Part shown: in pieces, positions 1 to 41,134 of the stretch
How positions within the stretch are numbered: the stretch's first letter is position 1
How the letters are laid out: each line of letters opens with the position of its first letter
Assembly (NCBI GenBank): GCA_009841235.1
Contig: VXMH01000010.1
Span: forward strand, 1-41,134
Length of the DNA: 41,134 bases
DNA from: Caldilineaceae bacterium SB0661_bin_32
Lineage (GTDB): Bacteria; Chloroflexota; Anaerolineae; Caldilineales; Caldilineaceae
Direction of reading: 5' to 3'
Notes under the pieces: model-generated
What the model was told of the DNA's origin: nothing
The model's input: only the letters and a program-made list of their open reading frames with translations
The model's database searches: none
Program-made: the position numbers and the translations under genes

Positions 1-1
1 G

Positions 2-163
2 CAACGCGCAGAAGCGGAGGCGCAACGCGCAGAAGCGGAGGCGCAACGCGCAGAAGCGGCGGAGCAACGCGCGCAGGCGGAAGCAGCGGCGCGCCGGGAA
101 GCTGAAGAGCGGGTACGGGCGATGGAAGACGAGCTGGCGCGGCGGGGGCGGCAATCCTCCTGA
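2..163 (+). CDS. C-terminal tail of a Uma2-family protein (partial)
   Basis: The reading frame enters from the left edge and stops at TGA 161-163. The 53 visible residues are an Ala/Glu/Arg/Gln-rich helical tail built from repeats such as QRAEAEA, followed by AEERVRAMED and ending RQSS. The same ending is present in the two complete Uma2 genes at 9955-11073 and 26446-27558, so this is a third paralogue, on the opposite strand. The nuclease-like domain of the gene lies outside the window. Uma2 (DUF820) proteins have a PD-(D/E)XK-type fold; no cellular role can be read from this fragment. The repeated 14-bp-scale units suggest the coiled-coil changes length by slippage. Confidence 0.75.
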   Translation, partial: QRAEAEAQRAEAEAQRAEAAEQRAQAEAAARREAEERVRAMEDELARRGRQSS

Positions 164-459
164 ACAGCTGGAAGCAGGGCACTCTTCTCAGACGCAGCCC
201 GTCTGCAAGCAGTTGTATCCCCGGAGAACGCCCCCGGTCGCGGCGTGTATTGCCCTGATACCGCCCCAAAACGCAAACCTGCCGGCTGGAACTCAGGGCA
301 ATCGCATCTGATCTGGTTTGCCAAGATTGCCGAAGTCAGCCAGAGGGTCCGCGAAGGGTATTGTCAAGGAACAGACATAGAGTCTGCACGAGGGCAGGCA
401 CAAGGCCTGCCCCTACGGGGATTTTGCGTCTGACCGCTGCCGTTCACCCGTGCGCCAGT
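164..459. other. Convergent intergenic region without a convincing gene
   Basis: This lies between the convergent ends of the Uma2 fragment (+) and the L,D-transpeptidase gene (-). Short open frames here have no ribosome-binding site and no recognisable product. The only distinct content is the palindromic repeat at 392-412. Confidence 0.6.
392..412. repeat. Interspersed palindromic element, copy 1
   Basis: An 8-bp perfect stem (GGGCAGGC paired with GCCTGCCC) encloses the 5-nt loop ACAAG and is followed by CTACGGGG. Other copies lie at 5121-5141, 24693-24713 and 26242-26262, all outside genes. Here it sits between two convergent genes, so it could act as a bidirectional hairpin terminator, although no T-tract follows. 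Confidence 0.7.
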
Positions 460-1659
460 TCACCCGTGCACCAGCACCAGCGTGCCCGGGTTGACGTCGG
501 TGCTGAACATCCAGCCGCCGTCATCGGCGTCGTACATGGTGGGCGTCGCCCAATCGAAGAGCCACTTGGCATCCGCCTCGGTCATGTTGACGCAGCCGCG
601 GCTCATGGGCGTGCCGAAGTTGCTGTGCCAGTAGGTGCCGTGAAAGCCGTAGTCTTCATGGAAGTACTGGACGTTCCTGACCTCGGTCACATGGTAGGCG
701 TCGCCGGCGGCGCGGCTGCCGCCGCGCATGTCCTGCATGGCGATTTTGACCCAGATGCGAAAGGCGCCGGTGACGGTGGGCGAGTCCGCCACGCCGGATG
801 AGATGACGAAGACTCTGACCGGCACGACGCCCTCATAGGCGATTGCCAGCTGCTCTTTGAGGTCGACCTCGATCCAGCGCTCGCTGAGGGTAGGGTAGCG
901 GGCCTGCTCAAGCCTTGCGCTTATCCCTTCCAGCAGCTCGAGCGCGTCTGCGGACGGCACGCGCAGGACCCGGCCGGGCTCGGGAACGCTGCCGTTCCGC
1001 AGGCCGTTCAACCGGGCCAGGGCGGCGGGGTTGACCCCGTACCACGCGGCGATCTCCGCCAGCAGCTCTCCCGCCTGCACCGTATGAAAGGCGGGGCGGG
1101 CCTGCCCCGCCTGCATCTCGACAACCGGAGGCGCCGGCTGCAGGGCAGAGACCAGGTAGGCGGGTTGAGGCGCGGGCGCGAGCGCGTGCGGCACCAGCAG
1201 CGCCTGGCCCACTTTGAGCCATTCCTCCGCGGAGAATCCGTTGATCGACATCAGCCGGGACAGGCTGATGCCATGCTTTCCGGCCAGAAGGAAGAGCGTG
1301 TCGCCCGGCTGGGCGGTGTAGAGCAGATAGTCCCCGGCGCTCTCGGGCTCCGGGGCCTCGATCAGAAGGCTTTCCGGGGCCGCGCTGTCCGGATCTGCAC
1401 CGTCCGAATCCGCACTGTCCCCGGCCTCGATCAGAAGGCGCTGGCCGTACCGGACATAGTCGGCGTCCGGCAGGTCGTTGAGCGCTTGCAGCTCGGCGAC
1501 GGTTGTTCCGTACTGTTTGGCGATCTCGCTCAGCGTTTCACCCGGCTGGACGGTATGCTCTTCAGAGGCGGATGCGCTGCCGGCGGTCGCCATGACGGCC
1601 GCAGCGGCCAGGATGAGAGCCAGTGTCCCGCGGGCAAGGGATCTGATATGCTGTCCCAT
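460..1659 (-). CDS. LysM-domain L,D-transpeptidase (YkuD family), secreted
   Basis: The product is a predicted exported peptidoglycan cross-linking enzyme of 399 residues. The start at 1659 is preferred over an upstream ATG (1719) because it begins a signal peptide (basic MGQHIRSLAR, a long Ala/Leu core, cleavage near ASASA-SEE at about residue 31) and follows a GGGGG ribosome-binding site. Three LysM modules are visible at about residues 34-77, 113-157 and 191-235, the first beginning HTVQPGETLSEIAKQYG. The YkuD domain spans about 262-397 and carries HGTYWHSNFG (His340, His345) and SRGCVNM, with Cys356 as the expected nucleophile. The LysM repeats would anchor it to cell-wall glycan. It stands alone, divergent from the methyltransferase gene. 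The family assignment is firm; the physiological substrate is not known. Confidence 0.93.
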   Translation of the reverse strand: MGQHIRSLARGTLALILAAAAVMATAGSASASEEHTVQPGETLSEIAKQYGTTVAELQALNDLPDADYVRYGQRLLIEAGDSADSDGADPDSAAPESLLIEAPEPESAGDYLLYTAQPGDTLFLLAGKHGISLSRLMSINGFSAEEWLKVGQALLVPHALAPAPQPAYLVSALQPAPPVVEMQAGQARPAFHTVQAGELLAEIAAWYGVNPAALARLNGLRNGSVPEPGRVLRVPSADALELLEGISARLEQARYPTLSERWIEVDLKEQLAIAYEGVVPVRVFVISSGVADSPTVTGAFRIWVKIAMQDMRGGSRAAGDAYHVTEVRNVQYFHEDYGFHGTYWHSNFGTPMSRGCVNMTEADAKWLFDWATPTMYDADDGGWMFSTDVNPGTLVLVHG

Positions 1660-1756
1660 AAGATTGCCCCCATAATCAGATAATAATAACGCGATGAAGT
1701 AAGGAGAATTATATACCATAACGGACGGAACTGCAGCGAGGGGTGAGGAGGAACGG

Positions 1757-2416
1757 ATGACTGTCTCTGAAGAGGATGTCAGGGCCGGACAGGCGGTCTA
1801 TACCAGGCGCAGCCTGCGCCTGTATGACTTTGTGGTGCTCGGGCTGACGAACCGGCTTGTGTGGAGGTGCCCGACGCAGGGGCTGGTTGCGCATTACAAC
1901 AGGCATGTGACGGCGAACCATCTGGACGCGGGCGTGGGGACCGGTTATTTTCTGGCGCGTTGCCGCTTCCCGTCAGACGCGCCGCGCATCGCCTTGCTGG
2001 ACATTAACCGGAGTTCGCTGGACTTTGCCGCGGCGCGGATCGCGCGCCGCGGGCCCGAGAAATATCTGCGCAATGTGCTGGAGCCGCTCTTGATCGATGC
2101 GGCGAACTTCGACTCGGTCGGGGTGAACTACCTTCTGCACTGTCTGCCCGGAACGATCGGCTCGAAGACCGTCATGCTGGACCATCTGAAGGCGCTGATG
2201 AATCCCGGCGCGGTCCTCTTCGGCTCAACGCTGCTGCAGGGCGGCGTCTCCCGCAGCTGGGCGGCGAGGCGCCTGATGGCCTTTTATAACGGGAAGGGCA
2301 TCTTTTCGAACCGGGACGACGATCTTGAAGGGCTGAAGCAGGCGCTCGCTCGGCGTTTTCGCGATGTTTCGGTGGAGGTTGCGGGATGCGCGGCGCTGTT
2401 CTCGGGGCGCGTCTGA
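1757..2416 (+). CDS. Class I SAM-dependent methyltransferase, small-molecule type
   Basis: The 219-residue protein carries the SAM-binding motif I LDAGVGTGYFL (about residues 56-66), and the acidic residue ending strand 2 in LLDINRSSLDF (Asp82). Asn-Val-Leu-Glu-Pro and the CLPGTIGSK segment fit post-motif regions of small class I methyltransferases. The start is well supported by AGGAGG at 1746-1751, five bases before the ATG. There is no membrane segment or extra domain, and no neighbour suggests a substrate. It is transcribed away from the L,D-transpeptidase, so the short gap between them should hold both promoters. Confidence 0.85.
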   Translation: MTVSEEDVRAGQAVYTRRSLRLYDFVVLGLTNRLVWRCPTQGLVAHYNRHVTANHLDAGVGTGYFLARCRFPSDAPRIALLDINRSSLDFAAARIARRGPEKYLRNVLEPLLIDAANFDSVGVNYLLHCLPGTIGSKTVMLDHLKALMNPGAVLFGSTLLQGGVSRSWAARRLMAFYNGKGIFSNRDDDLEGLKQALARRFRDVSVEVAGCAALFSGRV

Positions 2417-2518
2417 GCGTCTGTTGAAGGCAGGGATGCGCCGTCCGGCTTGCGGTCCAAAGATTGGGGCTCACCATAGAGAACGCCGATGCCGGTTCAG
2501 CTTCGGCGTTCTTGCTTA

Positions 2519-2719
2519 TCAATTCGACGTGGTGCTACGAGAATCCTTGCTTTTGGCAGGAGGCTTTTCAGGACCGGAGGAGTTGGTTCCACCACTTTCG
2601 TATCCGCGTTCCAGTTGTTCTCGTGCAACGTCCTCGATGGTCTTTCCTTGTTTCCGCAAGGCTTCCAGCCATTCTCCTTGCGTATGTGTGTCCGGTAGCG
2701 TGAAAGGGTCAGATTGCAT
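2519..2719 (-). CDS. Small hypothetical protein, co-translated with the proteasome-like gene
   Basis: The 66-residue product begins MQSDPFTLPD, has a probable amphipathic helix (GEWLEALRKQGKTIEDVARE) and ends in a disordered, Ser/Pro/Lys-rich tail. The ATG at 2719 is preferred to one at 2737 because AAGGAG lies seven bases upstream. It overlaps the 3' end of the proteasome-like gene by 11 bp, indicating one operon and translational coupling. I recognise no family. Its disordered tail beside a predicted N-terminal-nucleophile hydrolase invites the idea of a substrate or adaptor, but nothing in the sequence proves that, and it does not end like Pup (no GGQ/GGE). Confidence 0.6.
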   Translation of the reverse strand: MQSDPFTLPDTHTQGEWLEALRKQGKTIEDVAREQLERGYESGGTNSSGPEKPPAKSKDSRSTTSN

Positions 2720-3509
2720 GGCGTGCTCCTTCTCCAATTATGGATTTCTTCTGTACAAAATTGAACCCCTCCGCTCGCGTTATAGTCGCAACGTCTATCG
2801 GCCCTCCTACGCCGCGATTGCCTGTGGCTAAGTTCAGTATAGTTATCGTGGTGCGGATTAGCAATATGACTAAATCCACACTGTCTTGCAAGTCCAGAAC
2901 TTCATAAGGAATAGTTGTTTGTGTGAAGGCCGCTAGATTGTCTGCGAGTAATGCACTCTGTTCGTCTTCCAAGTTCAGAATCTGTTGAGTTGCGGCTAGA
3001 GTTTGACTATCAAACCCCAAAATAATACGTTGAGCGATTTGTGGCATACCACCCCAAAGTAAACCAAAGGGATATGGTCCCGCCAGCATTTCTATTGGTT
3101 CAGGAGCAGTCGGTATGGACAATCTAAAGACTTTTCCGTATGGATCACCCTTATCAAAGCCTCCTATCAGAAGCTCTGTGGATGACGTAGACGGTGTATT
3201 GGCTTCCCCGTGTTTCTGCATAAGGAATTGACTCAACCAGGATGACGATTCCCTTACTGTAGGACGGAAGCTTGGAGCCTGTTCCAGCATTGTCTCCATT
3301 TCTGGTAGAAAGCTATGAACTGTCCGTTTATGGTACTCGTCAATGAAAGAGGCGCCATATGTCAAGACGCCTATATGACTCAATCCATTTATTCGTAGCA
3401 ACTTTGTTGCGTTGTCGTAGTACACAGGTGGGGATGCGCCGAAGGTAATACGGCTGTCAGCCGCCATAGCGATCCCCTCTCTTCCCTTGAGCACAATAAC
3501 TAAAGACAT
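2709..3509 (-). CDS. Proteasome-like Ntn-hydrolase family protein
   Basis: Starting at 3509 gives a 266-residue protein beginning M-SLVIVLKGREGIAMAADSR. After removal of Met, Ser becomes residue 1, Asp falls at position 17 and a Lys at position 35 (DNATK). This closely matches the Thr1/Asp17/Lys33 catalytic set of 20S proteasome beta-type subunits, with Ser in place of Thr. The following segment INGLSHIGVLTYGAS matches the family's second sheet. A longer reading frame from 3554 would bury the nucleophile, so the internal Met is favoured, although its ribosome-binding site is weak. No other proteasome part (alpha subunit, ATPase, Pup) is present in the window. GC content here is visibly lower than in the flanking genes, hinting at transfer. 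It is probably a bacterial proteasome-like peptidase of unknown substrate. Confidence 0.7.
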   Translation of the reverse strand: MSLVIVLKGREGIAMAADSRITFGASPPVYYDNATKLLRINGLSHIGVLTYGASFIDEYHKRTVHSFLPEMETMLEQAPSFRPTVRESSSWLSQFLMQKHGEANTPSTSSTELLIGGFDKGDPYGKVFRLSIPTAPEPIEMLAGPYPFGLLWGGMPQIAQRIILGFDSQTLAATQQILNLEDEQSALLADNLAAFTQTTIPYEVLDLQDSVDLVILLIRTTITILNLATGNRGVGGPIDVATITRAEGFNFVQKKSIIGEGARHAI

Positions 3510-3605
3510 TTCTTCATGATTCCCTTGTTGAGTCAGGATAAAAAACCAGAACAAATTTCCTGATGGGTCTCATCCTGGCACCATACATACGCCCCCCTCC
3601 CCAAC

Positions 3606-4850
3606 CTACTGCTCAACCTCCACCCACAGATCCTCCACGCCCCGCAACACGATCTGGTTCCTGTACTCGGGATCGGACAGCAGGCGGATCGACGAAAAGC
3701 GCTCCAGCAAGCCGGCGAAGGCGGCGCGCGCCTCCAGCAGCGCCAGCGGCGAGCCCAGGCAGTAGTGAATGCCGCGGCCGAAGGAGATGTGGCTCTTCTC
3801 CCGGCGCCCGATATCGAGCTCGTTGGGCGCCGTGAAGACCGCCGGGTCCCGGTTGGCCGCGCCGACCAGGATCATCATCTTCTGTCCCGCCCGCAGACGC
3901 CTGCCCTTGAACTCCGTCTCCTCCATCACCACGCGTATGATGAACTGCACCGGGCTGTCGTAGCGGAGCAGCTCGTCGATGGCGGAATCCAGCAGTTCGG
4001 GCCTGTCGCGCAGGCGCTGCAGCTGCGCCGGATTCTTGAGCAGCGCCAGCATGCCGTTGCCGATCAGGCTGCGGGTGGTCTCGTTGCCGGCAACCAGCAG
4101 CAGCATGAGCGTCCCGATCAGCTCGTCGTGCGTGAGTTTGTCGCCCTCCTCTTCGGCGGCGAGCAGGGCGCTGAGCATGTCGTCCTCGGGGCGGTCGCGG
4201 CGCTGGGCGATGATCTCCTCGAAGTAGGCGACTATCTCGTCGGAGGCGCGCTTAACGCGGGCGATCTCCGCATTGGTGAGCACGGGTTCGACGGCCAGCG
4301 CGATGTCGTTCGACCAGACGTTGAAGCGGTCGCGGTCCCGGGCCGGGATACCCAGCATCTCGGCGATGACGATGACCGGCAGGGGGTAGGCGAACTCGCT
4401 GATCAGGTCGAATCTCTTTTTGCCGGCCAGGTCGTTCAAGAGCTCCTCCACGATCTGCTCGACGCGCGGGCCCAGCGCGGCGACGGCGCGGGGTGTAAAG
4501 GCCTTGGACACCAGGCCGCGCAGCCGGGTGTGATCGGGGGGGTCGAGATCGAGCATCGTCCTGTAGGGCGCGTACTCGAGCTTGTTGTCCCCGCTGGAAA
4601 AGCGCTTGTGGTCCTGCAGAATGGTCTGCGCGTCCTCGTACCCGGTCAGCGACCAGGCGTTGATGAGGCGCATGCGGTGGACCGGGTCGTCGCGGCGCAG
4701 GCGCTCGTAGATCTCGTAGGGATTGGCCCTGATGCGGCTGGAGGTCAGGTCGAAGCTGATTCCCGACTCCAGCTTTTCCCAGGTGAGCAGCACCCGCTTT
4801 GCGACCGGCGTCAACAGGCTGCGAACCGCCCCTTGCAACTGGTTGGCCAT
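3606..4850 (-). CDS. Cytochrome P450
   Basis: This is a 414-residue soluble bacterial-type P450, of normal family length and without a membrane anchor. The I-helix oxygen-binding motif is AGNETT (about residue 245), the K-helix ExxR motif is in DELLRYDSP, and the heme-ligand loop is FGRGIHYCLG with Cys364 as the axial ligand. The segment LDPPDHTRLRGLVSKAFTPR is typical of class I bacterial P450s. The ATG is preceded by AGGAGG(A) at 4855-4861. No ferredoxin or reductase gene is adjacent, so redox partners are elsewhere. Its upstream region contains three 17-bp tandem units (4921-4971) and a promoter module also found before cas3. The substrate cannot be predicted. Confidence 0.95.
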   Translation of the reverse strand: MANQLQGAVRSLLTPVAKRVLLTWEKLESGISFDLTSSRIRANPYEIYERLRRDDPVHRMRLINAWSLTGYEDAQTILQDHKRFSSGDNKLEYAPYRTMLDLDPPDHTRLRGLVSKAFTPRAVAALGPRVEQIVEELLNDLAGKKRFDLISEFAYPLPVIVIAEMLGIPARDRDRFNVWSNDIALAVEPVLTNAEIARVKRASDEIVAYFEEIIAQRRDRPEDDMLSALLAAEEEGDKLTHDELIGTLMLLLVAGNETTRSLIGNGMLALLKNPAQLQRLRDRPELLDSAIDELLRYDSPVQFIIRVVMEETEFKGRRLRAGQKMMILVGAANRDPAVFTAPNELDIGRREKSHISFGRGIHYCLGSPLALLEARAAFAGLLERFSSIRLLSDPEYRNQIVLRGVEDLWVEVEQ

Positions 4851-4920
4851 GGTATCCTCCTGCAGTGGTGGCTCCGTTCTCCATTCAGCGCCCGGTTAAG
4901 ATGCGCACGCTCTTGCGCGT

Positions 4921-4971
4921 GATACTATATCATGCGGGATGCTATATCACGCGGGATGCTATATCACGCGG
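4921..4971. repeat. Three tandem 17-bp units upstream of the P450 gene
   Basis: The units are 4921-4937, 4938-4954 and 4955-4971, each of the form GATGCTATATCACGCGG; the first differs at two positions (A for G and T for C). They lie 71-121 bases upstream of the P450 start and downstream of the candidate promoter at 5013-5041, so they would be in the P450 leader. Regularly spaced TATATCACGC units could be operator sites for a regulator or the remains of slippage. Confidence 0.7.
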
Positions 4972-5012
4972 AACATTACGCGCAATCGCGATTGGATTAT
5001 GCGCTGGTAACA

Positions 5013-5041
5013 AGTATACACCATTCGTATGTCATCTGCGT
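5013..5041 (-). promoter_or_regulatory. Candidate P450 promoter, module shared with cas3
   Basis: Read on the minus strand, a -10 box TATACT (5013-5018) lies 17 bases from ACGCAG (5036-5041). The intervening sequence GATGACATACGAA is almost the same as that before cas3 (GATGACATATGAA at 28769-28781), at the same spacing from its TATAAT. The -35 element is not a sigma-70 consensus. The shared module extends on the other side to about 5120, with GTGGCAATATAGTG also matched near cas3 on the opposite strand. Confidence 0.45.
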
Positions 5042-5120
5042 GTCATTCACGTTGATTTTCAGGGCGACATTGTGGCAGTATTGTGGCAATATAGTGGGAA
5101 CTGCGAGGGGAGAGGAGAGA

Positions 5121-5141
5121 GGGCAGGCACAAGGCCTGCCC
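5121..5141. repeat. Interspersed palindromic element, copy 2
   Basis: The same 8-bp stem and ACAAG loop as copy 1, followed by CTACCGGGG. It is preceded by a purine-rich GAGGGGAGAGGAGAGAG tract that recurs in part near 14852-14885 and 28692-28720. Confidence 0.7.
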
Positions 5142-5149
5142 CTACCGGG

Positions 5150-5252
5150 GTTTTGAGGCGGATGGGACAATAGTTTTGAGGCGGGTGGGACAATCCGACG
5201 AACTGATGCGGGAGAGACAAGATGGGACAATCCGATGAACTGATGCGGGAGA
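5150..5252 (+). repeat. Short duplications at the 5' end of the kinase gene
   Basis: A 23-bp unit is tandemly repeated (5150-5172 and 5173-5195; shared parts GTTTTGAGGCGG and TGGGACAAT). A second, overlapping duplication repeats about 31 bp of the gene start itself: GTGGGACAATCCGACGAAC at 5185 and ATGGGACAATCCGATGAAC at 5222. The GTG copy is 37 bases upstream and out of frame, and the earliest copy (ATG at 5162) meets a stop after three codons, so 5222 remains the start. Confidence 0.75.
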
Positions 5253-7630
5253 ATGAGGCGCTGCGGGAACGGCTGTCCCGCTTGAGCGAGGCGAGCCTGC
5301 GCATCAACGAAAGCCTGGACCTCGACACGGTGCTGCAAGGGGTGCTGGACTCGGCCTGTTCGCTGACCGGCGCCCGCTACGGCGTGCTCTCGCTGCTGGA
5401 TGAGGCAGGGGGGTATGAGAACTTTCTCGCCTTCGGCATGAGCCCCGCCGAGACCGAATGGCTGTGGAGCCTCCCCGAAGGCCTGGAGCTCTTTGAGTAT
5501 TTCGGGAAGATTCCGTCGCCGATACGCCTGCAGGACATGCTCGGACACATGGAGGCGATGGGTCTGCCCGAGTTTCATCCGCCCCTGGAGGTCAGCTCCC
5601 CGCTTTCCCTCCTGGCCGCGCCCATCAAACACCGCGGCGAACGGGTCGGCAGCATCTTCGTGGCGGAGACGGGCTCCGGCCGCGCCTTCAGCCCGGAAGA
5701 TGAAGAGACGCTGGTCATGTTCGCGTCGCAGGCGGCGCTGGTGATCGCCAACGCGCGCCGCTACCGGGACGAGCAGCGGGCCAAAGACGACCTGGAGACG
5801 TTGATCAACACGTCGCCGGTGGGCGTCGTCGTCTTCGACGCCAAATCCGGTACGCCCGTCTCCTTCAACCGGGAGGCAAAAAGGATCGTGGGCAGCCTGC
5901 AGCTGCCGGGCCGCTCCCTGGAGGAGCTGCTTGAGGTGATGTCCTACCGGCGCGCGGACGGGCGCGAGATCGACCTTGACGAGATACCGCTGGCGCGGGC
6001 GCTGAGCGCCGGCGAGACGGTGCACCTGGAGGAGATCGTCCTGCAGGTGCCCGACGGCCGCAGCGTGTCCGCGCTGATCAACGCCACGCCGCTGCTTTCG
6101 AAGGAGGGCGAGCTGGTCTCCTACGTCGTCACGCTGCAGGACTTGACGCCCCTGGAGGACCTGGAGCGGCTGCGCGCCGAGTTCATGGGCATGGTGAGCC
6201 ATGAGCTGCAGATCCCATTGACGTCGATCAAGGGATCGGCCACCACCCTGCTGGACGAGGCCTCCGCCCTGGACCCGGCCGAGATCCGGCAGTTCCACCG
6301 CATCATTTCGGACCAGGCCGACAGCATGCGCAGCCTGATCAGCGACCTGCTCGACGTGGCCCGCATCGAGACCGGCACGCTGGCCGTCTTCCCGGAGCCG
6401 TCCGATGCGGTGGCGCTGGTGGACGAGGCCAGGCGCCTCTTCCTGAACACGGGGCGCAGCAACAGCATCCACGTCGACGTCGGGCCGGATCTGCCCCAGG
6501 TGATGGCGGACAGGCGGCGCATCGTGCAGGTCATCAGCAACCTGCTTTCCAATGCGGCCAAGCACTCGAGCGAGCGGGCGGCGATCAGGGTGAGCGTGGC
6601 GCGGGAGGAGTTTCAGGTCGTGATCGCGGTGACCGACGAGGGCAGGGGGATCCCGGCCGACCGGCTGCCGTTGCTGTTCAGGAAGTTTTCGCGGGCCGGT
6701 GAGGAGGAGCGGAGGGGCGGCCCGTCGGGGTCCGGGCTGGGCCTGGCGATCTGCAAGGGCATCGTCGAGGGTCATGGGGGCCGCATCTGGGCCGAAAGCG
6801 ACGGGCTCGGCCTGGGCGCGCGCTTCACCTTTACCGTTCCCGCGGTCGAAGGAGAGCGCGCCGGCGTTTTCGAGGCCGCTGCCCTGGCCCCGCAGGAGGA
6901 GGGGGCGGACGGCGAGCGCAGGCGCATCCTGGCGGTGGACGACGACCCGCAGGCGTTGCGCTATATCCGGGACGCTCTCTCCCGGGCGGGCTACGAGCCG
7001 ATCCTGACCGCCGAGCCGGGGGACGTGGAACAGCTGATGGAGGAGCGAAGGCCGCACCTGGTGCTGCTGGACCTGATGTTTCCGGAGGTCGACGGGATCG
7101 ACCTGATGAGACGCATTCTGGAGAAGGCGGAGGTGCCGGTCATCTTTCTGTCCGCCTACGGGCAGGAGGGGGTTGTGGCCCGGGCTTTCGACATGGGCGC
7201 GGTCGACTACGTGGTAAAGCCGTTTGCGCCGACCGAGCTGGCCGCGCGGATCCGGGCGGCCTTGCGCAGGGGCGCGGGACTTGGCCGGCATTCGCAGTTC
7301 GAGACCTACGTGCAGGGCGAGCTGACGATCGACTATGGCGAGCGGCGGGTAACGCTGGCCGGCCGCCCGTTCGAGCTGACCGCCACCGAGTACGCCATGC
7401 TGTTTGAGCTTTCGACCAATGCCGGCCTGGTATTGACCCACGACCAGCTGTTGCATCGGGTCTGGGGCGAGGCCAATTCCGGGGAAACGGGGCTGGTCAG
7501 GACGATTGTAAAGAGGCTGCGCCGGAAGCTGGGAGACGACGCCCGCAGTCCGCTCTACGTTTTCACGCAGCCGCGCGTCGGTTACAGCATGAAAAAGAGC
7601 GAAACGTCGGAGCAGGAGGAGGAGGAGTGA
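5222..7630 (+). CDS. Hybrid histidine kinase-response regulator with C-terminal winged-helix DNA-binding domain
   Basis: The 802-residue protein is a whole two-component system in one chain. Order: a GAF domain (about 20-185), a PAS domain (about 190-310), HisKA with phospho-acceptor His327 in MVSHELQIPLTS, and an HATPase (N box NLLSNAAKHS, G1 DEGRGIP, G2 GSGLGLAICKG; to about 545). A receiver follows (ILAVDDDP, phospho-acceptor Asp617 in LLDLMFPEVDG, Lys in VVKPF), then an OmpR/PhoB-type winged helix (about 695-795; ending TQPRVGYSM). There is no transmembrane segment, so it is probably a cytoplasmic sensor that binds DNA itself. The proline in HELQIP replaces the more common R-P pair context (HELRTP), which is tolerated in the family. 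Its targets are unknown; it may regulate itself or the nearby genes. Confidence 0.93.
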   Translation: MGQSDELMRENEALRERLSRLSEASLRINESLDLDTVLQGVLDSACSLTGARYGVLSLLDEAGGYENFLAFGMSPAETEWLWSLPEGLELFEYFGKIPSPIRLQDMLGHMEAMGLPEFHPPLEVSSPLSLLAAPIKHRGERVGSIFVAETGSGRAFSPEDEETLVMFASQAALVIANARRYRDEQRAKDDLETLINTSPVGVVVFDAKSGTPVSFNREAKRIVGSLQLPGRSLEELLEVMSYRRADGREIDLDEIPLARALSAGETVHLEEIVLQVPDGRSVSALINATPLLSKEGELVSYVVTLQDLTPLEDLERLRAEFMGMVSHELQIPLTSIKGSATTLLDEASALDPAEIRQFHRIISDQADSMRSLISDLLDVARIETGTLAVFPEPSDAVALVDEARRLFLNTGRSNSIHVDVGPDLPQVMADRRRIVQVISNLLSNAAKHSSERAAIRVSVAREEFQVVIAVTDEGRGIPADRLPLLFRKFSRAGEEERRGGPSGSGLGLAICKGIVEGHGGRIWAESDGLGLGARFTFTVPAVEGERAGVFEAAALAPQEEGADGERRRILAVDDDPQALRYIRDALSRAGYEPILTAEPGDVEQLMEERRPHLVLLDLMFPEVDGIDLMRRILEKAEVPVIFLSAYGQEGVVARAFDMGAVDYVVKPFAPTELAARIRAALRRGAGLGRHSQFETYVQGELTIDYGERRVTLAGRPFELTATEYAMLFELSTNAGLVLTHDQLLHRVWGEANSGETGLVRTIVKRLRRKLGDDARSPLYVFTQPRVGYSMKKSETSEQEEEE

Positions 7631-7690
7631 GAAGGGCGGGGGGGGACGCGAATCCGGGTAGTCCGCGCAGATGACGATAAGGAGACACGA

Positions 7691-9019
7691 GTGAAAATAT
7701 CCAGAATCGCGGTGCATGGCCTCTTCGACAGGTTCAATCATGAACTCACATTCGATCCCTGTGAACGTATTGCCATCATGATCGGGCCGAATGGATATGG
7801 GAAGACCACGATCCTCCGCATCCTTAACGTGTTGTTCAATTACTCGCCGCGCAGTCTTGGCCGGATGCCATTTGAAGAAATCCATGTGGATTTCGACGAC
7901 GGATCGCGTCTGACCGTTGATCGCGTTTCAGGCGAATCTTCTCCGCGACTATCCTATGTTACACCCACGCGCGCGATGGAACCTTACATTCCGGAGCCGT
8001 TAAGCGCGGCGCAAGGCGTGTCATTCCCCCTGGGGATGGTTGGGGACATTATTCCGGGGCTTGAGCGAATTGGGGCTTCAGAGTGGCGAAATGTCCACAC
8101 CGGCGATGTTCTCGATTTGGACGGCGTAATCGAAACTTACGAAGAGGTGCTTCCCTTCAGTGTTGAAGAATATGAACAGAAGATACCCCCCTGGCTGGAG
8201 GAGATCAGAGCATCACTGCCGGTCCGTTTCATTGATACCGAACGACTTACCGATCTTCCCACCTATGGACGGCGGCCTGGAAGTCGCTCCCCCTATGCCT
8301 ACATCGCGCCGGAACGAACCGTTCGGCTCTATTCGATAGAGCTGGCCGGCAAGGTCCAGAAGACCCTGACACAATATGCTACATTGTCCCAATCGCTGGA
8401 CCGATCATTCCCTGCCAGGCTTGTCGTGGAGCCGGCTGGCGAGCCGCTGTCAAAAGCACAGCTGGCTCAGGACCTGGCAGAAGTGGATAAACGGCGTTCC
8501 AAAATCATTGAAGCCGGACTTTTGCCCCAGGAACACGCAAGTTTGAGCGTACCCGACATCGATTCGATCGACGACTCCAGGATAGGCGTCCTGGCAGTTT
8601 ACGCCCAGGACGCCACCGAGAAACTGGACGTATTTGAAGATCTTTACTTACGCGTAAATACATTTGTGAGAATCGCTAACGCCCGTCTGCTGCACAAGCA
8701 GATCTCTGTCAGCCAGGAAGGACTGAAGGTCTCAACCTCAGATGGCGCAGCCCTCGAACTTGAGATGCTCTCCTCCGGCGAACAGCATGAAATCGTCCTC
8801 CTGTTCGATCTCTTGTTCAGAACGAAGAAAAACGCCCTCATCATGGTGGACGAACCGGAGTTGTCTTTACATGTCGCCTGGCAGAGGGAGATTTTGAAGG
8901 ATCTTCAGGAAATGGCCGAACTGTCGGACTTTCGAGTCTTGCTTGCAACTCACTCTCCTCAAATCATTGGGGACAGGATGGACCTGACCATTGATTTGCA
9001 GGAGCAGGAAGTAGAATGA
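7691..9019 (+). CDS. AAA ATPase of a PARIS-like pair (AriA-type)
   Basis: The 442-residue protein is an SMC/OLD-like ATPase of the AAA_15/AAA_21 type. Walker A is GPNGYGKTT (residues 32-40), the ABC signature is LSSGEQHE (about 360-367), Walker B is ALIMVDEPELSLH (Asp387, Glu388), and the H-loop is ATHSPQ. The start is GTG at 7691 with AAGGAG at 7679-7684. The stop overlaps the next gene by 4 bp (ATGA), so the two products are made together. AAA_15 plus DUF4435 is the gene order of the PARIS anti-phage system, in which the ATPase assembly holds the effector until a phage anti-restriction protein is sensed. Lower GC than the flanking genes fits horizontal transfer. Other OLD/DUF4435 pairs exist, so PARIS is likely rather than certain. 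Confidence 0.75.
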   Translation: MKISRIAVHGLFDRFNHELTFDPCERIAIMIGPNGYGKTTILRILNVLFNYSPRSLGRMPFEEIHVDFDDGSRLTVDRVSGESSPRLSYVTPTRAMEPYIPEPLSAAQGVSFPLGMVGDIIPGLERIGASEWRNVHTGDVLDLDGVIETYEEVLPFSVEEYEQKIPPWLEEIRASLPVRFIDTERLTDLPTYGRRPGSRSPYAYIAPERTVRLYSIELAGKVQKTLTQYATLSQSLDRSFPARLVVEPAGEPLSKAQLAQDLAEVDKRRSKIIEAGLLPQEHASLSVPDIDSIDDSRIGVLAVYAQDATEKLDVFEDLYLRVNTFVRIANARLLHKQISVSQEGLKVSTSDGAALELEMLSSGEQHEIVLLFDLLFRTKKNALIMVDEPELSLHVAWQREILKDLQEMAELSDFRVLLATHSPQIIGDRMDLTIDLQEQEVE

Positions 9020-9870
9020 TTCATCGCACCCCGCATGAAATTGCTGCTGAAATTCGAATGGGCCGATCTCAATCCCCCAGGACCCTCTTGATAGTAGAAG
9101 GCCGGGATGACCGGCTTTTGATGGAAGCTTTCGTTTCACAATCGACGTGTAGAATTGAAGTGGCCGGGGGGAAACAAAACGTCTGTGACGTGATCGACAT
9201 TTTGGATGCAGAAGGTTTCAATGGCGTATTGGGACTGGTCGATGCAGACTTTGACAGAATCGAAGGGAGTCCGGCTAGAAGCCATAACCTGGTCATGCCT
9301 GAATGCCACGACCTGATCATGATGCTGGTAAAGTCGCCGGCTCTCGGCCGAACGATAACGGAGTTGGGGAGTAGACCGAAGCTTGAAACCTTCAATGAGA
9401 ACGTTGTTGACGCACTATTGAACAGGGCGTTGCCGATAGGATACTTGCGTCTGTATTCCCTGAGAGAAAATCTCAACTTGCGATTCAGAGGTCTGAATTT
9501 TTCCGCTTGGATCAACCGCACAACCTTTACGGCTGACACTGGCAAGTTAATCAGAACCGTCAAGAATCACTCGCAACGTCAAGATTTATCAGACGCGAAA
9601 TTCGCTGTTGCCATTAAAGAGATGCATGGCTTCATGTATGACCCTTACGAGTTATGTAACGGGACCGATGTAATTGAAATACTTTCAATCGGATTGAGAG
9701 GGGTTCTGGGAAATAAGCAGGCGCGGGAGGTTGAGAGTGAGCTGCTTAAAAGGTTTTTGCGGCTGGCTTACTCGAAGCAGGACTTCCGTTCATCAAGTCT
9801 GAAGAAGGAAATTGAGAAATGGGAAAGTCAAAGACCTGGACACCGGGTCCTTAAAGATGACATGAATTGA
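9016..9870 (+). CDS. DUF4435 TOPRIM-like effector of a PARIS-like pair (AriB-type)
   Basis: The 284-residue protein begins with a segment resembling a TOPRIM/OLD-type core: TLLIVEGRDDRLLMEAF (Glu28, Asp31, Asp32) and, after the strand GVLGLVDADFD, the acidic cluster Asp76, Asp78 and Asp80. These are the metal-binding positions expected for a nuclease of this fold. The C-terminal half (AVAIKEMHGFMYDPYELCNG, then a basic tail) matches the general layout of DUF4435 proteins. It starts within the stop codon of the ATPase gene. In PARIS the AriB effector is released on activation and cuts host tRNA, giving abortive infection; by homology the same is inferred here. A separate immunity or regulator gene is not present. 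Confidence 0.7.
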   Translation: MIHRTPHEIAAEIRMGRSQSPRTLLIVEGRDDRLLMEAFVSQSTCRIEVAGGKQNVCDVIDILDAEGFNGVLGLVDADFDRIEGSPARSHNLVMPECHDLIMMLVKSPALGRTITELGSRPKLETFNENVVDALLNRALPIGYLRLYSLRENLNLRFRGLNFSAWINRTTFTADTGKLIRTVKNHSQRQDLSDAKFAVAIKEMHGFMYDPYELCNGTDVIEILSIGLRGVLGNKQAREVESELLKRFLRLAYSKQDFRSSSLKKEIEKWESQRPGHRVLKDDMN

Positions 9871-9954
9871 GGTGAATACCGGACTGGCGTTCTCCGGGGA
9901 TACAACTGCTTGCAGGCGGGCTGCGCCTGAGAAGGGTGCCCTGCTCCCAGCTGT

Positions 9955-11073
9955 TCAGGAGGATTGCCGGCGCTGCCGGTTCAGTTCGTCTTCCATCGCC
10001 CGCATCCGCTCTTCGGCTTTCCGGCGCGCCGCTGCTTCCGCCTGCGCGCGTTGCTCCGCCGCATCGGCGCGTTGCGCTTCCGCCCGGCGCGCCGCTGCTT
10101 CCGCTTCCGCGCGTTGCTCCGCCGCCTGGCGCGCCGCAGCCTCCTCTTGCGCGCGTTGCGCTTCCTCTTCCCTTCGCCGCTCCGCCTCGCGCCGCGCGGC
10201 AGCCTCCTCTTCAGCCTCGGTGACGGCGATCTGCAAGGCCGGTATCACGTACCCGGAATACACGTCGTCCAGCGCCAGTTCCTCCTGAACCGGCAAGGTG
10301 AGCAGATCCCTGCGCCTGAACTGAAAGCCGGGCAGTACCTGCGATCGGATTACGCCCGCCGCGTCGGGCCGGATCTCCGCATAGCGTCGACTCGCGGTCA
10401 GCCGGTAGAAGCGCATGTAGCGGTCTGCAGGGTCAAGGATGAAGTACTCCTTCACGCCGGCCAGGGCGTAGCCTCTCTTCTTCTCCTCCGTGTCCCGCCG
10501 CACCTCCGCCAGCGTCGAATCCGACACCTCCTCCACTATCATGTCGCAGACGCCTTCAAAGGCGCGCAGCTCTACCGCGCCCCACGGCGCCGGATTGTCG
10601 TTCAGAACCACGCCGATGTCCGGCTTGTACACGACGTCCCACTTCCCGGACGGCACTCCGCTATCGAGCACCGTCATGCTGACGCCGGTCTCCAGATCGA
10701 TAAACCTGGCAATCGGGTTGACCTGAACGTAGCAGTCCAGGAGGAGGCTGAACCATCGATACTGCCTGATTTGGGGGTGGTTGGGCAATGGTTTGGCCTC
10801 CAGTCTGCCGTTGTTCCATTCGTAGCTGACGTCGATGTCCGGGTACGGGTTTTCGTACCACCTGGCCCAGTACTCCTCCTTGCTGACGCGGCGGCCGTCG
10901 TCGGGGGCAAAGGGATTGACGGACTGCGCGGGAGATTCCACCTGCGCGGGCGCGCCTGCGGGCCCGGATACGCCCGTCCCGGCCGCCCGGGATGAACCTG
11001 TCTGCGATGAACCTGTCTGCGTTTGGGAACTGTCGCGCAAGGCTTCTCTGGATTCCATTTCTCTGGATTCCAT
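9955..11073 (-). CDS. Uma2-family (DUF820) putative endonuclease with coiled-coil tail
   Basis: The 372-residue product starts at ATG 11073, preceded by GGAGGAG. An earlier in-frame start (11178) lacks such a site. It begins with a Ser/Thr/Gln-rich linker, followed by the Uma2 domain: WARWYENPYPDIDVSYEW, then KPDIGVVLND, CDMIVEEVSDST, and DTEEKKRGYALAGVKEYFI. The Asp, Glu and Lys in these segments match the PD-(D/E)XK arrangement of the family. The last 110 residues are Ala/Glu/Arg heptad repeats. The copy at 26446-27558 shares its first part, its leader and its ending, but differs in tail length and in the middle. Uma2 genes are numerous in Chloroflexota and cyanobacteria; their biological role is not established. 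Confidence 0.85.
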   Translation of the reverse strand: MESREMESREALRDSSQTQTGSSQTGSSRAAGTGVSGPAGAPAQVESPAQSVNPFAPDDGRRVSKEEYWARWYENPYPDIDVSYEWNNGRLEAKPLPNHPQIRQYRWFSLLLDCYVQVNPIARFIDLETGVSMTVLDSGVPSGKWDVVYKPDIGVVLNDNPAPWGAVELRAFEGVCDMIVEEVSDSTLAEVRRDTEEKKRGYALAGVKEYFILDPADRYMRFYRLTASRRYAEIRPDAAGVIRSQVLPGFQFRRRDLLTLPVQEELALDDVYSGYVIPALQIAVTEAEEEAAARREAERRREEEAQRAQEEAAARQAAEQRAEAEAAARRAEAQRADAAEQRAQAEAAARRKAEERMRAMEDELNRQRRQSS

Positions 11074-11129
11074 GTTGTCTCCTCCGGCATTACAGCTGCG
11101 CGCAACACGGTTGACGCGGCGCCATTCTA
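11074..11129 (-). promoter_or_regulatory. Uma2 leader with extended -10 box, shared with the second copy
   Basis: On the minus strand an extended -10 (TGA then TAGAAT, hexamer at 11124-11129) lies 50 bases before the Uma2 start. The same sequence at the same distance precedes the other copy (27609-27614). About 90 bp are nearly identical between the two, including GTTGCGCGCAGCTGTAATG and the GGAGGAG ribosome-binding site. No good -35 hexamer is seen. Confidence 0.45.
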
Positions 11130-11178
11130 TCACGATCTCCGCGCCCGCCACCAGCGCATTTGTCCACGGAACTCTCAC

Positions 11179-11773
11179 CTTTTGATATAAATCAGAAGGT
11201 TGCGTTTTGAAGGCAAACTACTACGGGTCACGATCAGTAAGACCGCTTAACCCCCAATAGCGATAAGCAGGCTCTTTATCTGCTCTGCTACTTGCTTGGC
11301 GGAATCGTAGCCGCCGTCCAAAAGAAAAACGAAAACCACTGATTTGATATTGACCGGCTTCGGTTTTGCGCAGTTTTTCGCTTACGGTAAAATTCCTGTT
11401 ACCGCGATGAAAGAAACGCGGGACCCGGGGGGCGGCCGTGACACCTTACCCCCCAAGCCCCGCTAGGCCACGAGGTTGAGGCTCGTGACTTCCTTTAAGT
11501 ATCCGCATAACTTCATTTGCTGGCAAGGTGGCGCAAACACCGATCTGCGGTTGTGCGCCATCTATTGCACGGATTTTGTACCGGTTTATGCCGGTGTTTT
11601 GGCGTTGCCGGGCGCCAGGTTCCACTTCCATAGCGGCCACCCGGATGGCCGCACGCGCATCGAATCGATCGACTCCCTGGCTATTCGGATGCTGGAGTCC
11701 AGCACCGTCATGTCTCATCTATAATGCCTTCCTGTTTTTGGCCGCGCCGGCGTCGCAAACGCCTGTCAGCCAG
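11179..11773. other. Gene-free stretch of about 600 bp
   Basis: Open frames on both strands (for example about 11446-11718 minus and 11476-11724 plus) are mutually overlapping, lack good ribosome-binding sites and match nothing I recognise. The left part is AT-richer and may contain promoter sequence for the Uma2 gene. A decayed gene cannot be excluded. Confidence 0.5.
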
Positions 11774-11804
11774 GCACTGCCGGCGAACAGTTCGCCGGCA
11801 GTGC
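11774..11804. terminator. Strong hairpin after the fibre-like gene
   Basis: A perfect 14-bp stem (GCACTGCCGGCGAA paired with its complement, 11774-11787 and 11791-11804) encloses the loop CAG. It lies 19 bases beyond the stop of the minus-strand fibre-like gene. There is no T-tract, so it is either a non-canonical terminator or an mRNA 3'-end stabiliser. Confidence 0.55.
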
Positions 11805-11822
11805 GCAGTTGACAGAACCCGA

Positions 11823-12698
11823 TCACCTCGCGTAAACCACGAAATAGAAGGACCGGGCAACGCCCTCGTGCAGCACGCTCTGACTCACGCGCTTCTCAAA
11901 CTGGACGCTGAAGCAGGGCGGGTCGGACGGGACGATCAGGGTGATCGTCATGTCATTGACATCCACCAGCGGGTTGACCTGCACCCGATAGTCCCTGTCG
12001 CTGAAATCGTCCACGCCCAACTCGTCTTCCAGATCGACAGCGTCCAAAACGATTACGTATCTGTAGTTGTCCGAATTGCTGCCGCTGCGCGTTGCGCTGG
12101 CGATGTTCCACGACTCGGCGGTCACCAGCGTTCCGTCCGCGTTTATGCGGCCGCCGGCGACGATGCGCCCCGAATAGTGAATCTTCTGGACGTCCTCTTC
12201 CCATATCGTGCGCGGCTCGGTCTCGGTGACGGGATCAGGAGCTCCCGACCCGCGAAGGCCGATACGTCGGTACATCTTGCCGTCTGAGCCGATCACACGA
12301 GCATGCTGCTCATAAAAACGCCTGTTGTTATAAGGTCCTACACCGTGCTTTTCCACCGCGGACAGTCCCAGTCGCACGTGCCTGAGCTGAGCAAGAGCGG
12401 ACTGAATTTCAGCGAAAAACGACTTTACGCCGCTGCCCAGAACCGAAGACGGCAGTATGCACCGAGTCCAGCCGCCATGCGTCTTGGCCTGCAACTCGCC
12501 CTCGTCCGAATTGTAGACGACCGTACCGAGTTCCGCCGTCGTAAACTGTGCCAATTCGTCATTGGCCCGCGGGTGAACGCCTAAACCCCAAATGCCCGGG
12601 GCAGTCGACGTCAAACTCTGCGGCGGCCGGGTGGTATCCGGCGGGGGGGGTAGGGGTGGTGGTCCGGGTGGTGGTCCTGGTGGTGGTGTTCCAGCCAT
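11823..12698 (-). CDS. Phage tail-fibre-like structural protein
   Basis: The 291-residue protein has a Pro/Gly-rich N-terminus (residues 1-24, PPPGPPPLPPPPD type). It continues with GIWGLGVHPRANDELA, TTAELGTVVYNSDEGELQ and a helical segment, then a probable beta-rich C-terminal domain (KMYRRIGLRGSGAPDPVTET, GGRINADGTLV, YRYVIVLDAVDLED). The ending with short repeated hydrophobic strands is like phage appendage tips. The start has AGGAGG six bases upstream. It has its own promoter (12967-12995) and a structured leader (12873-12946) that are the same as those before the tail-chaperone-like gene, linking it to the tail cluster. A receptor-binding or tip role is inferred from composition and context, not from a recognised family. 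Confidence 0.55.
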   Translation of the reverse strand: MAGTPPPGPPPGPPPLPPPPDTTRPPQSLTSTAPGIWGLGVHPRANDELAQFTTAELGTVVYNSDEGELQAKTHGGWTRCILPSSVLGSGVKSFFAEIQSALAQLRHVRLGLSAVEKHGVGPYNNRRFYEQHARVIGSDGKMYRRIGLRGSGAPDPVTETEPRTIWEEDVQKIHYSGRIVAGGRINADGTLVTAESWNIASATRSGSNSDNYRYVIVLDAVDLEDELGVDDFSDRDYRVQVNPLVDVNDMTITLIVPSDPPCFSVQFEKRVSQSVLHEGVARSFYFVVYAR

Positions 12699-12872
12699 GG
12701 TATTCCTCCTGACTGACTAAAAGTGGTTGAAATGGATATTGAAACCGGCGCAACAGCGAAAGGAGCGCCGGCAGACTACCTCGTTACTTCCTCGACCGCC
12801 GCAATGCCGGCGGCCCTGATCTCATCGTCCGTGCGCACTTCGATTGCCCATAACGCGAAAAGGCCCGGACTT

Positions 12873-12946
12873 GTGATAGAACGCAACTATCACGAGACCA
12901 GACCTCGTTGTATGCGCCGGCGCGCGTTTGGGGGCGCGCCGCCGCA
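12873..12946 (-). ncRNA. Structured 5' leader, copy A
   Basis: Read on the minus strand, the leader of the fibre-like gene has a 13-bp hairpin (12913-12925 with 12934-12946, one C-C mismatch) closing an 8-nt loop CCCCAAAC. A smaller ACGAG/CTCGT hairpin follows, then a 7-bp hairpin GTGATAG/CTATCAC (12873-12879 with 12887-12893), and the conserved tail GTCCGGGCCTTTTCGCG. Compared with copy B (24503-24576), spacing and loop are identical while three pairs of the long stem change on both sides (G-C/A-T, C-G/A-T, C-G/T-A). This is evidence for selection on structure. Function unknown; a cis-acting leader such as an antitermination or attenuation element is possible. Confidence 0.65.
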
Positions 12947-12966
12947 TCAGTTTTGAATTTGTATAC

Positions 12967-12995
12967 AGTCTAGCACAAAGTTTCCGCCGGCGCAA
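12967..12995 (-). promoter_or_regulatory. Promoter A of the fibre-like gene
   Basis: On the minus strand, TTGCGC (12990-12995) and TAGACT (12967-12972) are 17 bases apart, with TGC just before the -10 (extended -10). The flanking blocks GGGGGTTGC and TGTGCTAG are shared with promoter B at 24597-24625. Transcription would begin near 12960, about 14 bases before the leader hairpin. Confidence 0.6.
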
Positions 12996-13407
12996 CCCCC
13001 TTTTCCAAAACTAAGACTCGTGTTGACAAAGACTGTATAGGACACCGACCCGTGTATTCCGTGCCTGTAGGAATAGCTGGAAGCACTCGCAGCCATCAGG
13101 GATGAAATGGCGAGTGTCGATATTTCCTCCGGCTTTACTCTCAACGGCATCCTCATCCAAGTCGTATACGATGAGCAGTCTAAGTGGACATCCGGGCCAG
13201 AATACAAATTCATTTCAGACCTCGGATACCTGAAAGCATTTTGGTATCTGTGGTCTAATTACCATGTGTTCTTCAGTGCAGGCCCCTTCAACCTGTCGGT
13301 CTACGACGTAACACGAAACTGTGACATCGCATAAAGACGGCTGAATGCCCTTCACCCCAAAGTGGTCCTCCATCACAACAAAAACGATGGATGACTACTT
13401 TCAATTC
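12996..13407. other. Low-GC stretch without a supported gene
   Basis: Two opposed open frames exist here: minus 12947-13213 (88 residues, GAGG six bases before its ATG) and plus 13107-13334 (75 residues). The minus frame runs through promoter A, and the plus frame has a weak ribosome-binding site. Neither resembles a known family. This may be a decayed accessory gene. Confidence 0.4.
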
Positions 13408-13420
13408 AAAGGAGGCTGAC

Positions 13421-13651
13421 ATGTTCTCTCCATTCAATCTTCACCCTGATACCAAACAAGATAAACAACGCCACAACAACAGTTCCTCCATCAAGGATTT
13501 AGCCAGGGACTTCACGACCAAACCAATCCCTCTCCCTATCTGGCTCTGGAACACCATCGTAATCATCATCTACATTCAAATTGCAATTTTTCTTATCCAA
13601 TGGGGGTTAGCGGCTATCGCCGCCGTTATATTGTTCTTAACCAATTTGTGA
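13421..13651 (+). CDS. Small membrane protein, tail-anchored
   Basis: The 76-residue protein begins MFSPFNLHPD, has a polar N-terminal half (QDKQRHNNSSS), and ends in a strongly hydrophobic stretch from about residue 38 to the end (VIIIYIQIAIFLIQWG, then LAAIAAVILFLTNL). This could be one long or two short membrane helices with little after them. AAAGGAGG at 13408-13415 sits five bases before the ATG, a convincing site. It is isolated, on the opposite strand to the tail cluster. A holin-like or inner-membrane accessory role is possible, but there is no family match. Confidence 0.6.
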   Translation: MFSPFNLHPDTKQDKQRHNNSSSIKDLARDFTTKPIPLPIWLWNTIVIIIYIQIAIFLIQWGLAAIAAVILFLTNL

Positions 13652-14140
13652 AATACTTCGCGACAAACCGAAAGGAGACCAAAATACTCACAGAATAAAA
13701 ACTTGTCCAAAATAACAAAAAGGGTCTTAATCCAACCCATCGAAACAAAGGCTCATCTTCAATGACGCGATGGCATCGAAGAGGGTGCAGATAAAGATTA
13801 TGAAGGTCACCATGCTCTGCCCGAGTGAGGGTTTGGGTCAAACATGGCTTGCACCCACTCCAAATAAGCTGCTGACAAATCCGATCTGGAAATCTCCAGG
13901 CCTCTGCCAATTATCAAATGCTGGCTTACAAAATCTGGATGAAGTTCACTGTTTCTGTCTCGAATTGGCCCTGGTTGATAATCCCAAATACTGTTTCGAG
14001 TCGAGTTAATTACTGTGCCCCGTGTCATTTCTAATCCTTTGTCGTTTTGAATGCTAAGATGAACGCGAAAGCCAGATCGTTGCGATCATAGTGTCTCCTG
14101 GCAAGGCTTTTCGGCGGTCGCATGGTCTCATGAAGGCTGA
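13652..14140. other. Low-GC stretch, possibly a decayed gene on the minus strand
   Basis: Minus-strand frames at 13807-14028 (73 residues) and 13626-13910 (94 residues) overlap and are out of phase. Read together they could be a single frameshifted gene, but neither half is recognisable and no good ribosome-binding site precedes them. Nothing else is seen. Confidence 0.35.
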
Positions 14141-14401
14141 CTAAGAAAACAGCGCAAACCTTGGTTTTTTCCCGACGGCAATCCATATCAGGAGGAGTAT
14201 CACCCACGACGGGCCTAGCAAGACTGGCCCGTAAAACAAAATGAGGTCACATTTTTTTTCGTATTGATTGTAATACTCCCTGTCGTTATTGCACTGTTTT
14301 CGATTCACAAGCGTGCCATCGTTTATCCGTCCCGAGTTAATCAAAAACAGCGTCAACAACAAGAGGGCGACGGTTACAATTAGTAAGATGCGAGAAGTCA
14401 T
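14141..14401 (-). CDS. Small protein with two membrane segments
   Basis: The 86-residue protein starts at 14401 after GGAGAGG. The first hydrophobic segment is ILLIVTVALLLLTLFLI (about 4-20). A polar loop follows with Cys residues (QCNNDREYYNQYEKKCD), then a second hydrophobic segment (VLLGPSWVILLLIWIAV). The two cysteines could form a disulfide outside the membrane. It follows the secreted small protein at 14481-14702 in the same direction, with a plus-strand terminator between them. No family is recognised; a holin-like role in the tail cluster is only a guess. Confidence 0.6.
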   Translation of the reverse strand: MTSRILLIVTVALLLLTLFLINSGRINDGTLVNRKQCNNDREYYNQYEKKCDLILFYGPVLLGPSWVILLLIWIAVGKKPRFALFS

Positions 14402-14424
14402 GTTTCCTCTCCATAGACTTGGCA

Positions 14425-14457
14425 AGCCCACCAGCGTCAACGCTGGTGGGCTTTTTT
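14425..14457 (+). terminator. Intrinsic terminator on the plus strand
   Basis: A perfect 12-bp stem AGCCCACCAGCG (14425-14436) pairs with 14441-14452 around the loop TCAA and is followed by TTTTT. It is the best intrinsic terminator in the window, yet it faces opposite to both adjacent genes, implying a plus-strand or antisense transcript that ends here. Confidence 0.8.
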
Positions 14458-14480
14458 ATTCACGAACTTATTGGCCTTCA

Positions 14481-14702
14481 CTACCTGTTGCCCGCGTCTT
14501 CGGTGATGTTTCCCCTTATCCTGACATTATACGAAGAGTCGTTTTGGACAACGCCTGCCGCAATTGTCCCGCAGGAAGAATCCTGGCTGACACTCACGTC
14601 ATCTGAGTCGATGGGCAGGTTGCCCGAAGGGGAGTGGTTTGCCAGAACTTGCGAGGGCACGAGAATGGCGATTACCAGCAGAAGCAACAAGTAGCGATTC
14701 AT
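14481..14702 (-). CDS. Small secreted protein
   Basis: The 73-residue precursor begins MNRYLLLLLVIAILVPSQVL with a likely signal-peptidase site after VLA (about residue 22). The mature part is about 50 residues, acidic and polar, with one Cys (QDSSCGTIA) and several Asn and Ser. AAAGGAGAG precedes the ATG. It is expressed in the same direction as the membrane protein at 14141-14401. No family is recognised. Confidence 0.6.
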   Translation of the reverse strand: MNRYLLLLLVIAILVPSQVLANHSPSGNLPIDSDDVSVSQDSSCGTIAAGVVQNDSSYNVRIRGNITEDAGNR

Positions 14703-14885
14703 TATTCTCTCCTTTCATGGTGAGCCTGCATTGGAATCGGGGGATTCTGCGCAACAGCATAGCTCTGAACAGGACTGAACGTCTCGCTCAAATATACTGA
14801 AAATGGGAAACGGGCACTCCGATTGTGGTATACAGAATGATACGTAAAAACCTCTCCCCTCTCTCCTCGCAGTTACCCCTGCCCC

Positions 14886-17800
14886 CTACGGCCCCTCGCG
14901 CGCAACTGCCGTCTCCGCCCCCGCGCCCAGGCTCAGCTCCGCATCGGCCAGCAGATCCCGGAATCCCAGCTGCCACTGCCCGATCCGCGGCTGAAAATCG
15001 ACGCTTTCCACCGTCCGCATCTCCCCTCCGTACGCCACCAGCTGCCCCAGCATCTCCACACTGCCGCGCGCCACCGGCTCCCGCCACCGCCCCGACGGCG
15101 ACAGATGGTACATCCGCTCGTCCAGCGCCAGCGCCCGGATCGCACGCGTCGAGTCCACCAGCCAGCCCAGCCGCTCCGACCGCTCCCCCGCGGCCAGCAC
15201 GCTCGCAACCGTCGCCAACCCCTCCAGGTACAGAGGATACGTCCCCGCCCCTTCCACCCTGCCAGGCTGGCCCGCCGCCTCCACCACGTCCGACGCCTGC
15301 GCCGTAAACTGCAGCAGACCGGCAAAATCCGTGTGGAGGAAGATGTCATAGGCCGGCTGCGGTTTCCGGATCGAGAACTCGCTCTGGCTGTCCTGCCCGG
15401 CCACCTCCGTCCAGGCGCCGGAGCCCGCCGTGTCGCGGCGGTATAGCGGCTGCGCGGCCTCCGGCTCCGCCCGCAGATACTGCGCCCCCTGGAACGCGCC
15501 CGCGCCATCGCTGCCGTCCGGCGCGACCAGGTGCAGCCATACGCCCCCGCCTTCCAGGCGCACCGGATCCGCCGAAAAGTCGATTTCGAGCAGCGCAGAG
15601 CCGCCCGCCGGCAGCCAGTTTGTCCCGCCCCCGCGGTTGTCCGGCACACGGTCCAGCGGCACGTCGACCAGCGAGTCGGGCGTCTGCCGGTCGGTGCTCA
15701 GCCCGGCCCGCCAGATGTCATTGTAGCCCTCGCCCTTCGCCGCGATCCAGAGCCTGACCGAGGAGACGTACAGGTTGTAGCCCGGCGCAGCGGCCGCCGG
15801 CAGCCGGAGCGCCACCTCGCGCGTCGATGCCGACGTTGCCATCAGCGAGCGCACGTGCGGAATGGACTCGTCCACCTCCACCGGCGGCGCCTCTATGCGC
15901 GACGGCGGCGCATACCGCGGCGCCAGCGCCGTCTGCAATGCCGTCGCCCAACCGCGGCAAAACAGCGTCGCCCCCACCGCGCCGTCCCCCGACTGCGTGA
16001 TTGCACGCGCCGGCGCCAGGAAGTCGGCCACCTGGGCCGCCGCCCAGCTGCTGTCCGCCGCCTCCTCCGGGCTGCCCGCCTGCAGCAGCGTCTCGATCCG
16101 TCCGTAGTAGCTTGCCTGCGGCTCCTGCGGCATCACCGCCGTGCGAATCTGCACCGCGCCCTCATGCTCCGCCGCCGGCCGCGTGTACTCCGCCGCCGCC
16201 GCCGTCCGCATCCCGTCCACGCTCACCGCCAGCCGCAGCGACCCCAGCTCAACCTCCACCCGGTGCACATACCCCGTCCACACCTCGCCCGCGCGCGCCG
16301 CCTGGATCCGTACAGGATGCCGGAGCCGGTGCAGCAGCGACAACAGCCCCTGCGCAGGCCCCGCCACCGCGATCTCCGCCGACTCCGCCCCGTCCAGAAT
16401 GATGTGCCGGTACCCGTTCACCACCGCCCGCAGCCCGCCCCCCAGCGCCGCATAACTGTCCAGCGGCACCACGAGCGGGGGCTGGTCGAGCACCGCCGGC
16501 GGCGCGAGCTGCACCGCCGGCGTCACAGGCGCGACGCCCGCGGCCGGCGTCAGCGCGTCGTAGTCGATGGCCGCGTCATTCATGTCGACCAGCAGCAGGC
16601 CGGCCGACCAGAAGGCGGCGACCGCGGAGCGCAGCGCGGCATCGTTCGCGGGCCCGGCAGCCGCAACGCTGGCCGCGCTGAACAGATACGGCTCACTGTC
16701 GTCCGACATCACCAGCTGCACAAGCGGCCACTTGCGCACAACGCCGTCCGGCGTGATCAGCGCCAGCGCCAGGTCCCGCTCCGCGCCGTCCGTCAGCTGC
16801 GGGCCTGCCGGCAGGCCGTGATCGGTTGTATCGGCTGCGGTTCCGAGGTAGAGAAGGATTGTACCGTCGTGTCCGAACGCAAGCGTTGTAACGAAGGCGG
16901 GGGCGGTCTGCACATAGTCGCTCTTGACGGCCTCCGTCCCCCGCCGCTGGAATTCGGCGGCCTCAATCAGCTGCAGTTCGCCGGACGTTACCTGCTGCGG
17001 TTCTATAAACTCTTTCCAGGCGAGGCCCTGCGTTGCGGCTGACGGCAGATTCCAGAGCGAGCTGTCCGGCTGGATCAGCGGCACGACGCGCAGGGTGAGC
17101 GTCGCGCTGACCGGATCGCCGCCGTCCGGGGTGACGGTCAGCGTCATTGTGACCGTCTGCTCCTGCATGGTGGGGGCCGGCATACGGACGAATGCGGGCC
17201 TGGTGTTGATGTCTGTGGGGCTGATGGTCACACCGCCGGTCTGCGTCCATTCGTATGCCAGGTTTGCGTTGCCGGGATTTGCGACCACCGGGTCCAGGCG
17301 AATCCAGCTGAAGCCGAAAACGCGGCTGTCTGTGCGCTCATCCATCATGACCGTGAGCGCGCCCGGCGCCTGAAGCGTAGTTGCGGCGGCCGGCGCGGCG
17401 TAGGCGGATGAGGCGCCCCCGGCTGTGGCCCGGACGCGGGCCTGGTACGCAGTGCCGGGGTTTAGTCCGGTTATGTTGTGGGGGCTTGTAATGTCTCCGG
17501 CTATGTCCGTCCAGGCCCCTGAAGTTCCTTCCCGGTACTGGCCCTGGTAGGTGTTTCCCGTCTCCTCTGTCCAGGCCAGGCGCAGGGTGTCGTCGGCCTC
17601 GGCGGTGAGGGTTACGCCTTCCGGAACGTCCGGCGTTGTTGTGGCCGCTGAGACGGTTAGCGTGAACTCGATGCTGTCCGCGTCGCCGTCTCTGTCTGTG
17701 ACGGTATAGGTGATTGTGAAGACGCCCGCCTGGTTCGGCGTGCCTGATATCGTTCCCGCTTCGGCGTCGAATTCCACGCCGTCTAACGTCTGCGACGTTG

Positions 17801-20800
17801 CAAAGCTGTACGTGAGCGGGGGATTGCCTCCCGCCGCCTGCGGCATCTGGATCGGCGGATCTATGGGTACGCCTGCTGTGCCGGTCTGGTCTTGGAATGT
17901 GTCGGGCAGCTCGGGCGCGACGTCGGGGGAGGTCAACGTGAGAAGCAGGTCCGTCGGCGTTCCTGACGCGGCCTGGTGCAGCCGGAACTGCGCGTTCTGG
18001 CTGTCCGACAGGGTGACGGTGGCGCTGAAATTGCCGCTGCCGGGGTTTTGGGTGGTGACGAACGCGCCGTCTTCAACTTTCAGGTCGAGCGCGATGGCGA
18101 AACTGTCCGGGTCTCTGTCAATTTCGACGGTCCATGATCCATCATGCGCACCCGCGTTCCACTGGAACCAGGTCTCATTGTTCCCGATGCTGCCGTCCAG
18201 ATTTTGAATATACGTGAGGATGCTGCGGTCTAAAACGAAAAGGGGATCGGCGATGATGAACGGGTCCGGCTCGGAACCGCGGCCGCCCGAGAGCAGCGGG
18301 TTGTCGCCGCTTTCCTGCACAAACAGCGTGAAGTGCCTGGCCATGCTGACGCTGCGGGCGTCCGTGACCTGAAACTGGAAGCTGTACGGGCCGGGCGTTG
18401 TTGGCGTGCCGGAGATGACGCCTGTGCTGGATACCGTCAGGCCGGCCAAAAATGAGAGCTGATATGAGAGCGGCTGAAAGCCGCCCGTTACTGTCGGCGT
18501 CAATGTGAAAAGCTGCCCGGCAACAGCGGTCTGATCCGGAATTTCGGCGACGGCCAGAGCGCCGTCTCCGGGCAGGATTTCCAGGCGGAAACTGCGGTCC
18601 GCCGCGTCGCCGTCAGTATCCAATGCCGACACAGTGATGTCGTAAGCGGAGTCGGCGTCCGATGGCGGCGTTCCGGAGAAGGTGGTCCCATTGAGGCTGA
18701 TCCAACTATCCCTTGTCGGGGCGCTGCTGTCCCATTCGTACCGGATCGGGGGATCGCCGCCCTGGGCGGCGGGAAAGGTGTATGACCATGGCTGCCCTAT
18801 TGTCGCCGTCTGATCCGCCAGCGGCGGCAGCGTAGGCATCAGGTCGGGCACGGTGAATGATTCCAGCGCGTCGTAACTTATGGCGCCCAGGGAGGTGTCG
18901 AAAATGACCATCCGGGCGGGCGCAGAGGTGAGGCCGCCGAGCTGCGATCGGGTGAGGAAGCCCTCGTCTCCGTCGTTGATTCTCCACCTGTAGGGGTCGG
19001 ACGCGTCCTGGTTGTCGAAGCGCGCCTTCCATACCGTTCCGTTGGCGTCCCGGATTGCCAGGGCCAGGCGCTGCTCGGCGGCTTCCGTGAAATCCGGCCC
19101 TGCGTCGCCGCCGCTGTTGTTGCTTGCAGAAGCGAGCTGCACCCGGACCGACAGCTGCTCGTTGGTTCCCGAGAGCCACTCCAGCTGCAGGTTTCCCACA
19201 TAGGCCGCGGCGCCGTTTTCAATGTAGGAGGTTTTTACCTGCACGTCGCTCTCGAATTGCGATTCGGGTCCAAACACGTATGTGACTCTCCGGCTGCTCG
19301 TGCCGTTGACGTCGGCGATCATTGCGGCCGCGTCGGCCCAGGCGACTCCGGGGATGGCGTATGCGTTGGTGTGGAAAAGTGATGTTGCGCTTTCGTAAAC
19401 GACGATTCTGACTGTTTTGCCGGCGCTTCCGGTGGCGTCGGCGGCTGTGTATGTGAGCAGGGTGTTTGACGCGGTGTTGGGCGCTGTGCCCGTCAGCCGC
19501 CGTGTGGCCGGATCGAATGACATCCATGAGAGCAGGCCGCTGACGGCGTAGGTGCGCGCGCCGCTGCCGCCTGCGGCTTCGGGGAGGGTTGCGTCAAGCG
19601 CCGCGCCGCGGGCGATGTAGACGCTGTCGGGCTGCGGCAGCGTCAGCGGTTCGGGCCGCGTGAACGCCAGAATGAAGCGGCGGCCCGCCTGTGCAACGAT
19701 GCGGGCGGCAATGGCGTCGAAAGCGGCCGGCACTGTCCAGCGGACAAAGTTGCCGCCGGAGGCAAACACGGCGGCGTCCGCCGCGGCAAACGAGGCCGCG
19801 CCGTCTGAGTCCTGGATGTGGATGTGGATGTCGTTGCCGTCCCCGCCTGCGGCGAAAAAGGCGGCCAGGTCGAACGGGTTTGGCACGTCATTCAGCAAAA
19901 AGCCATTGGCTGCCGGCCGCCTGATGCGGGAAATCCTGACCATATCGGCCGGAAAAAGGGAGCCGTCTGTCAGGCTGCCGGCATCGGTCGATTCCGCCGT
20001 GTCGGGATCGTCGTCGCGGTAGATGGTCGTGCCGGCGGCGCCCTCGAGCAGCCCGGCGTCGATGCGGCTGTGTCCGGCGGGCGTGGTGAACGCCGTCAGG
20101 GTCAGCAGCGCGTCGGTTGTGCCCGTCCCAGAGGTAGACCAGTCGCCCGCGCCGCCGTCGTTGACGCCTTGAATTTGCACTTCGTAGGTTGTGGCCGCCT
20201 GCAAGCCGGTGATGGCGTATGGACTGGTCACGCCCGTGCGCGTTGTCCACGCGGTTGTGCCCTGCGCGCGGTAGCGCAGATTGAACGAGTCGGCCGCGTC
20301 GCCTGTCGCGGCGGCGGTGAAGGCGGCTGAGAGGCTGTCGGTTCCGGTGGCGGTTACGGCCGGCGCGGCCGGCGCGTCGGGGGCGGATGGGGCAGGGTCG
20401 CGGGTTTGGAGATTATCCCAGTCAATGAGGGGATGGCTGGTGTCGACGAGGATCGACTGGACGGAGGAGGCTGCTCCCAAAGAACTATATTGCGAGGAGG
20501 AAATTTGAAGGTTTGCCGGTAGCGCCCAATTGTACGGTTCGGTTGGATCTGTCGAGATCAGATCAGATAGGCGGTACTTTAGAGTCTCAGAGCCCCATTT
20601 TATTCCAATGCCCAGGTTTGATTCAGCCAAATCGGTTAATTGCGGGCCAGCCAAGCCGCCGTGCTCTGATGCTGTAGCACCCAGATTCAGGCGAAGAGTA
20701 TTTAAATTGGGGGCGCGAAAGAAACCAAGACGTGTCACATAGGCTGTAGCGCCATTTTGAATGTAGGCCGAGTCTACCTGTTCGCTTGCCCGACGGTCGG

Positions 20801-20921
20801 ATTCCGGGCCATAGACGACATATACTCCGTCAAAAGACGTCAACCTTGGGTCGGTCGTTGCCAGCCAGGCAACGCCAAGCGTTGCGTTGGTGATCGATGA
20901 GTCAAAAAGAGATTTCGGCAT
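14886..20921 (-). CDS. Giant mosaic tail/baseplate-like protein with Ig-like and FN3 domains
   Basis: The 2,011-residue protein is modular. A roughly 170-residue module occurs three times (about 1-175, 513-690 and 1288-1457), marked by YxxGPES, SxYIxNGAxAYV, an AGPxLTxxAExxL helix, SDxxEPYxW and LVDxxxxxIDYDAL. Between the copies lie FN3 domains (about 178-270 and 1098-1183) and putative-Ig/cadherin-like domains with SGTPxxxGxY endings (about 430-510, 693-785, 793-870, 1005-1092). The last 530 residues (from about 1478) resemble phage baseplate-hub or tail proteins (GYVHRVEVELGSLRLAVSV, then helical and beta segments). No signal peptide is seen, so export would be as part of a tail particle rather than by Sec. 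There is no clear ribosome-binding site. The N-terminal 140 codons are lower in GC than the rest. Confidence 0.75.
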   Translation of the reverse strand: MPKSLFDSSITNATLGVAWLATTDPRLTSFDGVYVVYGPESDRRASEQVDSAYIQNGATAYVTRLGFFRAPNLNTLRLNLGATASEHGGLAGPQLTDLAESNLGIGIKWGSETLKYRLSDLISTDPTEPYNWALPANLQISSSQYSSLGAASSVQSILVDTSHPLIDWDNLQTRDPAPSAPDAPAAPAVTATGTDSLSAAFTAAATGDAADSFNLRYRAQGTTAWTTRTGVTSPYAITGLQAATTYEVQIQGVNDGGAGDWSTSGTGTTDALLTLTAFTTPAGHSRIDAGLLEGAAGTTIYRDDDPDTAESTDAGSLTDGSLFPADMVRISRIRRPAANGFLLNDVPNPFDLAAFFAAGGDGNDIHIHIQDSDGAASFAAADAAVFASGGNFVRWTVPAAFDAIAARIVAQAGRRFILAFTRPEPLTLPQPDSVYIARGAALDATLPEAAGGSGARTYAVSGLLSWMSFDPATRRLTGTAPNTASNTLLTYTAADATGSAGKTVRIVVYESATSLFHTNAYAIPGVAWADAAAMIADVNGTSSRRVTYVFGPESQFESDVQVKTSYIENGAAAYVGNLQLEWLSGTNEQLSVRVQLASASNNSGGDAGPDFTEAAEQRLALAIRDANGTVWKARFDNQDASDPYRWRINDGDEGFLTRSQLGGLTSAPARMVIFDTSLGAISYDALESFTVPDLMPTLPPLADQTATIGQPWSYTFPAAQGGDPPIRYEWDSSAPTRDSWISLNGTTFSGTPPSDADSAYDITVSALDTDGDAADRSFRLEILPGDGALAVAEIPDQTAVAGQLFTLTPTVTGGFQPLSYQLSFLAGLTVSSTGVISGTPTTPGPYSFQFQVTDARSVSMARHFTLFVQESGDNPLLSGGRGSEPDPFIIADPLFVLDRSILTYIQNLDGSIGNNETWFQWNAGAHDGSWTVEIDRDPDSFAIALDLKVEDGAFVTTQNPGSGNFSATVTLSDSQNAQFRLHQAASGTPTDLLLTLTSPDVAPELPDTFQDQTGTAGVPIDPPIQMPQAAGGNPPLTYSFATSQTLDGVEFDAEAGTISGTPNQAGVFTITYTVTDRDGDADSIEFTLTVSAATTTPDVPEGVTLTAEADDTLRLAWTEETGNTYQGQYREGTSGAWTDIAGDITSPHNITGLNPGTAYQARVRATAGGASSAYAAPAAATTLQAPGALTVMMDERTDSRVFGFSWIRLDPVVANPGNANLAYEWTQTGGVTISPTDINTRPAFVRMPAPTMQEQTVTMTLTVTPDGGDPVSATLTLRVVPLIQPDSSLWNLPSAATQGLAWKEFIEPQQVTSGELQLIEAAEFQRRGTEAVKSDYVQTAPAFVTTLAFGHDGTILLYLGTAADTTDHGLPAGPQLTDGAERDLALALITPDGVVRKWPLVQLVMSDDSEPYLFSAASVAAAGPANDAALRSAVAAFWSAGLLLVDMNDAAIDYDALTPAAGVAPVTPAVQLAPPAVLDQPPLVVPLDSYAALGGGLRAVVNGYRHIILDGAESAEIAVAGPAQGLLSLLHRLRHPVRIQAARAGEVWTGYVHRVEVELGSLRLAVSVDGMRTAAAAEYTRPAAEHEGAVQIRTAVMPQEPQASYYGRIETLLQAGSPEEAADSSWAAAQVADFLAPARAITQSGDGAVGATLFCRGWATALQTALAPRYAPPSRIEAPPVEVDESIPHVRSLMATSASTREVALRLPAAAAPGYNLYVSSVRLWIAAKGEGYNDIWRAGLSTDRQTPDSLVDVPLDRVPDNRGGGTNWLPAGGSALLEIDFSADPVRLEGGGVWLHLVAPDGSDGAGAFQGAQYLRAEPEAAQPLYRRDTAGSGAWTEVAGQDSQSEFSIRKPQPAYDIFLHTDFAGLLQFTAQASDVVEAAGQPGRVEGAGTYPLYLEGLATVASVLAAGERSERLGWLVDSTRAIRALALDERMYHLSPSGRWREPVARGSVEMLGQLVAYGGEMRTVESVDFQPRIGQWQLGFRDLLADAELSLGAGAETAVAREGP

Positions 20922-20969
20922 GGTTTAATGCTCAAAAAACAGCCGTGTTGCCTTCAGATTTTTGCGCAA

Positions 20970-21686
20970 TCAGGGCGGCAGGGGAGCATTCAGTGCAGCC
21001 TCAATCATTGCCGGGGCCGTACTCTCATTTACGAGTGGCAAGCCTTCAAGGACCAATCTCAAATTTGGAGTCGATACACTAATCCAGCCGGGATTGAACT
21101 CCCCAATAGCCAGAAACCAACCGGCCTTTGCGTGTCTGCCGATAAATATGGCAACCTCCCCCTCGTCAAAAATGCCCACCGCTGGATGCGAGGTGTCCGG
21201 GCCGGCATAAACGTCAATGTAGCCAGTGCCCGCGCGAGCATACCCGGCGATCAACTCGGGTCCCGGATGAACCACCCGGACCTGGGCCCCGGGTCCCCTT
21301 ACGATTGGCACCTGATCTGCCGTTCCTGCCCGTTCGCTAAACTCTTCGGAATAGAACCAGCCGGTTTGCCCGCCGTATTCGATTCTCCACCAAGCCTCGG
21401 TGCTGTGTCTGCCGACCGGCCGCCAGGTAAGGCCGCCCTCCATTTGGCTGACAACCTCAGCGTCAAAGCTGGGCTCGGCATAGATGTTCTTGTCCGCGTC
21501 GCCCTCACGCAAATCAAGCGCAATCGGCGGCGCTGCAGGCGGGCCGGCCGGGGCTGACCGGGAACGATTGCCCAAATAGGCGATGACGACGATAACCAGA
21601 GAAACGAGGCTGAGAAAAATCAAAGCATTGCGTCGCCTGGACAGCCTTCTTCTGCGGCGCTTTTTTCTTAATCTCTTGTAAGACAT
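20970..21686 (-). CDS. Membrane-anchored protein with two SH3-like domains
   Basis: Starting at 21686 (AAAGGAGAG upstream) gives 238 residues. The N-terminus is extremely basic (MSYKRLRKKRRRRRLSRRRN) and is followed by one membrane helix (about 21-38), so the C-terminal part would be outside the membrane. Two bacterial SH3-type domains follow: about 60-120 (NIYAEPSFDAEVV to GWFYSEEF) and 145-205 (YIDVYAGPDTSHPAVG to GWISVST). Such domains bind cell-wall components in many secreted proteins. It is placed between the distal-tail-like and giant genes on the same strand, which is unusual for a structural tail operon. Confidence 0.75.
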   Translation of the reverse strand: MSYKRLRKKRRRRRLSRRRNALIFLSLVSLVIVVIAYLGNRSRSAPAGPPAAPPIALDLREGDADKNIYAEPSFDAEVVSQMEGGLTWRPVGRHSTEAWWRIEYGGQTGWFYSEEFSERAGTADQVPIVRGPGAQVRVVHPGPELIAGYARAGTGYIDVYAGPDTSHPAVGIFDEGEVAIFIGRHAKAGWFLAIGEFNPGWISVSTPNLRLVLEGLPLVNESTAPAMIEAALNAPLPP

Positions 21687-21766
21687 GTAGCTCTCCTTTC
21701 TGGTAGCTCGCCATAGCGCCTTCCATGATAGCACCAGCCAGGCTCTCCAACCCTCAAGCCTTGCCC

Positions 21767-22966
21767 CTAAATCGTCAGCCGCCGCGGCCGGTAAAACGCC
21801 CCAATATCCACCGTCGCCGTCCGCACCCCGCTGGCCGTCTCCACCAGCGCCAGGTACTCAACCCGCTCGCCCGGCACCGCCGTCAGCACGTCCCCGGCCG
21901 CCGCAACGCCGCCCGCGTCCGACACTACCTCGCCGCCGTCGTCCACCAGCGTTCCCGCAGGCGTCCCCATCGCAACGTATGACCGCCACCTCTCCGCCGG
22001 CGCAAAATACAGCGTCCCCGCGCCCGTGCTCACCGCCCTGCCGCAAAAAGCCCGCAGCCACACCCGGTCCCCGTCCACATAGTGCACGCCCAGATCCGTG
22101 AAACTGCTCTCCCGCCCCTCCAGATACCCCAGCCGCCGCCAGTCCGACCGCCGGAACTCCATGCTGTTGCTCCCAACCCCTGCGCTCAGCCAGATATTGT
22201 TCCCCCGCAGCGCCGTCAACGCGCTCCCGCTCGCGCTGTGCGCCAGAATCAGCCGCCGCCACCCCGACCCGCTCGACGGCACGGCCACCCGGCGCCACAC
22301 CGTCTCCGTCCCCGCCGCCAGCGACGCCGACTGGATCGACGTTGATACGAAACTGCCACCCGGAACCGCGACCGGCCCCGCCGCAATGTACACGCGCAAA
22401 TTGGCCGTGCCCGGCCAGCCGATCCGCACCTCCAGCGGCGTCTCCGTTACCCCCGCCGCATTCTCAACCGCAAACGTTCCCCCGTGCCCCACAGGCCGCG
22501 AGCTCAGCAGCTCCCGCCGGGCGCCCATCCAGTACGGCTCCCGCGTCAGCTCAATCGTCACCGCCAGCTCATTATTGCGCAGCCGCAGCTGCTGGTCCGC
22601 CGGCCACTGCAGATGCGCCGCCAGCAGCCTGCTCCGCCAGGCGTCGTCCACGCCCCCGGACCCGTCCGAGTACTCCAGGTAGACCGCCGCGCCCCGGTTG
22701 GCGGCCTCCAGCAGCCGCTCAATCGCGTGCGTTGCATCCCGCAACGCCGCCCGCGACGCATACCTTTGCCAAAGATCGATCGCCGAACCCGCCGGCTCCC
22801 GCACCCGCTGATGCACCGGCGGCGTCTCGATCAGCGACGCGGCCGGCAGCGTGCGCGCCTGCACGGCCGCCACAATCTGATTGTAGCCCGCGTCCTCGGC
22901 GTCCAGCCCCCCGGGCGCCAGCGCCACCCGCGTCCCCCCATGAACCAGCGCAATCTCAAGCGTCAC
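21767..22966 (-). CDS. Distal-tail-like phage protein
   Basis: The 399-residue protein starts at GTG 22966, 30 bp after the preceding gene. It has an N-terminal helical part (DAEDAGYNQIVAAVQAR, HAIERLLEAANRGAAVYLEY), followed by NNELAVTIELTREPYWMGAR, a signature common in siphovirus distal-tail and tail components. The C-terminal half is beta-rich and resembles a carbohydrate-binding or jelly-roll domain (ANLRVYIAAG, WRRLILAHSASG, YLALVETASGVRTATVDIGAF). In siphoviruses such a protein sits at the tail end and joins tube to baseplate. Its place directly before the giant protein matches normal tail gene order. Confidence 0.6.
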   Translation of the reverse strand: MTLEIALVHGGTRVALAPGGLDAEDAGYNQIVAAVQARTLPAASLIETPPVHQRVREPAGSAIDLWQRYASRAALRDATHAIERLLEAANRGAAVYLEYSDGSGGVDDAWRSRLLAAHLQWPADQQLRLRNNELAVTIELTREPYWMGARRELLSSRPVGHGGTFAVENAAGVTETPLEVRIGWPGTANLRVYIAAGPVAVPGGSFVSTSIQSASLAAGTETVWRRVAVPSSGSGWRRLILAHSASGSALTALRGNNIWLSAGVGSNSMEFRRSDWRRLGYLEGRESSFTDLGVHYVDGDRVWLRAFCGRAVSTGAGTLYFAPAERWRSYVAMGTPAGTLVDDGGEVVSDAGGVAAAGDVLTAVPGERVEYLALVETASGVRTATVDIGAFYRPRRLTI

Positions 22967-22996
22967 CGCACCCTGACTCCTGACCCCCGGCCCGCG

Positions 22997-23830
22997 TCAC
23001 AGCCTTTCGGTCCGCCCGCCCGCCGTGGACAGCCTTCCCCTTTGCGCGGCGGTCTGTGTCCGCCGCGCGGTCCCTTGTCTCGTGTCAGCCCCAAGCCGCC
23101 CCGCGCCGGTCTTCGCCCCGGCAGTGTGCCGCATATCCGCAGCCGCAGCGAAAGAGTGCCCGGCAATGGCCTCCCGGACAGCCTGCGCCAGCGCATCCGC
23201 CAGCGTCCGCCCCAGATCGCCCACATCGACCTCATGCGCCACGGCCCTCCCAATCTCAACAGCCGCAGCCGCTTCCCCCTCGCCTCCGGCAAACAGCGCC
23301 TCGCCAAGCCTGGCGGCCTCCTCCGCCAGCGCTTCAGAGATTCGCTGGCGGTCGCGCGCCGCCTCCATCGCCTGATCCTCCGGGTCGCCCCGCCACCAGT
23401 ATCCGCCCCCCGGCTCCTGCGCGTCGTCGATCCAGCGCCCCCGCGAGCCGAACAGCCGCCCCTCCGCCTCCGTCAGAACACGCTCGGCGGTAAAGCGCGC
23501 CGTCTCCTCGGCAAGGGCCGCGCTGTCTGACGCGCCGTCACCGTCTCCCGCCGCACGCGGCAGCGCGCTGTCGCCTGACTGGACCGCATTGGCCATCATG
23601 CGCAGCGTCGGCGGCAGATCGTATCTGAACGGCGGGGCCGCCCCTTCCGGTCTGTTGAGCGCCTGCGCCAGCGCTCGCAGAGACGCCGGCAGAGCCGGGC
23701 TCTCCCATCCCGCCTGAACGCCTTCCGGCGCAATGACCCCGCTCTCAAATGCCGCCGCGATCACCTGCCAGTCGCGGCTGTCTTCCCATCCCTCGCCCTC
23801 ACCGCCGCTGTGCCGCGGAATATGCGGCAT
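22997..23830 (-). CDS. Helical tail-cluster protein, possibly a short tape-measure analogue
   Basis: The 277-residue protein starts at ATG 23830 with AGGAGGA at 23837-23843. Ala/Glu/Arg-rich helices dominate (AEETARFTAERVLTEAEGRL, ALAEEAARLGEALFAGGEGE, LGRTLADALAQAVREAIAG), and the C-terminus is disordered and basic (GAGRLGADTRQGTARR). It occupies the slot where a tape-measure protein is expected, after the chaperone genes and before the distal tail gene, but it is far shorter than usual and has no hydrophobic helices. The function is assigned by position only. Confidence 0.5.
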   Translation of the reverse strand: MPHIPRHSGGEGEGWEDSRDWQVIAAAFESGVIAPEGVQAGWESPALPASLRALAQALNRPEGAAPPFRYDLPPTLRMMANAVQSGDSALPRAAGDGDGASDSAALAEETARFTAERVLTEAEGRLFGSRGRWIDDAQEPGGGYWWRGDPEDQAMEAARDRQRISEALAEEAARLGEALFAGGEGEAAAAVEIGRAVAHEVDVGDLGRTLADALAQAVREAIAGHSFAAAADMRHTAGAKTGAGRLGADTRQGTARRTQTAAQRGRLSTAGGRTERL

Positions 23831-23887
23831 CGCTCATCCTCCTGTCCGGCCGCTAGCGGTCGCGCCGCCGCTGATCGCCGCCGCTGA

Positions 23888-24133
23888 TCACTGCCGCTCC
23901 CCTGCGCCCCGGCCGGGCCTGGCGGCCTCGATCCGCATCGCCGCCTCGATCATCTTCAGCCACGGCAGCGGCGCGGCCGCCAGCGCCCACGGCGCGATCC
24001 GCGCCCACCTGGCCGCCAGGATCAGCTGGTGCCAGCGGCCCGGCGGCGCGCCGGCATCGCCTGTTCCGTCAGGCCCGGCTGTCAGGCGAAAAAGCCGGGC
24101 CTGCGTTATTCCCGCTCGAGCGGTGCGCGCCAC
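23888..24133 (-). CDS. Overlapping -1-frame partner of the tail chaperone
   Basis: This frame is -1 relative to the 107-residue gene and is open from well inside it to TGA at 23888. It contains LRLTAGPDG-type sequence followed by LILAARWARIAPWAL and PWLKMIEAAMRIEA, which echoes the SPWAMVRAAAQWRAP end of the upstream protein. The only start available near the junction is GTG at 24133 (81 residues), with no ribosome-binding site. In tailed phages the tail-assembly chaperone is normally made in short and long forms by programmed frameshifting, so a fused product is a reasonable alternative. No canonical slippery heptamer is visible. Confidence 0.45.
   Translation of the reverse strand: MARTARAGITQARLFRLTAGPDGTGDAGAPPGRWHQLILAARWARIAPWALAAAPLPWLKMIEAAMRIEAARPGRGAGERQ
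24071..24102 (-). promoter_or_regulatory. Hairpin just after the chaperone stop codon
   Basis: A perfect 10-bp stem (AGGCCCGGCT with AGCCGGGCCT; 24071-24080 and 24093-24102) with a 12-nt loop starts three bases beyond the TAA of the 107-residue gene. It could stimulate frameshifting, couple translation to the next frame, or attenuate transcription. Confidence 0.5.
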
Positions 24134-24429
24134 TGGGCGGCGGCGCGCACCATCGCCCACGGGCTCAACGCCCGCGGCAGCTCCCTGTCCAGCGTCCCGT
24201 ACGTAATCGGCAGCTTCTCGCCCGCCGCGTCCGTCAGATTCCAGTCCGTGATCGCATCCGCCAGCCAGTGCAGCAGATCGTCCACCGTCATGTCCGGCAG
24301 GTCCGCATTGAACCCGCCCGTCAGCAGCCCGATCTTCACCTCCATCCAGATCTCGTGCCCGCCAAACGCGAACACCACCTCGCCGGTCGTCTTCTGCAGA
24401 TCCGTAATGCTCACACCCTGCCGCGCCAT
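24106..24429 (-). CDS. Phage tail assembly chaperone-like protein
   Basis: The 107-residue protein begins MARQGVSITDLQKTTGEVVF and contains a segment DDLLHWLADAITDWNLTD, then GEKLPITYGTLDRELPRAL. The pattern WxLTDxxGxxLPxTxxxLxxLP is typical of siphovirus tail-assembly chaperones, which hold the tape-measure protein before tube polymerisation. It is the first gene of the cluster, downstream of promoter B and the leader RNA. The next frame overlaps it in -1 phase, as is usual for this protein. No major tail-tube gene lies upstream in the window, which is odd for a functional phage. Confidence 0.6.
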   Translation of the reverse strand: MARQGVSITDLQKTTGEVVFAFGGHEIWMEVKIGLLTGGFNADLPDMTVDDLLHWLADAITDWNLTDAAGEKLPITYGTLDRELPRALSPWAMVRAAAQWRAPLERE

Positions 24430-24502
24430 GCGCTCTCTCCCGCCTCTCCGCTCTCGCCCCGCCCCCGCGCCGCCTGCCCAAAACGCGAAAAGGCCCGGAC
24501 CT

Positions 24503-24576
24503 GTGATAGAATGCCCCTATCACGAGACCAGACCTCGTGGTATGCACCGGAGTGCGTTTGGGGGCACTCCGGTGCA
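24503..24576 (-). ncRNA. Structured 5' leader, copy B
   Basis: On the minus strand the long hairpin is a perfect 13-bp stem (24543-24555 with 24564-24576) around the same 8-nt loop CCCCAAAC as copy A. It is followed by ACGAG/CTCGT and by GTGATAG/CTATCAC (24503-24509 with 24517-24523), then GTCCGGGCC and TTTTCGCG. The arrangement is colinear with copy A over about 150 bp including the promoter. Compensatory changes in the long stem, with unchanged loop, argue for a conserved RNA structure upstream of tail genes. Confidence 0.65.
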
Positions 24577-24596
24577 TTAAAATCAAATTCACCCCA

Positions 24597-24625
24597 ACCC
24601 TAGCACAGATTTTCCGCGCCTGCAA
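24597..24625 (-). promoter_or_regulatory. Promoter B of the tail cluster
   Basis: On the minus strand, TTGCAG (24620-24625) and TAGGGT (24597-24602) are 17 bases apart, with TGC preceding the -10. The context GGGGGTTGC and GTGCTAG is shared with promoter A. The predicted start of transcription is near 24590, about 160 bases before the chaperone ATG. Confidence 0.6.
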
Positions 24626-24692
24626 CCCCCTTCCCCTGAAAGGGGTGCAGTTCAAAATGGGGTAAGTTCTCTCAAACGCAAAGTTCCCGCAG

Positions 24693-24713
24693 GGGCAGGC
24701 CTTGTGCCTGCCC
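24693..24713. repeat. Interspersed palindromic element, copy 3
   Basis: The 8-bp stem GGGCAGGC/GCCTGCCC with loop CTTGT (opposite orientation to copies 1 and 2). It lies 24 bases beyond the stop of the WS/DGAT gene, where it could serve as a transcription-ending hairpin. Confidence 0.7.
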
Positions 24714-24736
24714 TGCCCCGCCCGACCACTGCAGTT

Positions 24737-26095
24737 CTAACCACGCGCGCGCGCCAGAGACAGCAGACTGTTGAACTCCGCCTCAAATGCCGCAATGATC
24801 GTGTCCGGGTCCGGCGCAAGCCCGCGGTCGGTGATGAGCCCGACGTTCACCTGCCCGCCGTAGCTGAATATGCTGATGCCCACGCCGATCGAGCCGGACT
24901 GCGGCACCCAGAAGACGATGGTGTCGAGAGCCTTGCCGGCGAAATAGAGCCTCTGCAGCGGGCCGGGCACGTTGGTCAGCACCACACTCACCTTGTCGGC
25001 ATAATACGCCCGCACGCGCCTGGCGATCTTGTCCGACACGATGCCCAGGCCGGCGATAACCCGGTAGGTCACCAGCGCCTCGGGCGACCGTTTGATGGCG
25101 TCCATGTGGCGCTTCGTCTCATAAAGCCGGTCGACCGGGCCGGCGATGCCGATCGGCAGGGGGAGATAGACCAGGGCGAATCGATTCGTCAGTTTCGTAT
25201 CCTCCGGCCCGCGGATGTCCACCGGGACCATCGCCCGGATCTCCTTGCCCTCCGGGTCGCCGCCGCGCGCTTCGACGTATTGCCGCAAGGCCCCGGCCAT
25301 CGCCGCCACCAGCACGTCGTTGACCGTTGCCCCCATCCTGTTCTTCACGAACTTCACGTCATCCAGGGATATCCCCTCGGACCAGGCGACCGCCTTGCCG
25401 ACGCCGACGTCGCCCTTGAAGGCCGTCTTGTCGTCGGTCCTCATCAGCGCCAGCTTCGCCAGCGTAGCCGCGAACTTCCCGGCCAGCGACAGGAGGGCGG
25501 CCGGCTTTCCGCCTCTCCTGCCGCTCTCCTGCGGCAGCGCGCGCCGCGGGCGGGCCGGGGGGCGCAGGGCATCGATCTCTTTGGGAAGCCCGGCCCCCGC
25601 GGCCGGCGCGCGCCATTCTCCCTCCGCGGACAGGTCGGCCAGCGAAAGCAGCACCCTGACCAGCGCGGCGCCGTCGCCGATACAGTGGTGAATGCGCCCG
25701 AAGAAGACACTGCCGCCCTGATAGCCCTGGATGAGCGTGAACGCCCACAGGGGCCGGTTCAGGTCCAGGGGGATGGTGAGCAGCCGGGCCATCGTATCGT
25801 TGAGCGTCTTCGTGTCCCCCGGCGGCGGCAGGAGGACGCGCCCAACGTGCGCGCGCGGGGAGAACTGCGGGTCGGTCTCCCAGTAGGCGCGGGTCCTGAA
25901 AGGGCCTCGACGCTGCACGACGCGCTGGCGAAAGCGTTCATGGATCAGAAGGCGCGCCTCGAGCACGGCCAGCACATCTTCATAGGCCAGCATCTCTTTG
26001 AAGATCCAGAAGCCGTTGATCACCATCGGATTGGTGGGATCGTCCATCATGAGCCAGGCGCGGTCTACGCTGGACATCGGTTCGGGTGGGGTCAT
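24737..26095 (-). CDS. WS/DGAT-family O-acyltransferase
   Basis: The product is a predicted wax-ester synthase/diacylglycerol acyltransferase of 452 residues, transferring acyl-CoA chains to alcohols or diacylglycerol for storage lipid. The active-site motif HHCIGDG is at residues 136-142, with PLW (115-117) upstream. The C-terminal half shows TVNDVLVAAMAGALRQY, MVPVDIRGPE, LTNRFALVYLPLPIG, NVPGPLQRLYFAGK and the GVGISIFSYGGQVNVGLITD block of DUF1298. Start 26095 is chosen because MTPPEPMSSVDRAWLMMD is the family's usual beginning and GGAG lies nine bases upstream; a frame from 26149 has no such site. It lies outside the tail operon, with the palindromic repeats on either side. No neighbouring lipid gene is seen. 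Confidence 0.9.
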   Translation of the reverse strand: MTPPEPMSSVDRAWLMMDDPTNPMVINGFWIFKEMLAYEDVLAVLEARLLIHERFRQRVVQRRGPFRTRAYWETDPQFSPRAHVGRVLLPPPGDTKTLNDTMARLLTIPLDLNRPLWAFTLIQGYQGGSVFFGRIHHCIGDGAALVRVLLSLADLSAEGEWRAPAAGAGLPKEIDALRPPARPRRALPQESGRRGGKPAALLSLAGKFAATLAKLALMRTDDKTAFKGDVGVGKAVAWSEGISLDDVKFVKNRMGATVNDVLVAAMAGALRQYVEARGGDPEGKEIRAMVPVDIRGPEDTKLTNRFALVYLPLPIGIAGPVDRLYETKRHMDAIKRSPEALVTYRVIAGLGIVSDKIARRVRAYYADKVSVVLTNVPGPLQRLYFAGKALDTIVFWVPQSGSIGVGISIFSYGGQVNVGLITDRGLAPDPDTIIAAFEAEFNSLLSLARARG

Positions 26096-26445
26096 TGGGG
26101 CGCTCTCCGCGACAGTGATTGGGGGCGGTGAACGGGGTGTTGGCATCAATGTTCACCAATTTCCCGGAATCCGACAAACGTCCAAAAACCTGGACCGTCC
26201 CCCAATTGACCTTTCCCCCTCTCCCCTCAAAGGCCCCGTAGGGGCAGGCCTTGTGCCTGCCCTGGGCGCCCAAATCAACGGACCTCCCCGCAGGGCCAGG
26301 CCTGGCGCCCGCCCGCCGCAGCGGAAAGGCATCAGTGAGAGCTATTGTCATTTGTGACGATTCTTCTTTGGGGTCGGTGTTGCGGCCGTGATGGCAGCGC
26401 TATGAGGGAGGGCTGCGCCTGAGAAGAGTGCCCTGCTCCAGCTGT
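26096..26445. other. Intergenic region between WS/DGAT and the second Uma2 gene
   Basis: No supported gene. The middle holds the palindromic element at 26242-26262 and a related GC-rich block (GGGCCAGGCCTGGCGCCC at about 26301-26318). The right end matches the 3' flank of the first Uma2 gene (GGGCTGCGCCTGAGAAG, then TGCCCTGCTC), so the Uma2 copies share sequence on both sides. Confidence 0.55.
26242..26262. repeat. Interspersed palindromic element, copy 4
   Basis: Same stem as copy 3, with CCCCGTAG upstream. This is the fourth copy in 41 kb; all are intergenic. Confidence 0.7.
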
Positions 26446-27558
26446 TCAGGAGGACTGCCGGCGCCTCCGGTTCATCTCGTCTTCCATCGCCCGTACCCGC
26501 TCTTCGGCTTCCCGGCGGGCGGCTGCTTCCGCCTGGCGCGCCGCAGCCTCCTCTTGCGCGCGTTGCTCCGCCGCATCGGCGCGTTGCGCTTCCGCCTGGC
26601 GCGCCGCAGCCTCCGCTTCCGCGCGTTGCTCCGCTGCATCGGCGCGTTGCTCCGCCTCCTGGCGCGCCGCAGCCTCCGCCTGGCGCGCCGCAGCCTCCTC
26701 TTCCGCCTGGGTGACGGAGATCTTCAGGGCCGGTATCACGTACCCGGAATACAGATCGTCCAGCGCCAGCGTCTCCATTTCCCGCTGCCGCTTCAACTCC
26801 TCCAGCCGAAACCGCAACCCCGGCAACACCTCCGAAGCGATTACGCCCCCGGCGTCCGGCTGTATCTCCTCGTACTGCCCCCCGGCGGCGAGGCGGTAGA
26901 AGCGCATGTGCTCGCCGCCCGGGTCGAGTATGTAGTACTCCTTCACACCGGCCAGCGCATAGTCCCGCCTCTTCTCTTCCGTATCCCTCCGCACCTCCGC
27001 CGGCGTGGAATCGGAGACCGCCTCCACGACCATGTCGCAGACCCCGTCGAAATGGCGACGGTCAACGCCCCCCCACGGCACAGGGTTGCTGTTCAGGATC
27101 ACGCCGATGTCCGGCTTGCGCACCGCCTCGCGCTGACCGGAAGGCTCGGCAGAGTCCTCCATCTTCAGCACAAAGCCGGTCTCCAGGTTGATCAGCTTTG
27201 CAATGGGGTATGTACTGAGATAGCGGCGCAGCAGATCGAGAAACCAGTTGTAAAGGTCGAGTTGCGGTTCATTCGGCAAGGGTTTGGCCTCCAGTCTGCC
27301 GTTGTTCCATTCGTAGCTGACGTCGATGTCCGGGTAGGGGTTTTCGTACCACCTGGCCCAGTACTCCTCTATGCTGACGCAGCGGCCATCGTCGGGGGCA
27401 AAGGGGTTGACGGACGGGCCGGGCTGTGCGGGAGATTCCACCTGCGCGGGCGGGCCTGCGGGTTCGGATACAGCTGTCCCGGCCGCCCGGGATGAACCTG
27501 TCTGGGATGAACCTGTCTGCGTTTGGGAACGGTCGCGCAAGGCTTCTCTGGATTCCAT
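26446..27558 (-). CDS. Uma2-family (DUF820) putative endonuclease, second copy
   Basis: The 370-residue protein starts at ATG 27558 with GGAGGAG upstream. It is colinear with the gene at 9955-11073: a Ser/Gln/Thr linker, WARWYENPYPDIDVSYEW, KPDIGVILNSN, CDMVVEAVSDST, then GYALAGVKEY in its variant form DYALAGVKEYYILDPG. The core carries the acidic and Lys residues of the PD-(D/E)XK fold. The middle (residues about 130-180) and the coiled-coil tail differ from the other copy, while the first 120 residues and the promoter region are nearly identical, suggesting gene conversion. In both genes the tail ends EMNRRRRQSS or ELNRQRRQSS. Function unknown. Confidence 0.85.
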   Translation of the reverse strand: MESREALRDRSQTQTGSSQTGSSRAAGTAVSEPAGPPAQVESPAQPGPSVNPFAPDDGRCVSIEEYWARWYENPYPDIDVSYEWNNGRLEAKPLPNEPQLDLYNWFLDLLRRYLSTYPIAKLINLETGFVLKMEDSAEPSGQREAVRKPDIGVILNSNPVPWGGVDRRHFDGVCDMVVEAVSDSTPAEVRRDTEEKRRDYALAGVKEYYILDPGGEHMRFYRLAAGGQYEEIQPDAGGVIASEVLPGLRFRLEELKRQREMETLALDDLYSGYVIPALKISVTQAEEEAAARQAEAAARQEAEQRADAAEQRAEAEAAARQAEAQRADAAEQRAQEEAAARQAEAAARREAEERVRAMEDEMNRRRRQSS

Positions 27559-27608
27559 GCTGTCTCCTCCGGCATTACAGCTGCGCGCAACACACTTCAC
27601 GCGGCGCC

Positions 27609-27614
27609 ATTCTA
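27609..27614 (-). promoter_or_regulatory. Extended -10 box of the second Uma2 copy
   Basis: TAGAAT on the minus strand with TGA before it, 50 bases from the ATG, in a leader shared with 11074-11129. Confidence 0.4.
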
Positions 27615-27771
27615 TCACGATCTCCGCGCCCGCCACCAGCGCATCCTCGCCCCGGCCTGTCCCGGATTCCCGAGCCGGTGCGGCCAACCCTTTCAACTCC
27701 CGCGCCTCCTGTTCCGTATTGACAGGCTCTTTCGTGCACATAACCTCATACCACTCCTGCGTGCACTGCGG

Positions 27772-28554
27772 CTACTCACTGCGTCCTTCCCGCTGGCTGT
27801 CTTCGATTGTTCGCATCCTCTTTTCAACGGCGGCTCTCATCCTGTTATCACCCGGGCTGTCGTCCAGCATTTCCAAACAGATCCTGTAGTCGGCAAGAGC
27901 TTCCTTGTATCGGCCGAGGCGTTCCTTTGCAACACCCCGGCTTCCGTAAGCGTAGGCATCGTCGGGATGCAACTGAATGTATTTGTCATAGTCGGCAATG
28001 GCAAGCTGAGGCTGGCGCAAGCTGGACCAGGCAAGACCGCGAATAAAGTAGGCCCTATCGTGTTCGGGCCACCGGGCGATGAACCTGTCGACGTCGGCAA
28101 CTACTGCTCGGAACTGTCCGGCCTGAAACCTGAATAGCGCGCGCGTCAAATACGCGCCTGGATCGTCCGGCCGCATACGAACCACGTGATCCATATTGGA
28201 AACGGCGGCATCGAACCGGCCTGTCCTTGAATAAACATCTGCCCTGCGTTGGAAGATTTCAGAATTGTCCGGTTGTAGGCGGACAGCCAGGTCCAGGTCT
28301 GCGAGGGCTTCACCGTACCGGCCCAGCTTTGCCTTTACTTCGGCGCGCTTCACATAGGCGGCCGCGTCACCGGGTTGCGCCTGGATGATTCGGTCAAGGT
28401 TTGAAATAACGATGTCGTTTTCGTCTTGAGTCAGCCACGTTGGGCCGTGCAGATAATATTCACCGAAACTCTTTTCCTGTGCGCAACCGGCTGACGCTGC
28501 ATAGGCAATAGCGGCCGCTATAGTCCAACCTGTGAATTTGAGAAGGCCCGTCAT
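27772..28554 (-). CDS. TPR-repeat lipoprotein
   Basis: The 260-residue precursor begins MTGLLKFTGWTIAAAIAYAA and has a lipobox-like ASAGC with Cys24, so it is probably a lipid-anchored exported protein. It then has about five tetratricopeptide repeats between residues 45 and 235, for example AYVKRAEVKAKLGRYGEALA, RADVYSRTGRFDAAVSNMDH and YGSRGVAKERLGRYKEALAD. TPR arrays mediate protein-protein contacts. The ribosome-binding site is weak. It is divergent from the cas operon, and its upstream region shares a promoter-like module with the P450/kinase intergenic region. No partner is indicated. Confidence 0.8.
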   Translation of the reverse strand: MTGLLKFTGWTIAAAIAYAASAGCAQEKSFGEYYLHGPTWLTQDENDIVISNLDRIIQAQPGDAAAYVKRAEVKAKLGRYGEALADLDLAVRLQPDNSEIFQRRADVYSRTGRFDAAVSNMDHVVRMRPDDPGAYLTRALFRFQAGQFRAVVADVDRFIARWPEHDRAYFIRGLAWSSLRQPQLAIADYDKYIQLHPDDAYAYGSRGVAKERLGRYKEALADYRICLEMLDDSPGDNRMRAAVEKRMRTIEDSQREGRSE

Positions 28555-28928
28555 GGATTGCTCTCACTGCTGTCCGTGCCTGGAGATTGCCTGCGGCACG
28601 CGGCGGTTTCTGTGGTCACCCGGCAGTTATGCTCGCCAGAATAACACAAACGCTTACAACCATCATTCGCGGCTGCGCAGCCATCGTCAGTCCTCTCCAC
28701 TCTCTCCTCGCCTTTCCCCCAAACATTGACACGATATTGCCACGAAAATACAACAAAATAACACGCTGATGACATATGAAAGAGGTATAATAGGTGCTTA
28801 GGCCGCCTTCAGTTCGGCGCAGCCGGTTTCACGATAGAGAAACAGTGCATCACTTCAGTTACCCTTCTTCACACCAGCTTCGGCAGTTGGCGATGCTGTC
28901 GCCAATACCAGAATTCAGTGATCGGTGA
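28555..28928. other. Divergent intergenic region between the TPR gene and cas3
   Basis: No gene is seen. The block 28692-28791 is similar, in reverse orientation, to 5014-5120: shared pieces include TATGTCATC, GCGTGT, GTGGCAATAT and GCGAGG with flanking purine runs. It contains a cas3-facing promoter candidate. The remaining 137 bases before cas3 would be leader. Confidence 0.55.
28763..28791 (+). promoter_or_regulatory. Candidate cas operon promoter
   Basis: A perfect TATAAT (28786-28791) lies 17 bases after ACGCTG (28763-28768). The spacer begins GATGACATATGAA, almost the same as in the minus-strand module before the P450 gene, so the conserved block may be an operator or a non-housekeeping -35. 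It would drive cas3 and the rest of the operon. Confidence 0.45.
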
Positions 28929-31637
28929 ATGAGTCCCTTTTGCCGCGAAAAACACCAAAGGCGGAACAGCGTGCCAACATACACCCGACTGCATTGGGGA
29001 AAGTCGGACAGACAGGCCCCTCAGCGCATCCATCTCCTCGAACATCACCTTGCCGACGTGAGCGCCTGCTTCGAGGCCCTGCTCAGGCAGCCGGCAATCC
29101 GCAAACGGCTGGCCCGCGCCGGCGGCAGGCATGACCTGGACGAAACAACCGCCGCGCGGCTCTGCGTCCTGGCCGCCCTGCACGACGTCGGCAAAGTCAA
29201 CACCGGTTTTCAGACGCAGATCTGGCGCCCCGAGGACCTGCCTCCGCAGCGCAAGAGGCCGCCGCGTGCGGGGCATGTCACGGATCTCGTGCCTGTGCTG
29301 GAGTGGAAGGATGAGGAGACGGCGGACTGGTTCCTCGACGCTCTGGGCGCGACCGGGATCATGGAGTGGGACAGCGATGACGGGTCAACCGCAAGCGGCC
29401 TGTTGATCGCAGCGTTTTCACATCATGGCTCGCCGCTGAATCGGTCGTCCGATCGCGCTGCCAACCCCGCGGCCTGGCGTCCCTTCGGCGGCCTCAACCC
29501 GCGCCAGTGTGTCGCACACGTCGTCCAGCTCGTACGCGGCTGGTTCCCGGCGGCCTACGCGCCGGCAGGGGCGCCTCTGCCTTCGGCCCCCGGCTTTCAG
29601 CACATGTTCCTGGGCCTCTGCACGCTGGCAGACTGGCTCGGCTCCGACGAACGGTTCTTCGAATTCTGTGACCGGCCCCGGGACGACTACATCGTTTTGG
29701 CGCGGGAACGGGCCCACAGCGCTGTCTCCGCTATCGGTCTGGACGTGGAGGCGCAGCGGAACGCTTTGCCGGATCTGCCCGCCTTCGGGACGCTGTTCGC
29801 TATCGACGGCCATCCCAACGCCATGCAGAAGCGGGCAGCGGATCTCCCGCTGGATGAGCCTCTGGTTATCATCGAGTCGGAGACGGGGTCCGGCAAGACG
29901 GAGGCGGCTTTGTGGCGTTTCGCCCGCATGTATGCAGCCGGACTGGTGGACGGCCTCTACTTTGCCCTTCCGACCCGTTCGGCGGCCTCTCAGATACACA
30001 AGCGTGTAACAGACTTTGTTGGCAGCATGTTTCCGGCAGACCATTTCCCGGAGCCGGTCCTTGCAGTCCCCGGCTACCTGCGGGCGGGCGGCGTGGAGGG
30101 TAAGCAGTTGCCGCATTACGAGGTCTGGTGGGATGACCAGCACAGCGCAGCCGGTCCGGTAATCAAGCGGCGGTGGGCGGCTGAAAGCGCCAAGCGCTAC
30201 CTGGCGGCGCAGATCGCGGTGGGGACGGTCGATCAGGCGATGATGGCCGCGCTGCAGGTCCGGCACGCACATATGCGCGCGGCCTGCCTGGCCCGCAATC
30301 TGCTGGTCGTGGACGAGGTGCACGCTTCGGACCAGTATATGCGGGTGATTCTGGAGGGGCTGCTGGACGCCCATATCGGCGCCGGCGGCTATGCCTGCCT
30401 GATGTCGGCCACGCTTGGCTCGGTTGCCAGGCAGCGGTTCTCTGCGCCGGGCCGTCTTGCCGGCGGGGGCGGCGTTTCACTGCACGAGGCGCTGGAGGTC
30501 CGCTATCCGGCCATCACCACGCGCGGCGCGGCGGGGGAGAAGGTGGTTGCCGTCGGGGAGAGCGGCCGGAGCAAGGCGGTCCGGGTTGAGACGTTGCCGG
30601 CGATGGCGGCGTTTGCCGCGGCGGCAGACCGCGGCCTGGAGGCGGCGCGGGCGGGCGCAAAGGTCCTGATCGTTCGCAACACGGTCGGCTTCGCCGTCCG
30701 GACACAGCAGGCGCTGGAGGAGCGGGCCGCGCCCGCTGAACGGCATCTGTTATTCGGGGTCGATGGCCTGCTGACGCTGCATCACGGCCGCTTCGCTGCT
30801 GAGGACCGCCGCCGCCTGGACGCGGCGGTGGAGGCGCAGATCGGGAAGAGCCGCGGACCGGGCGGGCGCGTCATCGTCGGCACGCAGACGCTGGAGCAGT
30901 CGCTGGACATCGATGCCGACCTGCTGATCACCGATCTCTGTCCAATGGATGTGTTGCTGCAACGGATTGGCCGCCTGCATCGCCATGCGCGCGCTGGCCG
31001 ACCCGCAGATTATCGCAGTCCGGCCTGCCTCGTATTGATGCCCGAAGATGATGACCTGTCCCCCTGGCTGACGCGGAGGAAGGATACGAACGGTCTGGGG
31101 CCGAACGGCTTCGTCTATGAAGACCTGCGCATCTTGGAGGCGACGGCGCGGCTGGTGGCGGAGCACGCGGCCAGCGGTACGTTCTGGGACATTCCCGGTA
31201 TGAACCGGGCGCTGGTGGAGCGCAGTACGCACCCGGAAGCGCTGGAGGCGATCACGGAGGCGATGGGGGAGGACTGGCGTGAGCACGCCATCAAAATGGA
31301 GGGTGTCTACATCGCCGACAACCTGACTGCCCGGCAGGTGATCATCCGCCGCGACCGCTCCTTCTATGAGGAGAACCGGGATGTCGTATTCCCCGATGTT
31401 GAAGAGAGGGTCCGCACCAGGCTGGGCGATGAGGGTGTTGAAATCACGCTGGAGCCGGCCGCGCCCAGCCCTCTGGCCGGCGACGGAACTATTCCCCGGA
31501 TCGTGATCCCCGGCCACATGGCCCATGGGCTGACTGGCGAGGAGCCGGTCCCCTGGACAGCGGGGGAGGGTGGATTCGAGTTTACGGCTGGCGACAGGCG
31601 TTTTCGCTATGACCGCCTGGGCTTGCGCCAGCTGTGA
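28929..31637 (+). CDS. cas3: Cas3 HD nuclease-helicase, type I-E
   Basis: The 902-residue protein is the nuclease-helicase recruited by Cascade to degrade target DNA. The N-terminal HD domain has HLLEHHLADV and ALHDVGKVNTGFQ (His85, Asp86). The superfamily 2 helicase part has Walker A ESETGSGKTEAAL (Lys323), the DEVH box VVDEVHAS (Asp462), MSATLG, and motif VI QRIGRLHRHAR (from Gln678). A C-terminal accessory domain follows to the end. All catalytic motifs look intact. It is the first gene of the operon, 25 bp before cas8e. The start codon is not backed by a strong ribosome-binding site, so the first residues are uncertain. Confidence 0.95.
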   Translation: MSPFCREKHQRRNSVPTYTRLHWGKSDRQAPQRIHLLEHHLADVSACFEALLRQPAIRKRLARAGGRHDLDETTAARLCVLAALHDVGKVNTGFQTQIWRPEDLPPQRKRPPRAGHVTDLVPVLEWKDEETADWFLDALGATGIMEWDSDDGSTASGLLIAAFSHHGSPLNRSSDRAANPAAWRPFGGLNPRQCVAHVVQLVRGWFPAAYAPAGAPLPSAPGFQHMFLGLCTLADWLGSDERFFEFCDRPRDDYIVLARERAHSAVSAIGLDVEAQRNALPDLPAFGTLFAIDGHPNAMQKRAADLPLDEPLVIIESETGSGKTEAALWRFARMYAAGLVDGLYFALPTRSAASQIHKRVTDFVGSMFPADHFPEPVLAVPGYLRAGGVEGKQLPHYEVWWDDQHSAAGPVIKRRWAAESAKRYLAAQIAVGTVDQAMMAALQVRHAHMRAACLARNLLVVDEVHASDQYMRVILEGLLDAHIGAGGYACLMSATLGSVARQRFSAPGRLAGGGGVSLHEALEVRYPAITTRGAAGEKVVAVGESGRSKAVRVETLPAMAAFAAAADRGLEAARAGAKVLIVRNTVGFAVRTQQALEERAAPAERHLLFGVDGLLTLHHGRFAAEDRRRLDAAVEAQIGKSRGPGGRVIVGTQTLEQSLDIDADLLITDLCPMDVLLQRIGRLHRHARAGRPADYRSPACLVLMPEDDDLSPWLTRRKDTNGLGPNGFVYEDLRILEATARLVAEHAASGTFWDIPGMNRALVERSTHPEALEAITEAMGEDWREHAIKMEGVYIADNLTARQVIIRRDRSFYEENRDVVFPDVEERVRTRLGDEGVEITLEPAAPSPLAGDGTIPRIVIPGHMAHGLTGEEPVPWTAGEGGFEFTAGDRRFRYDRLGLRQL

Positions 31638-31661
31638 AAAATCAGAGGAGACCTATGTCAA

Positions 31662-33242
31662 ATGGCTGACAATATCCTGGAAGATCCGATTATACGGATC
31701 TCGACATCAGACGGGTCGACCGGTCATGTATCGTTGCCGGCGGTCTATGCGGCGCTAATGCGGGACGAAGTTGACGCCTTCCCCGCGCTCAGGCCCCATC
31801 AGCGCCACGCCTGGCACGCCTTTCTGGCGCAGTTGGGCGCGGCGGCGATGCAATGCGCCGGGCTGAGCGAACCGCCGGACAGCGCCGAAGAGTGGCGGCG
31901 CATGGTGCGCGAACTGACTCCCGATTTTCCCGACGATGAGCCCTGGCATCTCGTTGTGGAGGATATTACCAGGCCGGCATTCATGCAGCCGCCCGCCAGA
32001 TCGGACGACAGGTTTAAGGATTACAAGACCGTTGTTCCAACACCGGATGGACTGGATATGCTGGTCCTCTCGAAGAATCACGACATCAAGTCGGCTGTGG
32101 CGGTGGAGGCGGAAGCGGACGACTGGATCTTTGCCCTGATCACACTGCAGACGATGGAGGGTTTCAGCGGGGCGGGCAACTACGGAATCTCGAGGATGAA
32201 CGGCGGATTGGGCAGTCGGGCGGCCTTCTCTCTCACGCCTTCGACAAGGCCCGGCGTGCATCTGCGGCGCGATTTGAAGGGACTGTCTGAGAGGTACGAA
32301 TCGCTGTTAGCAGACTATTCCATGAGCGATTTTGGCGTTGCTCTGCTTTGGACGCTTCCCTGGGACGGGACGAAGAGCGAAGCGCTGCTCCCGGACCGGT
32401 TGCACCCGTACTATATTGAAATCTGCCGGCGCATCCGCTTGCGCGTCAGCGCCGGCGGCGATTTGTACGGCCTCAGAACAAGCTCGAAGGCGGCGCGCGT
32501 TGAGGCGAAAAGTCTGAACGGGATAACGGGCGACCCCTGGATGCCGATCAACCGCAAGGAGAGCAAGGCGCTTACGCTGGCCAGCGGAGGGTTTACTTAC
32601 AGACGGGTGACCGAATATCTGACCTCGGCGAATTGGGAGCAGCCCGCGCTCTTGCAGCCAGTCCGCTCCGAACAGAATGAATCGGCGCCGACGTTGCTGC
32701 TTGCGCGTGCGTTGGTGCGGGGGCAGGGCAAGACCGAAGGCTACCACGAACGCATCATCCCTGTCAGCCATAAGGTCAAGCGGGCGCTGATGCAGCGCGA
32801 GAACATGAACGAGCTTGACAGAATCGCCCAATCCCGCATTGAAAACATCAGCACGGTCCAGCGCATTCTCAGCCATGCGATCCAGGTCTTCGCGGCCAGG
32901 GGCGATGGCCAGAATCTGAGCAACGAACACCGCAAGCTGGCCCGCCCGTGGCTCAACAGGCTCGACGCATTCGTTGATTCCTGTTTTTTCGACGATCTGC
33001 AGGTTGAGTTTGAGAGCAATGACAGGGACGAACGCAGCCGCATACGAAAAAAATGGCTGCTGGATGGAGAGAGAGGGGTCGTAAACCGGGCGCGCAGAAT
33101 CCTGGGGGAGGCTGAAGAAGGGTTGCCCTGCCCGGCCATCCACCGCTACCGCGCCCGCGCCAACGCCGAGAATCTGTTCGAAGGAAGAATTCGAGGGCCG
33201 CAAGGGTTGCCGTTTCTATTTGAAGACGCAGAGGAGGAGTAA
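31662..33242 (+). CDS. cas8e: Cas8e (Cse1/CasA), large subunit of type I-E Cascade
   Basis: The 526-residue protein recognises the PAM and recruits Cas3. It has the Cse1 layout: an N-terminal part (SLPAVYAALMRDEVDAFPAL, RPHQRHAWHAFLAQLGAAAM), the DDEPWHLVVEDITRPAFMQPP segment, a middle region with FSGAGNYGISRMNGGLGSR, and a C-terminal helical bundle from about residue 390. Length is normal for the family. GAGGAG lies upstream of the ATG. It ends two bases before the next gene, whose ribosome-binding site (GAGGAGGAG) lies inside the cas8e 3' end. Confidence 0.93.
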   Translation: MADNILEDPIIRISTSDGSTGHVSLPAVYAALMRDEVDAFPALRPHQRHAWHAFLAQLGAAAMQCAGLSEPPDSAEEWRRMVRELTPDFPDDEPWHLVVEDITRPAFMQPPARSDDRFKDYKTVVPTPDGLDMLVLSKNHDIKSAVAVEAEADDWIFALITLQTMEGFSGAGNYGISRMNGGLGSRAAFSLTPSTRPGVHLRRDLKGLSERYESLLADYSMSDFGVALLWTLPWDGTKSEALLPDRLHPYYIEICRRIRLRVSAGGDLYGLRTSSKAARVEAKSLNGITGDPWMPINRKESKALTLASGGFTYRRVTEYLTSANWEQPALLQPVRSEQNESAPTLLLARALVRGQGKTEGYHERIIPVSHKVKRALMQRENMNELDRIAQSRIENISTVQRILSHAIQVFAARGDGQNLSNEHRKLARPWLNRLDAFVDSCFFDDLQVEFESNDRDERSRIRKKWLLDGERGVVNRARRILGEAEEGLPCPAIHRYRARANAENLFEGRIRGPQGLPFLFEDAEEE

Positions 33243-33244
33243 CG

Positions 33245-34201
33245 ATGTCGCAGCAACAACCTACTACTGCTGGCGCAGAATCCCGACGCAAAGCAGATTC
33301 ATCCATTCCCACCGAACGATCTCCTCGGGAACTGCACTTTACTCAGGAGGTGATTGACACAGCGCAACATTACGGGTGGCAACCATTCCATCTCCGAGAC
33401 CGGGAGAGTGCGGCTATTGTTCGAGGCAGAGGGTTCCCGGACTTGGTATTGTTTCGGGAAGACCAGCTGATTATTGCTGAACTGAAACGGGACGAATCCA
33501 GCCAGCTATCGGCCGATCAGGTTGGTTGGTTAAACGCATTTCGCCAGCACGTGCCTGCCTATGAATGGCGGCCCAGAGATTGGGACGAAATAGAGAAAGT
33601 TCTTAGACACGGTGGCGTAGTCCAAAGCGATGGTAAGACTCCGCCCTCTGGAAGGAGACATTTGGGCACCAACCAGATACCGAGAAATTTCCACTCTGTT
33701 ATACAGGGCCTGGCTGAAACGATTGAAGACAAGGAGTTTGATCGCGGCGACAGATCGAGATTACGTCGCATGGACCCTGACAATCCAGATACCGCTGCCT
33801 TCTGGAGACTATTAGTCAGAGCGGGAATGCCGGAAGACCCCGACATCAGCAAATGGGGATTAATCATACACGGCATGGCGCTAATGTCTCACGGCGCGGA
33901 ACTCGCGCATAACCCTCGGATTTCCATTGGTCGCGCGCTGTATCAGGGTGGAGGGCAAAGAGTACCCTTTTACTCTGAGAAACGTCTATCGACTTTGCTC
34001 GCGGCCAGAGATCCTACGCTGCACCGTCTGCTGGCGAGGCTGTTCCGTATGCTATCTGCTGAAGGATGCGCTTTCAATTGGTTTGAGATGACCAGATTTA
34101 TCCTTTACGAAGGGTACGACGAAGGCGGGGCAGACCAGATCCGAGTCGAGATTGCCCGCGAGTACTACCGAACGGAACGACAAAACACGCCGTCAGAGTA
34201 A
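33245..34201 (+). CDS. cse2: VRR-NUC nuclease domain fused to Cse2 (Cas11e/CasB)
   Basis: The 318-residue protein is about twice the usual Cse2 length. Residues about 29-122 form a VRR-NUC domain: HFTQEVIDTAQHYGWQPFHL (Glu35), GFPDLVLF (Asp66), IIAELKRD (Glu79, Lys81), QLSADQVGWL (Gln92) and YEWRPRDWDEIEKVL. These are the PD-(D/E)XK catalytic positions, all intact. A linker (about 123-148) leads to the Cse2 domain (about 150-310): DRGDRSRLRRMDPD, AAFWRLLVRAGMP, GLIIHGMALMSHG, SIGRALYQGGG, LHRLLARLFRMLS and a final REYYRTER. The reading frame is continuous, and the start has GAGGAGGAG at the right distance, two bases after cas8e. The gene is visibly lower in GC than cas8e and cas7e. Cse2 forms a dimer along the R-loop of Cascade, so the fusion would place a nuclease beside the displaced strand; this role is inference. 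Confidence 0.88.
   Translation: MSQQQPTTAGAESRRKADSSIPTERSPRELHFTQEVIDTAQHYGWQPFHLRDRESAAIVRGRGFPDLVLFREDQLIIAELKRDESSQLSADQVGWLNAFRQHVPAYEWRPRDWDEIEKVLRHGGVVQSDGKTPPSGRRHLGTNQIPRNFHSVIQGLAETIEDKEFDRGDRSRLRRMDPDNPDTAAFWRLLVRAGMPEDPDISKWGLIIHGMALMSHGAELAHNPRISIGRALYQGGGQRVPFYSEKRLSTLLAARDPTLHRLLARLFRMLSAEGCAFNWFEMTRFILYEGYDEGGADQIRVEIAREYYRTERQNTPSE
33652..33664 (+). promoter_or_regulatory. Internal ribosome-binding site and TTG start for free Cse2
   Basis: AAGGAG (33652-33657) is followed after four bases by TTG (33662-33664), in frame at codon 140 and just before the Cse2 domain. Initiation here would give a 179-residue protein, the normal size of a stand-alone Cse2. There is no other Met codon between residues 1 and 176. 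Internal starts that make small subunits are known in types I-B, I-C and I-D. Confidence 0.5.
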
Positions 34202-34245
34202 CTTCATCCTGAACATACAACTATCGATTGAAAGGATCGACCATC

Positions 34246-35415
34246 ATGTCCGTTTCACGTTTTTTGCAGATTCACAGCCTCCATTCCTATCCGGCTGCAC
34301 TGCTCAACCGCGATGACAGCGGCCTGGCGAAACGCATGCCGTTTGGCGACGCGGTGCGCACACGGATCTCCTCGCAGTGTCTCAAGAGGCACTGGCGCAC
34401 GGCTGACGACGAGTACGCGATCCACAAGATCCCCAATGTTGCCGGAGCAATACGCTCGCGCAATGTCATTGACCGCGAGGTGATCGAACCGCTGCGGGAA
34501 GGCGGGGGGATCGACGAAGAGGTACTGTCTGCGGTTGAAGAGGCGTTCAACATTGGGGTGTACGGCAGCAGCGGCACCAGCGAAAGCGGTCGTCAGCCTC
34601 TCCTGCTCGGTCTGCCGGAGGTATCGTATCTGCGCGACAAGGCGGACGCCATCTGCCGGGCGCACGCGCAGGATGCCAAGGCCGCCGGTCAGAGCGCGAA
34701 GGATCTGTTCGGCAAGGAGGAACGCGACAACTTCAAGGCATTCCGCCAGGAGACGGCTCTCCCCGGCGGGCTGGAAAGCGCGCTCTTCGGCCGCATGGTG
34801 ACGTCTGACCCGGCCGCCAATATCGATGCCGCGGTCCACGTGGCCCATGCCTTCACAGTCCATCGCGAGGAGAGTGAGAGCGACTATTTCTCGGTCGTAG
34901 ACGACCTGCAGGGCGACGATGAAGACGCCGGCGCGGCGCATATCGGCGACACCGAGCTGACCGCCGGCCTCTTCTACGGCTATGTTGTCGTCGACGTTCC
35001 CGGCCTGATTTCAAACCTGCAGGGCTGTGAGGCCCAAGCGTGGCAGAGCGCCGACCGTTCGTTGGGCGCCCAGGTCGTCAAACATCTCATCCATCTCATC
35101 GCCACCGTATCGCCCGGCGCCAAGCTCGGCTCCACTGCTCCGTATTCCTATGCCGACCTGATCCTGATCGAGATCGGGACGCGGCAGCCGCGCAGCCTGG
35201 CGAACGCATTCCGCAGCCCGAGCTCCGCCCAGACAGCCGCCGCGGCCGCGGCCCTGGCTGGATACCTGACCCAACTCGACAACGCCTATGGCGTGCGCGA
35301 GGCCCGGCGGGTGATGTCGGTCGCCGACTGCGACATTCCCAATGCGGACCGCCTCTGCCTGGACGATCTGGCCGCCTGGACTGCGGGCGCGGTCCAATCC
35401 GGGGAGGCGGCCTGA
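34246..35415 (+). CDS. cas7e: Cas7e (Cse4/CasC), backbone subunit of Cascade
   Basis: The 389-residue backbone protein binds crRNA and forms six copies in type I-E Cascade. The N-terminus FLQIHSLHSYPAALLNRDDS and the block KRMPFGDAVRTRISSQCLKR are diagnostic. Later segments are HVAHAFTVHREESESDYFSV and GDTELTAGLFYGYVVVDV. The start at 34246 is preferred over an upstream TTG, because MSVSRFLQIHS is the family beginning and AAAGGA is upstream. It is 44 bp after the fused Cse2 gene and 1 bp before cas5e. Confidence 0.95.
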   Translation: MSVSRFLQIHSLHSYPAALLNRDDSGLAKRMPFGDAVRTRISSQCLKRHWRTADDEYAIHKIPNVAGAIRSRNVIDREVIEPLREGGGIDEEVLSAVEEAFNIGVYGSSGTSESGRQPLLLGLPEVSYLRDKADAICRAHAQDAKAAGQSAKDLFGKEERDNFKAFRQETALPGGLESALFGRMVTSDPAANIDAAVHVAHAFTVHREESESDYFSVVDDLQGDDEDAGAAHIGDTELTAGLFYGYVVVDVPGLISNLQGCEAQAWQSADRSLGAQVVKHLIHLIATVSPGAKLGSTAPYSYADLILIEIGTRQPRSLANAFRSPSSAQTAAAAAALAGYLTQLDNAYGVREARRVMSVADCDIPNADRLCLDDLAAWTAGAVQSGEAA

Positions 35416-35416
35416 C

Positions 35417-36190
35417 ATGCGCCATCTGATACTCGCGCTGGAAGCGCCGTTGATGGCCTTTGGCGGGGAGATCGTCGACAACTATGGCGTCGTCCGCTGG
35501 TTTCCCGCCGCTTCGATGCTGACCGGTCTCCTGGCCAATGCCCTGGGCTGGCGGCGGACTGAGGCCGAACGGCATCAGGAACTGCAAGAGCGCTTGATCT
35601 ACGCGGCCCGCATCGACCGCGAGCCGGCCGGCGGCGTGCGGCTGACCGATTTTCAGACCGCTAAGCTAAACAAAAGCGACAAAGGTTGGACCACCCGAGG
35701 CCAACACGAAGACAGGGCGGGCGGGATAAAAACATACGACGCCCCACATCTGCGTTACCGCGACTACCTGGCCGATATGCGCGTCACGGTCGTCCTGCGG
35801 ATGGAAGAGGCCGAATTCGAACCCGCTCTGGAAGATCTGGCGGAGGCGCTCGAGCAGCCGTCCCGGCCGCTGTTTATCGGACGCAAACCCTGTCTGCCTT
35901 CCACGGCGCTGTTCCAGGGCTTCCAGGAGGGTGAGACGGTCTTGACCGCCCTGCTGGCCGTGCCCCTGGAGAGGCAGGATGAGCAGACGGAGAGCATTCG
36001 CGTACTGTGGCCTGCGGGTGAGGGTGCTGGGAGCGTCAGGCCCAGCCGCACCTATATGCTGACCGACGAACGCAACTGGATTTCCGGTCTGCACGGGGGC
36101 GGCCGCAGTGTGTGCGAGTCTGCGGTGCCCGCGGCCCGCTTCCCCGTGACAGGCAGTGACGAAGCGCAACCGGAGGAGGAACAATCATAG
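35417..36190 (+). CDS. cas5e: Cas5e (CasD), crRNA 5'-handle-binding subunit
   Basis: The 257-residue RAMP protein begins MRHLILALEAPLMAFGGEIV, the characteristic Cas5e start, with NYGVVRWFPAASMLTGLLAN. It caps the 5' handle of the crRNA together with Cas8e. The end has RTYMLTDERNWISGLHGGGR. The gene starts one base after the cas7e stop, and its TAG shares a base with the GTG of cas6e, indicating tight co-translation. Confidence 0.93.
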   Translation: MRHLILALEAPLMAFGGEIVDNYGVVRWFPAASMLTGLLANALGWRRTEAERHQELQERLIYAARIDREPAGGVRLTDFQTAKLNKSDKGWTTRGQHEDRAGGIKTYDAPHLRYRDYLADMRVTVVLRMEEAEFEPALEDLAEALEQPSRPLFIGRKPCLPSTALFQGFQEGETVLTALLAVPLERQDEQTESIRVLWPAGEGAGSVRPSRTYMLTDERNWISGLHGGGRSVCESAVPAARFPVTGSDEAQPEEEQS

Positions 36191-36963
36191 TGACTGTTCA
36201 GGAAAGCGGCCTGGTGACGGCACGGACATTGCAGATGATTCGGGCGGAGATAGACCTGCGCTCCTTCCAGCATTGGGCCGGATCGCGGCAGATGATAGGC
36301 CGCCAGACGTTTGATGAGGGGTACGCCATGCACTGTTTCCTCGCCGGTGTATTCGGGGAGCTGGCGCCGCAGCCATTCCGCTTGATCATTCCCAGGAGCA
36401 AGGGCAACCGCCGGGGCGTATTCTACGGCTATGGCCGCGCCGGCGTGGAGGCGTTGCGAGGCGCGACCGCACAGTTTGCCGACCCGCTCCAGGCCCGTGT
36501 GCTGCCCGGTTCGACTCTGGAAGGCAAGCCGATGCCGGCAACGTGGAAGGCAGGTACGCGGCTGGGATTCGAGCTTCTCACCCGCCCTACGATTCGCCGC
36601 TCAAAAAGAGCTGCAACCCATCAGGGCACAGAGTGGGACGCTTTCCTCTGGGAAGCAATCCAGCATCCAAAAGGAGAAATGCCGCGCGGCAGGGAGGAGG
36701 TCTATAAGGATTGGCTGCGAGAGCGGTTCCGGCGCCGCGGCGGGGCGGAGCTGGAAGAGGCGAGGCTCGCCTCTTTTCAGCGGACGCGGGTTATTCGCCG
36801 GCGCGGTTCCCGCCCAATCGAGGGTCCCGATGCCCTGATGTCGGGGGCTCTGACCATCACCGACGGCGAAAAGTTCGCCCAGCTGCTGGCGCGAGGAATC
36901 GGCCGTCATCGCGCCTACGGTTACGGGATGCTGCTTCTGCGTCCGCCGGGAAAGCCGGCCTGA
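36190..36963 (+). CDS. cas6e: Cas6e (Cse3/CasE), pre-crRNA endoribonuclease
   Basis: The 257-residue protein starts at GTG 36190, overlapping the cas5e stop. It cuts CRISPR transcripts at the base of the repeat hairpin and stays bound to the crRNA. Features: LRSFQHWAGSRQMIGRQTFD near the N-terminus, DEGYAMHCFLAGVFGELAPQ, RGVFYGYGRAGVEAL, and the Gly-rich C-terminal RAMP loop RGIGRHRAYGYGMLLLRPPG. The expected catalytic His lies near residues 25-45, but I cannot assign it without an alignment. It is the last gene before the array; no cas1 or cas2 follows. Confidence 0.93.
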   Translation: MTVQESGLVTARTLQMIRAEIDLRSFQHWAGSRQMIGRQTFDEGYAMHCFLAGVFGELAPQPFRLIIPRSKGNRRGVFYGYGRAGVEALRGATAQFADPLQARVLPGSTLEGKPMPATWKAGTRLGFELLTRPTIRRSKRAATHQGTEWDAFLWEAIQHPKGEMPRGREEVYKDWLRERFRRRGGAELEEARLASFQRTRVIRRRGSRPIEGPDALMSGALTITDGEKFAQLLARGIGRHRAYGYGMLLLRPPGKPA

Positions 36964-37018
36964 CGGATGTGATTCGTTTGCTAAGTGCACATTAACAATC
37001 GAATACTCTCCACCTCAT
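36964..37018 (+). promoter_or_regulatory. Short leader between cas6e and the CRISPR array
   Basis: Only 55 bases separate cas6e from the first repeat. It is AT-richer than its surroundings and includes TTTGCTAAGTGCACATT and CAATCGAATACT, which may be a weak promoter (TTGCTA, 18-base spacer, AATACT). Type I-E leaders are commonly longer. The array may be read mostly from the cas promoter. Confidence 0.45.
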
Positions 37019-37107
37019 GGTTCCCCGTACACGGCGGGGATAGACCTCAGGCGATCAACCACGCCTCGGTTGCTGTAACGGTTCCCCCGCACACGCGGGG
37101 ATAGACC

Positions 37108-37201
37108 CCAGAACATCCGCCGCAGAGCCTCGCGATTCAAGGTTCCCCCGCACACGCGGGGATAGACCTTCGTCTTGCCGAGATTCCAGACACCCACGCC
37201 G
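37108..37201 (+). repeat. Spacers 2-3, duplicated block (first copy)
   Basis: Spacer 2 begins CCAGAACATCCGCC and spacer 3 begins TTCGTCTTGCCGAG. Both occur again in the same order, with the intervening repeat, at 40524-40617. Confidence 0.97.
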
Positions 37202-40200
37202 GGTTCCCCCGCACACGCGGGGATAGACCGCTCGTTCCACTTCTTCAGCGGCGTGTTCATCGGGTTCCCCCGCACACGCGGGGATAGACCGTACCGGCGT
37301 TCATGTCGGATCAGGTCGTTCGCGGTTCCCCCGCACACGCGGGGATAGACCTCGTACATTCCTGACGTGCGGAAGGTCGTCAGCGGTTCCCCCGCACACG
37401 CGGGGATAGACCCTGCTAGGTCGCCATGCAGAACGACTAGGCTATGGTTCCCCCGCACACGCGGGGATAGACCTCCCGTTCACGTCCGAAGGATCAGACG
37501 CATTTGGGTTCCCCCGCACACGCGGGGATAGACCAGATAGGCACGTCTACAGGCGTGACAAAAACATGGTTCCCCCGCACACGCGGGGATAGACCGGCGG
37601 ACGCGTGGCAGGGTACAGCATTGTCTACGGTTCCCCCGCACACGCGGGGATAGACCTGCGCCCGCCTACTTCTTGAATCGGGCCGCCTTGGTTCCCCCGC
37701 ACACGCGGGGATAGACCCCTCGCACAAGCGACGGTGCGCTGGGCAAAACGGGTTCCCCCGCACACGCGGGGATAGACCTCGCGCTCCCGATCTTCGCGGG
37801 GCGTCATTCCGGGTTCCCCCGCACACGCGGGGATAGACCCTTGAACAACCACTCGGCCTGACCGTTGATTTGGGTTCCCCCGCACACGCGGGGATAGACC
37901 GTGTTCTCTGAACAGATAGGGGGGGGCGTGGTGGGTTCCCCCGCACACGCGGGGATAGACCCTTGGACTCCAGGCGGATGGCATGGCTTAACTTGGTTCC
38001 CCCGCACACGCGGGGATAGACCTATTCGTTGATATCCGTTGCGATTTTCGCCCGTGGTTCCCCCGCACACGCGGGGATAGACCCTGGTCACCGTGGGTTC
38101 GTGGTGGGTTGCGCCCGGTTCCCCCGCACACGCGGGGATAGACCTTGCGCCAATGCAAACGGGCGAACCGTGTTGGGGGTTCCCCCGCACACGCGGGGAT
38201 AGACCTGGCACAGGGCAGGCGGAGCGGTACGCCGGGCTGGTTCCCCCGCACACGCGGGGATAGACCGTACAGCGACATACTGACAGGCGTGACGGAAGGG
38301 GTTCCCCCGCACACGCGGGGATAGACCGTATTGAAACTCATAGAAAAGGAGCGTCAGAATGGTTCCCCCGCACACGCGGGGATAGACCCTCGGCGTCGTG
38401 TTCGGGTGGGGGATCATCTGCGGTTCCCCCGCACACGCGGGGATAGACCGAAACGCGTCTTTGCCCGCGTCGTCAAGCCCGTGGTTCCCCCGCACACGCG
38501 GGGATAGACCTTTCCGTCAGCATCACGGGCGATAGGGTGATTGGGTTCCCCCGCACACGCGGGGATAGACCGTCCTGATATTTCGGAGATGGGTACTTAG
38601 GTATGGTTCCCCCGCACACGCGGGGATAGACCTTGTGTCTTTCCATTAGGCCGCCGTCCTGAATGGGTTCCCCCGCACACGCGGGGATAGACCGTTCACC
38701 TACCGGCCCAGTCTCTACACCGTTGAGGTTCCCCCGCACACGCGGGGATAGACCTGGCGCATTCTGAACCAGTGGCCCAGCCCCAGTGGTTCCCCCGCAC
38801 ACGCGGGGATAGACCGGTCGCGGAATGGGGCGGGGGTGTGATGCCTGTGGTTCCCCCGCACACGCGGGGATAGACCTACCACCCTCCGCAGTCCAGCGCA
38901 ACAGTTACAGGTTCCCCCGCACACGCGGGGATAGACCCAGCCGCGAGATGGACGCAATGCACGAACAGAAGGTTCCCCCGCACACGCGGGGATAGACCCA
39001 TTGCCCACAGGTTGGACGGCGACGCCGCCAAGGTTCCCCCGCACACGCGGGGATAGACCCTGGCATAGTACGCGCCTTCCCTGTCGCCATCCGGTTCCCC
39101 CGCACACGCGGGGATAGACCCGCGTTCATATCGGCGGCGGGCGGCAATCTGCTGGTTCCCCCGCACACGCGGGGATAGACCTGATAGGCCGCCCGTCATC
39201 ACTCACGCCCCGCCGGTTCCCCCGCACACGCGGGGATAGACCTTCTTCACCCGTGTCTGTGCGGTGCGTGCGCCAGGTTCCCCCGCACACGCGGGGATAG
39301 ACCCGCCTCGTTGTTCGCCAACGTGCGCACCGCGTTGGTTCCCCCGCACACGCGGGGATAGACCGAGATCATACAGGGGGATTGTCTTGACGTTATGGGT
39401 TCCCCCGCACACGCGGGGATAGACCGTGGCCGATTATCTGTCCATGCACGCCTACGCCGGTTCCCCCGCACACGCGGGGATAGACCGCGTGTTGACGTTT
39501 ATCGCTACAGAGTCTGAAGGGTTCCCCCGCACACGCGGGGATAGACCCTTCGTCACGTTCCTTTATGTCAGGGTACGCGCGGTTCCCCCGCACACGCGGG
39601 GATAGACCCTTCATGGCTATCATTCCATTCAAGTATCCCGTGGTTCCCCCGCACACGCGGGGATAGACCCTGTCTGTGTCTGCACTTCGTCTTTGGGAAC
39701 GGGGTTCCCCCGCACACGCGGGGATAGACCTTCAGCGGCTACAATCGCATGGGCGAGTGGGTTGGTTCCCCCGCACACGCGGGGATAGACCCGGTTTCGA
39801 GTCAACGCAAAGTCTGTCAGAAGGGGTTCCCCCGCACACGCGGGGATAGACCGTGATATTTCGCCGGCGGGCGTTGCGTGGGATGGGTTCCCCCGCACAC
39901 GCGGGGATAGACCTTGAGGTGGTGGTGCGGTTGTCGGAACAGGAATGGTTCCCCCGCACACGCGGGGATAGACCCGGTATTGTGCGGGCCACCAGACCGA
40001 GTATGGTGGTTCCCCCGCACACGCGGGGATAGACCGTGAACAATTTCAGAGAGGGAGCGAGTGCGGGGGGTTCCCCCGCACACGCGGGGATAGACCCATT
40101 CAGAGCGCACAGCAAGCGTTCAGAGCCTAGGTTCCCCCGCACACGCGGGGATAGACCCGTCTTGTCAAGCCACGTACCCTCGACCAGAACGGTTCCCCCG

Positions 40201-40523
40201 CACACGCGGGGATAGACCAATACCGCGAACGTTCACTTCGCCGATTGTATTGGTTCCCCCGCACACGCGGGGATAGACCGTTGACGCCGGTCCCGGCATT
40301 CGGAGTGAACGTGGTTCCCCCGCACACGCGGGGATAGACCTCTGTCAGGTCTTCATCGGTGTAGTCGTGAATCGGTTCCCCCGCACACGCGGGGATAGAC
40401 CCTTGTGTTGAACGTGGGATTATGCCCCTTGACAGGTTCCCCCGCACACGCGGGGATAGACCTTGAGTGTGCATGCTGACTGGCAGGCGAGACGGGGTTC
40501 CCCCGCACACGCGGGGATAGACC

Positions 40524-40617
40524 CCAGAACATCCGCCGCAGAGCCTCGCGATTCAAGGTTCCCCCGCACACGCGGGGATAGACCTTCGTCTTGCCGAGAT
40601 TCCAGACACCCACGCCG
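40524..40617 (+). repeat. Spacers 58-59, duplicated block (second copy)
   Basis: Identical to 37108-37201 including the central repeat. The distance is 56 units (3,416 bp). Confidence 0.97.
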
Positions 40618-41011
40618 GGTTCCCCCGCACACGCGGGGATAGACCGGAGGCGAGATGCTGGTAGAGATCGTTACGATGGGTTCCCCCGCACACGCGGGGA
40701 TAGACCTACTGGATGGATTTATCCGGTTCCGAACCGACTGGTTCCCCCGCACACGCGGGGATAGACCCCCTGTACCGCCTGGCTGCCGCCTACCGCTACG
40801 GGTTCCCCCGCACACGCGGGGATAGACCGCGCCCTCAAACGTTCAGCCACGCGATTTTGCAGGTTCCCCCGCACACGCGGGGATAGACCGGGTTCGACAG
40901 GGTGCTCGACCTGGCACTGTCCGGTTCCCCCGCACACGCGGGGATAGACCCACGGGCAGCGAGCCTGGCCTGAACAACGCTGAGGTTCCCCCGCACACGC
41001 GGGGATAGACC

Positions 41012-41105
41012 CCCACGTGAGACGGTGCAGGTGGGCGAACCGAGGGTTCCCCCGCACACGCGGGGATAGACCCCCACGTGAGACGGTGCAGGTGGGCGAA
41101 CCGAG
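41012..41105 (+). repeat. Identical neighbouring spacers 66 and 67
   Basis: 41012-41044 and 41073-41105 are the same sequence (begins CCCACGTGAGACGG), so one repeat-spacer unit has been tandemly duplicated. Confidence 0.97.
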
Positions 41106-41134
41106 GGTTCCCCCGCACACGCGGGGATAGACCC

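Follow-up and report, generated by a model that had tools for sequence, protein, structure and literature searches.

The window analysed here (41,134 nucleotides, contig VXMH01000010.1 of Caldilineaceae bacterium SB0661_bin_32) contains a complete type I-E effector operon on the forward strand, made up of cas3 (28929..31637, with the motifs of the HD nuclease and of the helicase intact), cas8e (31662..33242), cas11 (33245..34201), cas7e (34246..35415), cas5e (35417..36190) and cas6e (36190..36963, counted from the first listed start of the open reading frame). The genes were assigned by family scans, supplemented for cas3 by a motif check and run for cas6e on 36205-36963. The operon is followed by a CRISPR array with a period of 61 nt (37019..41134), which has a degenerate repeat at 37019 and exact repeats from 37080 and continues beyond the window to contig position 41198. 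The array presumably also reads on the forward strand, as assigned by likeness to the E. coli repeat.

The cas11 gene is a single open frame of 318 amino acids that encodes an N-terminal VRR-NUC domain, a disordered linker and a complete Cse2/Cas11e domain. The Cse2/Cas11e domain (residues 148-318, 33686..34198) was identified by family scans and a fold match; the fused protein scored 69.5 bits against TIGR02548 (Cas11e/Cse2, cut-off 28.5), and the gene sits between cas8e and cas7e, as the definition of Cas11e/Cse2 demands. The linker (residues 122-147, 33608..33685) is poorly conserved and predicted to be disordered at residues 126-142 (pLDDT < 50). For the N-terminal part, the Pfam family PF08774 gave 19.0 bits with the whole protein and 20.7 bits with the piece, both under the gathering score of 23.8. 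The same family was matched at E<=0.01 in 19 of the 26 members of a protein alignment (A1, window included), and one protein (P0109, 40% identical) exceeds the gathering score. The region 33329..33607 matched the VRR_NUC structure 4qbn (Foldseek/VIA match, with the corresponding elements in the AF2 model; pTM of the full-length fusion prediction 0.57). The window protein also has E29, D66, E79, K81 and Q92, which together constitute the E-PD-EXK active site and specific glutamine by which the VRR-NUC active site is defined (PMC4103454). A chance likeness to VRR-NUC, as might be suspected from a Pfam score below cut-off, is ruled out by pairwise comparison with a family member, by the fold and by the residues. 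No relevant match was obtained in a PDB sequence search with the window protein, the profile of the VRR alignment A3 gave weak FAN1 matches only (E ~0.03, ranked under spurious ones) and the profile from alignment A2 gave nothing useful. Taken together, sequence comparison and fold prediction confirmed a VRR-NUC domain at the N-terminus of the window's Cas11, and the identification of both domains in the first-pass annotation was thereby borne out by family scans, fold and residues.

At the boundary between the two domains there is a possible internal start (33650..33664, forward strand), in which a Shine-Dalgarno-like GGAAGGAG (-8.8 kcal/mol) is followed by an in-frame TTG at codon 140. A Shine-Dalgarno sequence and start are present at the same place in G014, which belongs to the same genus as the window (-8.5 kcal/mol), and absent from the other three of the five fused loci. 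As a lead only, initiation at codon 140 could yield a nuclease-free Cas11; a conserved internal start with this function was rejected, given that a Shine-Dalgarno-backed codon occurs in just 2/5 fused loci.

Two protein searches returned 31 and 76 further sequences matching the VRR part, giving 107 relatives, 103 of which carry a precomputed Cse2 domain. This number of relatives rules out an assembly or frameshift error as the origin of the fusion, which the first-pass annotation had considered together with an absence of the fusion from related genomes. In one alignment of the window and the 107 relatives, D66, E79, K81 and Q92 were all kept in 99/108 sequences, and the remaining nine were seven N-terminally truncated proteins with a gap at D66, one decayed protein and one tandem copy. 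Truncation was judged by the letters for P0032 and by length (249-266 aa) and the D66 gap for the other six. By position, the aspartate of the GFPDL motif (D66, 33440..33442), to which the VRR-Nuc literature gives an active-site role, is D in 100/108 (seven gaps, one H); in the EXK motif E79-L80-K81 (33479..33487) the glutamate is kept in 106/108 and the lysine in 108/108; and Q92 (33518..33520), the glutamine specific to VRR-Nuc proteins (role from PMC4103454), is kept in 108/108. Position 29 is E in all 93 alignment rows bearing a letter there. The residue count included all 31 proteins of the first search, and alignment A1 was built from the window and 25 of these 31 (P0005, P0007, P0008, P0010, P0011 and P0032 were excluded, among them P0010 for a disrupted Cse2 end, P0011 as short and P0032 for a late start). 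Changes of E79 were found in a truncated gene (P0092) and in the second VRR copy of P0035, a protein of 460 aa with the tandem architecture VRR-VRR-Cse2. In P0035 the two VRR copies are 40% identical to each other, the first is intact and the second has both active-site acids changed (H at the position of D66), an arrangement that by its sequence looks like the active and inactive halves of a dimer. For one pair of loci, window against G014, dN/dS was 0.11 in the VRR core (18 synonymous and 9 nonsynonymous changes), 0.20 in Cse2 and 0.13 in cas7e and cas8e; the value for the linker (2.3) reflects one synonymous change and was left unused. In this pair, constraint on the nuclease domain is similar to that on the core Cas proteins.

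The first-pass annotation had stated that no VRR-NUC-Cse2 fusion was described, and this did not hold: one sentence of PMC10910872 (Altae-Tran 2023) reports I-E systems whose Cas11 is fused to a VRR-NUC nuclease, and PMC12669027 (Makarova 2025) names the fusion I-E3, notes that some of these systems have a Cas3 with an apparently active HD domain and leaves the role to be determined. I-E3 is thus described as a PD-(D/E)XK (VRR-NUC) nuclease on the Cas11 of type I-E, some with an apparently active Cas3 HD, and judged by its gene content and domain order the window is a further member of this variant; no difference from the published description was seen. To this description we add an apparent exchange at the level of the gene, an intact Cas3 in 5/5 loci and no large matched changes elsewhere in the operon. 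The variants I-E2 (Cas5-HNH) and I-F4 (Cas8-HNH) likewise carry an additional nuclease domain within a subunit of Cascade, but there the domain is HNH, sits in another subunit and typically occurs without Cas3 (PMC12669027), whereas the five fused loci keep an intact Cas3. The window has neither an HNH domain in Cas5 or Cas8 nor an absence of Cas3, and the scan of the six Cas proteins (E<=1) matched no HNH family. Compared with the canonical type I-E Cascade (E. coli Cse2), the Cas11 of the window has about 120 extra N-terminal residues of nuclease domain, and a linker. Standalone VRR-NUC proteins (PF08774) of phages and bacteria are 33-46% identical over most of the domain, and D, E, K and Q were invariant in the 13 rows of alignment A3; they differ in being free-standing and mostly about 95-130 aa long, the tested ones being dimers (PMC4103454).

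A scan of genome contigs found four fused loci in addition to the window, in Caldilineaceae (Chloroflexota; the locus of G014), Entotheonella (Tectimicrobiota; L005), Dehalococcoidia (L006) and Binatota (L007). A related Cas11 was present in 6/17 genomes of the window's genus, fused in two (the window's and G014) and unfused in four (G002, G009, G013 and G015). Even sampling of 400 genomes from the phylum, with five candidates scored per genome, gave nine with a match: the window (fused), six with the Cse2 part only and two with the VRR part only. In the phylum of the Entotheonella locus 1/5 genomes matched, namely that of the locus itself. Searched by tblastn, a plasmid collection gave one plain Cse2 match and a phage collection no match, and neither yielded the whole fusion. 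One genome (G481) had four standalone VRR-NUC matches across its four contigs (L024, L027-L029), perhaps the nuclease of a mobile element.

The protein identity between the window and the unfused operon of G002 was 81% for Cas8e, 91% for Cas7e, 80% for Cas5e, 74% for Cas6e and 51% for Cas11; between the window and the three fused loci from other classes or phyla (L005-L007) it was 58-60% for Cas11 and 72-74% for Cas7e. At the DNA level, window and G002 were 83% identical in cas8e, 59% in the Cse2 part and 89% in cas7e, and the VRR part is absent from G002. The change points lie in the last bases of cas8e (~33210-33240) and in the last ~50 bases of cas11 (~34150), near which G002 has much of the window's C-terminal cas11 sequence.

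Trees were compared for 14 loci, five fused and nine unfused, with the groups for the clade tests named after the identities had been seen. In the Cas11 tree the five fused rows fell on one side of a branch (100/100) and a clade of window, G014 and G002 was rejected (p-AU 7.8e-14). In the joined Cas8e-Cas7e-Cas5e-Cas6e tree these three operons formed one clade (100/100), and the five fused backbones as a single clade were rejected (p-AU 1.85e-80); cas3 was kept out of the backbone tree because in G002 and G228 it comes in two pieces. A distant locus (G344, L023) was included in the first trees and dropped from the clade tests as a long branch; in the single-gene trees that include it, Cas8e grouped window, G014 and G002 (100/100), the fused Cas11 clade was obtained at 93/100 and Cas7e alone did not resolve window, G014 and G002. 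The number of fixed columns specific to the fused loci was 14 in Cas11, a number reached by one of the 2002 groupings of five, the true one, as expected of a clade. It was zero in each of Cas8e, Cas7e, Cas5e, Cas6e and Cas3 (12/14 loci for cas3), and these zero counts are low in power (mean over all groupings of five 0.01-0.13) and exclude only large matched changes.

From these alignments, the fused gene is of single origin in this set of loci. Given that the Cas11 tree conflicts with the backbone tree, cas11 seems to have been swapped between standing I-E operons as a cassette of one gene, and the same conflict rules out whole-operon spread as the sole process. The near-isogenic contrast is one pair of lineages, of which the unfused side is one genome, G002, that is 81% complete and has an apparently broken cas3. 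Since G014 and G002 are nearest each other in cas5e and cas6e (92-94% DNA identity), a swap of plain for armed cas11 in the line of G002 is as possible as a gain. No mention of gene-level cas11 exchange was found in the literature searched, which included passages of PMC10910872 and PMC12669027.

The HD and helicase motifs of Cas3 were intact in 5/5 fused loci (the motif check covered 12/14 loci; the two others are G002 and G228). Substitution of the new nuclease for Cas3, as in the HNH variants, is ruled out for these five loci by their intact Cas3. In the unfused sister operon of G002, the match to cas3 is broken into two pieces that lie in different frames and leave about 27 residues uncovered (L033 5754-8349), which appears to be a pseudogene or an assembly error.

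HNH domains in Cascade cut target DNA (PMC10910872, PMC11459484). For the VRR-NUC domain of an I-E3-type Cas11 we predict nicking of the target where the R-loop forks, as an addition to the action of Cas3, and give this reading a little less than an even chance. In E. coli the R-loop is thought to be stabilised, and its displaced strand bound, by the two Cas11 subunits (PMC12235044), and VRR-Nuc enzymes act on branched DNA, cutting four-way junctions as dimers or, for FAN1, 5' flaps (PMC4103454) and, for TseV3, splayed arms (PMC9635880). The two ends of an R-loop are forks like these branched substrates. Cascade of E. coli has two copies of Cas11, and a complex built in the same way would place a pair of flexibly tethered VRR-NUC domains next to the displaced strand. 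Target binding would then carry the nuclease to its substrate and could lead to nicks in one or both strands, and such nicks or a double-strand break would assist the loading of Cas3 or stand in for a blocked Cas3. With Cas3 kept in the five loci, the nuclease would add to Cas3 rather than replace it, and given that no fixed change was seen in the five neighbouring Cas proteins, the domain probably needs only the normal seat of Cas11. The tether may let the domain reach other DNA too.

Some points count against cutting at R-loop forks. Cas3 is present in 5/5 loci and a second nuclease is therefore not required; the four-way junctions that standalone VRR-Nuc enzymes prefer are not known to form at Cascade. 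Given that Cas11 is dispensable for plasmid interference in E. coli (PMC12235044), cas11 could be exchanged freely even if the new domain were not put to use. A bolder version, which we consider unlikely, is that I-E Cascades swap small subunits like cassettes, either plain ones or ones carrying a resolvase-like nuclease, and thereby turn from a Cas3 recruiter into a Cas3-independent cutter of R-loop forks, for example against anti-CRISPRs that block Cas3, the two Cas11 subunits supplying a paired nuclease that cuts both strands. If Cascade does cut R-loop forks without Cas3, a surveillance complex would have gained cutting by trading one subunit and could serve as a compact programmable nicking tool. 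With armed cas11 in the window and G014 and plain cas11 in G002, the apparent exchange provides naturally matched operons in which a one-gene swap would show what the nuclease contributes.

Alternatively, the nuclease might act after Cas3, resolving branched or flapped intermediates that arise from Cas3 or from recombination repair of the phage and so preventing the target from being rebuilt, but tethering to Cas11 puts the domain at the R-loop, away from distant intermediates, and we regard this role as unlikely. A smaller chance still is given to a function in spacer acquisition, with the domain trimming DNA fragments for Cas1-Cas2 in primed adaptation, as would fit the Cas1e gene found within a few kb of the fused gene in 4/5 fused loci. 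A Cas1e gene is, however, also present in 3/4 plain-Cas11 operons of the window's genus, repeats are mainly spaced 61 nt apart in each of the 14 loci, the five fused and the nine unfused ones alike, and the window retains the domain in a genome (98.7% complete) in which neither an I-E Cas1 over the curated cut-off nor a Cas2e was found. The pre-spacer processing that the first-pass annotation had offered as an alternative is weakened by the equal spacing and by this genome without detectable I-E Cas1 or Cas2e.

Collateral activity reported for an HNH type I variant (PMC10910872) and double-strand breaks caused in cells by a VRR-Nuc effector (PMC9635880) would be compatible with an abortive defence, in which target binding unleashes non-specific cutting by the paired domains and damages the DNA of the whole cell; known VRR-Nuc enzymes are nevertheless structure-specific and no sign that a collateral activity is regulated was seen here, which makes this role hardly probable. 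The lowest probability falls to a domain that merely binds DNA and steadies the R-loop, its catalysis being irrelevant. Such a role would extend what Cas11 is itself thought to do, stabilising the R-loop and binding the displaced strand (PMC12235044), but the metal-binding and catalytic residues are kept in 99/108 sequences, and the two changes of E79 fall in the truncated P0092 and in the spare second copy of P0035. Nicking at R-loop forks in addition to Cas3 is the reading we prefer, in line with the first-pass proposal that Cascade may itself cut or nick DNA besides recruiting Cas3.

The array part of the window (37019-41134) had no match among 50,697 phage records (megablast). The array holds 67 spacers, 64 of them distinct, and the last ones repeat a single spacer, with a stretch of N at the end of the window (L030 17000-17200, contig 41000-41200), probably an assembly scar. 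Downstream of cas6e in G014 come, in this order, a single degenerate repeat, cas1-cas2, what is probably a leader, and the array; in the window, the lone degenerate repeat after cas6e leads directly into the array, and comparison of window 36963-37080 with L031 12935-14330 showed that the I-E cas1-cas2 pair and the leader are missing from the window. It is as if recombination between repeats had removed cas1-cas2 and leader, or as if the assembly had jumped. In G015, a single-contig genome with no I-E Cas1 match, a cas2e remnant with two in-frame stops was found (C1:4491523-4491690), and given this remnant the adaptation genes seem to decay repeatedly in the window's genus. The window's genome has two further Cas1 genes on other contigs (C40 and C24; L002 and L003), one of which adjoins frames that we take, by eye, to resemble Cas2 and Cas6, and the other lies within a 571-aa frame that presumably, again by eye, resembles a Cas4-Cas1 fusion.
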